A DNA stretch of 54,678 nt from the NCBI GenBank assembly GCA_019637975.1, contig JAHBUR010000025.1, positions 1 through 54,678 on the forward strand, given 5' to 3'. This stretch comes from Bacteroidota bacterium. Lineage in GTDB: Bacteria > Bacteroidota > Ignavibacteria > UBA10030 > UBA6906. A program made the position numbers and the translations under genes. The notes beneath the pieces were generated by a model. The model was not told where the DNA came from, did not search any database, and saw only the letters and a list, made by a program, of their open reading frames with translations. The stretch's first letter is position 1, and every line of letters begins with the position of its first letter. Shown piece after piece: positions 1 to 54,678 of this stretch.

Positions 1-1932
1 AACGTTGCAACCGTAGACGTACGTGAAATACGCTTCGCCTTGTCCCTTTTGTTCATCCCAAGATGTTTTGGGAGATTTGAACCAGCCGAAGCCGAACATC
101 GGCTTACCGCGTTTGAAGGTTTCGGCGGCGAGTTCGGTGAATGATGCGAGCCGCTGACAGCGCTTGTTGGTCGAGTCTCCCGACTCGACTCCCGGCGGGA
201 CGGGAGTCCCGCACAACGTGTGAACTAAATAATTCTCTCTCAAATCCAACTCGTCCGCAGGTATACGCGTCATCTTCGCTCCAACATCCAGTAGTGTTGC
301 CCGAACAATCTCCGCTGCACGCTTTGCCGCCGAACCTCCCATAATTGTTCCCCGGGAAGCCACTGTGGGTCCTGAATCGGGAACGCGGCTTGTGTTGGTG
401 TTGAGAAACTGAATCCGGTCGAGCGTAATTCCCAAAACCTCAGCGACGATGTGCGACATTGAAGACTGGGCGCCTTGTCCCATATCGGTGATGCCGGATG
501 AGACAATGACACTGCCATCGGTTTGTACTGAGACGATGGTGCCTGCTGCATCAGTTCCTTCGGCGCCGAGAGACACGCCGCGGTAGCTGCACGCGAGACC
601 GATGCCTTTCTTTGTTGGGGATGAGTGTTGATGGCGGAATTCATTCCATTTTCTTTGGAAGTCACTTGTATCCGCAGCTTTCGTTAGTGCTTCTTTCAGA
701 CTGACGTTGTGCTCGAGTTTCTGTCCCGTTGCAGTAACGGCCCCCTCCGCGAATCCATTCTGCAAGCGAATTTCAAGAGGGTTCTTACCGACCTTCTCTG
801 CAAGCTCATCCATCATCGACTCGATGGCGAAGTTGATTTGCGGCGAGCCGAAGCCGCGCATGGCGCCTGTGTAGTTGTTGTTTGTGTACACGGCGTAGAC
901 GTCCGTCTTCACGTTCCCGCAATAGTACGGTCCTGTTGCCTGCACGACCGAACGCCACGTAACAAACGGGCTCATCGAAGCATAGGCGCCGCCATCCGCA
1001 ATACAGCGTTGTTCCATAGCCGTGATGCTTCCGTCCTTCTTCGCTCCCCATTTGTAGTACATGATGTACAGATGCCGCTTGTAGCTTTCGAGCATTGACT
1101 CTTCACGGGAGTTCATCATTTTGACGGGTCTGCCGGTTTTCAATGCCAGCAACGCCGCCCTGCAAGACATTGCCGTCATTACTTCGTCCTTGCCGCCGAA
1201 TGAACCGCCGAGCGTTGCTTGAATAAGCTGGACTTTGTTGAGGTCGAGATTCATCGCTGCGGCAACCGACCGGCGTGACGAGAAGAGATTCTGTATTGAT
1301 CCGGTAATTCTCACGCCGCCATGTTCGGAAGGTTCTGCAAGGACGGCTTCCGGCTCGAGGTACGAGTGTTCAATGAACTGAGTCTTGAACTTCCTTTCGA
1401 TGATGAAATCAGCTTCGGCAAATCCCTTTTCAGTATCTCCCTTTCGGACTTTGTGATGAACGAAGGTGTTGCTGAATTCGTATTCGGGAGAATCGTCATG
1501 AATGCCGGGTGAGTCGGGCTGCATCGCAGCCTCAGGGTCGCTCAGAACCGGGAGCGGCTCGTAGTCAACATCAATAAGGGCGATAGCCTCCTCAGCGATC
1601 TCTTTTGAGACTGCGGCAACAAGGGCAACGCCGTCGCCAAGATAACGAACCCTCTCTTCGGCCAGAATCGCCTGGTTCTTCACAACAATGCCGAACACCT
1701 TGCTGCCGGGAATGTCCTTTGCCGTCAACACCGCCTCAACGCCGGGCAGTTGTTCGGCCTTTGTTGTATCGATACGCAGGATGTTGGCATGCGGATACTT
1801 TGCACGCAGCACTTTGCCGTACAGTTGATGTGCAACGTTGTAATCTTCGGCGAACTTCGCCCTGCCTGTTACTTTGCCCCATGCGTCAACGCGACGTTGT
1901 TGAGTGCCCACTATGTTGTGTTCTTTTTCCAC
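1..1932 (-). CDS. Xanthine dehydrogenase-like molybdopterin-binding subunit (3' end outside window)
   Basis: I translated this frame by hand: 644 codons run from a GTG at 1932 to the window edge without a stop. The GTG overlaps the ssnA stop by one base (TAGTG), suggesting translational coupling. The protein begins EKEHNIVGTQQRRVDAWGKV, typical of the aldehyde oxidase/xanthine dehydrogenase large subunit. Molybdopterin-site motifs are present: SIQNLF (the pocket glutamine), LGGSFGGKDE and AMRGFGSPQ. The family hydroxylates purines or aldehydes at a molybdenum centre, with separate FAD and 2Fe-2S partners, which must lie to the left or elsewhere. The catalytic glutamate near the C-terminus is outside the window. 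Neighbouring ssnA favours a purine-related substrate, but other hydroxylases of the family cannot be excluded. An odd Cys/Pro/Gly-rich stretch is encoded by the palindrome cluster at 152-212. Confidence 0.88.
   Translation of the reverse strand, partial: MEKEHNIVGTQQRRVDAWGKVTGRAKFAEDYNVAHQLYGKVLRAKYPHANILRIDTTKAEQLPGVEAVLTAKDIPGSKVFGIVVKNQAILAEERVRYLGDGVALVAAVSKEIAEEAIALIDVDYEPLPVLSDPEAAMQPDSPGIHDDSPEYEFSNTFVHHKVRKGDTEKGFAEADFIIERKFKTQFIEHSYLEPEAVLAEPSEHGGVRITGSIQNLFSSRRSVAAAMNLDLNKVQLIQATLGGSFGGKDEVMTAMSCRAALLALKTGRPVKMMNSREESMLESYKRHLYIMYYKWGAKKDGSITAMEQRCIADGGAYASMSPFVTWRSVVQATGPYYCGNVKTDVYAVYTNNNYTGAMRGFGSPQINFAIESMMDELAEKVGKNPLEIRLQNGFAEGAVTATGQKLEHNVSLKEALTKAADTSDFQRKWNEFRHQHSSPTKKGIGLACSYRGVSLGAEGTDAAGTIVSVQTDGSVIVSSGITDMGQGAQSSMSHIVAEVLGITLDRIQFLNTNTSRVPDSGPTVASRGTIMGGSAAKRAAEIVRATLLDVGAKMTRIPADELDLRENYLVHTLCGTPVPPGVESGDSTNKRCQRLASFTELAAETFKRGKPMFGFGWFKSPKTSWDEQKGQGEAYFTYVYGCNV
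152..212. repeat. Cluster of three small palindromes inside the xdh-like reading frame
   Basis: Three perfect inverted repeats lie close together. The first is CGCTG-A-CAGCG at 152-162. The second is GTCGAGTC-TCCC-GACTCGAC at 170-189. The third is GCGGGAC-GGGA-GTCCCGC at 195-212. A further pair, GACTCCC (187-193) with GGGAGTC (202-208), offers an alternative fold. On the minus strand the block is read in frame and encodes a stretch containing CGTPVPPGVESGDSTNKRC, which is foreign in composition to the surrounding enzyme. It looks like a palindromic repeat tolerated inside a gene. Confidence 0.7.
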
Positions 1933-3227
1933 TACCGTTTCATAACTCTTTTCCAAAGCCTCGCCGCAACTTTTGCAGCCTCACCCGTTATTGCCGCTTC
2001 GTTAGTTCCAACCGATTGACGATTGAACATCCTCCATTTCCCGTGGACCATAGTGTGAGCGACCATCCCTGAATTCATTCCGAACAGAAAATGTCCGATG
2101 AGATTTGTCTTGGTTAAAGGAGTAGGGGGAGAATAGTCGAGCACAATCAAATCCGCTGCCGAACCGACAGCGAGAGTTCCGAATTCTTGCTGAAAGAAGG
2201 ATCCTGCGAGACGTTGTCCGGCCTGAAGCATGTCCGGGAGTCGGGCGAAAGCCACCCGGTGGTCCGACTCTTGATTGCGGAAGAAACCGAGCTTGCATTC
2301 CTCAAACATATCGGCTGGAAAACCGTCCGTGCCGAGTGCAGAGCTTGCACTGAACCATTGCAACGGTGCATGGCCGACGGCGTTATTCATATTTGAACGG
2401 GGATTGTGAACGAGCCACGCGCCGGAAGCTTCAACTCTCCCCAATTCGGATTTGGCAAGATGCACACCGTGGGCAAGAATTGATTTGTGTGAAAGAATGC
2501 CGGACTTCTCCAGTCTCCTCACGAGGTTTGCGCCCCGTTGTTTCACCGAATCACGAACATCGGCTTTGTCTTCGGCAACATGAATGTGCACGCCGCACTC
2601 ATACATTCGCGACAAATGACCGAGCGCCTGCATCGTATCATCATTCAGAGTGAAGGATGCATGGGCGCCGATCGTTCCACGGACCATTGGATTATGGAGA
2701 TTCTCCGACGCAAAACGTTCGTTCTCATCGAGTCCGGCGTCTCTTCTTCTGCGTCCTCCTCGATCAGTCGTTTCGTAGCACAAAACACCCCGCAATCCGG
2801 TTTCGCTCATCGCCTTTTTGATGACATCCAGGGAGCCGACGATCTCGTTCGGCGAAGCATGATGGTCGATGAGGGTTGTCGTTCCGTGTTTAATTGCTTC
2901 GATGCTTCCGACAAGGGCGCTATAGTAAATGCTTTCCTCATCCAACGATTCATCCAACTTCCACCAGATCTTCCTGAGAATGTCAAGAAAGTTTTTGGGA
3001 GATTGTCTTGGAGCAGACATTCCTCTTGCCAACGCTGAATACAAATGTGTGTGCGCATTCACCATCCCCGGCATGATGAACTTGCCCGAAAGGTCAACTA
3101 TTTCTTCTCCTTTCAGCGGACGAAGTATGTTCGCTTTTGCTACGATGCTTCCGTCAAGAACGCGCAAATCCACGCGTTCAATGCGGGAAGGAGAGAGAAT
3201 GAGAGCTATTCCGTTTTTGAGCAGCAT
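1932..3227 (-). CDS. ssnA: SsnA-type amidohydrolase/chlorohydrolase
   Basis: A protein of 431 residues in the metal-dependent amidohydrolase superfamily, closest in pattern to E. coli SsnA, which accompanies xanthine dehydrogenase and purine or selenium-linked genes. Metal-site features are visible: NAHTH (His59, His61), HIHVAED, LAHGVH and ALGTDGF. SsnA-type signatures include LVHNPRSNMNN, FEECKLGFF and HGTTTLIDHH. It probably deaminates or hydrolyses a heterocyclic compound in the cytoplasm; the exact substrate of SsnA is not established. The start ATG at 3227 gives the usual N-terminus (MLLKNG); the frame stays open 28 codons upstream, but that part would overlap threonine synthase. It lies 34 nt after thrC and overlaps the next gene by one base, so the three are probably one transcript. 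Confidence 0.88.
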   Translation of the reverse strand: MLLKNGIALILSPSRIERVDLRVLDGSIVAKANILRPLKGEEIVDLSGKFIMPGMVNAHTHLYSALARGMSAPRQSPKNFLDILRKIWWKLDESLDEESIYYSALVGSIEAIKHGTTTLIDHHASPNEIVGSLDVIKKAMSETGLRGVLCYETTDRGGRRRRDAGLDENERFASENLHNPMVRGTIGAHASFTLNDDTMQALGHLSRMYECGVHIHVAEDKADVRDSVKQRGANLVRRLEKSGILSHKSILAHGVHLAKSELGRVEASGAWLVHNPRSNMNNAVGHAPLQWFSASSALGTDGFPADMFEECKLGFFRNQESDHRVAFARLPDMLQAGQRLAGSFFQQEFGTLAVGSAADLIVLDYSPPTPLTKTNLIGHFLFGMNSGMVAHTMVHGKWRMFNRQSVGTNEAAITGEAAKVAARLWKRVMKR

Positions 3228-3261
3228 CTCAAGAAAATTTTCGTGTCTTCGTGGTTTTCTT

Positions 3262-4491
3262 CTATTTGCGCAACACCTTTTGCAGGGCTTCCAGCTCCGG
3301 CTCAACAACAATCGCTTGCCCCGCAGCTTTCTTCGCCGAATGAATGTCCTTCAGGCCGTTGCCTGTAATCACCGCAACCGCCGATTCGGCTGGCTTTACA
3401 ATTCCTGTGGAGATGGCCTTCTTCAGTCCCGCAACGCCTGCAACTCCGGCTGGCTCGCCGAATACGCCGCCGAGGCGGGCGGTGATTCGCATCGCGTCAA
3501 GAATCTCCTCATCTGAAACGGAAATCATGTCGCCGTGCGATGCTTTGATTTGACGGATCGCTCGGCGCCAATTTCTCGGCGTGCCGACGGCGATGCTGTC
3601 GGCAACTGTGTCGGTTCCGGTGGGAGCTAATTCCTTTCCGCTTCTGAATGCTTCCAGAACAGGCTTTGCTCCTTCCGCCTGGACACCAAGCAATCGTGGA
3701 ACTCGATCAATAATGCCGAGCTGCTTCATTTCCTGCAAGCCCTTTCCGATGCCGCCGATTGTGCATCCATCTCCAACGGAAACGACAACCCAGTGGGGCA
3801 TATTGTTTCCAAACTGTTCTGCAAGTTCGAGTCCGGCTGTTTTCTTTCCCTCAACCAGAAATGGATTGACGCCGCTGCTGCGATTATACCAACTGAACTC
3901 TCTACACGCTTGTGTGCAGAGATCAAATGCTTGCTCGTACGTTCCCAGCACCTTCAGAACGGTTGCGCCAAAGATCAGAAGCTGCGTTACTTTCGGCTCG
4001 GGGGCCCGCTGCGGGACGAAAATGTAGCTCTGCAATCCGACTGCGGCCGAGAGTCCGGCAAGGGATGATGCTGCATTGCCCGTTGATGCACACGCGATAG
4101 TCGTGAATCCAAATTCCATCGCTTTCATCACCCCGACAGCGCTTGCCCGATCTTTGAACGAGTTGGTTGGATTTCTGCCATCATCTTTCAAGTACAACTT
4201 CGAGATGCCGACTGCTTGTGCGAGTCGCGGTACATCGTAGATTGGAGTCCAGCCGATATGCAAAGGCGGAAGAGGAAGGTCGGGCGCAACGGGAAGAAAG
4301 TCACGGTAGCGCCAGATGTCATACTGTGATGCGTGTTTCCCGGTTTGCGTGAACCGGCCCGCGAGACGATCGAAATTGTACTCAACATCGAGAATGCCTT
4401 GCTCGCCGCAATGCGGGCATGTGAGTATGTTCTTGCGGGGGTAAGTCGCGCCGCACACAAGACACCTGAGTCCAGTTACGAGGGTGGCCAT
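3262..4491 (-). CDS. thrC: Threonine synthase
   Basis: A 409-residue fold-type II PLP enzyme. It begins with a zinc-ribbon-like segment (CLVCG...CPHCG, about residues 10-30). The PLP lysine lies in NPTNSFKDRAS, and the phosphate-binding loop is probably within ASTGNAASSL. Threonine synthase converts O-phosphohomoserine to threonine. The ATG at 4491 is chosen because the zinc-ribbon directly follows; 68 further upstream codons are open but look non-coding. No clear Shine-Dalgarno precedes it. It is first in the run thrC-ssnA-xdh. Placement beside a purine-type hydroxylase cluster is unexpected for a biosynthetic gene, so a related beta-eliminating or replacing enzyme such as cysteate synthase is possible. 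Confidence 0.85.
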   Translation of the reverse strand: MATLVTGLRCLVCGATYPRKNILTCPHCGEQGILDVEYNFDRLAGRFTQTGKHASQYDIWRYRDFLPVAPDLPLPPLHIGWTPIYDVPRLAQAVGISKLYLKDDGRNPTNSFKDRASAVGVMKAMEFGFTTIACASTGNAASSLAGLSAAVGLQSYIFVPQRAPEPKVTQLLIFGATVLKVLGTYEQAFDLCTQACREFSWYNRSSGVNPFLVEGKKTAGLELAEQFGNNMPHWVVVSVGDGCTIGGIGKGLQEMKQLGIIDRVPRLLGVQAEGAKPVLEAFRSGKELAPTGTDTVADSIAVGTPRNWRRAIRQIKASHGDMISVSDEEILDAMRITARLGGVFGEPAGVAGVAGLKKAISTGIVKPAESAVAVITGNGLKDIHSAKKAAGQAIVVEPELEALQKVLRK

Positions 4492-4830
4492 GAGGAGTTC
4501 TATCAGTGAGTCACATGATGATCCATTTACGTTGAGGTGCACACTGTATGCCAGCCGGAAGTGCCATTTCTGTAAGCATTTACAGATTAAATTACAGGGT
4601 GAGATGGTTCTATTCGAAAAAATGAGAGAAAGTCGCAGGATTGGGAACGTTGTGCCGAAATGCAACTCTCCCGACACATATTGTCCGACCGACAATGCAG
4701 ACGACTGATCTTAACATCACTTCTGGTGTGAACGAATGTAGGAAGGCCGCCCTGTGCTTCGTTGACTTTCAGACCATGTTTTGGTAACTTTGTGCGTGTT
4801 TTCCCCTCATTTCCCTAAGGAATTCGCCTG
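4492..4830. other. Divergent intergenic region between thrC and psd
   Basis: About 340 bases without a convincing gene. It must carry the divergent promoters of thrC (minus) and psd (plus). I recognise one promoter-like element toward psd (4762-4792). I see no riboswitch, RNA gene or long inverted repeat in the remainder. Confidence 0.6.
4762..4792 (+). promoter_or_regulatory. Predicted promoter of psd-pssA
   Basis: TTG at 4762-4764, a 20-nt spacer, then TAACTTTG at 4785-4792. This matches the Bacteroidota-type -33/-7 arrangement (TAnnTTTG). It lies 38 nt upstream of the psd start codon. Confidence 0.55.
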
Positions 4831-5481
4831 TTGATCACGAAATACGGCTATGATGTCTTTTTCACCATTACCGCAGTTGTCATCATCGGCTGTTTGTTGA
4901 GTTGGTATTTGATTGAACTGAAACCACTTCGGTTCGGGCTTATTGGCATCCTGCTCGCCTTTTTTCTTTTCACCCTGAATTTCTTCCGAGACCCTGACCG
5001 AACAACTCCTCAGGGCGAAGACCTTATCATCTCTCCGGCTGACGGCAAGGTCGTTGTAGTGAAGGAAGTCTTTGAAGATGAGTTCCTGAAGAGCGAGGCT
5101 ATTCAGATTTCCATTTTCATGTCGCCTCTCAACGTTCACGTCAACCGCTATCCGATCAACGGAAAGGTTGCCTACTTCAAGCACATCCCCGGCGAATATC
5201 TTGTTGCGTACGAAGAAAAGTCATCTCTCAGAAACGAACGGACGCATATCGGAGTCGAGAACGGGGGCCTCAAAGTATTCTTCAAACAAATTGCCGGATT
5301 TGTGGCGCGACGCATCGTGGCTCCGATTCAAGTCGGCGATGAAGCCATTGCGGGGGAACGCTTCGGCATGATCAAGTTCGGTTCGCGTGTGGATGTCTTT
5401 GTTCCGAAAAGTTCGGAAATCAAGGTGAAGGTGGGCGACACAACCGCCGCCGGCGAAACGGTGATTGCAGTGGTTTCCTAA
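4831..5481 (+). CDS. psd: Phosphatidylserine decarboxylase, short proenzyme type
   Basis: A 216-residue membrane-associated pyruvoyl enzyme that makes phosphatidylethanolamine from phosphatidylserine. Two hydrophobic segments lie at about residues 10-28 and 35-52. ISPADGKV and MSPLNVHVNR are family motifs. KFGSRVDVF contains the self-cleavage Gly184-Ser185, where serine becomes the pyruvoyl group. The length fits the short, archaeal-like Psd class seen in Bacteroidota and Chlorobi rather than the roughly 320-residue E. coli form. The start is TTG at 4831, with AAGGAA about 10 nt upstream. pssA, the preceding step of the pathway, follows after 18 nt, so the pair forms a phosphatidylethanolamine operon. 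Confidence 0.93.
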   Translation: MITKYGYDVFFTITAVVIIGCLLSWYLIELKPLRFGLIGILLAFFLFTLNFFRDPDRTTPQGEDLIISPADGKVVVVKEVFEDEFLKSEAIQISIFMSPLNVHVNRYPINGKVAYFKHIPGEYLVAYEEKSSLRNERTHIGVENGGLKVFFKQIAGFVARRIVAPIQVGDEAIAGERFGMIKFGSRVDVFVPKSSEIKVKVGDTTAAGETVIAVVS

Positions 5482-5499
5482 CTAACGGATCATGATAGC

Positions 5500-6267
5500 A
5501 TGAGAATTACACGCGCTGTTGTTCCGAGTCTGTTCACCGTCCTCAATATGTTTTGCGGATTCAATTCCATTCTCTATGCGGCACGAGAAGAATTCGTAGC
5601 GGCAGCTTGGCTGATTTTCCTTGCGGCGGCATTTGACTCGCTTGACGGCGTGATGGCCCGTCTTACAAAATCCTCATCCGAATTTGGTGTTGAAATCGAT
5701 TCCCTTTCCGACGTGATTTCTTTCGGAGCTGCGCCGGCATTTCTCGTCTATAACATGTCGTTGTACACAATGGAGACGGCGGGTATTCTCATCAGTTCAC
5801 TGCTGATGGTATTCGGCGGTCTGCGGCTTGCGCGATTCAATACACAGCTTGTCGGGTTCGACAAGGATCATTTTGTGGGATTGCCGATTCCCGCAAGCGG
5901 ACTTACCGTGGCGGCGTTCGTCATCAATTATTGGAGCCCGATTTCGGGTCTCGACCCGACGGCGGCGAAGTTTCTGCCATGGATCTGTGTGATTCTTGCG
6001 CTTCTCATGGTCAGCAAAGTCAAGTACGATACGCTGCCGAAGATCTCTGCCCGGGCAATCAAGAAAGAACCCTGGAAATTTGTGTTCGCCGTTTTGGCCA
6101 TTATCGTCATTGCAATAACAGGTGGCACGGCTATTCTTCCGTTATTCGGCTTGTTTATTCTCCTCGGTATCATCCGGTATCTTTTTACGACACTCAAACA
6201 TCTGATGCGTCACGAAGAGAAACTCGATGACGAAGACGCCATTGAACCCACGAACGCGGATATCTGA
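5500..6267 (+). CDS. pssA: CDP-diacylglycerol-serine O-phosphatidyltransferase
   Basis: A 255-residue integral membrane enzyme that transfers a phosphatidyl group from CDP-diacylglycerol to serine. The CDP-alcohol phosphotransferase motif D-G-x2-A-R-x8-G-x3-D-x3-D is complete in the segment starting DGVMARLTKS and ending VEIDSLSD (about residues 48-70). Several hydrophobic helices follow through residue 230. The C-terminus is acidic and cytoplasm-like. It works with psd immediately upstream. purS begins only 2 nt after its stop, so lipid and purine genes are probably co-transcribed. Confidence 0.93.
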   Translation: MRITRAVVPSLFTVLNMFCGFNSILYAAREEFVAAAWLIFLAAAFDSLDGVMARLTKSSSEFGVEIDSLSDVISFGAAPAFLVYNMSLYTMETAGILISSLLMVFGGLRLARFNTQLVGFDKDHFVGLPIPASGLTVAAFVINYWSPISGLDPTAAKFLPWICVILALLMVSKVKYDTLPKISARAIKKEPWKFVFAVLAIIVIAITGGTAILPLFGLFILLGIIRYLFTTLKHLMRHEEKLDDEDAIEPTNADI

Positions 6268-6269
6268 AC

Positions 6270-6518
6270 ATGTACAATGCGAGAGTTCGAATAACGTTGC
6301 GCAAATCAATCCTCGACCCGCAAGGGAAAGCTGTCGAGCACGCCATCGGCACTCTTAATACCGGCACAATTCATAATGTTCGCGTCGGCAAGTTCATCGA
6401 AATGAAGGTGGATGCACCTGATGAAGCGGCTGCCCGCTCGGCAACAGAAGAAGTCTGCAAGAAACTGTTGGCAAATCCTGTGATGGAAGATTATCATATC
6501 GAGCTCGAAAAGGCATGA
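6270..6518 (+). CDS. purS: Phosphoribosylformylglycinamidine synthase subunit PurS
   Basis: An 82-residue protein that bridges PurQ and PurL in the three-part FGAM synthase of purine biosynthesis. The start [19 protein letters not shown] and the internal VRVGKFIEM are characteristic of PurS. The stop overlaps the purQ start (ATGA). purL is not in this window. The presence of purS shows this organism uses the separate-subunit FGAM synthase. Confidence 0.95.
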
Positions 6519-7258
6519 GCAGCAAAGTGAAGTTCGGCATCGTCGTGTTTCCGGGTTCCAACTGTGATCACGACGCATATCACGTGTCCAAGCACGTGAT
6601 GCAGCAGAATGCCGAGTTTCTCTGGCACAAGGAAGCGGATTTGAAAGGAGTGGATGTTGTTATTCTGCCGGGAGGGTTTTCGTACGGTGACTATCTGCGT
6701 TGCGGCGCGATTGCCCGGTTCTCCCCTGTGATGAAGGAAGTCGTCCGGTTTGCGGAGCGGGGTGGAACCGTGCTGGGGATTTGCAACGGCTTTCAGATAC
6801 TGGTTGAGGCGGGACTTTTGCCGGGCGTTTTACTGAGAAATTCATCTCTGCGATTCGCTTGCAAATTCGTGCATCTTCGCGTCGAAAACGCCGACACCCG
6901 CTTCACAAACCGGTGCCGGACGGGAGATGTTCTGCACATCCCAATTGCCCATGGCGAGGGCAACTACTTCACGGACACTGAAACTCTTCTGAGACTTGAA
7001 GGCAACAATCAAATAATTTTCCGATATTGTACACGGGATGGAGAAGTGACGGACGAGGCGAACCCGAACGGCTCCCTCTCAAACATCGCCGGCATCATCA
7101 ATGAAAGCGGAAATGTGCTGGGCATGATGCCGCATCCCGAACGTGCCGCCGACCCGCTGCTGCGGCACACGGATGGACAAAGGTTGTTTCAGTCAATCAT
7201 AGAACATTACCTGATAGGCGAACGCGAACCGGTGCTTGCTGAGTCAGGAAGGAGATAA
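6515..7258 (+). CDS. purQ: Phosphoribosylformylglycinamidine synthase glutaminase subunit PurQ
   Basis: A 247-residue class I glutamine amidotransferase that supplies ammonia to Pur[10 protein letters not shown] is the N-terminal signature. The nucleophile cysteine lies in LGICNGFQ, and the catalytic His-x-Glu lies in [10 protein letters not shown]. Length is close to the usual 220-250. It overlaps purS by 4 nt. It ends 4 nt before the tatA start, whose Shine-Dalgarno lies within the end of purQ. Confidence 0.95.
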
Positions 7259-7262
7259 GAGA

Positions 7263-7454
7263 ATGGGCAATTTAGGCGCAACCGAAATTATTCTGATTGT
7301 ATTGGTGATTCTGGTGTTCTTCGGAGCGAAGAAGATTCCTGAACTGGCCAAAGGCCTCGGACAAGGTATCCGCGAATTCAAGAAGGCCACAAAGGATGTT
7401 TCTGAAGGCGTTGACGAGGAAGTAAAGAAGATTGACGAGAGCGTAAAGAAGTAA
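7263..7454 (+). CDS. tatA: Sec-independent translocase component TatA/TatE (first copy)
   Basis: A 63-residue protein with one N-terminal membrane helix ([19 protein letters not shown]) followed by the family hinge [20 protein letters not shown] and a charged amphipathic and acidic/lysine-rich tail. TatA forms the protein-conducting element of the twin-arginine export pathway. The ATG at 7263 is chosen because AGGAGA lies just upstream; a longer in-frame start at 7236 would add purQ-overlapping residues. A second tatA follows after 16 nt. No tatC is visible in the window. Confidence 0.92.
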
Positions 7455-7470
7455 CGTGTTAGGTTGAGCC

Positions 7471-7662
7471 ATGCTTGAGAATATCGGCGGCACTGAACTC
7501 CTCGTTGTTCTGCTTGTGATCTTTATCTTCTTCGGTCCGAAAAAGCTCCCCGAGATCGGTAAAGGATTAGGGAGGGGAATGGGTGAGTTTCGGAAAGCTA
7601 TGCGCGGAATCCAATCGGATATCGAAAACGCTACGAAAATCGATGACCTGAACAAGAAGTAG
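7471..7662 (+). CDS. Sec-independent translocase component TatA/TatE (second copy)
   Basis: A 63-residue TatA-family paralogue. It has a short extracytoplasmic N-terminus, a helix (ELLVVLLVIFIFFGPK) and the FGPKKLPEIGKGLGRGMGEF hinge. FGPKKLPE is closer to the canonical TatA/B motif than the FGAKKIPE of the first copy, so the two may be specialised. It is not TatB-like in length. A rho-independent terminator at 7704-7734 closes the operon that begins with psd. Confidence 0.9.
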   Translation: MLENIGGTELLVVLLVIFIFFGPKKLPEIGKGLGRGMGEFRKAMRGIQSDIENATKIDDLNKK

Positions 7663-7703
7663 TCCAAGCCTGTGATCGGTTCGTTCGGGTTGTACGTTTA
7701 GAG

Positions 7704-7734
7704 AAAGCCGCTGGGCAATTCGGCGGCTTTATGT
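7704..7734 (+). terminator. Rho-independent terminator after the tatA pair
   Basis: AAAGCCGC at 7704-7711 pairs perfectly with GCGGCTTT at 7723-7730 across an 11-nt loop. A T-rich run follows (ATGTTTATC). Confidence 0.75.
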
Positions 7735-7759
7735 TTATCCTCAAGAGTGTATCACCGAA

Positions 7760-9184
7760 GTGATCGTGAACGGGAAGTCCACATTCGATGTCACACGCAA
7801 GGCACTCGAAACGGGAACGACTACGGTCGAGCGTGTCACCGGAGAATTTCTGGAAGAGATCGGGAGGAGGAAACGCTTGAATGCGTTTCTTTCCGTCTTT
7901 CACGAGAAGGCTCTCGTACGCGCTCGCAACGTCGATAAGAAAATCGCCGAAGGCCGGGCGGGCACGCTTGCGGGGATGGTCGTTGCTGTGAAAGATATTC
8001 TCTGCATGAAAGGCGAAGTCGTCACGTGCGGCTCGAAGATGTTGCAGAACTTCGTCTCGCCGTACGACGCAACCGCACTCAAGCGTCTGCTTGATGCCGA
8101 TGCCGTGATTGTCGGTAAAACGAACCTTGATGAGTTTGCAATGGGATCGTCGACCGAGAATTCGGCCTACGGTTCTGTTCTGAATCCTCTGGATGAATCC
8201 AAAGTACCCGGCGGCTCAAGTGGTGGCTCGTGTGTTGCCGTGGCAGCGGGCATGTCGCATACGGCGCTTGGCACCGATACCGGCGGTTCGATCCGCCAGC
8301 CCGCGTCGTTCTGCGGCGTTGTCGGCTTGAAACCGACGTACGGAAGAGTGTCGCGGTACGGAATGGTTGCCCTCGCGTCATCATTCGATCAGATTGGGCC
8401 GTTTGCACACACCGTTGCGGACGCGGCGAGCGTTCTGCAAGTGATTGCCGGCCATGATGAGTCGGATTCAACTTCAGCCGACGTGCCGGTTCCCGATTAT
8501 CTTTCCTCTCTCACGAAAGATGTGAAGGGAATGAAAATCGGATTACCGCGAGAAGCGTTCGGTGAAGGATTGAATGAAGAGGTTCGTTCCTCAATCGAAA
8601 AAGCTATCGACTCGCTGAGAGGCGGCGGTGCTGAGATTGTTGAAGTTGGTTTGCCGCATTCGGAATACACCATCTCAACATACTATATTCTCATGACGGC
8701 GGAAGCATCGTCCAATCTTGCCCGCTACGACGGAGCCCGATACGGCTATCGCTCGCCTGGAGTCAAGGATTTGACAGAGATGTATGTGAATTCGAGAAGT
8801 GAAGGGCTGGGCGCTGAAGTGACGCGTCGCATCATGTTGGGGACGTATGTTCTCTCGGCGGGATACTATGATGCCTATTATCGCAAGGCACAGAAAGTGC
8901 GGCGTTTGATTCAGAATGATTTCCTGAATGCTTTCAAGATAGTGGACTGTATCCTGATGCCAACGGCTCCCACAACGGCGTTCAGTGTTGGAGAAAAAGT
9001 TGATGACCCGTTGGCGATGTATCTCTCGGATGTGTATACGGTCTCGGCCAATCTTGCGGGTATTCCCGCGATCAGCGTTCCGTGCGGTGTTGACAGTAGG
9101 GGCTTGCCTATCGGCGTACAACTTCTCGGCAAACAATTCGATGAAGGGACGATTTTGAGAGTGGGGGATTTTCTGCAAACCTGA
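7760..9184 (+). CDS. gatA: Asp-tRNA(Asn)/Glu-tRNA(Gln) amidotransferase subunit A
   Basis: A 474-residue amidase-signature protein. The Ser-cisSer-Lys triad is visible: VAVKDIL (Lys), PGGSSGGSC (cis-Ser) and [10 protein letters not shown] (nucleophile Ser). GatA releases ammonia from glutamine so that GatB can amidate Glu-tRNA(Gln) or Asp-tRNA(Asn). [20 protein letters not shown] is the diagnostic GatA segment that separates it from general amidases. The start is GTG at 7760. The protein stops about ten residues earlier than many GatAs (ending RVGDFLQT). gatB and gatC are not nearby. Confidence 0.93.
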
Positions 9185-9221
9185 ATCTTGAATTCATTTT
9201 TCAACTTAAAGGACAATAAGA

Positions 9222-10231
9222 ATGAGCGTACTCGTCAACAAAAAACAAAAGTCGTTGTGCAGGGGATTACCGGAGGCGAGGGTACATTTCACGCGTCGCA
9301 GATGCTGGCGTACGGAACGAACGTCGTTGCAGGCGTTACGCCCGGCAAAGGCGGCACGAAGTACAAAGGCAACGAGAAGGATCAATTCAACCGCGAAGTT
9401 CCCGTCTTTAACACCGTGGCCGATGCGGTGAATGCTACCGGAGCCGATTGCTCCGTGATTTTTGTCCCCGCGGCGTTCGCGGCTGATGCAATCATGGAAG
9501 CGACATCAGCAGGCATCAAGGTGGTTGTCTGCATTACCGAAGGCATCCCTGCAAAGGATATGGTGAAAGCGTATGAATTCGTGAAGAAGAACGGCACCGT
9601 TCTGATCGGCCCCAATTGTCCCGGCATCATCACGCCGGGTGAATGCAAGGTGGGCATTATGCCGGGCTTCATTCACAAGAAGGGACGTGTTGGCGTTATC
9701 TCGCGCAGCGGGACTCTGACCTATGAGGCCGTCGGGCAACTCACCGCGCTCGGCATCGGACAGTCAACGTGCATCGGTATCGGCGGCGATCCGGTGATCG
9801 GGACGCGGTTCATTGATGCCATCAAGCTGTTCAACGAAGACAGCGGCACCGACGCCGTGATCATGATCGGAGAGATTGGCGGAACGGCGGAAGAAGAAGC
9901 TGCCGCCTATATCAAGAAGCATGTGAATAAACCTGTCGTCGGATTCATTGCCGGACGTACTGCCCCTCCCGGACGGCGCATGGGACACGCCGGGGCAATC
10001 ATTGCCGGTGGAAAAGGAACTGCACAGGAAAAGATGGCGGCGATGAAGAAGGCGGGAATTCATGTCGTTGACACTCCCGCTTTATTAGGCGAAACCATGC
10101 TGAAAGCTCTTATCAAAGCAGGAAAGATCAAAGCAAAATCAAACGGCGCAGCAAAATCAAAAAAGAAGACAAATCCGCTGAAGTCGAAAATGAAATCAGT
10201 CAAGAAAGTCGTGAAACGAAAGAAGCGGTAG
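9222..10231 (+). CDS. sucD: Succinyl-CoA synthetase alpha subunit, apparent 1-nt deletion near the start, basic C-terminal tail
   Basis: The SucD family binds CoA and carries the phosphohistidine of succinyl-CoA synthetase in the TCA cycle. Landmarks are [38 protein letters not shown] and the active His in [10 protein letters not shown]. The expected N-terminus MSVLVNKK starts at ATG 9222 behind AAGGA, but it is out of frame with the body. A single extra A in the A6 run at 9240-9245 would restore [15 protein letters not shown]. An intact frame also exists from TTG at 9188, with an unfamiliar leader ([18 protein letters not shown]). The C-terminus carries about 38 extra lysine-rich residues beyond the usual end. 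sucC is not adjacent. Confidence 0.85.
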
Positions 10232-10303
10232 TTCCTATATCGGCACGAGTTGTCGGATGAAGAGGGAGGAAACCCATATCCCCAACAACATAAAGGTGCA
10301 TCA

Positions 10304-10875
10304 ATGAAAAACGCTCTGATCGGTTCGCTCGTCGCAGCCGTCATCATCTTCGTATTCCAGTTCATGTCGTGGATGGTTCTGGGAATCCATGACAATTCGA
10401 TGAAATACACTCCGCAACAGGAGGCCGTGCTCGCGGCGTTGTCGGAGAACCTTCAGGAAAGCGGTTTGTATGCAATTCCCAATCTGCCGCCCGGCAGCTC
10501 GAATGAAGAACGTCAGGCATTCGATCAAAGCATAGTAGGCAAGCCGTGGGCAGTTTGTTCAGTATCATGCGAATTGTAGCGGCATGGCGGCATCACCAAA
10601 TGGTATATGGTTTTCTTTTGAATCTTGTGGCCGCGTTTGTGATGGCGTACGTCATGTCGGCGGGCGGGGAAAAGTTCGCTTCCTTTGGATCACGATTCAT
10701 GCTGGCTGTCGGGTTCATTGTTTTCCTTGTGTTTCAAAGTTCCCTCATGATGGCGAACTGGTGGGAAACGCCGTGGCACTATCTCTCGGGCGAAATCACC
10801 GATCACGTCGTCGGTTGGTTGCTCGGAGGTTTCTGGCTTTCATGGTGGATGGGAAGAAGTAAGACGAGTGCGTAG
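10304..10875 (+). pseudogene. Small membrane protein split by a frameshift
   Basis: Two overlapping frames make one protein of about 190 residues. Frame one runs from ATG 10304 (AAGGTG upstream), starting MKNALIGSLVAAVIIFVFQ, and stops at 10579 just after GKPWA. Frame two carries the rest (FSIMRIVAAWRHHQMVYGF onward) to 10875. Adding one base near 10554-10557, for example one T in AGTTTG, joins them. The product would have an N-terminal helix, a soluble segment and two or three further helices, ending WLSWWMGRSK. I recall similar unnamed membrane proteins in Bacteroidota but cannot name a family. It is either a sequencing or assembly error or a recently broken gene; note the similar defect in sucD 1.3 kb upstream. 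Confidence 0.6.
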
Positions 10876-10877
10876 AA

Positions 10878-10985
10878 TTTATAGAGTTGAGAGTGTGTAG
10901 AGTTGCTTTGCTCCAGGCTCTCCACTCTGAGCTTCACTCTCAACACAACTCTACACACTCTATGAACTCTCACAACTCTATAAAC
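10878..10985. repeat. Large imperfect inverted repeat before ndk
   Basis: The left arm (10878-10905) contains TATAGAGTTGAGAGTGTGTA followed by GAGTTG. The right arm (10946-10985) carries its reverse complement with a short insertion (CAACTCTACACACTCT ... AACTCTATAAA). The 40-nt centre is rich in the same ACTCT words. It fills almost all of the space between the membrane-protein gene and ndk. It could act as a terminator-like hairpin or be a decayed repeat element. Confidence 0.6.
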
Positions 10986-11002
10986 TAAGTCAAAGGACAA
11001 AC

Positions 11003-11422
11003 ATGGCAGTTGAACGTACACTTGCAATTCTCAAACCGGATTGTGTCAGGAAGAATCTTCAAGGCGAAGTGATCATGCGGATTCAGAAAGCGGGATTCAA
11101 GATTCTCGGCATGAAGCAAATCCGTCTCACAAAAGAAATGGCGGGAGCCTTCTACGCCGTGCACAAAGGCAGGCCGTTCTACGACGGACTCGTCGAGTTT
11201 ATGACCAGCGGGCCGGTCGTCCCGATTGCGTTGGAGAAAGAAGACGCCGTCACTGATTACCGCACACTCATCGGCGCAACCGATCCGAAAGATGCAGCAG
11301 AAGGCACAATCCGGAAACTCTATGCCGATAACAAGGGGGAGAATATTGTTCACGGCTCCGATTCGGCTGAGAACGGGAGAATTGAAGTGGCGTTCTTCTT
11401 CGGCGAACACGAACTTGTGTAG
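11003..11422 (+). CDS. ndk: Nucleoside diphosphate kinase
   Basis: A 139-residue cytoplasmic enzyme that balances nucleoside triphosphates by phosphate transfer through an active-site histidine. [14 protein letters not shown] begins the family fold, and [12 protein letters not shown] contains the catalytic His and the NDK signature. Full length for the family. An AAAGGA motif sits a few bases before the ATG. The gene is flanked by repeats on both sides and appears to be its own unit. Confidence 0.96.
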
Positions 11423-11448
11423 GCAAAGTCAAATGTAGTAAGTCACCC

Positions 11449-11478
11449 GGTAGAGACGTTCAATTGAACGTCTCTACC
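11449..11478. repeat. Perfect 30-bp palindrome, repeat family A copy 1
   Basis: GGTAGAGACGTTCAA is followed directly by its exact reverse complement TTGAACGTCTCTACC. A near-identical copy lies at 38623-38650. It sits between ndk and the Nudix gene, 15 nt before the latter's start codon, so it would form a strong hairpin in the transcript close to the ribosome-binding site. Confidence 0.9.
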
Positions 11479-11493
11479 CATTTAGAGGGAATA

Positions 11494-12033
11494 ATGTCAC
11501 TCAAGCGCTGGAAGAAAATCTCCGAAGAGACTCTCTTCAAGAACAACTGGTGGACGTACAAGCGGGATACATTTGAACTTCCCAACGGCAAGGTCGGGGA
11601 GTACAACTACGTCCACATCGGCGGCTCGGCGATGGTTGTTCCTATTATGAAAGATGGAAGAGTGTTGCTCGTTAATCAGTACCGCTACTTGAACGAAAAG
11701 GAAAGTCTCGAGTTTCCCTGCGGCAGTGTCAAGGATGGAATGTCGCACGATGAAACGGCGTGGCGTGAGTTGGCGGAAGAGACGGGCTACTCATCGAGCA
11801 GGTTCTTTCTTGCCGGAGAATTCAATCCCTACAACGGCGTCACCAACGAGATCTGCAAAGTCTACATTGCGCGGGAGTTGCAGCATGTCGGCGGCACACC
11901 CGATGAGACGGAAGAGTTTGAATTGCTTCCTCTTACAGCTGACGAAATTGATACGAAGATTCGGAATGGCGAGATTTGGGACGGAATGACAATCGCTGCC
12001 TGGGCGATTGTGAAAACTAACATTGATGTTTGA
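11494..12033 (+). CDS. Nudix hydrolase, ADP-ribose pyrophosphatase-like
   Basis: A 179-residue Nudix-fold protein. The Nudix box reads CGSVKDGMSHDETAWREL followed by AEETGY: the metal-binding REL-x-EE is intact, but the first conserved glutamate (G-x5-E) is methionine. Upstream RVLLVNQYRY and the overall layout resemble ADP-ribose or nucleotide-sugar pyrophosphatases, which hydrolyse a nucleoside diphosphate linked to another group. The start ATG at 11494 follows AGAGGG; a longer frame would run through the palindrome. Substrate is uncertain. Confidence 0.8.
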   Translation: MSLKRWKKISEETLFKNNWWTYKRDTFELPNGKVGEYNYVHIGGSAMVVPIMKDGRVLLVNQYRYLNEKESLEFPCGSVKDGMSHDETAWRELAEETGYSSSRFFLAGEFNPYNGVTNEICKVYIARELQHVGGTPDETEEFELLPLTADEIDTKIRNGEIWDGMTIAAWAIVKTNIDV

Positions 12034-12065
12034 TCAGAACACTTTGTGCCTTCGCGTCTTCGAGG

Positions 12066-13673
12066 TTAGTCTTTTTCCAGCAAGATCTTAAACGGCAGTT
12101 CGCTCAACTCCATCCCTTCATTCTTGTCAAGAAAATAGTTCAGCGCCCAATCACCGGGGAAGAGGATGGCAAGCTGTCCGTGTGAGTCCTCGGCAAGCGC
12201 GGCACCGCTCGGAATCATCATTGATTTGATCTTCTCTTCCGGCGTTTCGGGAGAGAGCCATCGCAGAAATTTCCATTCTGTTTGCTCCATGCGCGATGGG
12301 GCACCGTACTCACTTTCCAATCTATATTGAACGACTTCAAACTGCAGCGGGCCGACGGCTGCCAGGATCGGTATGCGTGACCCGGAATTGAACCGATAGA
12401 ATACCTGAACGACACCCTCCTGCGTCAACTGGTCGACGCCGTCACGGAATTTCTTGTAGTTCGCCGGACTCGGATTGTGCAGCATGACGAAATGTTCGGG
12501 AGGGAAACGGGGAATCTCATCATAGACGATAGTAGGATCCTCCGTCAACGTATCGCCAATGTGAAACTCCGATTGGCCGATGAAGCCGACGATATCGCCT
12601 GCAAACGCCTCGTCGATTGTTTCGCGTGATTGACCGAACATTTTCTGGGAGTTTGCCAGCCGGACTTTCTTAGCAGTGCGTGCGTGCGTGACGAACATAT
12701 CCCTTTCAAATCGCCCCGAACAGACCCGCAGGAACGCGATTCGGTCGCGGTGTCGCGGATCCATATTGGCCTGTATTTTGAAGATAAATCCGGAAAACCG
12801 CTCGTCATCCGGCTGAATGAACTGCTCACCCGAAACATGCGGGGCCGGAGGGGCGGCGTGTTCCAGAAACCCATCCAGCAGCAGTTGTACGCCGAAGTTA
12901 TTCTTCGCGCTGCCGAAAAAGACGGGCGTGATCTTTCCGTTCAAAACAGCATTCGAGTTATAGGTCGAACCGGCGATTTCCAGCATTTCAATTTCTTCGA
13001 GAAGGCGGGTATGTGTGTTGTCGCTCAACTTATCTTTCACGTTTGGATCGTTGAGAGACGCGATTGCCTCCGGGGCACGGTACATGCCGCCGACGGTTCT
13101 TTCGTAAAAATGAACCTCCCGTGTTTGCCGGTCGTACACGCCGCGGAATTCTTCGCCCGTGCCGAGCGGGTAGTTCATCGCAAAGGCGCCGATGCCGAGA
13201 ACCTCTTCCAACTCATCTATCAAGGCAAGCGGATCGAGTGTCGGCCGGTCGCATTTGTTCATGAAGGTGAAGATGGGAATGTGCCGACGACGGCAGACTT
13301 CAAACAGCTTCTTCGTTTGGGTTTCAATGCCTTTGCCCGCATCAATCACCATAATGACACCGTCGACGGCGGTGAGGACGCGATACGTATCTTCGGAGAA
13401 ATCCTGATGCCCCGGTGTATCCAGCAAGTTGATTCTGTATCCGCTGTATTCGAATTGCAGCACAGTCGAGCTAATGGAAATGCCTCGCTTGCGCTCAAGT
13501 TCCATCCAATCGCTTGTCGTTTGCCGCTGTTGCTTCTTTGCTGTCACCGAGCCGGCAAGTTGTACTGCGCCGCCGTAGAGCAGAAACTTCTCGGTAAGCG
13601 TGGTTTTCCCGGCATCCGGATGGGAGATGATGGCGAATGTGCGCCGTTTTGAGATTTCTTCTTTGATGCCCAT
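12066..13673 (-). CDS. prfC: Peptide chain release factor 3
   Basis: A 535-residue translational GTPase that recycles RF1/RF2 after termination. The GTP-binding motifs are all visible: SHPDAGKTTLTEK (G1), ERKRGISISST (switch I), DTPGHQDFSEDTYR (G3) and NKCDRP (G4). The C-terminal part (VVQYRLESEYGAP, PLQFEVV) is RF3-specific and separates it from EF-G. The ATG at 13673 gives MGIKEEISKRRTFAIISHPD, typical of RF3. It is transcribed convergently with the Nudix gene and divergently from tex. Confidence 0.95.
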   Translation of the reverse strand: MGIKEEISKRRTFAIISHPDAGKTTLTEKFLLYGGAVQLAGSVTAKKQQRQTTSDWMELERKRGISISSTVLQFEYSGYRINLLDTPGHQDFSEDTYRVLTAVDGVIMVIDAGKGIETQTKKLFEVCRRRHIPIFTFMNKCDRPTLDPLALIDELEEVLGIGAFAMNYPLGTGEEFRGVYDRQTREVHFYERTVGGMYRAPEAIASLNDPNVKDKLSDNTHTRLLEEIEMLEIAGSTYNSNAVLNGKITPVFFGSAKNNFGVQLLLDGFLEHAAPPAPHVSGEQFIQPDDERFSGFIFKIQANMDPRHRDRIAFLRVCSGRFERDMFVTHARTAKKVRLANSQKMFGQSRETIDEAFAGDIVGFIGQSEFHIGDTLTEDPTIVYDEIPRFPPEHFVMLHNPSPANYKKFRDGVDQLTQEGVVQVFYRFNSGSRIPILAAVGPLQFEVVQYRLESEYGAPSRMEQTEWKFLRWLSPETPEEKIKSMMIPSGAALAEDSHGQLAILFPGDWALNYFLDKNEGMELSELPFKILLEKD

Positions 13674-13708
13674 GCAAGTGTTCTTCAATCCAACAAAAAG
13701 AATTGCCA

Positions 13709-13786
13709 CTCCCGAAGGGACGCCTTCGGCGGGAGACACCAAGTCACGGAGGCTTCATGAAGAGGAATCCTCTGTGTCCCTGTGAC
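13709..13786. repeat. Inverted repeats between prfC and tex
   Basis: Two adjacent hairpins. CTCCCGAAGG (13709-13718) pairs with CCTTC...GGGAG (13723-13735) with a 3-nt bulge. Then GTCAC at 13743-13747 faces GTGAC at 13782-13786, enclosing CACGGAGG (13745-13752) facing CCTCTGTG (13769-13776, one mismatch) and a perfect core CTTCATGAAG (13753-13762). Similar CTTTGTG/CTTCG words occur at 12045-12064 beyond the other end of prfC. Confidence 0.5.
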
Positions 13787-13830
13787 TCTGTGGCGGAAGA
13801 ATATAAGGAAAAAGAGAGGGGTGAACAATG

Positions 13831-13863
13831 TTTGAATCGAATCATTTTTTTTGTGTACATTAT
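13831..13863 (+). promoter_or_regulatory. Predicted promoter of tex
   Basis: TTTG at 13831-13834, a 21-nt spacer, then TACATTAT at 13856-13863, followed by TCAGCG as at the lepA promoter. It lies about 32 nt upstream of the tex ATG. Confidence 0.5.
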
Positions 13864-13894
13864 TCAGCGTTTGTTCCATTCATAGTTGCATCAT

Positions 13895-16204
13895 ATGCTT
13901 AACATCCCCGAACTTCTTTCCAAAGAGTTTTCCCTCAAACTCACCAACGTTCAGAATGCCCTCCAGCTTCATATTGAGGGAGGCACGATTCCGTTTATCG
14001 CCCGCTATCGAAAAGAACGGACGGGGGAGATGGATGAAACACAGCTCCGCAACCTCTTCGATCGATTTGTCTATCTCACCGAACTCGAAGATCGTAAAGC
14101 AACCGTTCTTAAGTCTATTGAAGAACAGGGAAAGCTTACGGACGAGCTTCGCGCAAAAATCGAAGCGACTCTTCAGAAAACCGAGCTGGAGGATTTGTAC
14201 CTCCCCTACAAACCGAAGAAACGGACACGCGCGACGGTGGCAAGGGAAAAAGGACTTGAACCGCTGGCGGAGTTCATAAAATCGCTCAACATTCCGGAAT
14301 CACCGCAAGCATCTCTCGATGACGAGGCGGCGAAGTATGTTTCCGGGGAAAAAGGTGTTGCAACCGCGGGCGAGGCTCTCGCCGGGGCATCGGACATTCT
14401 TGCGGAGGAAGCGTCGGAAAAGGCCGAGTTGCGGGCACATAGCCGCGAATACTTCCTTAAAGAGGGAGTATTTGTCTCGAAGGTGAAGGATGAATTTCCG
14501 GCTGGGACAACGAAGTTTGAGATGTATCGTGAGTACAAAATACGCGTCAAGGATATACATCCCCACAACATGTTGGCTCTTCGTCGGGGCGAACATGAAG
14601 GTGTGCTGACATTTGAACTTCAATTCGACGAGGCCGTTGTGCTGAGCTATCTCGAAGGCAAGGAAATCCACACAAAGGCCCGGAACGTTGTCGATTACTA
14701 CAGGGCAATGGTGAAAGATGCATTCGAGCGTTTGATGCGTTTCTCACTCGAAACGGATGTTCGGGTTGAAAAGAAAATCCAAGCCGATGAAGTCTCCATC
14801 AGGACATTCGAGGAGAACTTGCGAGAACTGCTGCTGTCGAGTCCGGCAGGAATGAAACCGACAATGGGCGTCGACCCGGGTTTCAGAACGGGCTGCAAAG
14901 TATGCGTGATCAGCGAGACCGGCAAGTTCCTGCACTATGAAGCCATCTTTCCCCATCAATCCGAAGCGCAGCGGGAGAAGGCGGCACAGATTCTTCTCGA
15001 TCTTATCAACAAGAATAACATCGAGCTTGTCGCAATCGGTAACGGAACAGCCGGAAGGGAAACGGATGAATTTGTTGCTGAAGTCATCAAGAACCTCGAA
15101 AAGCCCCCCGTCAAAGTCATCGTCAACGAATCCGGCGCTTCAGTCTACTCGGCAAGTCATGTTGCGAAAGAGGAATTTCCGGAACTCGACGTTACGGTAC
15201 GCGGTGCCATCAGTATCGGCCGACGTTTGCAGGACCCGCTTGCCGAGCTTGTCAAGATTGATCCGAAATCCATCGGCGTGGGACAGTACCAACACGACGT
15301 TGATCAGAAACTGTTGAAAAAGAAATTGGAGGAAACGGTTCAGAGTTGCGTCAACTACGTCGGTGTCGATCTGAATCTCGCTTCGGCGGAGTTGCTGAAG
15401 TATGTGTCCGGCTTGAACCGGACTGTGGCAAAGAACATCGTCAAGTATCGTGAAGATAACGGCGCTTTTCGGAATCGTCATCAACTGAATGACGTGCCAA
15501 AGTTCGGCCCGAAGGCATTCGAGCAAGCGGCGGGCTTTTTGCGCATCCGCAACGGGGAAAATCCGCTCGACAACTCGGCCGTACATCCCGAAAGCTATGA
15601 GATTGCCGAAGCAATCGTGAGAGACTTGGGCGTAACGCTGAACGAGGTGCCAAAAGCTGTCGATAAACTGAAATCTCTTGACCTCAAGAAGTACATCAAT
15701 GATTCAATTGGCGAACCGACGCTGCGTGACATTATCAAAGAGCTGCAAAAGCCCGGCCGCGACCCGCGGGCAGAATTCAAGTACGCACATTTTCAAGAGG
15801 GCGTGAAGGAGATCAAAGATCTCAAGCCGGGTATGCAGCTTGAAGGTGTGGTCACGAACGTTGCAAACTTCGGAGCGTTTGTCGATATCGGCGTTCATCA
15901 CGACGGACTTGTGCATGTGTCCCAGCTCGCCAACAGGTATGTCCAAGATCCGATGAAGGTTGTGAAGGTCGGGCAGATTGTCAAGGTCCGGGTGCTTGAA
16001 GTGAATGAAAAGTTGAAACGCATTTCGCTCACCATGAAATCTCCTGACGCGCCTCATCCAAAACCAAAATCCGAAAAGAATGCTGAGAAGAAGCGTGATA
16101 CAAAAAACAAGAAGAAGTCCGAGATGAAAATGCACAAGCAGGAACCAAAGAATGAACCGCACTTCACTTTGGACGACTTGAAGGCGAAGTACAATAAGCA
16201 ATGA
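13895..16204 (+). CDS. tex: Tex-type RNA-binding transcription accessory protein
   Basis: A 769-residue protein. It has the Tex N-terminal helical domain (starting MLNIPELLSKEFSL, with FIARYRKERTGEMDE), a YqgF/RNase H-like core (MGVDPGFRTGCKVCV), tandem helix-hairpin-helix elements (about LLKYVSGLNRTVAKNIV) and a C-terminal S1 RNA-binding domain (GMQLEGVVTNVANFGAFVDI). A lysine-rich tail follows, ending LDDLKAKYNKQ. Tex proteins act in transcription and RNA metabolism and bind nucleic acid; the mechanism is incompletely known. The ATG at 13895 is chosen over the TTG at 13886. No Shine-Dalgarno is visible. The stop overlaps the next start (ATGA). Confidence 0.95.
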   Translation: MLNIPELLSKEFSLKLTNVQNALQLHIEGGTIPFIARYRKERTGEMDETQLRNLFDRFVYLTELEDRKATVLKSIEEQGKLTDELRAKIEATLQKTELEDLYLPYKPKKRTRATVAREKGLEPLAEFIKSLNIPESPQASLDDEAAKYVSGEKGVATAGEALAGASDILAEEASEKAELRAHSREYFLKEGVFVSKVKDEFPAGTTKFEMYREYKIRVKDIHPHNMLALRRGEHEGVLTFELQFDEAVVLSYLEGKEIHTKARNVVDYYRAMVKDAFERLMRFSLETDVRVEKKIQADEVSIRTFEENLRELLLSSPAGMKPTMGVDPGFRTGCKVCVISETGKFLHYEAIFPHQSEAQREKAAQILLDLINKNNIELVAIGNGTAGRETDEFVAEVIKNLEKPPVKVIVNESGASVYSASHVAKEEFPELDVTVRGAISIGRRLQDPLAELVKIDPKSIGVGQYQHDVDQKLLKKKLEETVQSCVNYVGVDLNLASAELLKYVSGLNRTVAKNIVKYREDNGAFRNRHQLNDVPKFGPKAFEQAAGFLRIRNGENPLDNSAVHPESYEIAEAIVRDLGVTLNEVPKAVDKLKSLDLKKYINDSIGEPTLRDIIKELQKPGRDPRAEFKYAHFQEGVKEIKDLKPGMQLEGVVTNVANFGAFVDIGVHHDGLVHVSQLANRYVQDPMKVVKVGQIVKVRVLEVNEKLKRISLTMKSPDAPHPKPKSEKNAEKKRDTKNKKKSEMKMHKQEPKNEPHFTLDDLKAKYNKQ

Positions 16205-16587
16205 AGGCGGGGATCTTCATCGGATGTCTTACGCTCACACTGGTTGCTCCCGGCTGCATGGAAACAGGAATCAACAACGGGATAATCTGCACGACAGAGG
16301 CGCGGGCAGGGATTCAAATTGATATTCGTGACTCCCTTAGCGGCCAGCCCGCGGCGATTGGAGCGACCGTAGTTGTCCAGCACAATACCTATATCGATAC
16401 ATTGCGCGGGATTCTTCTCGCTGATTCGTTGACAGTCTCGGGGGCGTATGAACGGCCCGGCATCTATACGATTATCATCACAAAATCCGGTTATGTGGAC
16501 TGGATTCGCCCGGACGTTGTCGTCAACAAAGATGAATGCCACGTTATCACCGTCCGCCTTGAAGCCCGGCTCGAACGAGTTCCATAG
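16201..16587 (+). CDS. Putative lipoprotein with a carboxypeptidase-regulatory-like domain
   Basis: A 128-residue protein with a hydrophobic N-terminus ending LVAPGC, a weak lipobox with cysteine at residue 19. The remainder reads as a short beta-sandwich (IQIDIRDSLSGQPAAIGATV, PGIYTIIITKSGY) like the carboxypeptidase regulatory-like domains common in Bacteroidota surface proteins. It overlaps tex by 4 nt, so it is translationally coupled. I do not recognise a specific family. It could instead be a secreted soluble protein. Confidence 0.6.
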   Translation: MKAGIFIGCLTLTLVAPGCMETGINNGIICTTEARAGIQIDIRDSLSGQPAAIGATVVVQHNTYIDTLRGILLADSLTVSGAYERPGIYTIIITKSGYVDWIRPDVVVNKDECHVITVRLEARLERVP

Positions 16588-16708
16588 TTTTCATTGTTCT
16601 TTTGCTGCGAAGTCATAATCATTCCGACCATTTTTTGGTAAGCTATTCATCTTGTGGGTCTGTTCTGTTTGTAATCAACATTATGCTATATCTGTCAAGG
16701 AGAAATCA

Positions 16709-18781
16709 ATGAAGTTCTACATCTCAATACTATTGTCATTTCTATTTATCAATCCGTGTCTTGCCCAGAAACGAGCCTTCACAATCGCCGATCTCTACAG
16801 AATAAAAATGGTGGACAGTCCGCAGTTTTCTCCCGACGGAAAGAAGATTGTGTTTACGGTGCGAGAGGATATTCTTGAGAAAGGAAAAAGCAACGCCGAA
16901 ATCTACATGATGAACGCCGACGGCAGCAGCATCCGGAAGCTAACGGACAACCCCGCCGCCGACACGCGGCCCCGTTGGTCGCCCGACGGCAAATCCATTC
17001 TCTTCACATCAAACCGGAAAGATGGCTCGCAGGCGTGGCTGCTTCCGCTCGACGGGGGAGAGGCAAGACAGTTGACGTCGTTCAAGATGGAAGTCGACAA
17101 TCTCGATTGGGTGCCGGGCGGCAAGCTTATCACATTCACGGCTCTTGTCTTCCCCGAATGCGGCGCTGATAATGATTGCAATGCGAAGAACGAAGACGGA
17201 CTCAGTGACGGTCCCGTGCAGGCTCACATGGCGGACAAACTTCTGTACAGACATTGGACGTTTTGGAAAGACGGAAAGCGGGCGCATACGTTTGTGTACG
17301 ATATTGAGAAGAAGTCATATCTCGATCTGACGCCGGGCGACTATGATTGGCCTTCATTTTCAACAGGCGGCGGCGGATTTGCGTTCTCGCCTAATGGTGA
17401 CGAGTTGTGCGTCACCTCCAACCACGACCCTGATGAAGCCTCGACAACCAACAAGGATCTCTGGATCATTCCTGCATCCGGCGGCACGCCGAAGAATATC
17501 ACCGCCTCCAACACGGCATACGATGGCGAGCCGGGATATTCCCCCGACGGCAAGTACATCGCATTCAAGATGCAGACAATCCCCACATTTGAGGCTGATC
17601 GTTTCAGGCTTGTATTATATGACAGACGAACGGGCGCCATTACGGTGTTGACCGATGCGTTTGATAATTGGGTTGAGAGTTTTCAATGGTCGCCGGATTC
17701 CCGAAGCATCTATTTCACCGGACAAGTCCGTGGTCATGTGCCGTTGTTCCGTGTCGATATCGCCGCAAAGAAGATTACCGAGATTGTCAACGTAAAGACC
17801 ATTGATGCGTTTGACGTTTCGCCCGACGGGAAGTCCATCGTTCTGTTGCGCCGCTCGGTTGGCGAGCCCAGGGAACTCTGGCGCGTTGATTCGGATGGAA
17901 AGAATTTGAAGCGGCTCACATTCTTCACGAAAGAGCTTGCGGATGAAGTTGATATCCGTCCTGCGGAAGAGTTGTGGATCCCTTCACCAACCGGAAAGAA
18001 AATCCACACGTTCATTGTGAAGCCGCACAATTTCGATCCCAACAAAAAATATCCCCTCATTCTCAATGTCCACGGCGGGCCGCAATCGCAATGGGCTGAT
18101 GCATTCCGCGGCGACTGGCAGGTGTATCCGGGTGCCGGCTATGTTGTGGCGTTCCCGAATCCGCACGGTTCAACAGCGTACGGACAGGAATTTACGAATG
18201 CAATCTCGAAGGATTGGAACGGCAAAGTCTATCAGGACGTGATGGCCGTTGCCGATTCGCTGGAGAATTTGCCGTTCGTTGACAAGAACAGGATGGGGGC
18301 GATGGGCTGGTCGTACGGCGGTTACATGATGATGTGGATGCAGGGACATACCGATCGGTTTAAGGCCATTGCGTGCATGATGGGAGTGTACAATCTGACG
18401 GCGATGTACGGCGCGACGGAAGAACTCTGGTTTCCGGAGTATGACTTGGGCGGAACGCCGTGGACATCCGATTTGTACGAGAAGCATTCGCCGCACAATT
18501 TCGTACCGAACTTCAAAACTCCGTGTCTCGTCATCACCGGCGAGCGTGATTATCGCGTACCGTATACGATGAGTCTCGAATTCTTTACCGGATTGCAGAA
18601 GATGGGCGTTCCTTCAAGGCTGATTGTGTTCAAGAACGACGGGCACTGGCCGAGTCATGTCAAGTCGATGCCGCTGTACTACAACGCGCATCTCGATTGG
18701 TTCCACAAATATCTCGGCGGCGATCCTGCCCCGTACGACATGACGAAGATGGTCCGCAATCTCATCTTCGACTCGAAATAG
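16709..18781 (+). CDS. S9 family prolyl oligopeptidase-type secreted peptidase
   Basis: A 691-residue protein with a Sec signal peptide (residues 1-19, ending PCLA), an N-terminal beta-propeller built of TolB/WD40-like repeats (FSPDGKKIVF, WSPDGKSILF, YSPDGKYIAF, WSPDSRSIYF) and a C-terminal alpha/beta-hydrolase domain. The catalytic triad is Ser535 in GWSYGGYM, Asp614 in GERDYRVP and His646 in NDGHWPSH. It resembles acylaminoacyl- and dipeptidyl-peptidases of the S9C group, which digest short peptides in the periplasm. The ATG at 16709 follows AAGGAG. The upstream 120 nt give no confident promoter match. Confidence 0.92.
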   Translation: MKFYISILLSFLFINPCLAQKRAFTIADLYRIKMVDSPQFSPDGKKIVFTVREDILEKGKSNAEIYMMNADGSSIRKLTDNPAADTRPRWSPDGKSILFTSNRKDGSQAWLLPLDGGEARQLTSFKMEVDNLDWVPGGKLITFTALVFPECGADNDCNAKNEDGLSDGPVQAHMADKLLYRHWTFWKDGKRAHTFVYDIEKKSYLDLTPGDYDWPSFSTGGGGFAFSPNGDELCVTSNHDPDEASTTNKDLWIIPASGGTPKNITASNTAYDGEPGYSPDGKYIAFKMQTIPTFEADRFRLVLYDRRTGAITVLTDAFDNWVESFQWSPDSRSIYFTGQVRGHVPLFRVDIAAKKITEIVNVKTIDAFDVSPDGKSIVLLRRSVGEPRELWRVDSDGKNLKRLTFFTKELADEVDIRPAEELWIPSPTGKKIHTFIVKPHNFDPNKKYPLILNVHGGPQSQWADAFRGDWQVYPGAGYVVAFPNPHGSTAYGQEFTNAISKDWNGKVYQDVMAVADSLENLPFVDKNRMGAMGWSYGGYMMMWMQGHTDRFKAIACMMGVYNLTAMYGATEELWFPEYDLGGTPWTSDLYEKHSPHNFVPNFKTPCLVITGERDYRVPYTMSLEFFTGLQKMGVPSRLIVFKNDGHWPSHVKSMPLYYNAHLDWFHKYLGGDPAPYDMTKMVRNLIFDSK

Positions 18782-18801
18782 CAGCGCACAAAGGAAAGGC
18801 T

Positions 18802-19515
18802 ATGGCAAAAGGAATTCCTGTTGAAGAAGACTTCTACCCGCCTTTTGAAGGCTTCCCGAAATCGGGCATCGTTTTTCTGAAACGACTGAAAAAGAACAAC
18901 AACCGGGAGTGGTTTCAGAAACACAAAGACAAGTATGACGAGAACGTGAAGTTCCCGATGCAATGCCTGATTGCAGGCTTGCGCCACAGGTTGCGTGACG
19001 AGATTCCGGAGCTGGACTTCAATCCGAAGCGCTCGATCTTCCGGATTTATCGTGATGTTCGATTCAGCAAGAACAAAGTCCCGTACAAAACCAACATCGC
19101 CGCATCGTTTGAGTTGAAAGGGAAGAAGAAGACAACGGATACGCCCGGTTTGTATGTGGGGATTGAACCCGGTTCCGTCTTCGTGGGTGGAGGGATGTAC
19201 ATGCCGGGCGGCGATCAGTTGAAGAAAATCAGAAAGTCCATTGTCGAACATCCCGATGAATTTCTCGCCGTTGTGAACGACAAGCATTTCAAGAAAGTGT
19301 TCGGCGGAATCATGGGGGAGAATTTGCTGAAGGCGCCGCTCGGCTTTCCCAAAGATCATCCGATGATTGAGCATCTCAAGCACAAACAATGGTTTGTCGG
19401 AAAAGAATGGGAAGATGAGTCGATAGTCTTATCGAAGAAGTTCGAGCAAACAACCGCTCACCTTCTGCTCGATATTATGCCGCTCGTTCGCTGGCTTATC
19501 AGAGTTGTGACGTAG
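18802..19515 (+). CDS. DUF2461 family protein
   Basis: A 237-residue protein of the DUF2461/TIGR02453 family. Family features are FLKRLKKNNNREWFQKHKD near residue 27, RIYRDVRFSKNKVPYKTN, GLYVGIEPGSVFVGGG and PKDHPMIEHLKHK. The biochemical role is unknown; no catalytic motif is evident and no signal peptide or membrane segment is present. The start ATG at 18802 follows AAAGGAAAGG. It comes 20 nt after the S9 peptidase gene and shares one base with the next gene, so the three may be co-transcribed. Confidence 0.88.
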   Translation: MAKGIPVEEDFYPPFEGFPKSGIVFLKRLKKNNNREWFQKHKDKYDENVKFPMQCLIAGLRHRLRDEIPELDFNPKRSIFRIYRDVRFSKNKVPYKTNIAASFELKGKKKTTDTPGLYVGIEPGSVFVGGGMYMPGGDQLKKIRKSIVEHPDEFLAVVNDKHFKKVFGGIMGENLLKAPLGFPKDHPMIEHLKHKQWFVGKEWEDESIVLSKKFEQTTAHLLLDIMPLVRWLIRVVT

Positions 19516-20288
19516 TGGAATACATCGTCGTTTCTATTGTTGCGTTGCTTGCTTCCGGGCTGACATTGTTTTCGGGGTTCGGCCTCGGTACGATTCTGCT
19601 GCCTGCGTTTGTCCTTTTCTTTCCTGCTGAAATAGCCGTGGCGATGACTGCGATCGTGCATTTTCTCAACAATCTCTTCAAGCTTGCACTGCTTGGCCGC
19701 AATGCGAACTGGAAAGTCGTGATGGGATTCGGCATCCCGGCCATCGTTGCAGCAATCGGAGGGGCCGCCCTGCTTCACCTCGTCTCCACTGTTGAACCGC
19801 TGACGACATACACAATCGGCGGCACGACGTTCGCAATCACTTCCGTCAAGTTGTTGATGGCATTATTGATCGCCACGTTCGCAATACTTGAGTTGATACC
19901 TGCCGCAAACTCACTTTCGTTCGACATGAAATATCTCCCTCTCGGCGGAGTGTTCAGCGGGTTCTTCGGCGGGCTTTCGGGACATCAAGGGGCGCTGCGC
20001 AGCGCGTTTCTCATTCGGGCGGGGCTTTCGAAAGAAGCGTTCATCGCAACAGGCGTAGTGATTGCCTGCCTGATTGACGTGAGCCGTTTGAGTGTCTATG
20101 CACAGCACATTGTTGCGGACGGCATTCAAGAAAACACTGTGTTGTTGATTGCTGCAACGCTGAGCGCATTTATCGGCGCGTATGCCGGGAACAGACTTCT
20201 GAAGAAAGTGACGATGAAAGCAGTACAGGCGACTGTTGCTGTATTGCTGTTTATCATTGCCGCACTTTTAGGCACGGGATTGATATAG
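19515..20288 (+). CDS. TSUP/TauE-SafE family membrane permease
   Basis: A 257-residue integral membrane protein with seven or eight hydrophobic segments. The TSUP pattern is visible: LASGLTLFSGFGLGTILLP near the N-terminus and the repeated GGVFSGFFGGLSGHQGALRS in the middle. The family includes sulfite or sulfoacetate exporters and other organic-anion permeases; substrate cannot be read from sequence. The start GTG at 19515 overlaps the previous stop (TAGTG). It ends with a hydrophobic helix. Confidence 0.85.
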   Translation: MEYIVVSIVALLASGLTLFSGFGLGTILLPAFVLFFPAEIAVAMTAIVHFLNNLFKLALLGRNANWKVVMGFGIPAIVAAIGGAALLHLVSTVEPLTTYTIGGTTFAITSVKLLMALLIATFAILELIPAANSLSFDMKYLPLGGVFSGFFGGLSGHQGALRSAFLIRAGLSKEAFIATGVVIACLIDVSRLSVYAQHIVADGIQENTVLLIAATLSAFIGAYAGNRLLKKVTMKAVQATVAVLLFIIAALLGTGLI

Positions 20289-20404
20289 GTCGGATTTGGT
20301 GCGGAATTTCAATCCCTGTATGTGATGCAACACCGCTCTCCTCGCAGATTTTTCTCTATCTGTAAGTCACTCTAAAATATCAGCTTCCCAATGCGGCATT
20401 GGTG

Positions 20405-20435
20405 TTGACATCCCCGCTGCATGACGTTACATTTT
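20405..20435 (+). promoter_or_regulatory. Predicted promoter of the PEBP gene
   Basis: TTGACA at 20405-20410. Counting from TTG, a 20-nt spacer precedes TACATTTT at 20428-20435. A strong AGGAG follows at 20436-20440, very close to the predicted -7 element, so the transcript start would lie within or just after it. Confidence 0.45.
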
Positions 20436-20461
20436 AGGAGAATAATACCAATGAGGCGACA

Positions 20462-20941
20462 ATGTTTACGTTGGAGTGTCTTTCGTACAAGGACAAGGAG
20501 TTGATGCCGACAAAATTCTGCCACACGTCGGTAGTCGGGGGAAGAAATATTTCTCCCGGCTTTGCGTGGAGTGATCCGCCGGTCGCAACAAAGTCCTTTG
20601 CGCTCACGATCGTTGATCCTCACCCGGTAGCGAAGAACTGGATGCATTGGTTTCTCATCAACATTCCGTTTTACGAAAGAAGGCTTGTTGAGGGAGCCTC
20701 ACGCAGCAAGTCTCTTCCCCCGGGCGCAAAGGAACTCATCAACAGTTTCAACGAAATGGGCTATGGCGGACCCGCCCCGCCTCGCGGGTCAGGCCAACAT
20801 CCATACGTTGCGACATTGTATGCGTTGAATGTTGAATCAATAAAACTCGGCGTCAGTACTTCGTTGCGGCAGTTTTTGAATGTCACCGAAGGGAAAGTGA
20901 TTGCGGAACTGTCGATCACGGGATATTATGAGAGGAAGTAG
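20462..20941 (+). CDS. PEBP-like protein (YbhB/YbcL family)
   Basis: A 159-residue protein of the phosphatidylethanolamine-binding/Raf-kinase-inhibitor-like fold. The ligand-pocket motifs are GGRNISPGFAWSDPP, VDPHPVAKNWMHWFLINIP and YGGPAPPRGSGQHPYVA. Bacterial members are cytoplasmic or periplasmic with unclear roles; no signal peptide is seen here. The ATG at 20462 gives the family start, but the AGGAG at 20436-20440 is better placed for another ATG at 20451 in a different frame, which would make an 18-residue overlapping peptide. It ends 5 nt before the convergent lhgO gene. Confidence 0.88.
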   Translation: MFTLECLSYKDKELMPTKFCHTSVVGGRNISPGFAWSDPPVATKSFALTIVDPHPVAKNWMHWFLINIPFYERRLVEGASRSKSLPPGAKELINSFNEMGYGGPAPPRGSGQHPYVATLYALNVESIKLGVSTSLRQFLNVTEGKVIAELSITGYYERK

Positions 20942-20946
20942 GGAGT

Positions 20947-22062
20947 TTATGATCTCAACAAGTCGTGAACGTACCGCGCAATTGCCGGCGAGGCCGTCAG
21001 CCCCGGCGATTCAATGCCAATCAGATTAATCAATCCGCTCAAGCCGCGATCTGATTCGTGCCGGATGATATAGTCACGAACAGGTTCGCCTTTGGCTTGC
21101 AGCTTCGCTCTGATGCCGCTGTAGTCGGGCGACAAGTCTTCGTCCTTGATTGATGGAAGAATGGCGCGAACCGATTCGGCAAACGCATGACGTTTGCCTC
21201 CGTCAACAGAATAGTCGTAGGTTCGTTCTGAAAGATATTCCACATCGGGACCGAACTTCAATCTCCCCCCTAAATCAATCAATGCATGTACACCGAGTGA
21301 TTCTGTTGTCGGCGTCGGATAGACGAGACGTGAAATGAGGTTGCGCTTTGAATTGCTGACTGCAAAGTAGCTTCCCTTGCAGTGATGGAGGCGGTAGCCT
21401 GCGGCATCAACATCGATTCCCGCCATTGCGGCAACTGTATCGCTTTCGAGTCCCGCCGCGTTGATGACGATCTCAGATGTAAATGTCGAGCGGTTTCCGC
21501 TTTCATCAATTGTTACGTTGAAGTCTGCGCTCTCCTTCTTCAATCCTACTACTTCACAATGTGTCAGTATTTCCGCCCCGTTCTTCTTTGCAGAATGGTA
21601 GAAGAAATCCATTAGCCTGTGCGCACTGATAATACCTGTTGTCGGTGAGAGAATTCCTCCTGCTGACGCTATATGCGGCTCAAGGGCGTGGACTTGCTCT
21701 GCCGTCATCATCTCAAGGGGTACGCCGTTGCCGGTGCCGTGCTGATACAAACGCTCGAGATCCGGAAGGTATTCCTTTCTTGTCGCAGTGATGATTTTCG
21801 TGATTCTTCTGAAAGGAATCCCATGTTTCTCGCAAAAACTATACAGCATATCTCTGCCTTCAACGCACAATTCCGCTTTCAATGAACCGTGAAGGTAGTA
21901 GATGCCCGCATGAATCACTTCGCTGTTGCGGCTTGAGGTTTCTGTTCCGTACCTTGGATGTCGTTCAAGAAGAAAGAGGGGAGAGTAATGAGCAGAAAGC
22001 TCCGCCGCAATGGCAAGCCCGACAACTCCACCACCAATAATTGTTACTGCTGCGTCGGCCAT
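20947..22062 (-). CDS. lhgO: L-2-hydroxyglutarate oxidase/dehydrogenase family FAD enzyme
   Basis: A 371-residue DAO-type flavoenzyme. The FAD-binding motif is AVTIIGGGVVGLAIAAELS at the N-terminus, followed by SSRNSEVIHAGIYY, a diagnostic segment of the LhgO/L2HGDH group, and the C-terminal LIGIESPGLTASPAIARYV. Family members oxidise L-2-hydroxyglutarate to 2-oxoglutarate and pass electrons to oxygen or quinone. The start overlaps the upstream HAD gene by 19 nt, indicating co-translation. Confidence 0.9.
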   Translation of the reverse strand: MADAAVTIIGGGVVGLAIAAELSAHYSPLFLLERHPRYGTETSSRNSEVIHAGIYYLHGSLKAELCVEGRDMLYSFCEKHGIPFRRITKIITATRKEYLPDLERLYQHGTGNGVPLEMMTAEQVHALEPHIASAGGILSPTTGIISAHRLMDFFYHSAKKNGAEILTHCEVVGLKKESADFNVTIDESGNRSTFTSEIVINAAGLESDTVAAMAGIDVDAAGYRLHHCKGSYFAVSNSKRNLISRLVYPTPTTESLGVHALIDLGGRLKFGPDVEYLSERTYDYSVDGGKRHAFAESVRAILPSIKDEDLSPDYSGIRAKLQAKGEPVRDYIIRHESDRGLSGLINLIGIESPGLTASPAIARYVHDLLRS

Positions 22063-22976
22063 GACACCTGCTCCAGTGTATCAATCGTTGGTTTCTCGAC
22101 CACAACCCACGATTCGTCTTTGACAAAGCCCGTGACCTTGAAGAATGTGTATGATGTTTCCATGCGGGAGTTGATCAGTACCTTCTTGCCGACGGCATAT
22201 TCAAAGAGGGGGGCGTCATACATCGAATCGCTGACGACAACCAGAGGTGGATCCGAAATGAGGGCCTGCAGTGTCTCTACTTTTCCGTTCAAAACGGGAA
22301 CCGGCGTTTGCACTTTCGGACTGAGTGTATTGCCTGTTGTGTGCAAGTCAATCCCGATGATGTGATCTCTCTGAATTCCAAGCTGCTGAAACACGGGTTG
22401 TACACTCCATTTGTTGCTGCCCGAAATCGCCCAGATGTCAAAATCTAGTTGTTGCAGTTCTTTGAGCAGGGCAACAGACTCGCTGATGTAGCGGATTCCC
22501 CTCGGGACCGTGATCTTGCCGAATTTTCTTACACTGAGCGGCGCGGCAAGCTCTTCGTTGTACGTTGCGAGGGCAATCTGCCGGACTTCAGCCTCCGAGA
22601 ATTTGCCCAGAAGTTTCACAATATCGCTGCACGCCTTCTCGGTTCTTCCTTCTGCAAGCTGATCAAAATACCATTCCAGCAACATCTCGGCGAACGACAG
22701 ATAACGGCGATCCTGCGTTCTTCGTTCAGAGGGAAGGGAGGAGAGAAGTGTGTAGAGAGTGTCGAGTTCTTCGCGCTTCGGGTGGTCGAGCCAGATGTTT
22801 GCCGGGTTGACGCGTAGCAGGAAATGTTCGATTTGATAATAGAACATCGCCTCGCCGATGTCACCTTTGATGATCGTGCCGTCACAATCAAAGACGGCAA
22901 CGGGCCTGTATGATCCGGTGTTGGACGCTGCTTCTCTCACAAACTCCTGAAGATCAGGGGAGAAATCAATCGGCAT
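22044..22976 (-). CDS. HAD superfamily phosphatase (phosphoserine phosphatase-like)
   Basis: A 310-residue protein with HAD motif I VAVFDCDGTIIKGDIGEAMF (nucleophile Asp in DCDGT), motif II near WAISGSNKWSV and motif IV VVVSDSMYDAPLFEYA. The cap between motifs I and II is long and helical. Substrate is not evident. I chose ATG 22976 (MPIDFSPD) because a promoter-like element at 23010-23041 on this strand would place transcription start just downstream of the alternative ATG at 23009. It overlaps lhgO by 19 nt, so it might remove a phosphate from an intermediate or damaged metabolite related to that enzyme. Confidence 0.8.
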   Translation of the reverse strand: MPIDFSPDLQEFVREAASNTGSYRPVAVFDCDGTIIKGDIGEAMFYYQIEHFLLRVNPANIWLDHPKREELDTLYTLLSSLPSERRTQDRRYLSFAEMLLEWYFDQLAEGRTEKACSDIVKLLGKFSEAEVRQIALATYNEELAAPLSVRKFGKITVPRGIRYISESVALLKELQQLDFDIWAISGSNKWSVQPVFQQLGIQRDHIIGIDLHTTGNTLSPKVQTPVPVLNGKVETLQALISDPPLVVVSDSMYDAPLFEYAVGKKVLINSRMETSYTFFKVTGFVKDESWVVVEKPTIDTLEQVSWPTQQ

Positions 22977-23009
22977 GTTGATAAGGTCAGTAAAGGGGAT
23001 TTGGTGCAT

Positions 23010-23041
23010 CCAAGATACAAAGAGGCAGAAACAGGAGCAAA
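23010..23041 (-). promoter_or_regulatory. Predicted promoter of the HAD-lhgO operon
   Basis: Read on the minus strand: TTTG (23041-23038), a 20-nt spacer, then TATCTTGG (23017-23010). The same -7 octamer appears at 28066 and 44001. Confidence 0.5.
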
Positions 23042-23048
23042 CGTCGGA

Positions 23049-23079
23049 TTGCAACTCGTTTGCCAAAGCAGTATATTAT
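23049..23079 (+). promoter_or_regulatory. Predicted promoter of lepA operon
   Basis: TTG at 23049-23051, a 20-nt spacer, TATATTAT at 23072-23079, then TCAGCG as at the tex promoter. It is 118 nt upstream of the lepA start, leaving an untranslated leader of about 110 nt. Confidence 0.5.
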
Positions 23080-23119
23080 TCAGCGATTTATACCAAGAGC
23101 CGAGTCAAGTCCGTCCCGT

Positions 23120-23150
23120 CCCGACAGAGTCGGTGCGGCGTCGGGCTTTT
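23120..23150 (+). promoter_or_regulatory. Leader hairpins upstream of lepA
   Basis: CCGAC at 23121-23125 can pair either with GTCGG at 23129-23133 (3-nt loop) or, as CCCGAC (23120-23125), with GTCGGG at 23140-23145, which is followed by CTTTT. The two folds are mutually exclusive and the longer one resembles a weak terminator, so an attenuator is conceivable. Confidence 0.3.
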
Positions 23151-23197
23151 GTATTACTGGCCTGTGAATTCCGAAGGGCAGGAGCCAAGCAGTTCTG

Positions 23198-24997
23198 ATG
23201 AATCAAATCCGCAATTTTTGCATCATTGCGCATATCGATCACGGCAAATCCACTATTGCCGACCGTTTGCTTGAACGGACGGGCACCATTACCGCCCGCG
23301 AAATGAAGTTCAATCAAGTTCTTGACGATATGGACCTGGAACAGGAACGCGGCATCACCATCAAGCTGCACGCCATTCAAATGCTGTACAACGCGAAGGA
23401 TGGCAGCGCATACACACTGAACCTCATTGATACTCCCGGCCACGTGGATTTTTCTTACGAAGTCTCCCGCTCGCTGGCGGCATGCGAGGGAGCATTGCTT
23501 GTCGTTGATGCGTCGCAGGGAGTTGAGGCACAGACAATCAGCAATCTGTATTTGGCGATTGACGCAGGATTGGAGATTATTCCTGTTCTCAACAAAATCG
23601 ATCTGCCGAGTGCGATGATCGATACCGTGAAGCATCAGCTGAAAGACCTTATCGGCTGCAGTGACGATGAGATTATTCTGGCAAGCGCCAAAGCAAACAT
23701 CGGAGTCGATGAGATTCTCGAGGCAGTTGTTCGGCGCATTGGCCCTCCGAAAGGGGACGCGAGTGAGCCGCTGCGTGCCCTCATCTTCGATTCGGTGTTT
23801 GATATTTATCGCGGCTCCATTGTGTATCTGCGTGTTGTGGACGGAACGTTGAAAGAAGGAGAAAAGGTCAAATTCTTCCACAACGGAAAAGTCTATGAAG
23901 CGGAGGAAGTCGGCACGCTTGGCTTGAAGAAATCCAGGACGGGAGTTCTGACTGCCGGCAATGTAGGCTACCTGATCGCCGGAATCCGTGATGTTCACGA
24001 CACAAAAGTGGGCGATACCATAACGACGGCGGCAAACCCTGCTGCGGAACCCTTGCCCGGCTACAAGGAAGTGAAGCCGATGGTGTTCAGCGGAGTGTAT
24101 CCGACGCAAGCAGAGGATTTTGAAGATTTGCGTACAGCGATCGGGAAACTACAATTGAATGACTCGGCCCTGATTTTCGAGCCGGAATCTTCTACTGCAT
24201 TGGGCTTCGGTTTCCGGTGCGGGTTTCTCGGGTTACTGCATATGGAAATTGTGCAGGAACGCCTTGAGCGCGAGTACAATCAGAACATCATCAATACTGT
24301 TCCCAACGTCGAATACCGCGTCACAAAGACGAATGGGGAAGTTGTTCTGGTCGACAATCCGTCGTACATGCCCAGCCTCGGCGAGATTGAGAAAGTCGAA
24401 GAACCGTTTATCAAAGCGCAAATTATTGTCCCGACGGAGTATGTTGGCAACATCATGAAGCTGTGCATGGATCGCCGCGGCATCTACAAAAATACAACGT
24501 ACCTCGATCCGACCCGTGCGGATATCCACTACGAAATGCCTCTTTCTGAGATCATCTTTGATTTCTACGACAAGCTGAAATCCACAAGCCGCGGATATGC
24601 TTCGTTCGATTACGATATTCTCGACTTCCGCGAATCGGACTTGGTCAAGCTTGACATCCTGCTGAATGGGGAATCCGTTGATGCTTTTTCAACCATTGTT
24701 CACCGTGACAAAGCTCATGAATGGGGAAAGAAGTTGTGCGTTAAACTGCGGAAACTCATTCCCCGTCAAATGTTTGAAGTGGCGATTCAGGCGGCAATCG
24801 GAAGCAAAGTGGTTGCCCGCGAGTCTATTTCTGCCATGCGAAAGAACGTTCTGGCAAAGTGTTACGGCGGCGATATTTCCCGCAAACGCAAGCTGCTTGA
24901 GAAACAGAAAGAGGGTAAGAGACGTATGAAGCAGGTGGGCCGCGTCGAAATACCGCAGGAAGCATTTCTTGCAGTTCTTTCGATGGATGAAGAGTAG
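23198..24997 (+). CDS. lepA: Elongation factor 4 (LepA)
   Basis: A 599-residue ribosome-associated GTPase that back-translocates or remodels stalled ribosomes. G1 is [14 protein letters not shown], switch I includes [10 protein letters not shown]3 is [13 protein letters not shown] and G4 is NKIDLP. The LepA-specific C-terminal domain ends [20 protein letters not shown], as expected. It heads the run lepA-lepB-lepB-hemW, a gene order (lepA followed by lepB) common in bacteria. Full length for the family. Confidence 0.97.
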
Positions 24998-25054
24998 TTA
25001 TGATCCTCCCGACATTCGGAGATCAGCAACCGTATTACTAAAAAGGAATAACGT

Positions 25055-25978
25055 ATGGCAAAAGAAGTAACCGACAAGAGCAAGGCATCTGCATCAACCG
25101 CAGTCGGCAAGGCAAAGGATTTCTTCAAGGATTTCGTGTTCGTTGTCGGCGCTTTTCTTGTCCTGAACAGCATGGTACTGGCCGCTTTCGAAGTGCCGAC
25201 CGGCTCGATGGAAAACGAAATCATGGCTGGGGATTTTCTCTTTGTCAACAAGTTCATTTACGGCGGCAGCACGCCACGGACAATTCCTCTCACTAATATC
25301 CGGGTTCCGTGGTTTCGCGTAACGGATGTTCTTCCATTTCTCAAATGGCGGGACGTTGAGCGCGGCGACGTGATTGTCTTCGAGTTTCCGGGACAGCGCG
25401 ATGAGGCGGAATCACCGGAATTCATGTTCTACCTGAAGCGTTGCATTGCATTGAGCGGGGATACAGTACTTATCCGTGACAGGCATATCTATGTAAACGG
25501 AAAGCATGTTGATTTTCCGAGAAATGTCAAGTTCAACAGTCCTCGCATTATTCCTGCAGGAGTTGCAGATCCGCGGATTTTCCCCAAAGGCGAAGCATTC
25601 AACGAAGACAACTGGGGACCCGTGGTCATCCCTTCGAAAGGCGACGTCATAACGCTTTCACAGGCGACGCTTGATCGTTGGAAGACGTTTATCGAGCGGG
25701 AGGGAAGCAAGGTTGGTTTCGACGGGGAAGGAAAAATGACGATTGATGGAACACCCACGCAACGCTACGTTGTGAAGCGTGACTATGCCTTCGGAATGGG
25801 AGACAACCGCGACAATAGTCTCGACGGACGATTCTGGGGCTTCATTCCGAAGGAGAGTATCGTCGGCTCGCCGTTGATTGTGTATTGGTCGTGGAATCCC
25901 GACTTCTCAATCTTCTCCGATCTGATTGGCAAGCTGACCACCATCCGGTTCAACAGAATCGGGATGCTGATCAAATAA
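25055..25978 (+). CDS. lepB: Signal peptidase I (first of two)
   Basis: A 307-residue membrane-anchored serine protease that removes Sec and Tat signal peptides. One N-terminal transmembrane helix (residues 26-45) is followed by the Ser/Lys dyad: Ser51 in VPTGSMENEI and Lys128 in FYLKRCIALSGD. The C-terminal signature GDNRDNSLDGRFWG is complete. Extra sequence between the dyad and this signature (about residues 150-220, with FPKGEAFNEDNWGP) is shared with the second copy. The ATG at 25055 follows AAAAGG. It overlaps the next lepB by one base. Confidence 0.95.
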   Translation: MAKEVTDKSKASASTAVGKAKDFFKDFVFVVGAFLVLNSMVLAAFEVPTGSMENEIMAGDFLFVNKFIYGGSTPRTIPLTNIRVPWFRVTDVLPFLKWRDVERGDVIVFEFPGQRDEAESPEFMFYLKRCIALSGDTVLIRDRHIYVNGKHVDFPRNVKFNSPRIIPAGVADPRIFPKGEAFNEDNWGPVVIPSKGDVITLSQATLDRWKTFIEREGSKVGFDGEGKMTIDGTPTQRYVVKRDYAFGMGDNRDNSLDGRFWGFIPKESIVGSPLIVYWSWNPDFSIFSDLIGKLTTIRFNRIGMLIK

Positions 25979-26886
25979 TGCACACTGTGTCCGGCATGAA
26001 CGAGGGTGCTTCGCCCGAAGTAGAAGTGCCCTCCTTGCGCACACGGGACTATATCCAGATCCTCATCCTCACCATTCTGATTGCCGTATTTCTTAAAACA
26101 TGTGTTGTGGAGGCGTATCGTATTCCCTCGGCATCGATGGAGAATACATTGCTTGTCGGGGACTTCCTTCTCGCCAACAAATTTATCTACGGTGCGCAAT
26201 CGCCGCAGTATGTTCCCTTCACTCGTATCGAACTTCCCCAACTTCGGTTTCCTGCCATCACGTCACCGCGCAGGGGCGATATTCTTGTGTTCAGGCTTCC
26301 GGAGGATGCGCAGGAACGATACTCATCTTTTTCGACAAGCTACGTCAAGCGGTGCATCGCATTGCCGGGCGACACGATTTCAATCGTGAACAGGAAGGTG
26401 ACGGTAAACGGCGCTGCCATTGCACCGCCGCAGTCCGCGAAGAAAGGAACACGCAGCATTTTCCCCGAGGGGTACGGCGATTCACGGATTTTTCCCAAGG
26501 GTTCCAAATACAACGAAGACAACTACGGCGCCCTCGTTGTGCCGAAGCAGGGCGACACATTACATCTTGATCATGATACGTTTATGGCCGCGAAGGGTGT
26601 AGTTGAGCACGAAGGGCATGAAATCCGGCTGGACCCGGAAGGCCGTGTCACGGTTGACGGTATTGTACAGGACCGGTATGTCGTGCGGAAGAACTATTAC
26701 TTTGTCATCGGCGACAATCGGGACAACTCGCTCGACAGCCGGTTTTGGGGGTTTGTTCCGGAGGATTGCATCATTGGAAAGGCGTTTCTCATCTACTGGT
26801 CTTGGAATGAAGGAAGTGCTGGCAGCTCGTTTTGGTCCCGCCTCAATAATGTCCGTTGGGAGAGATTAGGGATGATTATCCGGTAG
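25978..26886 (+). CDS. Signal peptidase I (second of two)
   Basis: A 302-residue paralogue of the preceding gene. The dyad is Ser53 in IPSASMENTL and Lys124 in SYVKRCIALPGD, and the signature GDNRDNSLDSRFWG is intact, so both copies look active. The N-terminal helix spans about residues 25-44. The substrate-cleft region differs (IPSAS rather than VPTGS), suggesting different substrate preference. The ATG at 25978 shares a base with the previous TAA; ATG 25999 is an alternative. hemW follows after 1 nt. Confidence 0.93.
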   Translation: MHTVSGMNEGASPEVEVPSLRTRDYIQILILTILIAVFLKTCVVEAYRIPSASMENTLLVGDFLLANKFIYGAQSPQYVPFTRIELPQLRFPAITSPRRGDILVFRLPEDAQERYSSFSTSYVKRCIALPGDTISIVNRKVTVNGAAIAPPQSAKKGTRSIFPEGYGDSRIFPKGSKYNEDNYGALVVPKQGDTLHLDHDTFMAAKGVVEHEGHEIRLDPEGRVTVDGIVQDRYVVRKNYYFVIGDNRDNSLDSRFWGFVPEDCIIGKAFLIYWSWNEGSAGSSFWSRLNNVRWERLGMIIR

Positions 26887-26887
26887 C

Positions 26888-28024
26888 ATGGCAATGGCTT
26901 CGCTATATCTGCATATTCCGTTCTGTGAAAAGAAGTGCATCTATTGTGACTTCTATTCAATCGAGAATTTTTCCCCGATGGAGGATTTTCTTGCTGCTTT
27001 GCATGTCGAGATTGATGCGTATGCCGGATTTGGCAAGAAGGAATCATTTGAGACGATCTTCTTCGGCGGAGGAACGCCATCGCTTCTCGGGCCGAAACAA
27101 TTGGAATCGATCCTCTCGCATCTTCATCGTACATACTCCATCGAATCGGATGCTGAAATTACGGTTGAAACCAATCCCGGAACAGTAACGAAGGAAAAAC
27201 TCTTTGCGTATCACTCACTGGGAGTGAACAGGCTGAGCATTGGCGTGCAATCGTTTCACGAGGATGAACTGCGGTTCCTAAGCAGGATTCACAACAGCGC
27301 TCAAGCGTTTGACTGCATCAGTTTTGCCCGTGAAGCAGGGTTCGACAATCTGAGTATCGATTTGATTTATGCTCTGCCTGATCAGACAAAAGAACGTTGG
27401 GAAGCAAACCTGCAAAAGGCGGTAGCGCTTTCTCCCGATCATATTTCCGCGTACGGTTTGATTGTGGAGGATAATACGCCGTTGTCGAGAATGGTAAGCT
27501 CGCGGCTCGTGTCGCCGAAGCCTTCGGACGAGGAGGCTGAATTCTACGAAATGACGATGTCGTTTCTTGAAGCGCATGGATTTGAACATTACGAAGTCTC
27601 GAATTATGCAAAGCCCGGCTTCCGCTCGCGCCACAACTACAACTACTGGAAGCACGAAAACTACCTCAGCTTCGGGCCTTCTGCACATTCATTCTGGAGG
27701 GAGGCCGGCGAATCGAAACGTTGGTTCAATATTGCAAACCTTTCGCACTACTGTTCTGCATTGCACGAGGGAAAGCTTCCGCTGCTGACTGAAGAGATGC
27801 TCTCGTCACGCCAACTCCGCACCGAGAGAATTTTGCTTGGTTTGCGGAGCGATGGATTGGACGTGAGGCGGTTGGACGCTGAATTTCCATCTTCTGCAAA
27901 CCCGCATATTCGCATGATTCCCGATTTGGTTGAGGCAGGTTCGGCAACATTCGACGGCAATATCCTTCGTCTCACGCAAAAGGGCTATCTGATCTGTGAC
28001 GAAATCTGTGCTCGCCTCATGTAG
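26888..28024 (+). CDS. hemW: HemW, radical SAM heme chaperone-like protein
   Basis: A 378-residue radical SAM protein. The cluster motif CEKKCIYCDF (C-x3-C-x2-C) is near residue 14, with FFGGGTPSLL, GVQSFHEDELRFLSR and the HemW-type segment RHNYNYWKHENYLSFGPSAH. The family was long annotated as oxygen-independent coproporphyrinogen oxidase; HemW lacks the second-SAM features of HemN and is thought to deliver heme. A C-terminal winged-helix-like region ends LTQKGYLICDEIC. It is the last gene of the lepA operon. Confidence 0.92.
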   Translation: MAMASLYLHIPFCEKKCIYCDFYSIENFSPMEDFLAALHVEIDAYAGFGKKESFETIFFGGGTPSLLGPKQLESILSHLHRTYSIESDAEITVETNPGTVTKEKLFAYHSLGVNRLSIGVQSFHEDELRFLSRIHNSAQAFDCISFAREAGFDNLSIDLIYALPDQTKERWEANLQKAVALSPDHISAYGLIVEDNTPLSRMVSSRLVSPKPSDEEAEFYEMTMSFLEAHGFEHYEVSNYAKPGFRSRHNYNYWKHENYLSFGPSAHSFWREAGESKRWFNIANLSHYCSALHEGKLPLLTEEMLSSRQLRTERILLGLRSDGLDVRRLDAEFPSSANPHIRMIPDLVEAGSATFDGNILRLTQKGYLICDEICARLM

Positions 28025-28042
28025 CGCATCCCCTGATTTTCA

Positions 28043-28073
28043 TTGAAACTCAACCGTTTTTCGCCTATCTTGG
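28043..28073 (+). promoter_or_regulatory. Predicted promoter of the DUF2723-gmd-rmd-glycosyltransferase operon
   Basis: TTG at 28043-28045, a 20-nt spacer, then TATCTTGG at 28066-28073, about 52 nt before the ATG at 28126. Confidence 0.5.
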
Positions 28074-28125
28074 TTACACTTGTTACTCACCAAATCTGTT
28101 GTTTTGTCCGAATAATCGAGGGTCT

Positions 28126-31784
<3,659 letters not shown>

Positions 31785-31788
31785 CCGA

Positions 31789-32784
31789 ATGCGCGTTCTG
31801 ATTACGGGTATTGATGGATTTGTAGGAAGCCATGCAGCCGACCTGTTGGTGACGGAGGGTGCAGAAGTACACGGAACGATCCTTCGCTTCGACGAGCTGC
31901 GGAATATTGCCCATCTCAAACCCTCTCTTGTACTTCATCAAGCGGACATAACGAATCCCGGACGAGTCGAAGAACTTGTTCAGTCAATTCGTCCTGAAAG
32001 GATTCTCCACATCGCCGGGCAGGCTTTTGTGCCCGCTTCGATGAGCAACCCCATGGAGACGTTTCAAGCGAATCTCATCGGAGGTTTGTCGATACTTGAT
32101 GCCGCACGAAAAGTGAAGGTAGCCACCGGAACTTCGCCTTCTGTTCTTGTTGTGACGAGCGGCGAGACGTACGGCCGGGTGGCGCCGGACCGTCTGCCGA
32201 TCACGGAGGATCATCCATTCTCACCGACAACTCCCTATGCTGCAAGCAAAGCCGCACTGGATATTATTGCCCATCAATATGCATACTCCTTCGGGGTAGA
32301 TGTAGTCATTGTCCGCCCGTTTAACCATGCAGGACCAAGACAGAACCCCTCATTCGTTGTTTCGGATTTTGCCCGACAGTTTGCAGAAATCTCGCTGAAG
32401 AAACGCCGACCTGTGCTACACGTCGGTAACATTTCAGCAAAGCGAGATTTCACGGACGTTCGCGATGTCGTAAAGGCATATTGGAAGTTGTTTGATAAAC
32501 AGTCCGATCACACTGCGTTCAATGTTTGCTCCGGCCATTCTGTTGAGATTCGTGATGTACTCGCGATGCTTCGTGAAGCAAGCGGTCTTCAGGTCGAGAT
32601 AGTCCAGGAGCAACAGCGAGTTCGTTCGTACGATGTAGCTGTTGTGTCGGCAAGCTACGGTCGGTTGCACGCTGCAACCGGATGGAAGCCCGAAATTTCC
32701 CTGAGCACGACAATTGCCGATACGTACATGTATTGGATGAACGAACTCCGCCCAACTGCATCCGGTGTTACCCCCTCCCGATGA
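31789..32784 (+). CDS. rmd: GDP-4-keto-6-deoxy-D-mannose reductase
   Basis: A 331-residue extended SDR. The nucleotide-binding motif is MRVLITGIDGFVGSHAAD, the active site is TTPYAASKAALD, and RPFNHAGPRQNPSFVVSDFA matches Rmd-type enzymes, which reduce the Gmd product to GDP-D-rhamnose. A fucose synthase (Fcl) would show epimerase-type active-site residues and a different C-terminus, so rhamnose is the more likely product. The ATG at 31789 lies 4 nt after the gmd stop, and the stop overlaps the next gene by 4 nt. Confidence 0.85.
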   Translation: MRVLITGIDGFVGSHAADLLVTEGAEVHGTILRFDELRNIAHLKPSLVLHQADITNPGRVEELVQSIRPERILHIAGQAFVPASMSNPMETFQANLIGGLSILDAARKVKVATGTSPSVLVVTSGETYGRVAPDRLPITEDHPFSPTTPYAASKAALDIIAHQYAYSFGVDVVIVRPFNHAGPRQNPSFVVSDFARQFAEISLKKRRPVLHVGNISAKRDFTDVRDVVKAYWKLFDKQSDHTAFNVCSGHSVEIRDVLAMLREASGLQVEIVQEQQRVRSYDVAVVSASYGRLHAATGWKPEISLSTTIADTYMYWMNELRPTASGVTPSR

Positions 32785-33896
32785 ATATTCTCGTTGTCAA
32801 CTGGCAGGATATCAAGAATCCGCAAGCCGGTGGCGCTGAAGTCCATCTCCATGAAGTTTTCGAGCGCATTGCGGCGAAGGGACACAGGGTAACTCTTGCC
32901 TGCTCGACATTTCCCGGGGCCGCTTCTGAAGAGAGTCTGAACGGAATCCGCGTTATCCGCAGGGGAGGGAGATTCTTGTTCAACTTCAGATTTGTGTTCG
33001 AATACCTGACGCGGTTCCGGAAAGATCGGTACGACATAGTTGTTGATGATATGAACAAGATTCCGTTCTTCACCCCACTCTTCGTACGAGAACCGATTTA
33101 CGGCGTAACTCATCATTTATTCGGCAAGAGTATTTTTCTTGAGACGAATCTCCTGCTTGCTTCGTATGTGTATGGGATGGAGCAGGCGGCCGTTGCACTA
33201 TATAAGAATCGACGCATCCCCTTTATCGTGGGTTCACCAAGTACGGAACGGGAACTGAAGCAGGCCGGCTTTTCTGCAGAGGAGGTGTCCCTGATACATT
33301 ACGGTGTTGATCATTCCACACATCATCTCAAAGGCGCGGTCAAAAGTCCGACTCCTCTCATAGGGTATTTCGGAAGGTTGAAGAAGTACAAAAGCGTTGA
33401 TCATTTTCTGTTGTCACTTCCTGTCGTGATGAATCACGTTCCGAACCTCAAGGCGGTAATCGTCGGAGAAGGAGATGACAGGCCAAGACTCGAGGCAATG
33501 GCAAGGCAACTGGGGTTGAGTAAGGCTGTTGAGTTTACAGGCTTTGTTTCGGAAGAGAGGAAAATAGCACTGTTGCAACACATGTGGCTCAAAGTCACAA
33601 CATCATCGAAAGAAGGGTGGGGGCTCACGGTAATCGAAGCGAATGCATGCGGCACTCCGGTTGTAGCAAGCAATGTCGAGGGTCTGCGCGATGCCGTACA
33701 GAACGGTAAAACAGGGTTGCTTTATGAGTTCGGAAACGTGGCCGACCTTTCCTCGAAAATGCTGCAACTTCTTACAGATGAAGCGCTTAGACGCCGGCTT
33801 GCAAGCAATGCAGTTGAGTGGTCAAAAAAATTCGATTGGGATCACGCAGCAGAGGAGACCCTTGGTCTGTTGCGAAAACGGCTCGTCAGCCGATGA
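32781..33896 (+). CDS. Family 4 glycosyltransferase
   Basis: A 371-residue GT-B fold retaining glycosyltransferase. NIPQAGGAEVH-like start (KNPQAGGAEVHLHEVFERIA), GYFGRLKKYKSVDHFLLSLP in the donor domain, and the GT4 motif SSKEGWGLTVIEANACGTPV with the conserved E-x7-E arrangement. It probably adds a rhamnose or mannose from the GDP-sugars made by the neighbouring genes to a lipid-linked or surface glycan. Cytoplasmic side of the membrane; no transmembrane segment is evident. It overlaps rmd by 4 nt and ends 8 nt before a convergent gene. Confidence 0.9.
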   Translation: MNILVVNWQDIKNPQAGGAEVHLHEVFERIAAKGHRVTLACSTFPGAASEESLNGIRVIRRGGRFLFNFRFVFEYLTRFRKDRYDIVVDDMNKIPFFTPLFVREPIYGVTHHLFGKSIFLETNLLLASYVYGMEQAAVALYKNRRIPFIVGSPSTERELKQAGFSAEEVSLIHYGVDHSTHHLKGAVKSPTPLIGYFGRLKKYKSVDHFLLSLPVVMNHVPNLKAVIVGEGDDRPRLEAMARQLGLSKAVEFTGFVSEERKIALLQHMWLKVTTSSKEGWGLTVIEANACGTPVVASNVEGLRDAVQNGKTGLLYEFGNVADLSSKMLQLLTDEALRRRLASNAVEWSKKFDWDHAAEETLGLLRKRLVSR

Positions 33897-33904
33897 TTGC
33901 CGGG

Positions 33905-34372
33905 CTACTCCTTTTTCTCTTCCTTCCGGATAATACCATAAAGCGTCTCACCCTCTCTCACCTGAAATGAAACCGTGTCATTGTTCCAAATGACTCGAGT
34001 AGCGAGAAGTTTCTTGATCTCAACAAGCTCGTAGCGCACGTCAGAGAATCCTTGCGTGAGAACCTGAACGGAGGCTTGAAGGCCGTCAAATCGTGACTCT
34101 AAAGATTGGAATCGCTTGTTGGTCGTCTGTTCGAGAGATTCGAATCGTCTGTTAGTCGTTTGCTCAAGAGATTCGAATCGTTTGTTAGTCGTCTGCTCAA
34201 GGGACTGCAATCGCGAGTTTGTTTCGCCGAGTTCTTGGCGCATTCCGTGGACTTCCTGGCGGGTAGCCTCTTGCTCGGCGCGCATACCCTTCATTTCCTC
34301 ACGGGTAGCCTCTTGCTCGGCGCGCATACCCTTCATTTCTTGAAGGATCTCTTTGAGGATCTGTTCTTCCAT
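33905..34372 (-). CDS. Repeat-built coiled-coil protein
   Basis: A 155-residue hydrophilic protein with no signal peptide. Residues 13-47 contain two exact-to-near repeats of a 14-residue unit (MKGMRAEQEATREE). Residues 57-90 contain three copies of an 11-residue unit (SLEQTTNKRFE). The 11-residue period is a hendecad, typical of a slightly right-handed or straight coiled coil. A C-terminal non-repeat part (VIWNNDTVSFQVREGETLYG) may be a small beta element. I do not recognise a family; short coiled-coil proteins of this kind often act as scaffolds or adaptors. It is convergent with the glycosyltransferase gene. Confidence 0.75.
   Translation of the reverse strand: MEEQILKEILQEMKGMRAEQEATREEMKGMRAEQEATRQEVHGMRQELGETNSRLQSLEQTTNKRFESLEQTTNRRFESLEQTTNKRFQSLESRFDGLQASVQVLTQGFSDVRYELVEIKKLLATRVIWNNDTVSFQVREGETLYGIIRKEEKKE
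34106..34336. repeat. Two in-frame tandem repeats, 33-bp and 42-bp periods
   Basis: Between 34106 and about 34205 a 33-bp unit containing GATTCGAATCGTCTGTTAGT recurs three times. Between about 34250 and 34336 a 42-bp unit containing GCGCGCATACCCTTCATTTC recurs twice. Both periods are multiples of three and encode the hendecad and 14-residue repeats of the gene on the minus strand. Confidence 0.8.
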
Positions 34373-34430
34373 TCAAGCCTCCTTTCTCGTATTCATATAA
34401 GAAAGTTGAACCACGAAATCAAGATAACAC

Positions 34431-34463
34431 AAAGCCCCGCAGCGAAGGTAGCTGCAGGGCCTT
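34431..34463 (-). terminator. Terminator of the Oar-like receptor gene
   Basis: On the minus strand AAGGCCCTGCAGC pairs with GCTGCGGGGCTT (one bulge each side) and is followed by TTGTG. The stem lies 26 nt after the receptor stop codon. Confidence 0.65.
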
Positions 34464-34488
34464 GTCGAAGAGCTACACGGACGCCTGT

Positions 34489-37400
34489 TCAGTTGAAGAT
34501 GTATCTCACTCCCAACTGAATCCTGAACACATCCGCAAGTTCGGTGGTCTGTTCGAGGGGATTGTCTAACAATTGTCCTCCTATATTTGCCAACGTATAG
34601 CGCGCCGCGCCGTCGGCAAGCGGTGCCATGGATGTTAGCGGACGTACCGTGGCGTTATTGGTGTTCTTGTATCGCTGTCCGACGCCCCACTTCTTGTTGA
34701 GCAGATTGCCGACGTTCAGAAGGTCGATTCTGAACTGAAGCGTGTTGCGCTTTTCAAGAAGATCGGTGAAAACTTCCTGCGCAATACTCAAGTCTGCCCT
34801 GTACACCATCGGTAGCATTGCTGCGCCGCGCTCGGCATACTTTCCTCGGTTCTTGCTGAGATACTTGTCGTTGCTGATGTATGAATTAAACGCGTCAATT
34901 TGCTCCTGCACGGTGAATGTCCTGCCGCTTGCAGTATACTGCACAAAATTCATCTCGCTTGCGTCACGCGGGATATAGATGAGGTCATTGGTGGCTCCGT
35001 CGCCGTTCATATCGTTGCTGAACGTGAAGCTGAAGTTTCCATACCCCAAATACGTGGCCCGGACTCCTTCCCAGAATAGCGAAATGGTTGTTGCTCCGAA
35101 GTCGAAGTATTCGAGGCGGTAGGATGCCGTTGCAAAAATCCTGTGTCCCGTTGAGCCGCCACCGAAAGCGCTTGAGTATCCGACACCCGGATTATTCGGG
35201 TCCCGGGAAATCGGGTTTGAACTCCATGATCCGAATGCAATCGAGCCGGGGTCAACCGTGTTCTTCGAGATTGCATAACTGTATGCAGCCTTTGCAAACC
35301 AGTTGTCGCTCCACGGTTTTTCCAGTGCAGCCGAGAGATTCCACGTGAATCCCACATTCTGGTTCTTCAATACAGTGGCATTCGAAATCGCATTGCCGGC
35401 CACATTGTTGATTCTGTTATTAGTCCAGCGCGGACGACTATCAACGCCGGTAAAGTTGGTTTGTGCCGCGGGCAGATTGGCATTGATATAATATACTCCG
35501 TTTACGTCACGTCCGTAAAGAACTTCCGCAGTTCCAATCAAGCCATAGGGAAGTTTCTGGTCAACCGCAAGATTGCTTCTCCAGAGTTGCGGGAACCGGA
35601 AATTCGGGTCGGTTAGCGCGAGTTCGTATGAGGTAGCCGGTGCGCCGGTAACGTTCGTTGGTTTGTAGTGATCGGGATTCGGATTGAACGGCCGTGCAGT
35701 TGTGTTGGAAACGCTCGAAAAACCTGTCAACACGCCGGTGTTTCCGATTTGATTGGAAATCCAGACGTAGGCTGGACGGCCCGTGAAAACTCCCGTTCCG
35801 CCGCGAATCTGCGTGCTGCGATCGCCCATCACATCCCAGTTAAAGCCAAGTCGTGGGGAGAAAAGTACATTCGGATCGGGCAGCTTGTCGGATTTGTATT
35901 TGACCGGGGCTCCGGTTTCATCCCTGAATGTTGTCGTATCGGCATTCGCATTCGCGTAGCCTGTTTTGCTGAAGAACGGTACGTCAATTCTCAGGCCCAG
36001 CGTCAGCTTGAGGTCATTCGTTGCTTGCCATTCGTCCTGTGCATACAAGCCGCCGTAGAACACCTTCAGCGGCTGAACCGGTTTTTCCAAACCCGGAATG
36101 TTCGACCAGCGTACTTGGAAGGTTCTCAAAGTGACAGGAGAAACCGTTCGGTTTGGGTTAGCCAGGAAATCGTTGGCATCATCGTAGAAGTCCTGCAGAG
36201 AGTTGTAGACGTACACACTTTGCGATCCCGGGAAGAAGACGTTTTCCGATTCGTACCGTTCCGCGCTTAATCCGAGCGTAATAGTATGGTCGGGTTTGTA
36301 GATCGTGAAGTTGTTCTGCAGTTGCCAACTGCTGTAACGCAGCTCATTGTTTGGCGTGAATGGCTCAAAGCCGAAAGTAGTGTAAACGGCGCTGCCCGAG
36401 AAAATATCAACCATCGGGAAGAACGTGCCCCGTGTGGCACGGCTTTCGTCGTGGTGCGAATATCCGACAATGAGGTTGTTGGCCATATTATCGCCGACGA
36501 CAGCATTCCATTCACCCACGATCGATCGAATATTTTCGAGAATACCGTAGTTCGAGTTCGCGAAGTTGAGCCCGTTGGTAGTGCTTCTTCTTCCGCCAGC
36601 ACCTAAGGAGGAGGAATTTGACAACAGCACATCGGTTTCCGAATCCAAATGGTTGTAGCGGAGACTGATCTTGTTGTTCTCATCAAGATTGTAATCGATT
36701 TTTGCAATAATCCTCCGGGCGGGAGTTTCGAAATCGTATCCTTCATAAGGTCCGGTGTCGTAGTTAAAATTCGTCTTCAAATAACTGCTCAAAGCATCCA
36801 GTTCGGATGCGAGGACACGTGTTGTGTTGCCGCCCACAGGTTCGCCGCCTTTGTTCGCCTTGTAGGTCGTGCCCGGTTGAGTGAGCGATTCATCTTCAAA
36901 ACTTCCGAAGAAGAAGAGCTTGTTCTCGATGATCGGTCCGCCAACGCGAGCGCCTACTTGTCTGTACTTGAAGGTTCCCGGATCGCGCGACAACTCTCCC
37001 GCCTTCAGTCCCACCAAGCCTTGGTGGCGGAAGAGGTAGTAAGCAGAACCGGAAAACTCATTTGTTCCACTCTTCGTCACAGTATTGATGCCTGCGCCAA
37101 CAAAGTTCCCCTGACGAACATCGTACGGTGCGATATTGACTTGAACCTGCTCAATTGCATCCAGAGAAACAGGAGCAACATTTGTCCGATCTCCCGGTGA
37201 ACCTGCCAAACCAAACGAGTTGTTGAAATACGACCCGTCGATTGTTACGTTGTTCAGGCGATTGTCCTGTCCAGCAAAGGAGGTACCCGAAGCTTGCGGT
37301 GTCAAGCGTGTATAGTCGGCAAGCGTTCTGTTGATTGTCGGCAGGGCTTCAAGCGCTTCCCTCGCAACTGAAGTGGCCGCGCCGGTCCGCGAAGCATTCA

Positions 37401-37794
37401 AAATGGCGGATTGCTCGCCCACAACGAGAATTTCCTCGCCTGTTACTGCTTCTTCGGAGAGAGAGAAATCGAGATCGAATGCTTGAGAAAGCTGCAGAAA
37501 GACGCGTTCCTGAGCTTGTTTTTGGTATCCAACCAGCGACGCGGTCACCGTATAGGGTCCGCCGACGCGCAGGTTTGGCAATGCGTACCGTCCGTCGGTA
37601 CGTGTGCTTGTTCCGTATGTCGTTCCGCTGGGAGTGTGAACGGCGACCACGTTTGCGCCCGGAAGCGCTTCGCCGCTTTTGCTAATTACCTTCCCGTTAA
37701 TGGCAGCAGTCGTAACGCCCTGTGACAAGGCGGTTTGGGTTGCCATCACACAAAGGAAGAGGATCAACGTACAAACTGTACTTGAAGTCCTCAT
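34489..37794 (-). CDS. Oar-like TonB-dependent outer-membrane receptor
   Basis: An 1101-residue outer-membrane protein with a signal peptide (residues 1-24, ending ALSQ). A carboxypeptidase-regulatory-like domain follows (about 30-115: AAINGKVISKSGEALPGANV), then a plug domain (about 130-250: RLNNVTIDGSYFNNSFGLAG, INTVTKSGTNEFSGSAYY) and a large beta-barrel ending FRIQLGVRYIFN. This layout matches the Oar/TonB-receptor family of Bacteroidota and Myxococcota, for which substrates can be peptides, oligosaccharides or protein cargo. No classical TonB box is obvious. It stands alone with its own promoter and terminator, and no SusD partner is adjacent, which argues against a polysaccharide-utilisation locus. 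Confidence 0.9.
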   Translation of the reverse strand: MRTSSTVCTLILFLCVMATQTALSQGVTTAAINGKVISKSGEALPGANVVAVHTPSGTTYGTSTRTDGRYALPNLRVGGPYTVTASLVGYQKQAQERVFLQLSQAFDLDFSLSEEAVTGEEILVVGEQSAILNASRTGAATSVAREALEALPTINRTLADYTRLTPQASGTSFAGQDNRLNNVTIDGSYFNNSFGLAGSPGDRTNVAPVSLDAIEQVQVNIAPYDVRQGNFVGAGINTVTKSGTNEFSGSAYYLFRHQGLVGLKAGELSRDPGTFKYRQVGARVGGPIIENKLFFFGSFEDESLTQPGTTYKANKGGEPVGGNTTRVLASELDALSSYLKTNFNYDTGPYEGYDFETPARRIIAKIDYNLDENNKISLRYNHLDSETDVLLSNSSSLGAGGRRSTTNGLNFANSNYGILENIRSIVGEWNAVVGDNMANNLIVGYSHHDESRATRGTFFPMVDIFSGSAVYTTFGFEPFTPNNELRYSSWQLQNNFTIYKPDHTITLGLSAERYESENVFFPGSQSVYVYNSLQDFYDDANDFLANPNRTVSPVTLRTFQVRWSNIPGLEKPVQPLKVFYGGLYAQDEWQATNDLKLTLGLRIDVPFFSKTGYANANADTTTFRDETGAPVKYKSDKLPDPNVLFSPRLGFNWDVMGDRSTQIRGGTGVFTGRPAYVWISNQIGNTGVLTGFSSVSNTTARPFNPNPDHYKPTNVTGAPATSYELALTDPNFRFPQLWRSNLAVDQKLPYGLIGTAEVLYGRDVNGVYYINANLPAAQTNFTGVDSRPRWTNNRINNVAGNAISNATVLKNQNVGFTWNLSAALEKPWSDNWFAKAAYSYAISKNTVDPGSIAFGSWSSNPISRDPNNPGVGYSSAFGGGSTGHRIFATASYRLEYFDFGATTISLFWEGVRATYLGYGNFSFTFSNDMNGDGATNDLIYIPRDASEMNFVQYTASGRTFTVQEQIDAFNSYISNDKYLSKNRGKYAERGAAMLPMVYRADLSIAQEVFTDLLEKRNTLQFRIDLLNVGNLLNKKWGVGQRYKNTNNATVRPLTSMAPLADGAARYTLANIGGQLLDNPLEQTTELADVFRIQLGVRYIFN

Positions 37795-37913
37795 AGGGGA
37801 GTTCCTTATATGAGTTAATGGATTTGTGAATTGTGGTTTTGGATTTGCTTTTCAAAGAATCGCACCAGATGTGGTGCAGGATGGATCCTCAGGGTTGGCT
37901 TCTTGAGGCTGCA

Positions 37914-37944
37914 GAAACTTACACAAGCCAAAACTCAAAAACAA
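37914..37944 (-). promoter_or_regulatory. Predicted promoter of the Oar-like receptor
   Basis: On the minus strand: TTG (37944-37942), a 20-nt spacer, then TAAGTTTC (37921-37914), about 120 nt upstream of the start codon. The leader also contains a small hairpin, GCACCA-GAT-GTGGTGC type, near 37862-37877. Confidence 0.45.
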
Positions 37945-37990
37945 GTCCCGCCGTGTTATCGAATCGTAAATTTTGAACTGACTTGCGGTA

Positions 37991-38022
37991 TTGCAATTCG
38001 ATACAGTTTTCGATTATATTGA
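37991..38022 (+). promoter_or_regulatory. Predicted promoter of the ferredoxin gene
   Basis: TTG at 37991-37993, a 21-nt spacer, then TATATTGA at 38015-38022, about 42 nt before the ATG. Confidence 0.5.
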
Positions 38023-38064
38023 ATTGTGCAACTGTTCTTTCCTTATTTCCTCAGGAGTTTTACT

Positions 38065-38457
38065 ATGGCAGACGCAACAACTCAGTCAGCACCTGCAAAA
38101 GCCAAGAAGCGTCCGCGTGAACTTGCCGTCATCAACCAGGCGGGATGTACCGGATGCGAAGTCTGCATCGAATTCTGCCCGGTGGATTGCATGCTTACTG
38201 TCCCCGGTCCGGAATACGACGTGCACAAGAAACTTGTCGAGATTGATTTGGATATTTGTATCGGGTGCAAGTTGTGCGTGAAATACTGCCCGTGGGAAAC
38301 CATTGAGATGATTCCGAGCGGTGAAGCGCTACAGGTCGCTGTTGAATGGACGGAGCGTTCCGTGTTACCTGATGCAGAGTGGATTCGAGGATCAGGGATT
38401 GAAGTTGTTGAGAAAGGGCCTTTGCCTCTGCCGGGGAGCAAGGTCGAAGTCGGCTGA
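38065..38457 (+). CDS. 2[4Fe-4S] ferredoxin-domain protein
   Basis: A 130-residue protein with two complete cluster motifs, CTGCEVCIEFCP and CIGCKLCVKYCP (C-x2-C-x2-C-x3-C-P). This predicts two [4Fe-4S] clusters for low-potential electron transfer. It is longer than clostridial ferredoxin because of an N-terminal lysine-rich stretch and about 35 C-terminal residues. The ATG at 38065 follows CAGGAG. No oxidoreductase partner is immediately adjacent except the FAD-dependent YpdA-like reductase beyond the tRNA; whether they interact is unknown. Confidence 0.9.
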   Translation: MADATTQSAPAKAKKRPRELAVINQAGCTGCEVCIEFCPVDCMLTVPGPEYDVHKKLVEIDLDICIGCKLCVKYCPWETIEMIPSGEALQVAVEWTERSVLPDAEWIRGSGIEVVEKGPLPLPGSKVEVG

Positions 38458-38487
38458 ATTGGCAACAAATACACAAAACAGCATTCA

Positions 38488-38518
38488 TTGATTCTCTTAC
38501 CGATTTTCATTAAAATGA
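38488..38518 (+). promoter_or_regulatory. Predicted promoter of tRNA-Thr
   Basis: TTG at 38488-38490, a 20-nt spacer, then TAAAATGA at 38511-38518. The tRNA begins 14 nt later, consistent with a short 5' leader. The -7 match is weaker than at other sites. Confidence 0.4.
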
Positions 38519-38531
38519 GTGCGGAAAAGTC

Positions 38532-38604
38532 GCTGGCGTAGCTCAGTTGGTAGAGCAGCTGATTCGTAATCAGCAGGTCGACGGTTCAAGTCCGCCCGCC
38601 AGCT
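38532..38604 (+). tRNA. tRNA-Thr (anticodon CGT)
   Basis: A cloverleaf can be folded by eye. The acceptor GCTGGCG (38532-38538) pairs with CGCCAGC (38597-38603). The D stem is GCTC/GAGC, and the anticodon stem is GCTGA/TCAGC with loop TTCGTAA. The anticodon CGT at 38565-38567 reads ACG (threonine). The T arm has the loop TTCAAGT; its stem GACGG/CCGCC holds one A-C mismatch (38581 with 38595). The discriminator is T and no CCA is encoded. Confidence 0.92.
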
Positions 38605-38622
38605 CAGGTATTGTATCTCAAT

Positions 38623-38650
38623 GTAGAGACGTTCGAATGAACGTCTCTAC
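38623..38650. repeat. 28-bp palindrome, repeat family A copy 2
   Basis: GTAGAGACGTTC, a GAAT centre, then GAACGTCTCTAC. It differs from the copy at 11449-11478 only at the centre and flanking pair. It lies 19 nt after the tRNA and 20 nt before the YpdA-like gene; GTGTTTTT follows, so it may also end the tRNA transcript. Confidence 0.9.
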
Positions 38651-38670
38651 GTGTTTTTGGAGAAGAGAAT

Positions 38671-39645
38671 ATGTTCGACATTGTGATTATCGGTGCAGGC
38701 CCCGCCGGACTTGCTTGCGCAATAGAAGCCAAGAAGGCCGGCCTATCTGCGGTTGTGCTGGACAAGGGCAGCGTTGTAGATGCTATCCGTCGCTTCCCGA
38801 CCGGTCTGATTTGGTTCTCGACCCCCGAGCTGCTGGAGATCGGCGATGTTCCTTTCGTCATTCCGTCAACACGTCCGACACGGGTCGATACCATTAACTA
38901 TTATCAACGCGTTGTGTTCCACTATCGTCTCGATGTGCGAACTCTCGATGGAGTCGAGAAGGTGCAGAAGCAAGAATCCCACTTCACCATCACAACACAA
39001 CGCGGCAAGGTGTATGAAGCCAGGCATGTCGTGGTTGCGACCGGCTACTACGATAATCCCAACAAGCTCGGAGTTTCGGGCGAGGAATTGCCGAATGTCG
39101 CGCATTATTATCGCGAGCCGTTTGAGTTCTTCGGGATGGATGTTGCAGTCGTTGGCGGGAGGAATTCTGCTGTCGAGGCGGCTCTTGATCTGTACCGGCA
39201 TGGAGCCCGCGTAACATTGATTCACCGCGGGCCTGAACTCAGCAACGGCGTGAAATACTGGATTCTTCCCGATATCGAAAATCGAATAAAGAATGGCGAG
39301 ATTCGCGCTCTTTTCAATACAACCGTAAAGGAAATCGGGCAAGATTGCATTACAGTGCAAACATCTGACAAATACGAAGAACTGAAGAGTGATTTCGTGT
39401 TTGTCCTAATTGGCTTCCACCCGAGCACAATGCACCTCAAGAAGTACGGAGTTGAGATCAATCCCGACAACCTTGCCCCGGTTCACACTCCCAACACGCT
39501 GGAGACTAATGTGCCGGGACTCTATGTTTGCGGCTCAATTGTCGCCGGGAGAAACAACAATAAGATTTTTGTTGAGAACGGCAGACTGCACGGCGCTGTT
39601 ATCGTTTCGGCTATTCTTGCGAAACAGCACGAAAACCAAGCGTGA
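38671..39645 (+). CDS. ypdA: YpdA-family bacilliredoxin reductase-like flavoprotein
   Basis: A 324-residue two-dinucleotide-binding flavoprotein. The FAD motif is IVIIGAGPAGLACAIEA and the NAD(P)H motif is VAVVGGRNSAVEAALDLY. VVATGYYDNPNKLGVSGE and the C-terminal KIFVENGRLHG are typical of YpdA. There is no thioredoxin-reductase CxxC, in line with the family. In Firmicutes YpdA reduces bacilliredoxin in the bacillithiol system, which some Bacteroidota and Chlorobi also possess; whether this organism makes bacillithiol cannot be read here. Confidence 0.87.
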   Translation: MFDIVIIGAGPAGLACAIEAKKAGLSAVVLDKGSVVDAIRRFPTGLIWFSTPELLEIGDVPFVIPSTRPTRVDTINYYQRVVFHYRLDVRTLDGVEKVQKQESHFTITTQRGKVYEARHVVVATGYYDNPNKLGVSGEELPNVAHYYREPFEFFGMDVAVVGGRNSAVEAALDLYRHGARVTLIHRGPELSNGVKYWILPDIENRIKNGEIRALFNTTVKEIGQDCITVQTSDKYEELKSDFVFVLIGFHPSTMHLKKYGVEINPDNLAPVHTPNTLETNVPGLYVCGSIVAGRNNNKIFVENGRLHGAVIVSAILAKQHENQA

Positions 39646-39685
39646 TTCTTGCAAGAGGATCTCATCGGCAATATCCGACCACTCA

Positions 39686-39715
39686 TTGATTCTGACCCTC
39701 TTTTTGGCTAATTTG
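39686..39715 (+). promoter_or_regulatory. Predicted promoter of atpD-atpC
   Basis: TTG at 39686-39688, a 20-nt spacer, then TAATTTG at 39709-39715. It is 50 nt before the atpD start. Confidence 0.5.
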
Positions 39716-39765
39716 TGCGCCAGAAATTCATCCAACCCACATTATCTCCACGAGAAAGGAACTGA

Positions 39766-41172
<1,407 letters not shown>

Positions 41173-41174
41173 CC

Positions 41175-41585
41175 ATGTACGAAAAACTGTTTCAGTTGGA
41201 AATTCTGACGCCCGGAAAAGTCGTTTTCAAGGACGAGGCGTCGAGCCTTAGCGCCCCGGGTGCTGCCGGAAACTTTCAGGTACTCTTCAATCACGCTCCG
41301 TTTCTTTCCGCGCTTGATGTTGGCGAGATCAAGGTGAAGGACAAAAGCGGCTCCGACGTATCCTATGCAACAAGTGGCGGCTTTGTTGAAGTGAAGCAGA
41401 ATCATGTTGTTGTGCTGGCTGATGCTGTCGAACGAAGCGACGAGATTGACGTCGAGCGTGCGAACGCTGCGAAAGAACGGGCCCAGCAACGCTTGAAGTC
41501 GATGCACATGGATGTTGACCTGGAGCGCGCTCGGCTGGCGTTGGCCCGGGCAACGAACCGGTTACGTCTCACTCAAAAGGATTAA
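41175..41585 (+). CDS. atpC: F1Fo ATP synthase subunit epsilon
   Basis: A 136-residue central-stalk subunit that couples rotation and can inhibit ATP hydrolysis. The N-terminal beta-sandwich contains LEILTPGKVVFKDEASSL, PGAAGNFQVLFNHAP and SGGFVEVKQNHVVVLADA. The C-terminal helical pair (about 90-136) is intact, so the inhibitory form is possible. It lies 2 nt after atpD and is closed by a terminator at 41611. Confidence 0.93.
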   Translation: MYEKLFQLEILTPGKVVFKDEASSLSAPGAAGNFQVLFNHAPFLSALDVGEIKVKDKSGSDVSYATSGGFVEVKQNHVVVLADAVERSDEIDVERANAAKERAQQRLKSMHMDVDLERARLALARATNRLRLTQKD

Positions 41586-41610
41586 TGAGAGACAAAGACA
41601 GACGACGAGG

Positions 41611-41646
41611 AAGCCCTATTCCGTTCGAAGCGGGATGGGGCTTTTT
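41611..41646 (+). terminator. Rho-independent terminator after atpC
   Basis: AAGCCC-t-ATTCCG at 41611-41623 pairs with CGGGAT-g-GGGCTT (one T-G pair, 7-nt loop) and is followed by a run of T residues ending at 41646. Confidence 0.8.
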
Positions 41647-41691
41647 CTCATTAGTAAATGGAAAATTCGAGAACACGGAAGCGAGAAGCGT

Positions 41692-42786
41692 ATGAGTAAT
41701 ATCTATCCGGTTATCATGGCAGGCGGCATCGGAACACGGTTCTGGCCCCGCAGCCGCGAAAAGTCACCGAAGCAACTGCTTGAAATCATCGGCAAAGGAA
41801 CGCTGATTCAAAACACGGCGAAGCGCTTCAACAACTTCGTTCCAAAGGGAAATATCCTTGTTGTTACCAACCGGAATCAGAAGACACTTGCTGCAAAGCA
41901 GCTGGAGGAAGTACTTATCAAGGAAGATCAGATTATTGCGGAGCCGGTCGGCCGGAACACCGCCGTGTGTATAGGGCTTGCGGCTTTGCATATACGTCGG
42001 CGTGACCCTAACGGAGTGATGATCGTTCTGCCTGCCGATCATCTCATTGAGAACACAATTGAGTATGAGCGGGTAATCCGGCTGGCGGTGGAAATTGCAC
42101 AGGATTCCGACAATCTGATTACGGTCGGAATCAAACCGCAATATCCCGAAACGGGGTACGGCTATATTCAGATGTTCAACGAGGAAGGCGAGCACAATCC
42201 GTTCTTCTCCCGCGGAGTTTTCAAGGTAAAGACTTTTGCCGAAAAGCCTACCCTGCATGTCGCCGAGAAATTTCTTGCCAGCGGCGATTTTCTGTGGAAC
42301 AGCGGCCAATTTGTGTGGCGCGCAGATCTCATCCTCAAGAAATTAGAGGAATTCCTGCCCGATCTCTATGCAGAGTTGATGAAAGTCGATGAGACAATCG
42401 GCACGACCCAATACAACGCAACGTTGGAAAAGGTGTATGGCATTATTCGCGGCATCTCAATAGATTACGGCGTTATGGAGAAGGCGAAAGATGTCTATGT
42501 CATTCCCGGCAACTTCGGCTGGAGTGACATAGGCTCTTGGGATGAGGTGTTCAAGATGTCGGGGAAGGATGAACAGGGCAATTCCATTACAGGCAGCGTT
42601 ATTCAGAAAGACACCCAAAATTGCTATATCTACTCCCAAAACAAGGTCATTGCGACTGTGGGTGTTGAGGATTTGATCGTGGTTGACACAGGGGACGCTT
42701 TGCTCATTTGCAAACGAGGAATGTCGCAGGAGGTAAAGGATATTGCGGATTATCTGAAACGAAAACAAATGAACGAGTACTTGTAG
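41692..42786 (+). CDS. manC: Mannose-1-phosphate guanylyltransferase
   Basis: A 364-residue nucleotidyltransferase making GDP-mannose from mannose-1-phosphate and GTP. The signature [20 protein letters not shown] is at the N-terminus. [24 protein letters not shown] and [11 protein letters not shown] are family motifs. It lacks the C-terminal isomerase domain of bifunctional ManC/AlgA enzymes. It supplies the substrate for gmd/rmd about 10 kb upstream. The ATG at 41692 is chosen; longer in-frame starts would read through the atpC terminator. It is followed 2 nt later by rlpA. Confidence 0.92.
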
Positions 42787-42788
42787 CC

Positions 42789-43199
42789 ATGAAGCCGGCG
42801 CTTAATTTTGCGGTTTTCGGTATCGTTTTTTCGATTTCGTTCTTCCTTTCATCGTGCTCGTCGGGATATTCTTCCCGAGAAGATGATGGCGTCGAGCAGG
42901 GTATTGCATCGTACTATGCTCATGACTTTCATGGCCGCACAACCGCGAATGGCGAGATTTATGATATGAACACTCTGACGGCGGCTCATCCGACCTTGCC
43001 GTTCAATACACGGGTTCGAGTGACGAATCTCGACAACAACAGAAATGTCGAAGTCCGGATCAATGATCGCGGACCGTTCAAAGGCGGGCGTGTTATTGAT
43101 CTCTCATACAAAGCAGCGAAAGAAATCGGCTTGATTCTAAACGGAACCGCCCCGGTAACAGTTGAAATTCTTGAACTCGGCCCTCCAACCCGAAGATAA
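42789..43199 (+). CDS. rlpA: RlpA-like septal-ring lytic transglycosylase lipoprotein
   Basis: A 136-residue lipoprotein with a signal peptide and lipobox FLSSC (Cys23). The double-psi beta-barrel domain covers residues 40-130: [51 protein letters not shown]. RlpA cleaves peptide-stripped glycan strands at the septum in some species. There is no C-terminal SPOR domain, so it is the short form. Full set of active-site-like residues (acidic Asp in NDRGPF, His in AAHPT) is visible. Confidence 0.9.
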
Positions 43200-43205
43200 T
43201 ACGCT

Positions 43206-43877
43206 ATGGCGAAAAGCCTCATAACGGAAGCAATGGTTCGGCAGGCGATTTCTTCCGGTGAGAAGAAGATGAACGTACCGAAAGAGGCGATTATTACCCC
43301 TCTCGCCAGAGAATTGGCATTGGCAAAGGGCATCGAATTCTCTTCTTCGGCAGAACACCAACCGGCCTTCAAGACGCCTGAATCCGTCAGCCCTACCCTG
43401 GAATCATCATCAAAAAAGAACGCTGTGGTCGCGTTTGGTAGTGACCACGGCGGTTTCCAACTCAAAGAACAACTGAAGAAACACGCCGAAGGGCTTGGTT
43501 ACAAGGTTCTGGATGTGGGGACATCTAATGAGGAGCCTTGCGACTACCCTGATTTCGCCTATGCCGTTGCACAGGCCGTATCTTCCGGCGAGGCATGGAG
43601 GGGCGTAATGATTGACGGGGCTGGTATTGGTTCATGTGTTGTAGCTAACAAGGTTCCAGGGGTAAAAGCCGCCTGCTGCCATAACGAGTTCGTTGCGCGC
43701 AATGCACGGGAGCATAACGATACCAATGTTCTGACACTGGGAAGTCGAGTTGTTGGCTCCGAGGTATGCAAGGAAATCCTCAAAATCTGGCTGGAAACGT
43801 GGTTTTCAGGTGGCAGACACAAGCAGAGGGTGGAAAAAATTGATGAAGTTGAGACACGATTCTTGAAGCGGAATTGA
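43206..43877 (+). CDS. rpiB: RpiB/LacA-LacB family sugar-phosphate isomerase with N-terminal extension
   Basis: A 223-residue protein. Residues 73-215 are the RpiB fold (VAFGSDHGGFQLKEQLKKH, MIDGAGIGSCVVANKVPGVK, EHNDTNVLTLGSRVVG), which interconverts ribose-5-phosphate and ribulose-5-phosphate. The first 70 residues are extra: MAKSLITEAMVRQAI...ITPLARELALAKGIEF resembles the short N-terminal domain of EutT and other microcompartment-related proteins, followed by a Ser/Pro/Lys linker. No microcompartment shell gene is in view. It lies 6 nt after rlpA and is followed by a terminator. Confidence 0.87.
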   Translation: MAKSLITEAMVRQAISSGEKKMNVPKEAIITPLARELALAKGIEFSSSAEHQPAFKTPESVSPTLESSSKKNAVVAFGSDHGGFQLKEQLKKHAEGLGYKVLDVGTSNEEPCDYPDFAYAVAQAVSSGEAWRGVMIDGAGIGSCVVANKVPGVKAACCHNEFVARNAREHNDTNVLTLGSRVVGSEVCKEILKIWLETWFSGGRHKQRVEKIDEVETRFLKRN

Positions 43878-43900
43878 AGAATTTTCATTGGAGGTTGTTC

Positions 43901-43927
43901 AGGTCAGTCGCCGGCTGGCCTTTTTTT
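43901..43927 (+). terminator. Rho-independent terminator after rpiB
   Basis: AGGTCAG at 43901-43907 pairs with CTGGCCT (one T-G pair) across TCGCCGG and runs into seven T residues. Confidence 0.85.
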
Positions 43928-43976
43928 GTTGTCAGAATGTCACCTGTGATGGGTAACATGGTTAACAAATGCTAAC

Positions 43977-44008
43977 TTGATTATACTCTCCCAGAGTTCT
44001 TATCTTGG
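43977..44008 (+). promoter_or_regulatory. Predicted promoter of the lytic transglycosylase gene
   Basis: TTG at 43977-43979, a 21-nt spacer, then TATCTTGG at 44001-44008, leaving a leader of about 125 nt. Confidence 0.45.
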
Positions 44009-44142
44009 TACGGTTTCAGAATGTGAACCACGTCAAGTGAAAGCAGTTATTTGGCATAGTTAGGGCTGGATAATAATTCACTCAAAACAAATTGGAACGT
44101 TCTTTGGAAGTTGCATTCAGAAACAGCAAAAAAGGGATTTTG

Positions 44143-44898
44143 ATGGAAAGACATTCCAACATATTGCTGGCATTCGCCGCCTTAGTGTTGGTCGGTTGTA
44201 CGCCGACCACAGAAAGCGTGGTGAAGCGAGCTGGTGTGGTGGATGGAATAGAAGGTGTGGGAGTGGGGTTCGCAAACGTTGTTGCGTCACCAGACGCCGG
44301 ATCCGTGGCAAATACACCCAAGCTGGACTGGGCTTCACGAAACATCATCCGGAGCTACGGCGATACCATCAAGAAGTACTCAGAGCGCTACGGGTTCGAT
44401 TGGCGCTTGACCTTGTCGGTTATGAAGGCCGAATCAAGCTTCATCGATTCTGCGGAAAGCGAGAAGGGGGCTCAGGGCTTGATGCAAATCATGCCCGGAA
44501 CGCAGGAATACGTTGTGAGAGTTCTCGAAATCGACAATGCGGTTGAACCACGGAACAACATCAGGGCGGGAATCTTCTACCTGAGCCGTCTCTACAGGTA
44601 CTTTGAGGATGCCGACGAGAACGACCGGCTGCGTCTCACTCTCGCTGCATATAATGCCGGTCCCGGAAGGGTCTTCGATGCCCAAGAAGTTGCACGGTAT
44701 CTGAACAGTGACCCGACACGCTGGCAGTCGGTACGGGACGCGTTACCCTTACTTTCGAGCCGGTACTACACATTACACGAAAATGTGTGGCCTGAAAGGA
44801 GACCGAAATCCGGTTCGTTTGGCGGACACCGGGAAACGGTAACGTACGTAGAGAAGATCATGAACTATTACGACGAGTATCGCTTGGTATTGGATTAG
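44143..44898 (+). CDS. Lytic transglycosylase lipoprotein (SLT domain)
   Basis: A 251-residue lipoprotein with lipobox LVGC (Cys19). The SLT/lysozyme-like domain spans about residues 70-200: the catalytic Glu97 in SVMKAESSFID, GAQGLMQIMPGT and AAYNAGPGRV are all present, the pattern of MltC/MltE/Slt-type enzymes that cleave peptidoglycan to 1,6-anhydro products. The tail ends TYVEKIMNYYDEY, as in many SLT proteins. The ATG at 44143 follows AAAGGG. It is a single-gene unit with its own terminator. Confidence 0.92.
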   Translation: MERHSNILLAFAALVLVGCTPTTESVVKRAGVVDGIEGVGVGFANVVASPDAGSVANTPKLDWASRNIIRSYGDTIKKYSERYGFDWRLTLSVMKAESSFIDSAESEKGAQGLMQIMPGTQEYVVRVLEIDNAVEPRNNIRAGIFYLSRLYRYFEDADENDRLRLTLAAYNAGPGRVFDAQEVARYLNSDPTRWQSVRDALPLLSSRYYTLHENVWPERRPKSGSFGGHRETVTYVEKIMNYYDEYRLVLD

Positions 44899-44925
44899 TC
44901 GAGAGAGGAAGTGTACTAAGCGCAG

Positions 44926-44954
44926 GCGCCCGCCAAAAGCGGGCGCTTTTTTTT
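44926..44954 (+). terminator. Strong rho-independent terminator
   Basis: GCGCCCGC at 44926-44933 pairs perfectly with GCGGGCGC at 44939-44946 around CAAAA, followed by eight T residues. Confidence 0.93.
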
Positions 44955-44969
44955 GCTCTTCGGCTGAAG

Positions 44970-45515
44970 TTACGGAAGGAGAATAGCGCACGCAAGAACC
45001 GTCGTCCAGATGCCATCCTTGTGGCCTTCTGCCGACTGTGTGACGTTGTATGTTTTGACGATCTTGCCGCTCATTTTATACTGCTTTTCACGTTCGTCCC
45101 ATGCAATGTTGGGGTCGAACTCGACTCCAAGTGTTGTTGCCAGCATTGTTGCCGCCAGGTCTTCGGCATAGTCGCCTGCCCGTTCATCGGTTTCGCCGAA
45201 GGGATGGTGTTCGGAAAGATATCCGTACTGGTTTGGGTCTGCCGGCTGGGCCACGCCAATGGATGCCGCGATTAATCTGTTCGGCTCATTTGTCGCATTG
45301 CGGGCCATGACGGCAAATGTAATCTGACCGGGCTGGAGCAGCCGTAGTCCATCATCAGCCGGAATGCGTTTGCAGTTCGGCGGATAGATGCTTGAAACCG
45401 TTACCAGATTGCATTTCTCTATGCGGGCATCCCGCAACGCAAGCTCGAAGGATTGCAAATAGTCCTTGTGTCGGCCCACTCCCTTCGTGAAAAACATCTT
45501 ACCCGGAACGTACAC
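44970..45515 (-). CDS. pdaD: Pyruvoyl-dependent arginine decarboxylase
   Basis: A 181-residue proenzyme that self-cleaves at a Ser-Ser bond, here Ser41-Ser42 in [10 protein letters not shown], to form the pyruvoyl group. [31 protein letters not shown] and [20 protein letters not shown] match the PvlArgDC family. It makes agmatine, the first step of polyamine synthesis from arginine. The start is GTG at 45515; no in-frame ATG precedes it. It is last in the operon smpB-tyrS-pdaD, 46 nt after tyrS. Common in archaea and found in Chlorobi and Bacteroidota. Confidence 0.9.
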
Positions 45516-45560
45516 GTTCTCATCTCCATTCTGATAGTAAATAAATAGAATTGCAGTTGA

Positions 45561-46784
45561 TTACTCTGCTTTGATTACCTTGAGGAACTTCCTTTTTCCA
45601 ACTTTAACAATCACGCCTGTTCGAATCGTGACAACCGCCTTGTCGCTGTCGATCCTCACCCCGTCGATACTCACGCCGCCTTGTTCGATCATCCGCCGGG
45701 CCTCGCCGTTGGAAGCGACGAGCTTCGTATCGGTCAAGAGCTTGAGTATCCCGACCGATCCGTTTTCTGTCTGAATGGTTGCTTCATGAATTTCATCCGG
45801 CACATCCTTCTTCACAAAAATCCGGTCGAATTCCTCCTGGGCATTCTGGGCTGCTTCTTCGCTGTGATACATTGCAACCAGCGTTCTGGCGAGGCGCCTC
45901 TTCACATCTCTCGGATTCGTTTTCGGATTGCTGAGCAACGACCTGATTTCGCCGAGCTCGGTCAAGCTGACATCGGTGGCAAGAACAAAGTAATCGTAGA
46001 TCAGGCTGTCGGGGATGGAAAGGGTTTTGCCGAAAATCTCTTTGGCCGGTTCGTTGATGCCAATAAAATTGTCAAGCGACTTGCTCATCTTCTCAACCCC
46101 GTCCGTGCCGGGAAGGATCGGTAACGTCACAGCGACTTGCGGGTGCAATCCGTACTCACGCTGAATATCTCTGCCGACAAGAAGATTGAACTTCTGGTCG
46201 GTTCCGCCCAACTCAATATCCGCGGCAACCGCAACAGAGTCCATTGCCTGTGCGAGGGGGTAGAGGAACTCGTGAACACTAATCGGCTCTTGAGCTTTGA
46301 ACCGCTTTTCAAATTCGTCTCGTTCCAGCATTCTCGCCACGGTATATTTGCTTGCCAGCGAAATAACATCGGCGAAGCTCATCTTGCCGAGCCACTCGGA
46401 GTTGTAGAGCATCTGCACCTTCTTGGTGGAGAGAATTTTCATTGCCTGCTCGAAGTAGCTCTGTCCATTCTTGCGCGTCTCTTCAAGGGTCAATGTCGGA
46501 CGCGTTTTGTTCCGTCCCGATGGATCGCCAATCATTCCCGTAAAATCGCCGACAATCAGAATTGCCTGATGCCCGATATCCTGAAAATGGCGGAGTTTTC
46601 GAAGCACCACCGAATGCCCGAGATGCAAATCCGGCCGGCTCGGGTCACAACCGAGTTTTACTCTGAGCGGAACTTGTGTCTTGAGAGAGTGTTCGATTTT
46701 CTGGACGAGAGCTTCTTCAGGGATTACCTCGGCGGCACCGCGCCGGATGATATCCATCTGTTCATTGAGGGGGGGAAAAGACAC
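45561..46784 (-). CDS. tyrS: Tyrosyl-tRNA synthetase
   Basis: A 407-residue class I aminoacyl-tRNA synthetase. HIGH is HLGHS in RPDLHLGHSVVLRKL and KMSKS is VEKMSKSLDN. A C-terminal S4 RNA-binding domain is present (residues 340-405: RRMIEQGGVSIDGVRIDS). The sequence VKLGCDPSRPDLHLG is the TyrZ-like (TyrRS2) form rather than the E. coli form. The start is GTG at 46784. It follows smpB by 6 nt. Confidence 0.95.
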   Translation of the reverse strand: MSFPPLNEQMDIIRRGAAEVIPEEALVQKIEHSLKTQVPLRVKLGCDPSRPDLHLGHSVVLRKLRHFQDIGHQAILIVGDFTGMIGDPSGRNKTRPTLTLEETRKNGQSYFEQAMKILSTKKVQMLYNSEWLGKMSFADVISLASKYTVARMLERDEFEKRFKAQEPISVHEFLYPLAQAMDSVAVAADIELGGTDQKFNLLVGRDIQREYGLHPQVAVTLPILPGTDGVEKMSKSLDNFIGINEPAKEIFGKTLSIPDSLIYDYFVLATDVSLTELGEIRSLLSNPKTNPRDVKRRLARTLVAMYHSEEAAQNAQEEFDRIFVKKDVPDEIHEATIQTENGSVGILKLLTDTKLVASNGEARRMIEQGGVSIDGVRIDSDKAVVTIRTGVIVKVGKRKFLKVIKAE

Positions 46785-46790
46785 TATAGG

Positions 46791-47249
46791 TTACCTTGCA
46801 TACTTTCTTCGTAAATCACGCTTTACTTCACGTTCGGCAATATCTGCACGCTTGTCGTACGATTTCTTTCCTTGCGCAACGCCGATAAGGACTTTTGCCA
46901 CATTGTTCTTGAAATACACTTTCAGGGGGACGAGTGTAAGCCCCTTTTGCTGCATTTTTGCGACAAGTTTTCGAATTTCACTCTTGTGGAACAAGAGCTT
47001 TCGTGTTCGCACAGGATCAACATTGGAATAGCTTCCCTGTTCATAAGGGGAAATGTGCATGCCAAAAAGCCACATCTCCCCGTTTTTGAGACTTGCGTAG
47101 CCGTCGGTGAGGTTGGCTTTTCCCTGTCGCAGCGATTTTACTTCTGTTCCTTTGAGTACAAGACCTGCTTCGTAGGTGTCGAGAATGGTATAGTCGTGTC
47201 GGGCTTTGCGATTTGTGGTGACGAGTTTTTCCTCTTCCGGTTCTGCCAT
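46791..47249 (-). CDS. smpB: SsrA-binding protein SmpB
   Basis: A 152-residue RNA-binding protein that delivers tmRNA to stalled ribosomes. Signatures are VTTNRKARHDYTILDTYEAG, GTEVKSLRQGKANLTDGY and the C-terminal helical tail beginning KKSYDKRADIAEREVKRDL. I chose the ATG at 47249 (MAEPEEEKLV) because the upstream ATG at 47273 overlaps a predicted -7 element. The tmRNA gene itself was looked for in the flanking intergenic bases and not seen. Confidence 0.95.
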   Translation of the reverse strand: MAEPEEEKLVTTNRKARHDYTILDTYEAGLVLKGTEVKSLRQGKANLTDGYASLKNGEMWLFGMHISPYEQGSYSNVDPVRTRKLLFHKSEIRKLVAKMQQKGLTLVPLKVYFKNNVAKVLIGVAQGKKSYDKRADIAEREVKRDLRRKYAR

Positions 47250-47271
47250 CTCGTTCCGAAAAAATGTGTGC

Positions 47272-47302
47272 ATAGTATATCAAAATTGAGTAGGAAAATC
47301 AA
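47272..47302 (-). promoter_or_regulatory. Predicted promoter of smpB-tyrS-pdaD
   Basis: On the minus strand: TTG (47302-47300), a 20-nt spacer, then TATACTAT (47279-47272), 22 nt upstream of the chosen smpB start. Confidence 0.45.
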
Positions 47303-47374
47303 TGCACAGTCGGCACGAGGTCCCGTAAAAATACCACGGATGGGGTATTGAGCAGGAAGCCCTCAATGCTAAAT

Positions 47375-47405
47375 TTGTTACCAACAGAGGCAAGCAATAA
47401 TTCCC
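47375..47405 (+). promoter_or_regulatory. Possible promoter of the lipoprotein gene at 47464
   Basis: TTG at 47375-47377, a 20-nt spacer, TAATTCCC at 47398-47405. The -7 part is only a partial match. Confidence 0.3.
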
Positions 47406-47463
47406 TGCATGGTCCGCATCGCAAGGGGGATGAGCATATTCAAACCACTAAAAGGGGGAACCC

Positions 47464-48240
47464 ATGAAGCAACTCAAATTTCTGACTATTCTTTCTGCAA
47501 CATTTCTTTTCATAGTTGCAGGGTGCAAGAAGGATGAAGGCAATCCGGCAGGGCCTGGAACCACAACGCCGACACAACCGGCAGCACCCACTCCGACGTC
47601 GTATAACGGCACGTCGCCCACCAATGTGATGGCGGTTGTTCGGACAAGCACGCAGCAAACGGTTCCTGTTCTCGGGACAATTACCGTTGACGCAAATGCC
47701 GCCACGGCAGTGTTTGGAAGTCCGGGAACGGACAAAGGCAACGTCACCGTCACTGTCGGCGGGTCTGCTACGCAACTCGGAAAGTTGACTGTAAGCGGAG
47801 CCGTGTCGTACATTTTCCCCGATCCGGCCAACCCGACGGCTATTCTCACACTGGGTGGCAGTGCTCAAGCGGTAACCTTTGCCGTGGCAAATTATGCGCT
47901 TTCGCCCAACGGTACGGTCGCAGTCCCGGGACAGTTGACGCTGACGGCACCGGCTGTCAATGCGAGCGTGCCTCGCAACGCCACGCTGAATGTAACATGG
48001 ACAGTCAGCGGCGGTGCAGGTTCCCGACATGCGATTTTCATTGCTGATGCACAGGGACACACACTTTTCAAGGATGGCGTTGCCAACGGTTCGGGTTCAT
48101 TCTCGGCAGCCGAACTTGCGGGCTTCAGTGCGGGCACGGCTTGGGTGTATGCGCTGACCTACAATTTCAACCTTGTGAATTCGAATGATGCGGTGATCGT
48201 CGGCGAGGCGGTTGCCATTAACCAGATTACGTTGCAATAG
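47464..48240 (+). CDS. Hypothetical lipoprotein, Thr/Ala/Val-rich beta protein
   Basis: A 258-residue lipoprotein with lipobox IVAGC (Cys21). A Pro/Thr/Gly-rich linker (GPGTTTPTQPAAPTPTS) follows, then about 200 residues rich in short beta strands (GNVTVTVGGSATQLGKLTVS, LNVTWTVSGGAGSRHAIF) like an immunoglobulin-type or adhesin-like fold. I do not recognise a named family. AAAGGGGGA precedes the ATG. It probably sits on the outer membrane surface or in the periplasm. The next gene begins 157 nt downstream and I see no terminator between. Confidence 0.8.
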   Translation: MKQLKFLTILSATFLFIVAGCKKDEGNPAGPGTTTPTQPAAPTPTSYNGTSPTNVMAVVRTSTQQTVPVLGTITVDANAATAVFGSPGTDKGNVTVTVGGSATQLGKLTVSGAVSYIFPDPANPTAILTLGGSAQAVTFAVANYALSPNGTVAVPGQLTLTAPAVNASVPRNATLNVTWTVSGGAGSRHAIFIADAQGHTLFKDGVANGSGSFSAAELAGFSAGTAWVYALTYNFNLVNSNDAVIVGEAVAINQITLQ

Positions 48241-48397
48241 TCGGTTATCAGAAGAATTCCAGCAAACCTCATCGTAGCGGAGGGGAGGGGTCAACCGTCG
48301 GACCAGCGGGTGATGTTCCTCCCTTTTCTTCGATGGGGTTTTAGCGTGCTCCGCGTGACACAATTCACCGTACCAATAACAATCCCAAGGATTCATT

Positions 48398-50674
48398 ATG
48401 AAAGCAGGACAACGCATGGCGTGCTTGCCGGCGCTACTTCTTTTCTCCATTCTGTTGATAAGCGGCCTCACGTACGGTGGCAAGAATCCCCACAATGTGT
48501 GGACTCTGGAGACGAAAGAAGATGTCGAGGCGAAGTACTTTTTGGAAGACGGAAAGTACTTCTTTGTTCGAGCGGAGGATTGGATGCATTTCTTTGACGG
48601 AGAAAACGGAACGGAACTCTGGAAGCTGCGGATTCCTGATTACGAACCGGCGGGCCTTCACATGCTCTGGAATGAGAAGGATTACATCGTGAGCAATGAA
48701 AACGAAGAACTCGTCTGCTACGATGTGTACACAGGCAAAGTGAAGTGGCAACAGAAGTATACCGACATCGATCAGGATGACTACAACGACATGGACAACA
48801 CCAAGGCAGGCGCCCTTCTATATTACGACGATATGGCGTTGTGTGTTGATTTCAGCAGCGGAAAGGAACTCTGGCGCCGCGAGATTCGATTTGACAAGAA
48901 TCGTGTCGACAAAGGCTTGTCGACCCTGTGGTACACGTGGGGGGATGAGATTGGGAACAGATTCCTCTTTGCCACAAGAGACGGCATGCTATTGCTGGAT
49001 GCAAAAACAGGAAAAGAATTGTGGAAGAAAGAAAAAGACGGCGAGCTTTCGGACAAAGAAGAGATTGATGCAGTGAATTTCTACGGCTCGAAAGCGCTGT
49101 TGATGTACGATAATGATATGATTGGATTTCTCGACCTGAAAGGGGGCAAGGAACTTTGGACGAGGAAGGTGGAAATCGGTGATATCGAAGGATATTCGAC
49201 CATTGAGAACGCCGGTGGCTCGGATTACCTCCTGCTCTCGCTTGACGATACCCAAACAATGATCAATCTTACCACAGGCCAAATTGCGTGGGAAACAAAA
49301 CCCGATCAACTGGTCGGCATCCTTACCAAGTATCGCGTGATGGGTGACGGGAGGAATGTTGTGTGTTACTTCAAACAGAAGAATGCGCCGAAGGAACGAG
49401 GCACCTATCTGGTTCTTTACAACATTGAAATTGCCACAGGGAAGGTGAACTACAAGGAGAAAATCGCCTTTACGGAATGGGCTCCTGCCACCGGCTTCGC
49501 CAACTTCCTCTCAAAAGCGCTGACAGGCAAGAAGGCATTTGAGGCAGCGGACTATGGTTTTGTCTTCTCCGAATACGAAGTTGACGGAGATGTCGTGTTC
49601 CTGATTCGTGGAACAAAAGGGGCCGGCGATATGGCGGATCCTCTCAGTCGCAAGGGAGATGGGGAAGGGCTTGTGCGCATCAATCTCAACAGCGGAAAGG
49701 TGGCTTACCGGTCCTACTTCCCGCTCAACAAAGAAAGCTCCTTTTGGACGAAGGCGAATTTCGACATCAACGCGGCGCCTGAACCGGAAATTGCAGGGGA
49801 CAACATCTACCTTGTGGGTGCCGAGCGGGTCGTTTCTGCTAATCTGAAAACAGGGAAAATAAACTGGAAGATTGATGACGATCTCGGCTTCCCCGTTGAT
49901 TGGGGTATCATCGATAACACGATATACCTCAAAGTCGGGTATCAGGCATTCGATATTTCCATTAATGCGAAAAGCGGAAACATTGATGCGAAGAAATCGT
50001 GGAACAAAGATCCGTACCGCATCTATGCCATTGATGCATCAAACGGCAAAACAATCTGGAAGATAGATTTCAAGTATGATCCGGGACTTGCCATGAAGGG
50101 TGGCTCGGTCAGCATTGATCCTGTTACGCGAACAATGATCGGTGCCGACGAGGAACATTTGTTTGCGGTTCGTCTCACCCGGGATGCCGGCGGCAAGAAG
50201 CTCTGGTCGCTGAACTTTGACAAAGACCTGAAAGTAGGGGAACTTGACCACGAGGACTGTTATGCCGTAACCCGGACATCCTCCTCATCAACTTCCGTTG
50301 GGTGGAATTACACGACGACGACAACAAGCTACTCAGCAACTGCCCAGCACGTATTGTATCCCGTTCTTCGCGGCGATCACATTGTTGTATTCGGTCCGGA
50401 TGGCGTTGCTTCTGTGAGCATGGACGGCAAAGTTCAGTGGCGCACGGAATGGAAGTGGGCAGGCAAGAAGGTCACGCTGCCTCCTCAATTTCTGAACAAC
50501 GGAAAGATTGTGTATATGGTGAAGGAAGATATCCAATTGATGGATGAGAAAACGGGGAAGATCCACTGGAAGGAAGAGGATGATTACGATGCCACCCCGA
50601 TCATTCCCCCGAATAACAAGTTCCTGTACATGCTCGAGAAAGATGAAATTCGGGTCTACAGAATGGCGGAGTAA
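48398..50674 (+). CDS. PQQ-type beta-propeller repeat protein, secreted
   Basis: A 758-residue protein with a signal peptide (about residues 1-27). Repeats of the PQQ-like/YWTD form G-K-x-x-W run along it: GTELWKLRI, GKVKWQQKY, GKELWRREI, GKELWKKEK, GKELWTRKV, GQIAWETKP, GKINWKIDD, GKTIWKIDF, KKLWSLNFD, GKIHWKEED. This predicts one or two multi-bladed propellers. No haem-binding CxxCH or quinoprotein dehydrogenase disulfide ring is seen, so a dehydrogenase is unlikely; a scaffold such as BamB-like is possible but it is about twice BamB's length. A Ser/Thr-rich loop (RTSSSSTSVGWNYTTTTTSY) interrupts a late blade. Confidence 0.8.
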   Translation: MKAGQRMACLPALLLFSILLISGLTYGGKNPHNVWTLETKEDVEAKYFLEDGKYFFVRAEDWMHFFDGENGTELWKLRIPDYEPAGLHMLWNEKDYIVSNENEELVCYDVYTGKVKWQQKYTDIDQDDYNDMDNTKAGALLYYDDMALCVDFSSGKELWRREIRFDKNRVDKGLSTLWYTWGDEIGNRFLFATRDGMLLLDAKTGKELWKKEKDGELSDKEEIDAVNFYGSKALLMYDNDMIGFLDLKGGKELWTRKVEIGDIEGYSTIENAGGSDYLLLSLDDTQTMINLTTGQIAWETKPDQLVGILTKYRVMGDGRNVVCYFKQKNAPKERGTYLVLYNIEIATGKVNYKEKIAFTEWAPATGFANFLSKALTGKKAFEAADYGFVFSEYEVDGDVVFLIRGTKGAGDMADPLSRKGDGEGLVRINLNSGKVAYRSYFPLNKESSFWTKANFDINAAPEPEIAGDNIYLVGAERVVSANLKTGKINWKIDDDLGFPVDWGIIDNTIYLKVGYQAFDISINAKSGNIDAKKSWNKDPYRIYAIDASNGKTIWKIDFKYDPGLAMKGGSVSIDPVTRTMIGADEEHLFAVRLTRDAGGKKLWSLNFDKDLKVGELDHEDCYAVTRTSSSSTSVGWNYTTTTTSYSATAQHVLYPVLRGDHIVVFGPDGVASVSMDGKVQWRTEWKWAGKKVTLPPQFLNNGKIVYMVKEDIQLMDEKTGKIHWKEEDDYDATPIIPPNNKFLYMLEKDEIRVYRMAE

Positions 50675-50690
50675 TTGAATCGCGTTGCGC

Positions 50691-50718
50691 GTAGGGGCGA
50701 CGCTCCGGTCGCCCCTAC
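50691..50718. repeat. 28-bp palindrome, repeat family B
   Basis: GTAGGGGCGAC, loop GCTCCG, then GTCGCCCCTAC: an 11-bp perfect stem. It lies at the junction of two convergent genes, 16 nt after the propeller gene, and includes the stop codon of the thioredoxin-like gene on the other strand. It could serve as a bidirectional terminator, although no T run is present. Confidence 0.85.
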
Positions 50719-51104
50719 AGCATCTGTTTCCGCAGCTCGCTTTCCATTTTGACTCCCAGAAGCACCCGCCGGATAACTCCTTCGCTCACAATCACCGTTG
50801 TGGGTGTAGCCATCACTCCAAATGCACTGGCCGTCGGCTTGTCTTTGGAAATATCTACCTTGAATATATTCGGCAGTTCCATCCTGAGTCTGTCAATAGT
50901 AGGGGTAAGCTTCTTGCATTGACTGCATGTCGGACTGAAAAAGTATGCCAACACTTTTTCGCCTCGTGCTATCGCTTCTCCGAGCGGGCCCGTGATGCCT
51001 TCAATCCTCTTTCCTGTATTGCGTTTTGATTTCCAGAGGGCATAGAGTTGCACAGCGAGGAGCAACAACAAGAGAGTAGTGAGTATGGCGAATATGCCGG
51101 TCAT
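50715..51104 (-). CDS. Membrane-anchored thioredoxin-like protein
   Basis: A 129-residue protein with one N-terminal membrane helix (residues 4-22) and a thioredoxin fold. The active site is FFSPTCSQCKKLTP (C-x2-C) and the cis-Pro loop is MATPTTVIV. Probably faces the periplasm or the cytoplasm depending on helix orientation; the Lys/Arg after the helix (KSKRNTGKR) suggests the catalytic domain stays in the cytoplasm. It is the last of five overlapping small genes and overlaps the DUF6132 gene by 4 nt. Its stop codon lies inside the family B palindrome. Confidence 0.85.
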   Translation of the reverse strand: MTGIFAILTTLLLLLLAVQLYALWKSKRNTGKRIEGITGPLGEAIARGEKVLAYFFSPTCSQCKKLTPTIDRLRMELPNIFKVDISKDKPTASAFGVMATPTTVIVSEGVIRRVLLGVKMESELRKQML

Positions 51105-51301
51105 GCCGACGGCTTTTCAGAGTCTCTGGGTTTGGAAGACCAGCCGGCCACCGCACCGATCAATGCGCCGTATCCCGTGCTGATGTACGGGTTGGAAGTA
51201 ATCGGGCAGGAGCCGCCGAGACACCCAATGTAGTAGTAGTACGCGTACCCGCCGATGGCGCCGAGAAGCGCGACGAGTGTACGTTTCAGCCAAATGTTCA
51301 T
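51101..51301 (-). CDS. DUF6132 family small membrane protein
   Basis: A 66-residue protein with two hydrophobic segments flanking GCLGGSCPITSNPYISTGYG, the hallmark of DUF6132 proteins of Bacteroidota. Two cysteines in G-C-x4-C-P could take part in thiol chemistry. Function is unknown. It overlaps both neighbours by 4 nt (ATGA on each side), so its expression is tied to DUF1858 and thioredoxin. Confidence 0.83.
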   Translation of the reverse strand: MNIWLKRTLVALLGAIGGYAYYYYIGCLGGSCPITSNPYISTGYGALIGAVAGWSSKPRDSEKPSA

Positions 51302-51519
51302 GCCATTTCCTTTTCAACAAGTTCTCTGTTCATCTCATAAACGAGGGCATCGAGAGCTTCGCTTGTCCACCCTTTATCAAGCGCAAGTTCCTCCAACGTA
51401 CCCCATGTCGGCTCGCCGCAAACCAGACAGGGGAGATTCCGGCTGATGAGAAACTTCACCGATCCGGGAAACAGGTCGATGAGCTCTTCAATGCTGATCG
51501 TTCGTTCTATGCGAGTCAC
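51298..51519 (-). CDS. DUF1858-type small cysteine protein
   Basis: A 73-residue protein matching DUF1858: TISIEELIDLFPGSVKFLI followed by CLVCGEPTWGTLEELALDKG. The C-x2-C-G motif is retained. DUF1858 proteins occur alone or with redox and hybrid-cluster genes; the function is not settled. I chose GTG 51519 because GGAG lies 8 nt upstream and it minimises overlap (32 nt) with the preceding gene; ATG 51549 is an alternative. Confidence 0.75.
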   Translation of the reverse strand: MTRIERTISIEELIDLFPGSVKFLISRNLPCLVCGEPTWGTLEELALDKGWTSEALDALVYEMNRELVEKEMA

Positions 51520-51745
51520 GTTCTTCTCCGAACATACGACGGATGACATCTCCAATATACGCCCTCGTTGCCTGCATAACGAGGGCGCTCGAACACTCTT
51601 GTTCAAATCTGCTGCACAGTGTCTCGCCCACTTTCCGTGCGTCGGCCTCCGAGGTGGATGTTCTCAGCATCGTTTCTGCCTCGGCACAATACTGTTTGAG
51701 CAGTTCTTGCTGGGGGTCGGGCGGTTTATGAACAAGGGTTCCCAT
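51488..51745 (-). CDS. Small protein of unknown function
   Basis: An 85-residue helical protein without signal peptide or membrane segment. It has two cysteines (KQYCAEAE, LCSRFEQEC region adds two more) and reads as three helices (PQQELLKQYCAEAETML, ARKVGETLCSRFEQECSSAL, TRAYIGDVIRRMFG). I do not recognise a family. It lies 14 nt downstream of the DUF2892 gene and overlaps the DUF1858 gene, so it belongs to the same operon. Confidence 0.6.
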   Translation of the reverse strand: MGTLVHKPPDPQQELLKQYCAEAETMLRTSTSEADARKVGETLCSRFEQECSSALVMQATRAYIGDVIRRMFGEERDSHRTNDQH

Positions 51746-51759
51746 CGCTTAGCCTTATT

Positions 51760-51966
51760 CTACTTGCTCTTCGTGGTTGTAGAGAGCTTGAACGGCATGT
51801 ACAACGGGCAGAAGCCGATGGCGCTTGTCGCCAGAAGAATAATCGCCAAGATGCCAAGTACAACGCCGAGCGTGCCGCTGATGGTTCCATTCAAAAGAAG
51901 GAATCCGAGTATGAGAGCCGCAACAACACGTAGGATGCGGTCAGTTGTTCCCATGTTCTTTTGCAT
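51760..51966 (-). CDS. DUF2892 family (YgaP transmembrane-like) protein
   Basis: A 68-residue membrane protein with two helices. MQKNMGTTDRILRVVAALIL and the C-terminal GFCPLYMPF are the family marks. The same domain is the C-terminal membrane part of the E. coli rhodanese YgaP and often accompanies sulfur-handling proteins. It is the first gene of the five-gene module after a 93-nt gap from the anti-sigma gene; the gap holds a small CCGGC-AAAC-GCCGG hairpin (51996-52009). Confidence 0.85.
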   Translation of the reverse strand: MQKNMGTTDRILRVVAALILGFLLLNGTISGTLGVVLGILAIILLATSAIGFCPLYMPFKLSTTTKSK

Positions 51967-52059
51967 GATTTGTTACTCCAATCTGGTGGTGAGATCCGGC
52001 AAACGCCGGGTGAATTCTGCGGATAAGATGACGAGGGCTCGCCGAAAGGGTCAAGAAAT

Positions 52060-52332
52060 CTATGACTTACGGCCTCTTCCCGCTCCAGGTTTGCCGTGTG
52101 CGGCCTCGAGAATAGCAAGGTCGATAACCTTATGCAATTTCCGGTGTGTTTTGAGCGGGATAGACGGACCTTCCTGTTTCTTGTAGAGAAGGATAGTCTT
52201 CTTCAGAGAATCGAGATATGCAGTACAATTCGGGCAGGAGTCGAGATGTTTTTTGATCGCCCGGCATTTCGGGCTGTTCATGTCCGCATCCAGATTCAGA
52301 CAAATGTACTGGTACACTCCTTTGCATTTCAT
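52060..52332 (-). CDS. Soluble zinc-finger anti-sigma-like protein
   Basis: A 90-residue protein without a membrane segment. CRAIKKHLDSCPNC contains H-x3-C-x2-C (His29, Cys33, Cys36), the core of zinc-binding anti-sigma factors such as RsrA; Cys3, Cys11 and Cys23 are additional candidate ligands. It starts 1 nt after the sigma-factor stop, the classic sigma/anti-sigma arrangement. The absence of a membrane helix points to sensing a cytoplasmic signal, for example disulfide stress. The tail is basic (HGKPGAGRGRKS). Confidence 0.75.
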   Translation of the reverse strand: MKCKGVYQYICLNLDADMNSPKCRAIKKHLDSCPNCTAYLDSLKKTILLYKKQEGPSIPLKTHRKLHKVIDLAILEAAHGKPGAGRGRKS

Positions 52333-52333
52333 G

Positions 52334-52933
52334 TTACGTCTCCTCCGAAATCATATACGGGTTCAACCGGTCCCGCAGAAACGCCCGAGCTCTTCGCAGC
52401 CGTGATTTTGTCGCTTCAACCGAGATACCGAGAATCTTCGCCGTCTCCTCATTCGTATTTCCTTCCACATCTCTCAACACAAACACCACACGATAGTCGA
52501 CAGGGAGTTTAAGAATCGCATCGTCCAGCACGTCTTTCAATTCACGCTTTAGCAGTGTGTCGGCGGGCGTTTCTTCCCACCGGGGGGTGGTATGCCTGTG
52601 TGTCCCATCATCGGTTACCGGCGGATGGTCGTACGATTCAAGCACCGCATCCATCTTCCGGCGCCGTCGCTTCATCAAACAATGATTGGCCGTGATCCTG
52701 TACAACCATGTCGTCAGCTTCGAGCGTCCGTCGAAGGAGTCGAGGCTGCGATACATGCTGATAAAAGTATCCTGCAATGCTTCTTCCGCTTTTTCCTTAT
52801 CCCTGCACACTTTGTAGGAGAATCGGTACACTGTCTCTTCGTAGCGCTTGACGAGGGATGTAAACGCGGCCTTGTTTCCCCGTTTTGCCTCGAGTACAAG
52901 TTGAGCGTCTGATGCCGTCTGAACTGTTTTCAC
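52334..52933 (-). CDS. ECF-family RNA polymerase sigma factor
   Basis: A 199-residue sigma-70 group 4 factor. Region 2 includes ALVKRYE-like FTSLVKRYEETVYRFSYKVC, AEEALQDTFISMYRSLDSF and TWLYRITANHCLMKRRRRK. Region 4 is LPVDYRVVFVLRDVEGNTNE followed by ETAKILGISVEATKSRLRRA, with a clear helix-turn-helix. GTG at 52933 gives an N-terminus starting KTVQTASDAQLVLEAKRGN; ATG 52969 is an alternative adding 12 residues. The linker between regions 2 and 4 is long and charged (THRHTTPRWEETPADTL). Confidence 0.92.
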   Translation of the reverse strand: MKTVQTASDAQLVLEAKRGNKAAFTSLVKRYEETVYRFSYKVCRDKEKAEEALQDTFISMYRSLDSFDGRSKLTTWLYRITANHCLMKRRRRKMDAVLESYDHPPVTDDGTHRHTTPRWEETPADTLLKRELKDVLDDAILKLPVDYRVVFVLRDVEGNTNEETAKILGISVEATKSRLRRARAFLRDRLNPYMISEET

Positions 52934-53009
52934 TGATATGATGATGTGAAAAGTGAAAGGTGTCAGCATCAACCTACTAAAACTCCGTCTCGTCTGCAAC
53001 GTCGCTGCA

Positions 53010-53017
53010 CAAATGTA
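53010..53017 (-). promoter_or_regulatory. Possible -7 element for the sigma-factor operon
   Basis: TACATTTG on the minus strand matches TAnnTTTG exactly, but no TTG is found 20 or 21 nt upstream. The promoter may be of another class, such as one read by the ECF factor itself. Confidence 0.25.
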
Positions 53018-53163
53018 ATTTGGCGAAACGAACGCGCGGTTCTGTATAACCAATATCTCCCATCAACAAAAACCCCCCGAAGCGCTGAAATCAGGTAAAG
53101 GCATGGTTGTTGATTCTTGTGTTGAGGGGCGTCACAGTCCCGAAGGAGAAGAGAAGGAACGGT

Positions 53164-54564
53164 ATGCGACTTGAGCAATTGATTGACAGACTTGCGAAAC
53201 ACAAAAGGCTGCAGGCCCTGCTTGCCGATACATCGCATTTGCCTGTGGACAATCTCGTTGATACGTTGGTGAGAGAATTCGAGTATGTCATCGACCGCTA
53301 CTCCTCCTGGAGTGAGTTTGCGGGGCAGGTACGCAGAATCGAATCGGAGAAGGTGAAGACTCCTTCCTTGTCATACAGCGTGGCGGAACGAGGTAGTACT
53401 CCGGCTACGTCCACGGGTGACCCGCAATTACTGCACATCAAGCCGATAAAGATCGAAGTTCCATCCATAGATGTGCATGAAGCAGCAAGAAAATTGGTTG
53501 CCAAACGTGAAGATGAGACACGGAAGAAGCACCTGCGCAAGCAATTGGATGAAGCGGAGCATCTCATCCAATCTGAAATCGAAAAGGAATGGGAGGCGAA
53601 ATCAGGCGACGTGCAAACGCGTGCGGAAGAATTCAAAACGGTACAGAAAGTCCTGCGCAAGCCGGTTGTGTTCCGTCCGCCTGCAGAAGCGAAGCCTCAA
53701 CAACCGGAAGTTGTAATGCCCTCCCCGCCGGATTTTTCGGACGAGGATTTGCTGTATCTCCACGGTGCAGCGTTGGCTGAAGAAACAACCGACACCGCGC
53801 GTATCGTACCGATCGATGCGATCCAAGGCATTGACGCGAGCGGGCCGATGTTTTCCTTCGATGTTCATGGCCTCAGGCTCTATGTGAGTAAACTGCAAAA
53901 AGAGGAACTCAGTGTCACCCGGTCGGGTATGCTTCTGCTGAATAAGGAGGGATCGCTTCACTATCGGGAAGAACATGAAGTTATAATCAACAGACTCCGG
54001 AACGAAGAGATGATTGTCCCCTTTGAGTTCGGGACGGTTGTGCGGGGAAAGGAAGATCTCCAGCGGAAAGCTGCTTCTCTGGCCTCCGCGTTGCGGCCCG
54101 GCATTTCCTCGGAAGGGAAATCGAGTACGTGGCTCGTCCGGTTGCGTGCTCACGATGCACGCGTCACCAAAGTGATTTCAGGGGTGGCTCCTGCGACAAA
54201 GGTTCAGGAGCGGGGGCGGGAGGAAAAACGGCCGTCAAAACGGTCGGATGTGAAGACGCTTGAAAAACTCCTTCAGCACGAGCGAACCGTAGCAGAGTCA
54301 ATTCATGCACTGCTAACAGGCGTGAGCCTCTCATCCGAGGTGTCGTTACTTGTCAACATCGGAAACGGTACCTCGGAAGATTGGAAGACAATACTTGAAG
54401 CGTCATATGAAATTCCGATCATCAACCGGTCGAAGTTTTTCTCGGATATCGTTGAATTGCAGAATGAGTACCGCAAGGCGGGTCTCATGTTCGAAGTCCA
54501 TGGCCCATCCGGACGCTTCAGCATGAGTTCAGAATCTGCGGTGACTCAGGCTGTTTCCGCTTGA
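53164..54564 (+). CDS. GvpL/GvpF-like domain protein with long N-terminal extension
   Basis: A 466-residue cytoplasmic-looking protein. Residues 1-60 are helical. Residues 115-190 form a charged coiled-coil-like stretch (RKLVAKREDETRKKHLRKQL). From about residue 215 to the end the pattern resembles the gas-vesicle proteins GvpL/GvpF: EEHEVIINRLRNEEMIVPFE then FGTVVRG, a WLVRLRAHD strand, HERTVAESIHALLTG, and the C-terminal block EASYEIPIINRSKFFSDIVE with GLMFEVHGPSGRFSM. GvpF/L proteins are minor gas-vesicle components or assembly factors. No gvpA or other gvp gene is visible, so the present role is uncertain. The ATG at 53164 is chosen with GAAGGAA upstream. It ends overlapping a convergent gene by 19 nt. 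Confidence 0.55.
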   Translation: MRLEQLIDRLAKHKRLQALLADTSHLPVDNLVDTLVREFEYVIDRYSSWSEFAGQVRRIESEKVKTPSLSYSVAERGSTPATSTGDPQLLHIKPIKIEVPSIDVHEAARKLVAKREDETRKKHLRKQLDEAEHLIQSEIEKEWEAKSGDVQTRAEEFKTVQKVLRKPVVFRPPAEAKPQQPEVVMPSPPDFSDEDLLYLHGAALAEETTDTARIVPIDAIQGIDASGPMFSFDVHGLRLYVSKLQKEELSVTRSGMLLLNKEGSLHYREEHEVIINRLRNEEMIVPFEFGTVVRGKEDLQRKAASLASALRPGISSEGKSSTWLVRLRAHDARVTKVISGVAPATKVQERGREEKRPSKRSDVKTLEKLLQHERTVAESIHALLTGVSLSSEVSLLVNIGNGTSEDWKTILEASYEIPIINRSKFFSDIVELQNEYRKAGLMFEVHGPSGRFSMSSESAVTQAVSA

Positions 54565-54678
54565 ACATCGGCCTCGGTCATTTCTTCATCAACCTCAATG
54601 TGCAGATCATTCGGCCTGCAGCAGATCTGGCAATCTTCGATATAGTGTTGATGAAGGCCGCCCGTTCCATCGACTACG
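54546..54678 (-). CDS. CPXCG-type cysteine-rich small protein (N-terminus outside window)
   Basis: Only the last 43 codons lie in the window. The hand translation gives GGLHQHYIEDCQICCRPNDL, followed by HIEVDEEM and an acidic tail ending DVQAETA. The E-D-C-x2-C-C-R-P-N segment is the second half of the CPXCG motif-containing cysteine-rich family, small zinc-binding proteins of unknown function; the first CPxCG would lie to the right. Its 3' end overlaps the GvpL/F-like gene by 19 nt on the opposite strand. Confidence 0.7.
   Translation of the reverse strand, partial: VVDGTGGLHQHYIEDCQICCRPNDLHIEVDEEMTEADVQAETA

Follow-up and report, generated by a model that had tools for sequence, protein, structure and literature searches.

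An ECF sigma factor and an RsrA-like zinc anti-sigma factor as probable governors of a thiol and sulfur stress regulon in Ignavibacteria-related Bacteroidota

Redox-sensing pairs of sigma and anti-sigma factors are best known from Actinobacteria. The window analysed here, a stretch of 54,678 nucleotides from a 4.25-Mb Bacteroidota assembly that, among named relatives, stands closest to an uncultured Chlorobi bacterium (CHB1) and to Ignavibacteriae MAGs, carries an ECF sigma gene, a gene for a small anti-sigma-like protein directly behind it, and then five further small genes. The locus thus raises the question of whether the sigma factor controls the genes that follow it, and to what signal the pair may respond. 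The original prediction took the seven genes as a self-contained module that senses thiol oxidation or sulfur species. Our reading, to which we give a probability of roughly 0.7 on the basis of sequence comparison, is that the locus is the home of an ECF sigma/RsrA-like zinc anti-sigma pair which, in Bacteroidota related to Ignavibacteria, controls a regulon for thiol and sulfur stress, pointing to a stress response largely undescribed in this lineage.

Gene layout and products of the locus

All seven predicted genes are present, all on the minus strand, and the 4-nt overlaps and the 93-nt gap before the DUF2892 gene were given rightly; the start of the sigma gene, and probably that of the DUF1858-like gene, need correction. 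With these two revised, the features are as follows.

52937-52965, minus strand: promoter-like site of the sigma gene, TGACACCTTT-N11-TCATCATA (two-block model score 15.3; own-genome pattern match)
52334-52933, minus strand: ECF sigma factor, 199 aa from GTG 52933 (Pfam and NCBIfam; closest solved structure SigW; start codon conserved)
52060-52332, minus strand: RsrA-like zinc anti-sigma, 90 aa (TIGR03988, zf-HC2, conservation, alignment to the RsiW and RsrA chains)
52024-52053, minus strand: promoter-like site of the cassette, in the 93-nt gap, TGACCCTTTC-N12-TCATCTTA (held-out model score 14.2; own-genome pattern match)
51760-51966, minus strand: DUF2892/YgaP-like membrane protein, 68 aa (PF11127, 6e-21)
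51488-51745, minus strand: apparently new family, 85 aa, three invariant cysteines, predicted three-helix bundle (alignment, model)
51298-51519, minus strand: DUF1858-like CxxC protein, 73 aa from GTG 51519 (TIGR03980 below cut-off, conservation, start)
51101-51301, minus strand: DUF6132-like small membrane protein, 66 aa (PF19628 below cut-off, conserved cysteines)
50715-51104, minus strand: membrane-anchored thioredoxin, 129 aa, CSQC (PF00085, 2.8e-12, CxxC conserved)

The sigma factor carries regions 2 and 4 (Sigma70_r2, 3e-17; r4_2, 2.5e-15), and its best PDB match is SigW (5e-25), that to Mycobacterium tuberculosis SigH being weaker. The actinobacterial SigR/SigH (ECF12) type is not among its 25 best NCBIfam models, and no equivalog cut-off is reached.

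Among the cassette products, the DUF2892 protein passes its family threshold clearly (74.7 bits against a gathering cut-off of 25.3), and it has a single conserved cysteine and no pair. The DUF1858-like protein, with its C-x2-C motif, scores below the cut-offs of both PF08984 (0.025; 15.1 against 32.2 bits) and TIGR03980 (1.4e-4; 21.8 against 44.95 bits), and the DUF6132-like protein does not reach the gathering cut-off of PF19628 (0.0013; 18.8 against 23.2 bits); both assignments rest on motifs conserved among relatives, namely the CxxC of the former and the cysteines of the latter. The 85-aa protein falls into no Pfam or NCBIfam family, a PDB profile search gave no relative, and the best Foldseek E was 0.83 for its structure model, a three-helix bundle with pLDDT 78.5. 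Its three cysteines are invariant in 18 sequences, and it was found in 5 of 395 genomes of the phylum, all five inside the order and none outside it; it is, as far as sequence and model go, a new order-restricted family. In most loci its gene is directly coupled to that of the DUF1858-like protein, which suggests that the two may be a carrier and its partner. The DUF1858-like gene probably starts at GTG 51519, which has a good ribosome site before it and gives a 32-nt overlap with the preceding gene, so that tight coupling extends through the whole five-gene cassette (gaps +14, -32, -4 and -4).

Two features lie at the borders of the locus. A gene for a GvpL/GvpF-domain protein (53164-54564, plus strand) is divergent from the sigma gene; many relatives belonging to the same family also have it next to the sigma pair. 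A near-perfect inverted repeat, GTAGGGGCGAC-GCTCCG-GTCGCCCCTAC (50691-50718), lies between the convergent cassette and PQQ-repeat genes and is possibly a terminator or a dispersed repeat.

A shared promoter-like motif and the genes behind it

The prediction had proposed looking for a shared ECF promoter upstream of the sigma gene and in the 93-nt gap, and a promoter-like site, TGAAYCCTTT-N11/12-GCATCNNA, is found at both. A two-block model, trained solely on DNA upstream of 37 sigma genes and seeded with the motif spotted by eye in the same regions, finds it in 27 of the 37. In the fetched loci, 88 sites reach a score of at least 11, where shuffled sequence gave 2.0 per pass. Held-out matches precede 25 of the 31 DUF2892 genes that lead an operon; among control genes the figure is 10 of 646. 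A tight version of the motif was further scanned through 60 related genomes, a scan free of the bias from fetching loci via the tested families, and gave 127 matches against 1 for the reversed control. Genomes with the anti-sigma gene hold on average 2.6 sites and those without it 0.7 (p = 8e-6, for genomes that are related); the site is also kept in some genomes without a detected anti-sigma gene.

The motif also bears on where the sigma gene begins. The ATG implied by the upper coordinate of the prediction (52969) is upstream of the promoter-like site; because that site occupies 52937-52965 and the equivalent position is where the gene starts in relatives, the start is put at GTG 52933, 3 nt past the -10 element. 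In 25 of 29 listed sigma cases the first in-frame start codon is found 1-6 nt past the -10 block, mostly 3 nt, so the start codon coincides with the expected transcription start and the sigma message looks leaderless, whereas cassette genes mostly have leaders of tens of nucleotides. If the message is leaderless, sigma output would depend on leaderless translation. In one relative the sigma gene is apparently broken by frameshifts, its promoter-like site being intact.

The survey of relatives agrees with the co-occurrence that had been expected: the pair is met repeatedly in the order, and outside it too, with genes of these families behind it. It is present in Melioribacter and other Ignavibacteriales, with the anti-sigma gene in 45 of 60 relatives, and the set behind it changes among DUF2892, the three-cysteine protein, the DUF1858-like and DUF6132-like proteins, thioredoxin, a membrane rhodanese, OsmC and DUF302. 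In bacteria of other orders, too, OsmC, thioredoxin, DUF302 or rhodanese genes frequently come after the pair, and several of these loci carry the same promoter-like site. The exact set named in the prediction is not supported, the cassette being a variable pick from about nine families. The genes for the three-cysteine and DUF1858-like proteins are also found near octaheme cytochrome and YeeE/YedE sulfur-transport genes (two loci) and near molybdenum hydroxylases (three loci).

It could be argued that the cassette is a mere chance neighbour of the sigma pair with a regulation of its own, as parts of it occur elsewhere without the pair; one family of the order has a long version with no sigma gene nearby (three loci). 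This separation was one of the findings that the prediction had named as counting against itself. However, in stretches without a sigma gene the same promoter-like site stands before 8 of 9 operon-leading DUF2892 genes (p = 5e-13, where p-values overstate independence because loci were fetched through the tested families and the genomes are related), just as it stands in the 93-nt gap of the window, so the separated cassettes do not fall outside the presumed sigma regulon. Separate regulation is thus very improbable; a chance arrangement is ruled out by the recurrence in relatives together with the sites before DUF2892 leaders, and the sequence gives good support to the putative control of the cassette promoter by the neighbouring sigma factor.

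Searching the source genome by pattern gave five convincing sites. One precedes the sigma gene and one the DUF2892 cassette; the other three stand before a thioredoxin/Bax1-I operon, a gene encoding a DsbH-like thioredoxin and a gene of the DUF302 family, and these three have counterparts in a sister species, in which the cassette site scores 10.5, just under the threshold. Four looser matches in the source genome were set aside as noise: none leads a plausible operon, and one is inside an opposite-strand open reading frame. In this genome the sigma factor seems to have at least five operons under its control, and a self-contained module is not supported: the regulon is scattered and the cassette variable. 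In the relatives, the genes behind the motif are mainly those for the sigma factor, DUF2892 cassettes, thioredoxins, a thioredoxin-like/TrxB pair, TrxB and peroxiredoxin, and further those for rhodanese, CoA-disulfide/persulfide reductase (also together with rhodanese), OsmC, DUF302, FmdB zinc ribbons and multiheme cytochromes, together with one type III SQR-DUF1641-DsrC-DsrE2 operon (SQR, sulfide:quinone reductase). By our tally, the gene behind the site is a thiol, sulfur or sigma gene for about four fifths of 122 sites, and the other fifth, before genes without evident thiol or sulfur link or inside coding sequence, are noise or unexplained. Both the shared site and the genes of the regulon as a whole support the view that the sigma regulon would include the cassette and serve thiol and sulfur stress, a role that is likely.

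Two kinds of small protein were noted on the side. A protein of 114-119 aa with MVCCGRMGPMC, of no Pfam or NCBIfam family, is encoded behind a promoter-like site in six loci, in most of them before a thioredoxin-reductase-like gene. FmdB-type zinc ribbons with a cysteine-rich tail (CCGGxCG) recur in the regulon in eight loci.

The anti-sigma factor and the candidate signal

As had been predicted, a soluble anti-sigma-like protein with H-x3-C-x2-C is encoded 1 nt after the sigma stop; it has no membrane segment. It scores exactly at the cut-off of zf-HC2 and does not pass that of the RsrA model TIGR03988 (2e-7; 31 bits against 62.5), and the best PDB match of its profile is RsiW (5e-5). Its conserved residues are C3, C11, C23, H29, C33 and C36. 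Of these, C3, H29, C33 and C36 form a Cys-His-Cys-Cys (CHCC) zinc set at RsrA spacing, kept in nearly all relatives, and with C23 they match RsrA C11, C31, H37, C41 and C44. Nothing in RsrA corresponds to C11 of this family (conserved in 38 of 42), and C11 and C23 are thus two conserved cysteines beyond the CHCC set. In RsrA, zinc is held by C11/H37/C41/C44, and C11 forms the trigger disulfide (PMC4960319). The ligand set, conserved across relatives and aligned to the RsrA chain, is thus of the redox type, while redox sensing by the protein itself is an inferred property, because RsiW shows that a CHCC protein can be insensitive to oxidation (PMC5358783).

The likeness to RsiW, together with one copper-transport gene and one ArsM-like gene that carry the motif, would suit a different explanation, that the zinc site is structural and that the pair is switched by proteolysis, metal or a partner protein. 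We regard this as unlikely, for the anti-sigma protein has no membrane segment and has two further conserved cysteines, and the regulon is centred on thiols. Returning to a redox-switched pair, we infer that the inducing signal is thiol oxidation or sulfur species. The reduced, zinc-loaded anti-sigma would hold the sigma factor; oxidation or persulfidation of its cysteines would eject zinc and free the sigma factor, which would transcribe its own leaderless message and the cassette. At the membrane, the DUF2892 and DUF6132-like proteins and the anchored thioredoxin may then relay reducing power or sulfane sulfur, while the three-cysteine protein and its DUF1858-like CxxC partner may carry sulfur or disulfides in the cytoplasm, and the response would last until thiols are reduced again. 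In three loci a second anti-sigma gene, whose product keeps the zinc ligands and has neither C11 nor C23, is found inside a sigma-dependent cassette; such a copy could be a delayed, less oxidisable off-switch. Six other loci have two anti-sigma matches each.

A tentative proposal is that the pair is a dedicated sulfane-sulfur sensor, in which persulfidation via C11 and C23 frees the sigma factor to turn on a sulfur-relay and thioredoxin regulon with the three-cysteine carrier family as one output, and which would be the main thiol and sulfur stress system of Ignavibacteria, also present in other Bacteroidota. It is likewise possible, though we would not call it probable, that the system is a plain disulfide or oxidative stress response functionally equal to SigR-RsrA, in which sulfane sulfur is not the signal and sulfur genes take part only as users of thioredoxin or oxidised thiols. 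Thioredoxins, TrxB and peroxiredoxin are indeed the commonest regulon members besides the cassettes, and the ligand set is that of RsrA; but rhodanese, CoA-disulfide reductase with rhodanese, SQR-DsrC-DsrE2, DUF302 and the sulfur-transport neighbours exceed what such a response needs, and the two extra conserved cysteines also speak against it. If the signal is sulfane sulfur, the pair would be a sigma-based reactive-sulfur sensor, of which no report was found in the open-licence literature searched; nor did that literature, on ECF factors in connection with sulfane sulfur, persulfide, OsmC or rhodanese, describe the present system. A conserved pair, a readable promoter and a regulon give a testable function for DUF2892, DUF302, the DUF1858-like and DUF6132-like proteins and the new family.

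Comparison with known systems

Within Bacteroidota, the BmoR regulon of Bacteroides fragilis also gathers thiol/disulfide genes, among them a CoA-disulfide reductase-rhodanese-TusA-DsrE fusion and an exported thioredoxin, however under a MarR repressor instead of a sigma/anti-sigma pair (PMC6158253). EcfO of B. fragilis and SigR-1 of B. thetaiotaomicron are Bacteroidota ECF sigmas tied to oxidative stress (PMC12596196 and its references), as the sigma factor here is likely to be, and the literature found on them reports neither an RsrA-like partner nor the promoter and cassette described here. Anti-sigmas of class I are said to be rare beside Bacteroidetes sigmas, with Bacteroidetes ECF12 members lacking such a neighbour and just 6% of Bacteroidetes ECFs having one (PMC7406223). 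SigW-RsiW of Bacillus subtilis gives the best PDB matches for both proteins and shares the CHCC zinc set, but RsiW is a membrane protein that undergoes regulated proteolysis and does not respond to oxidation (PMC5358783), whereas the anti-sigma here is soluble and carries two more conserved cysteines.

The closest parallel is SigR-RsrA of Streptomyces (ECF12), or SigH-RshA of other Actinobacteria, with which the present pair shares an ECF sigma, a soluble CHCC zinc anti-sigma, a thioredoxin-system regulon and an autoregulated sigma gene, the last judged here from sequence. The differences are several. The sigma factor resembles SigW and a general sigma model more than it does the actinobacterial type; the anti-sigma has five residues at RsrA spacing and yet an extra conserved cysteine, C11; and the regulon here includes sulfur-handling genes. 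The SigR promoter consensus, GGAAT-N18/19-GTT, is not matched by the TGAAYCCTTT-N11/12-GCATC found here, and a leaderless-looking sigma message takes the place of the control described for sigR (PMC5472188). The system appears to work like SigR-RsrA, yet it is not filed as a member of it, because the cut-off of the RsrA model is not reached and the promoter differs.
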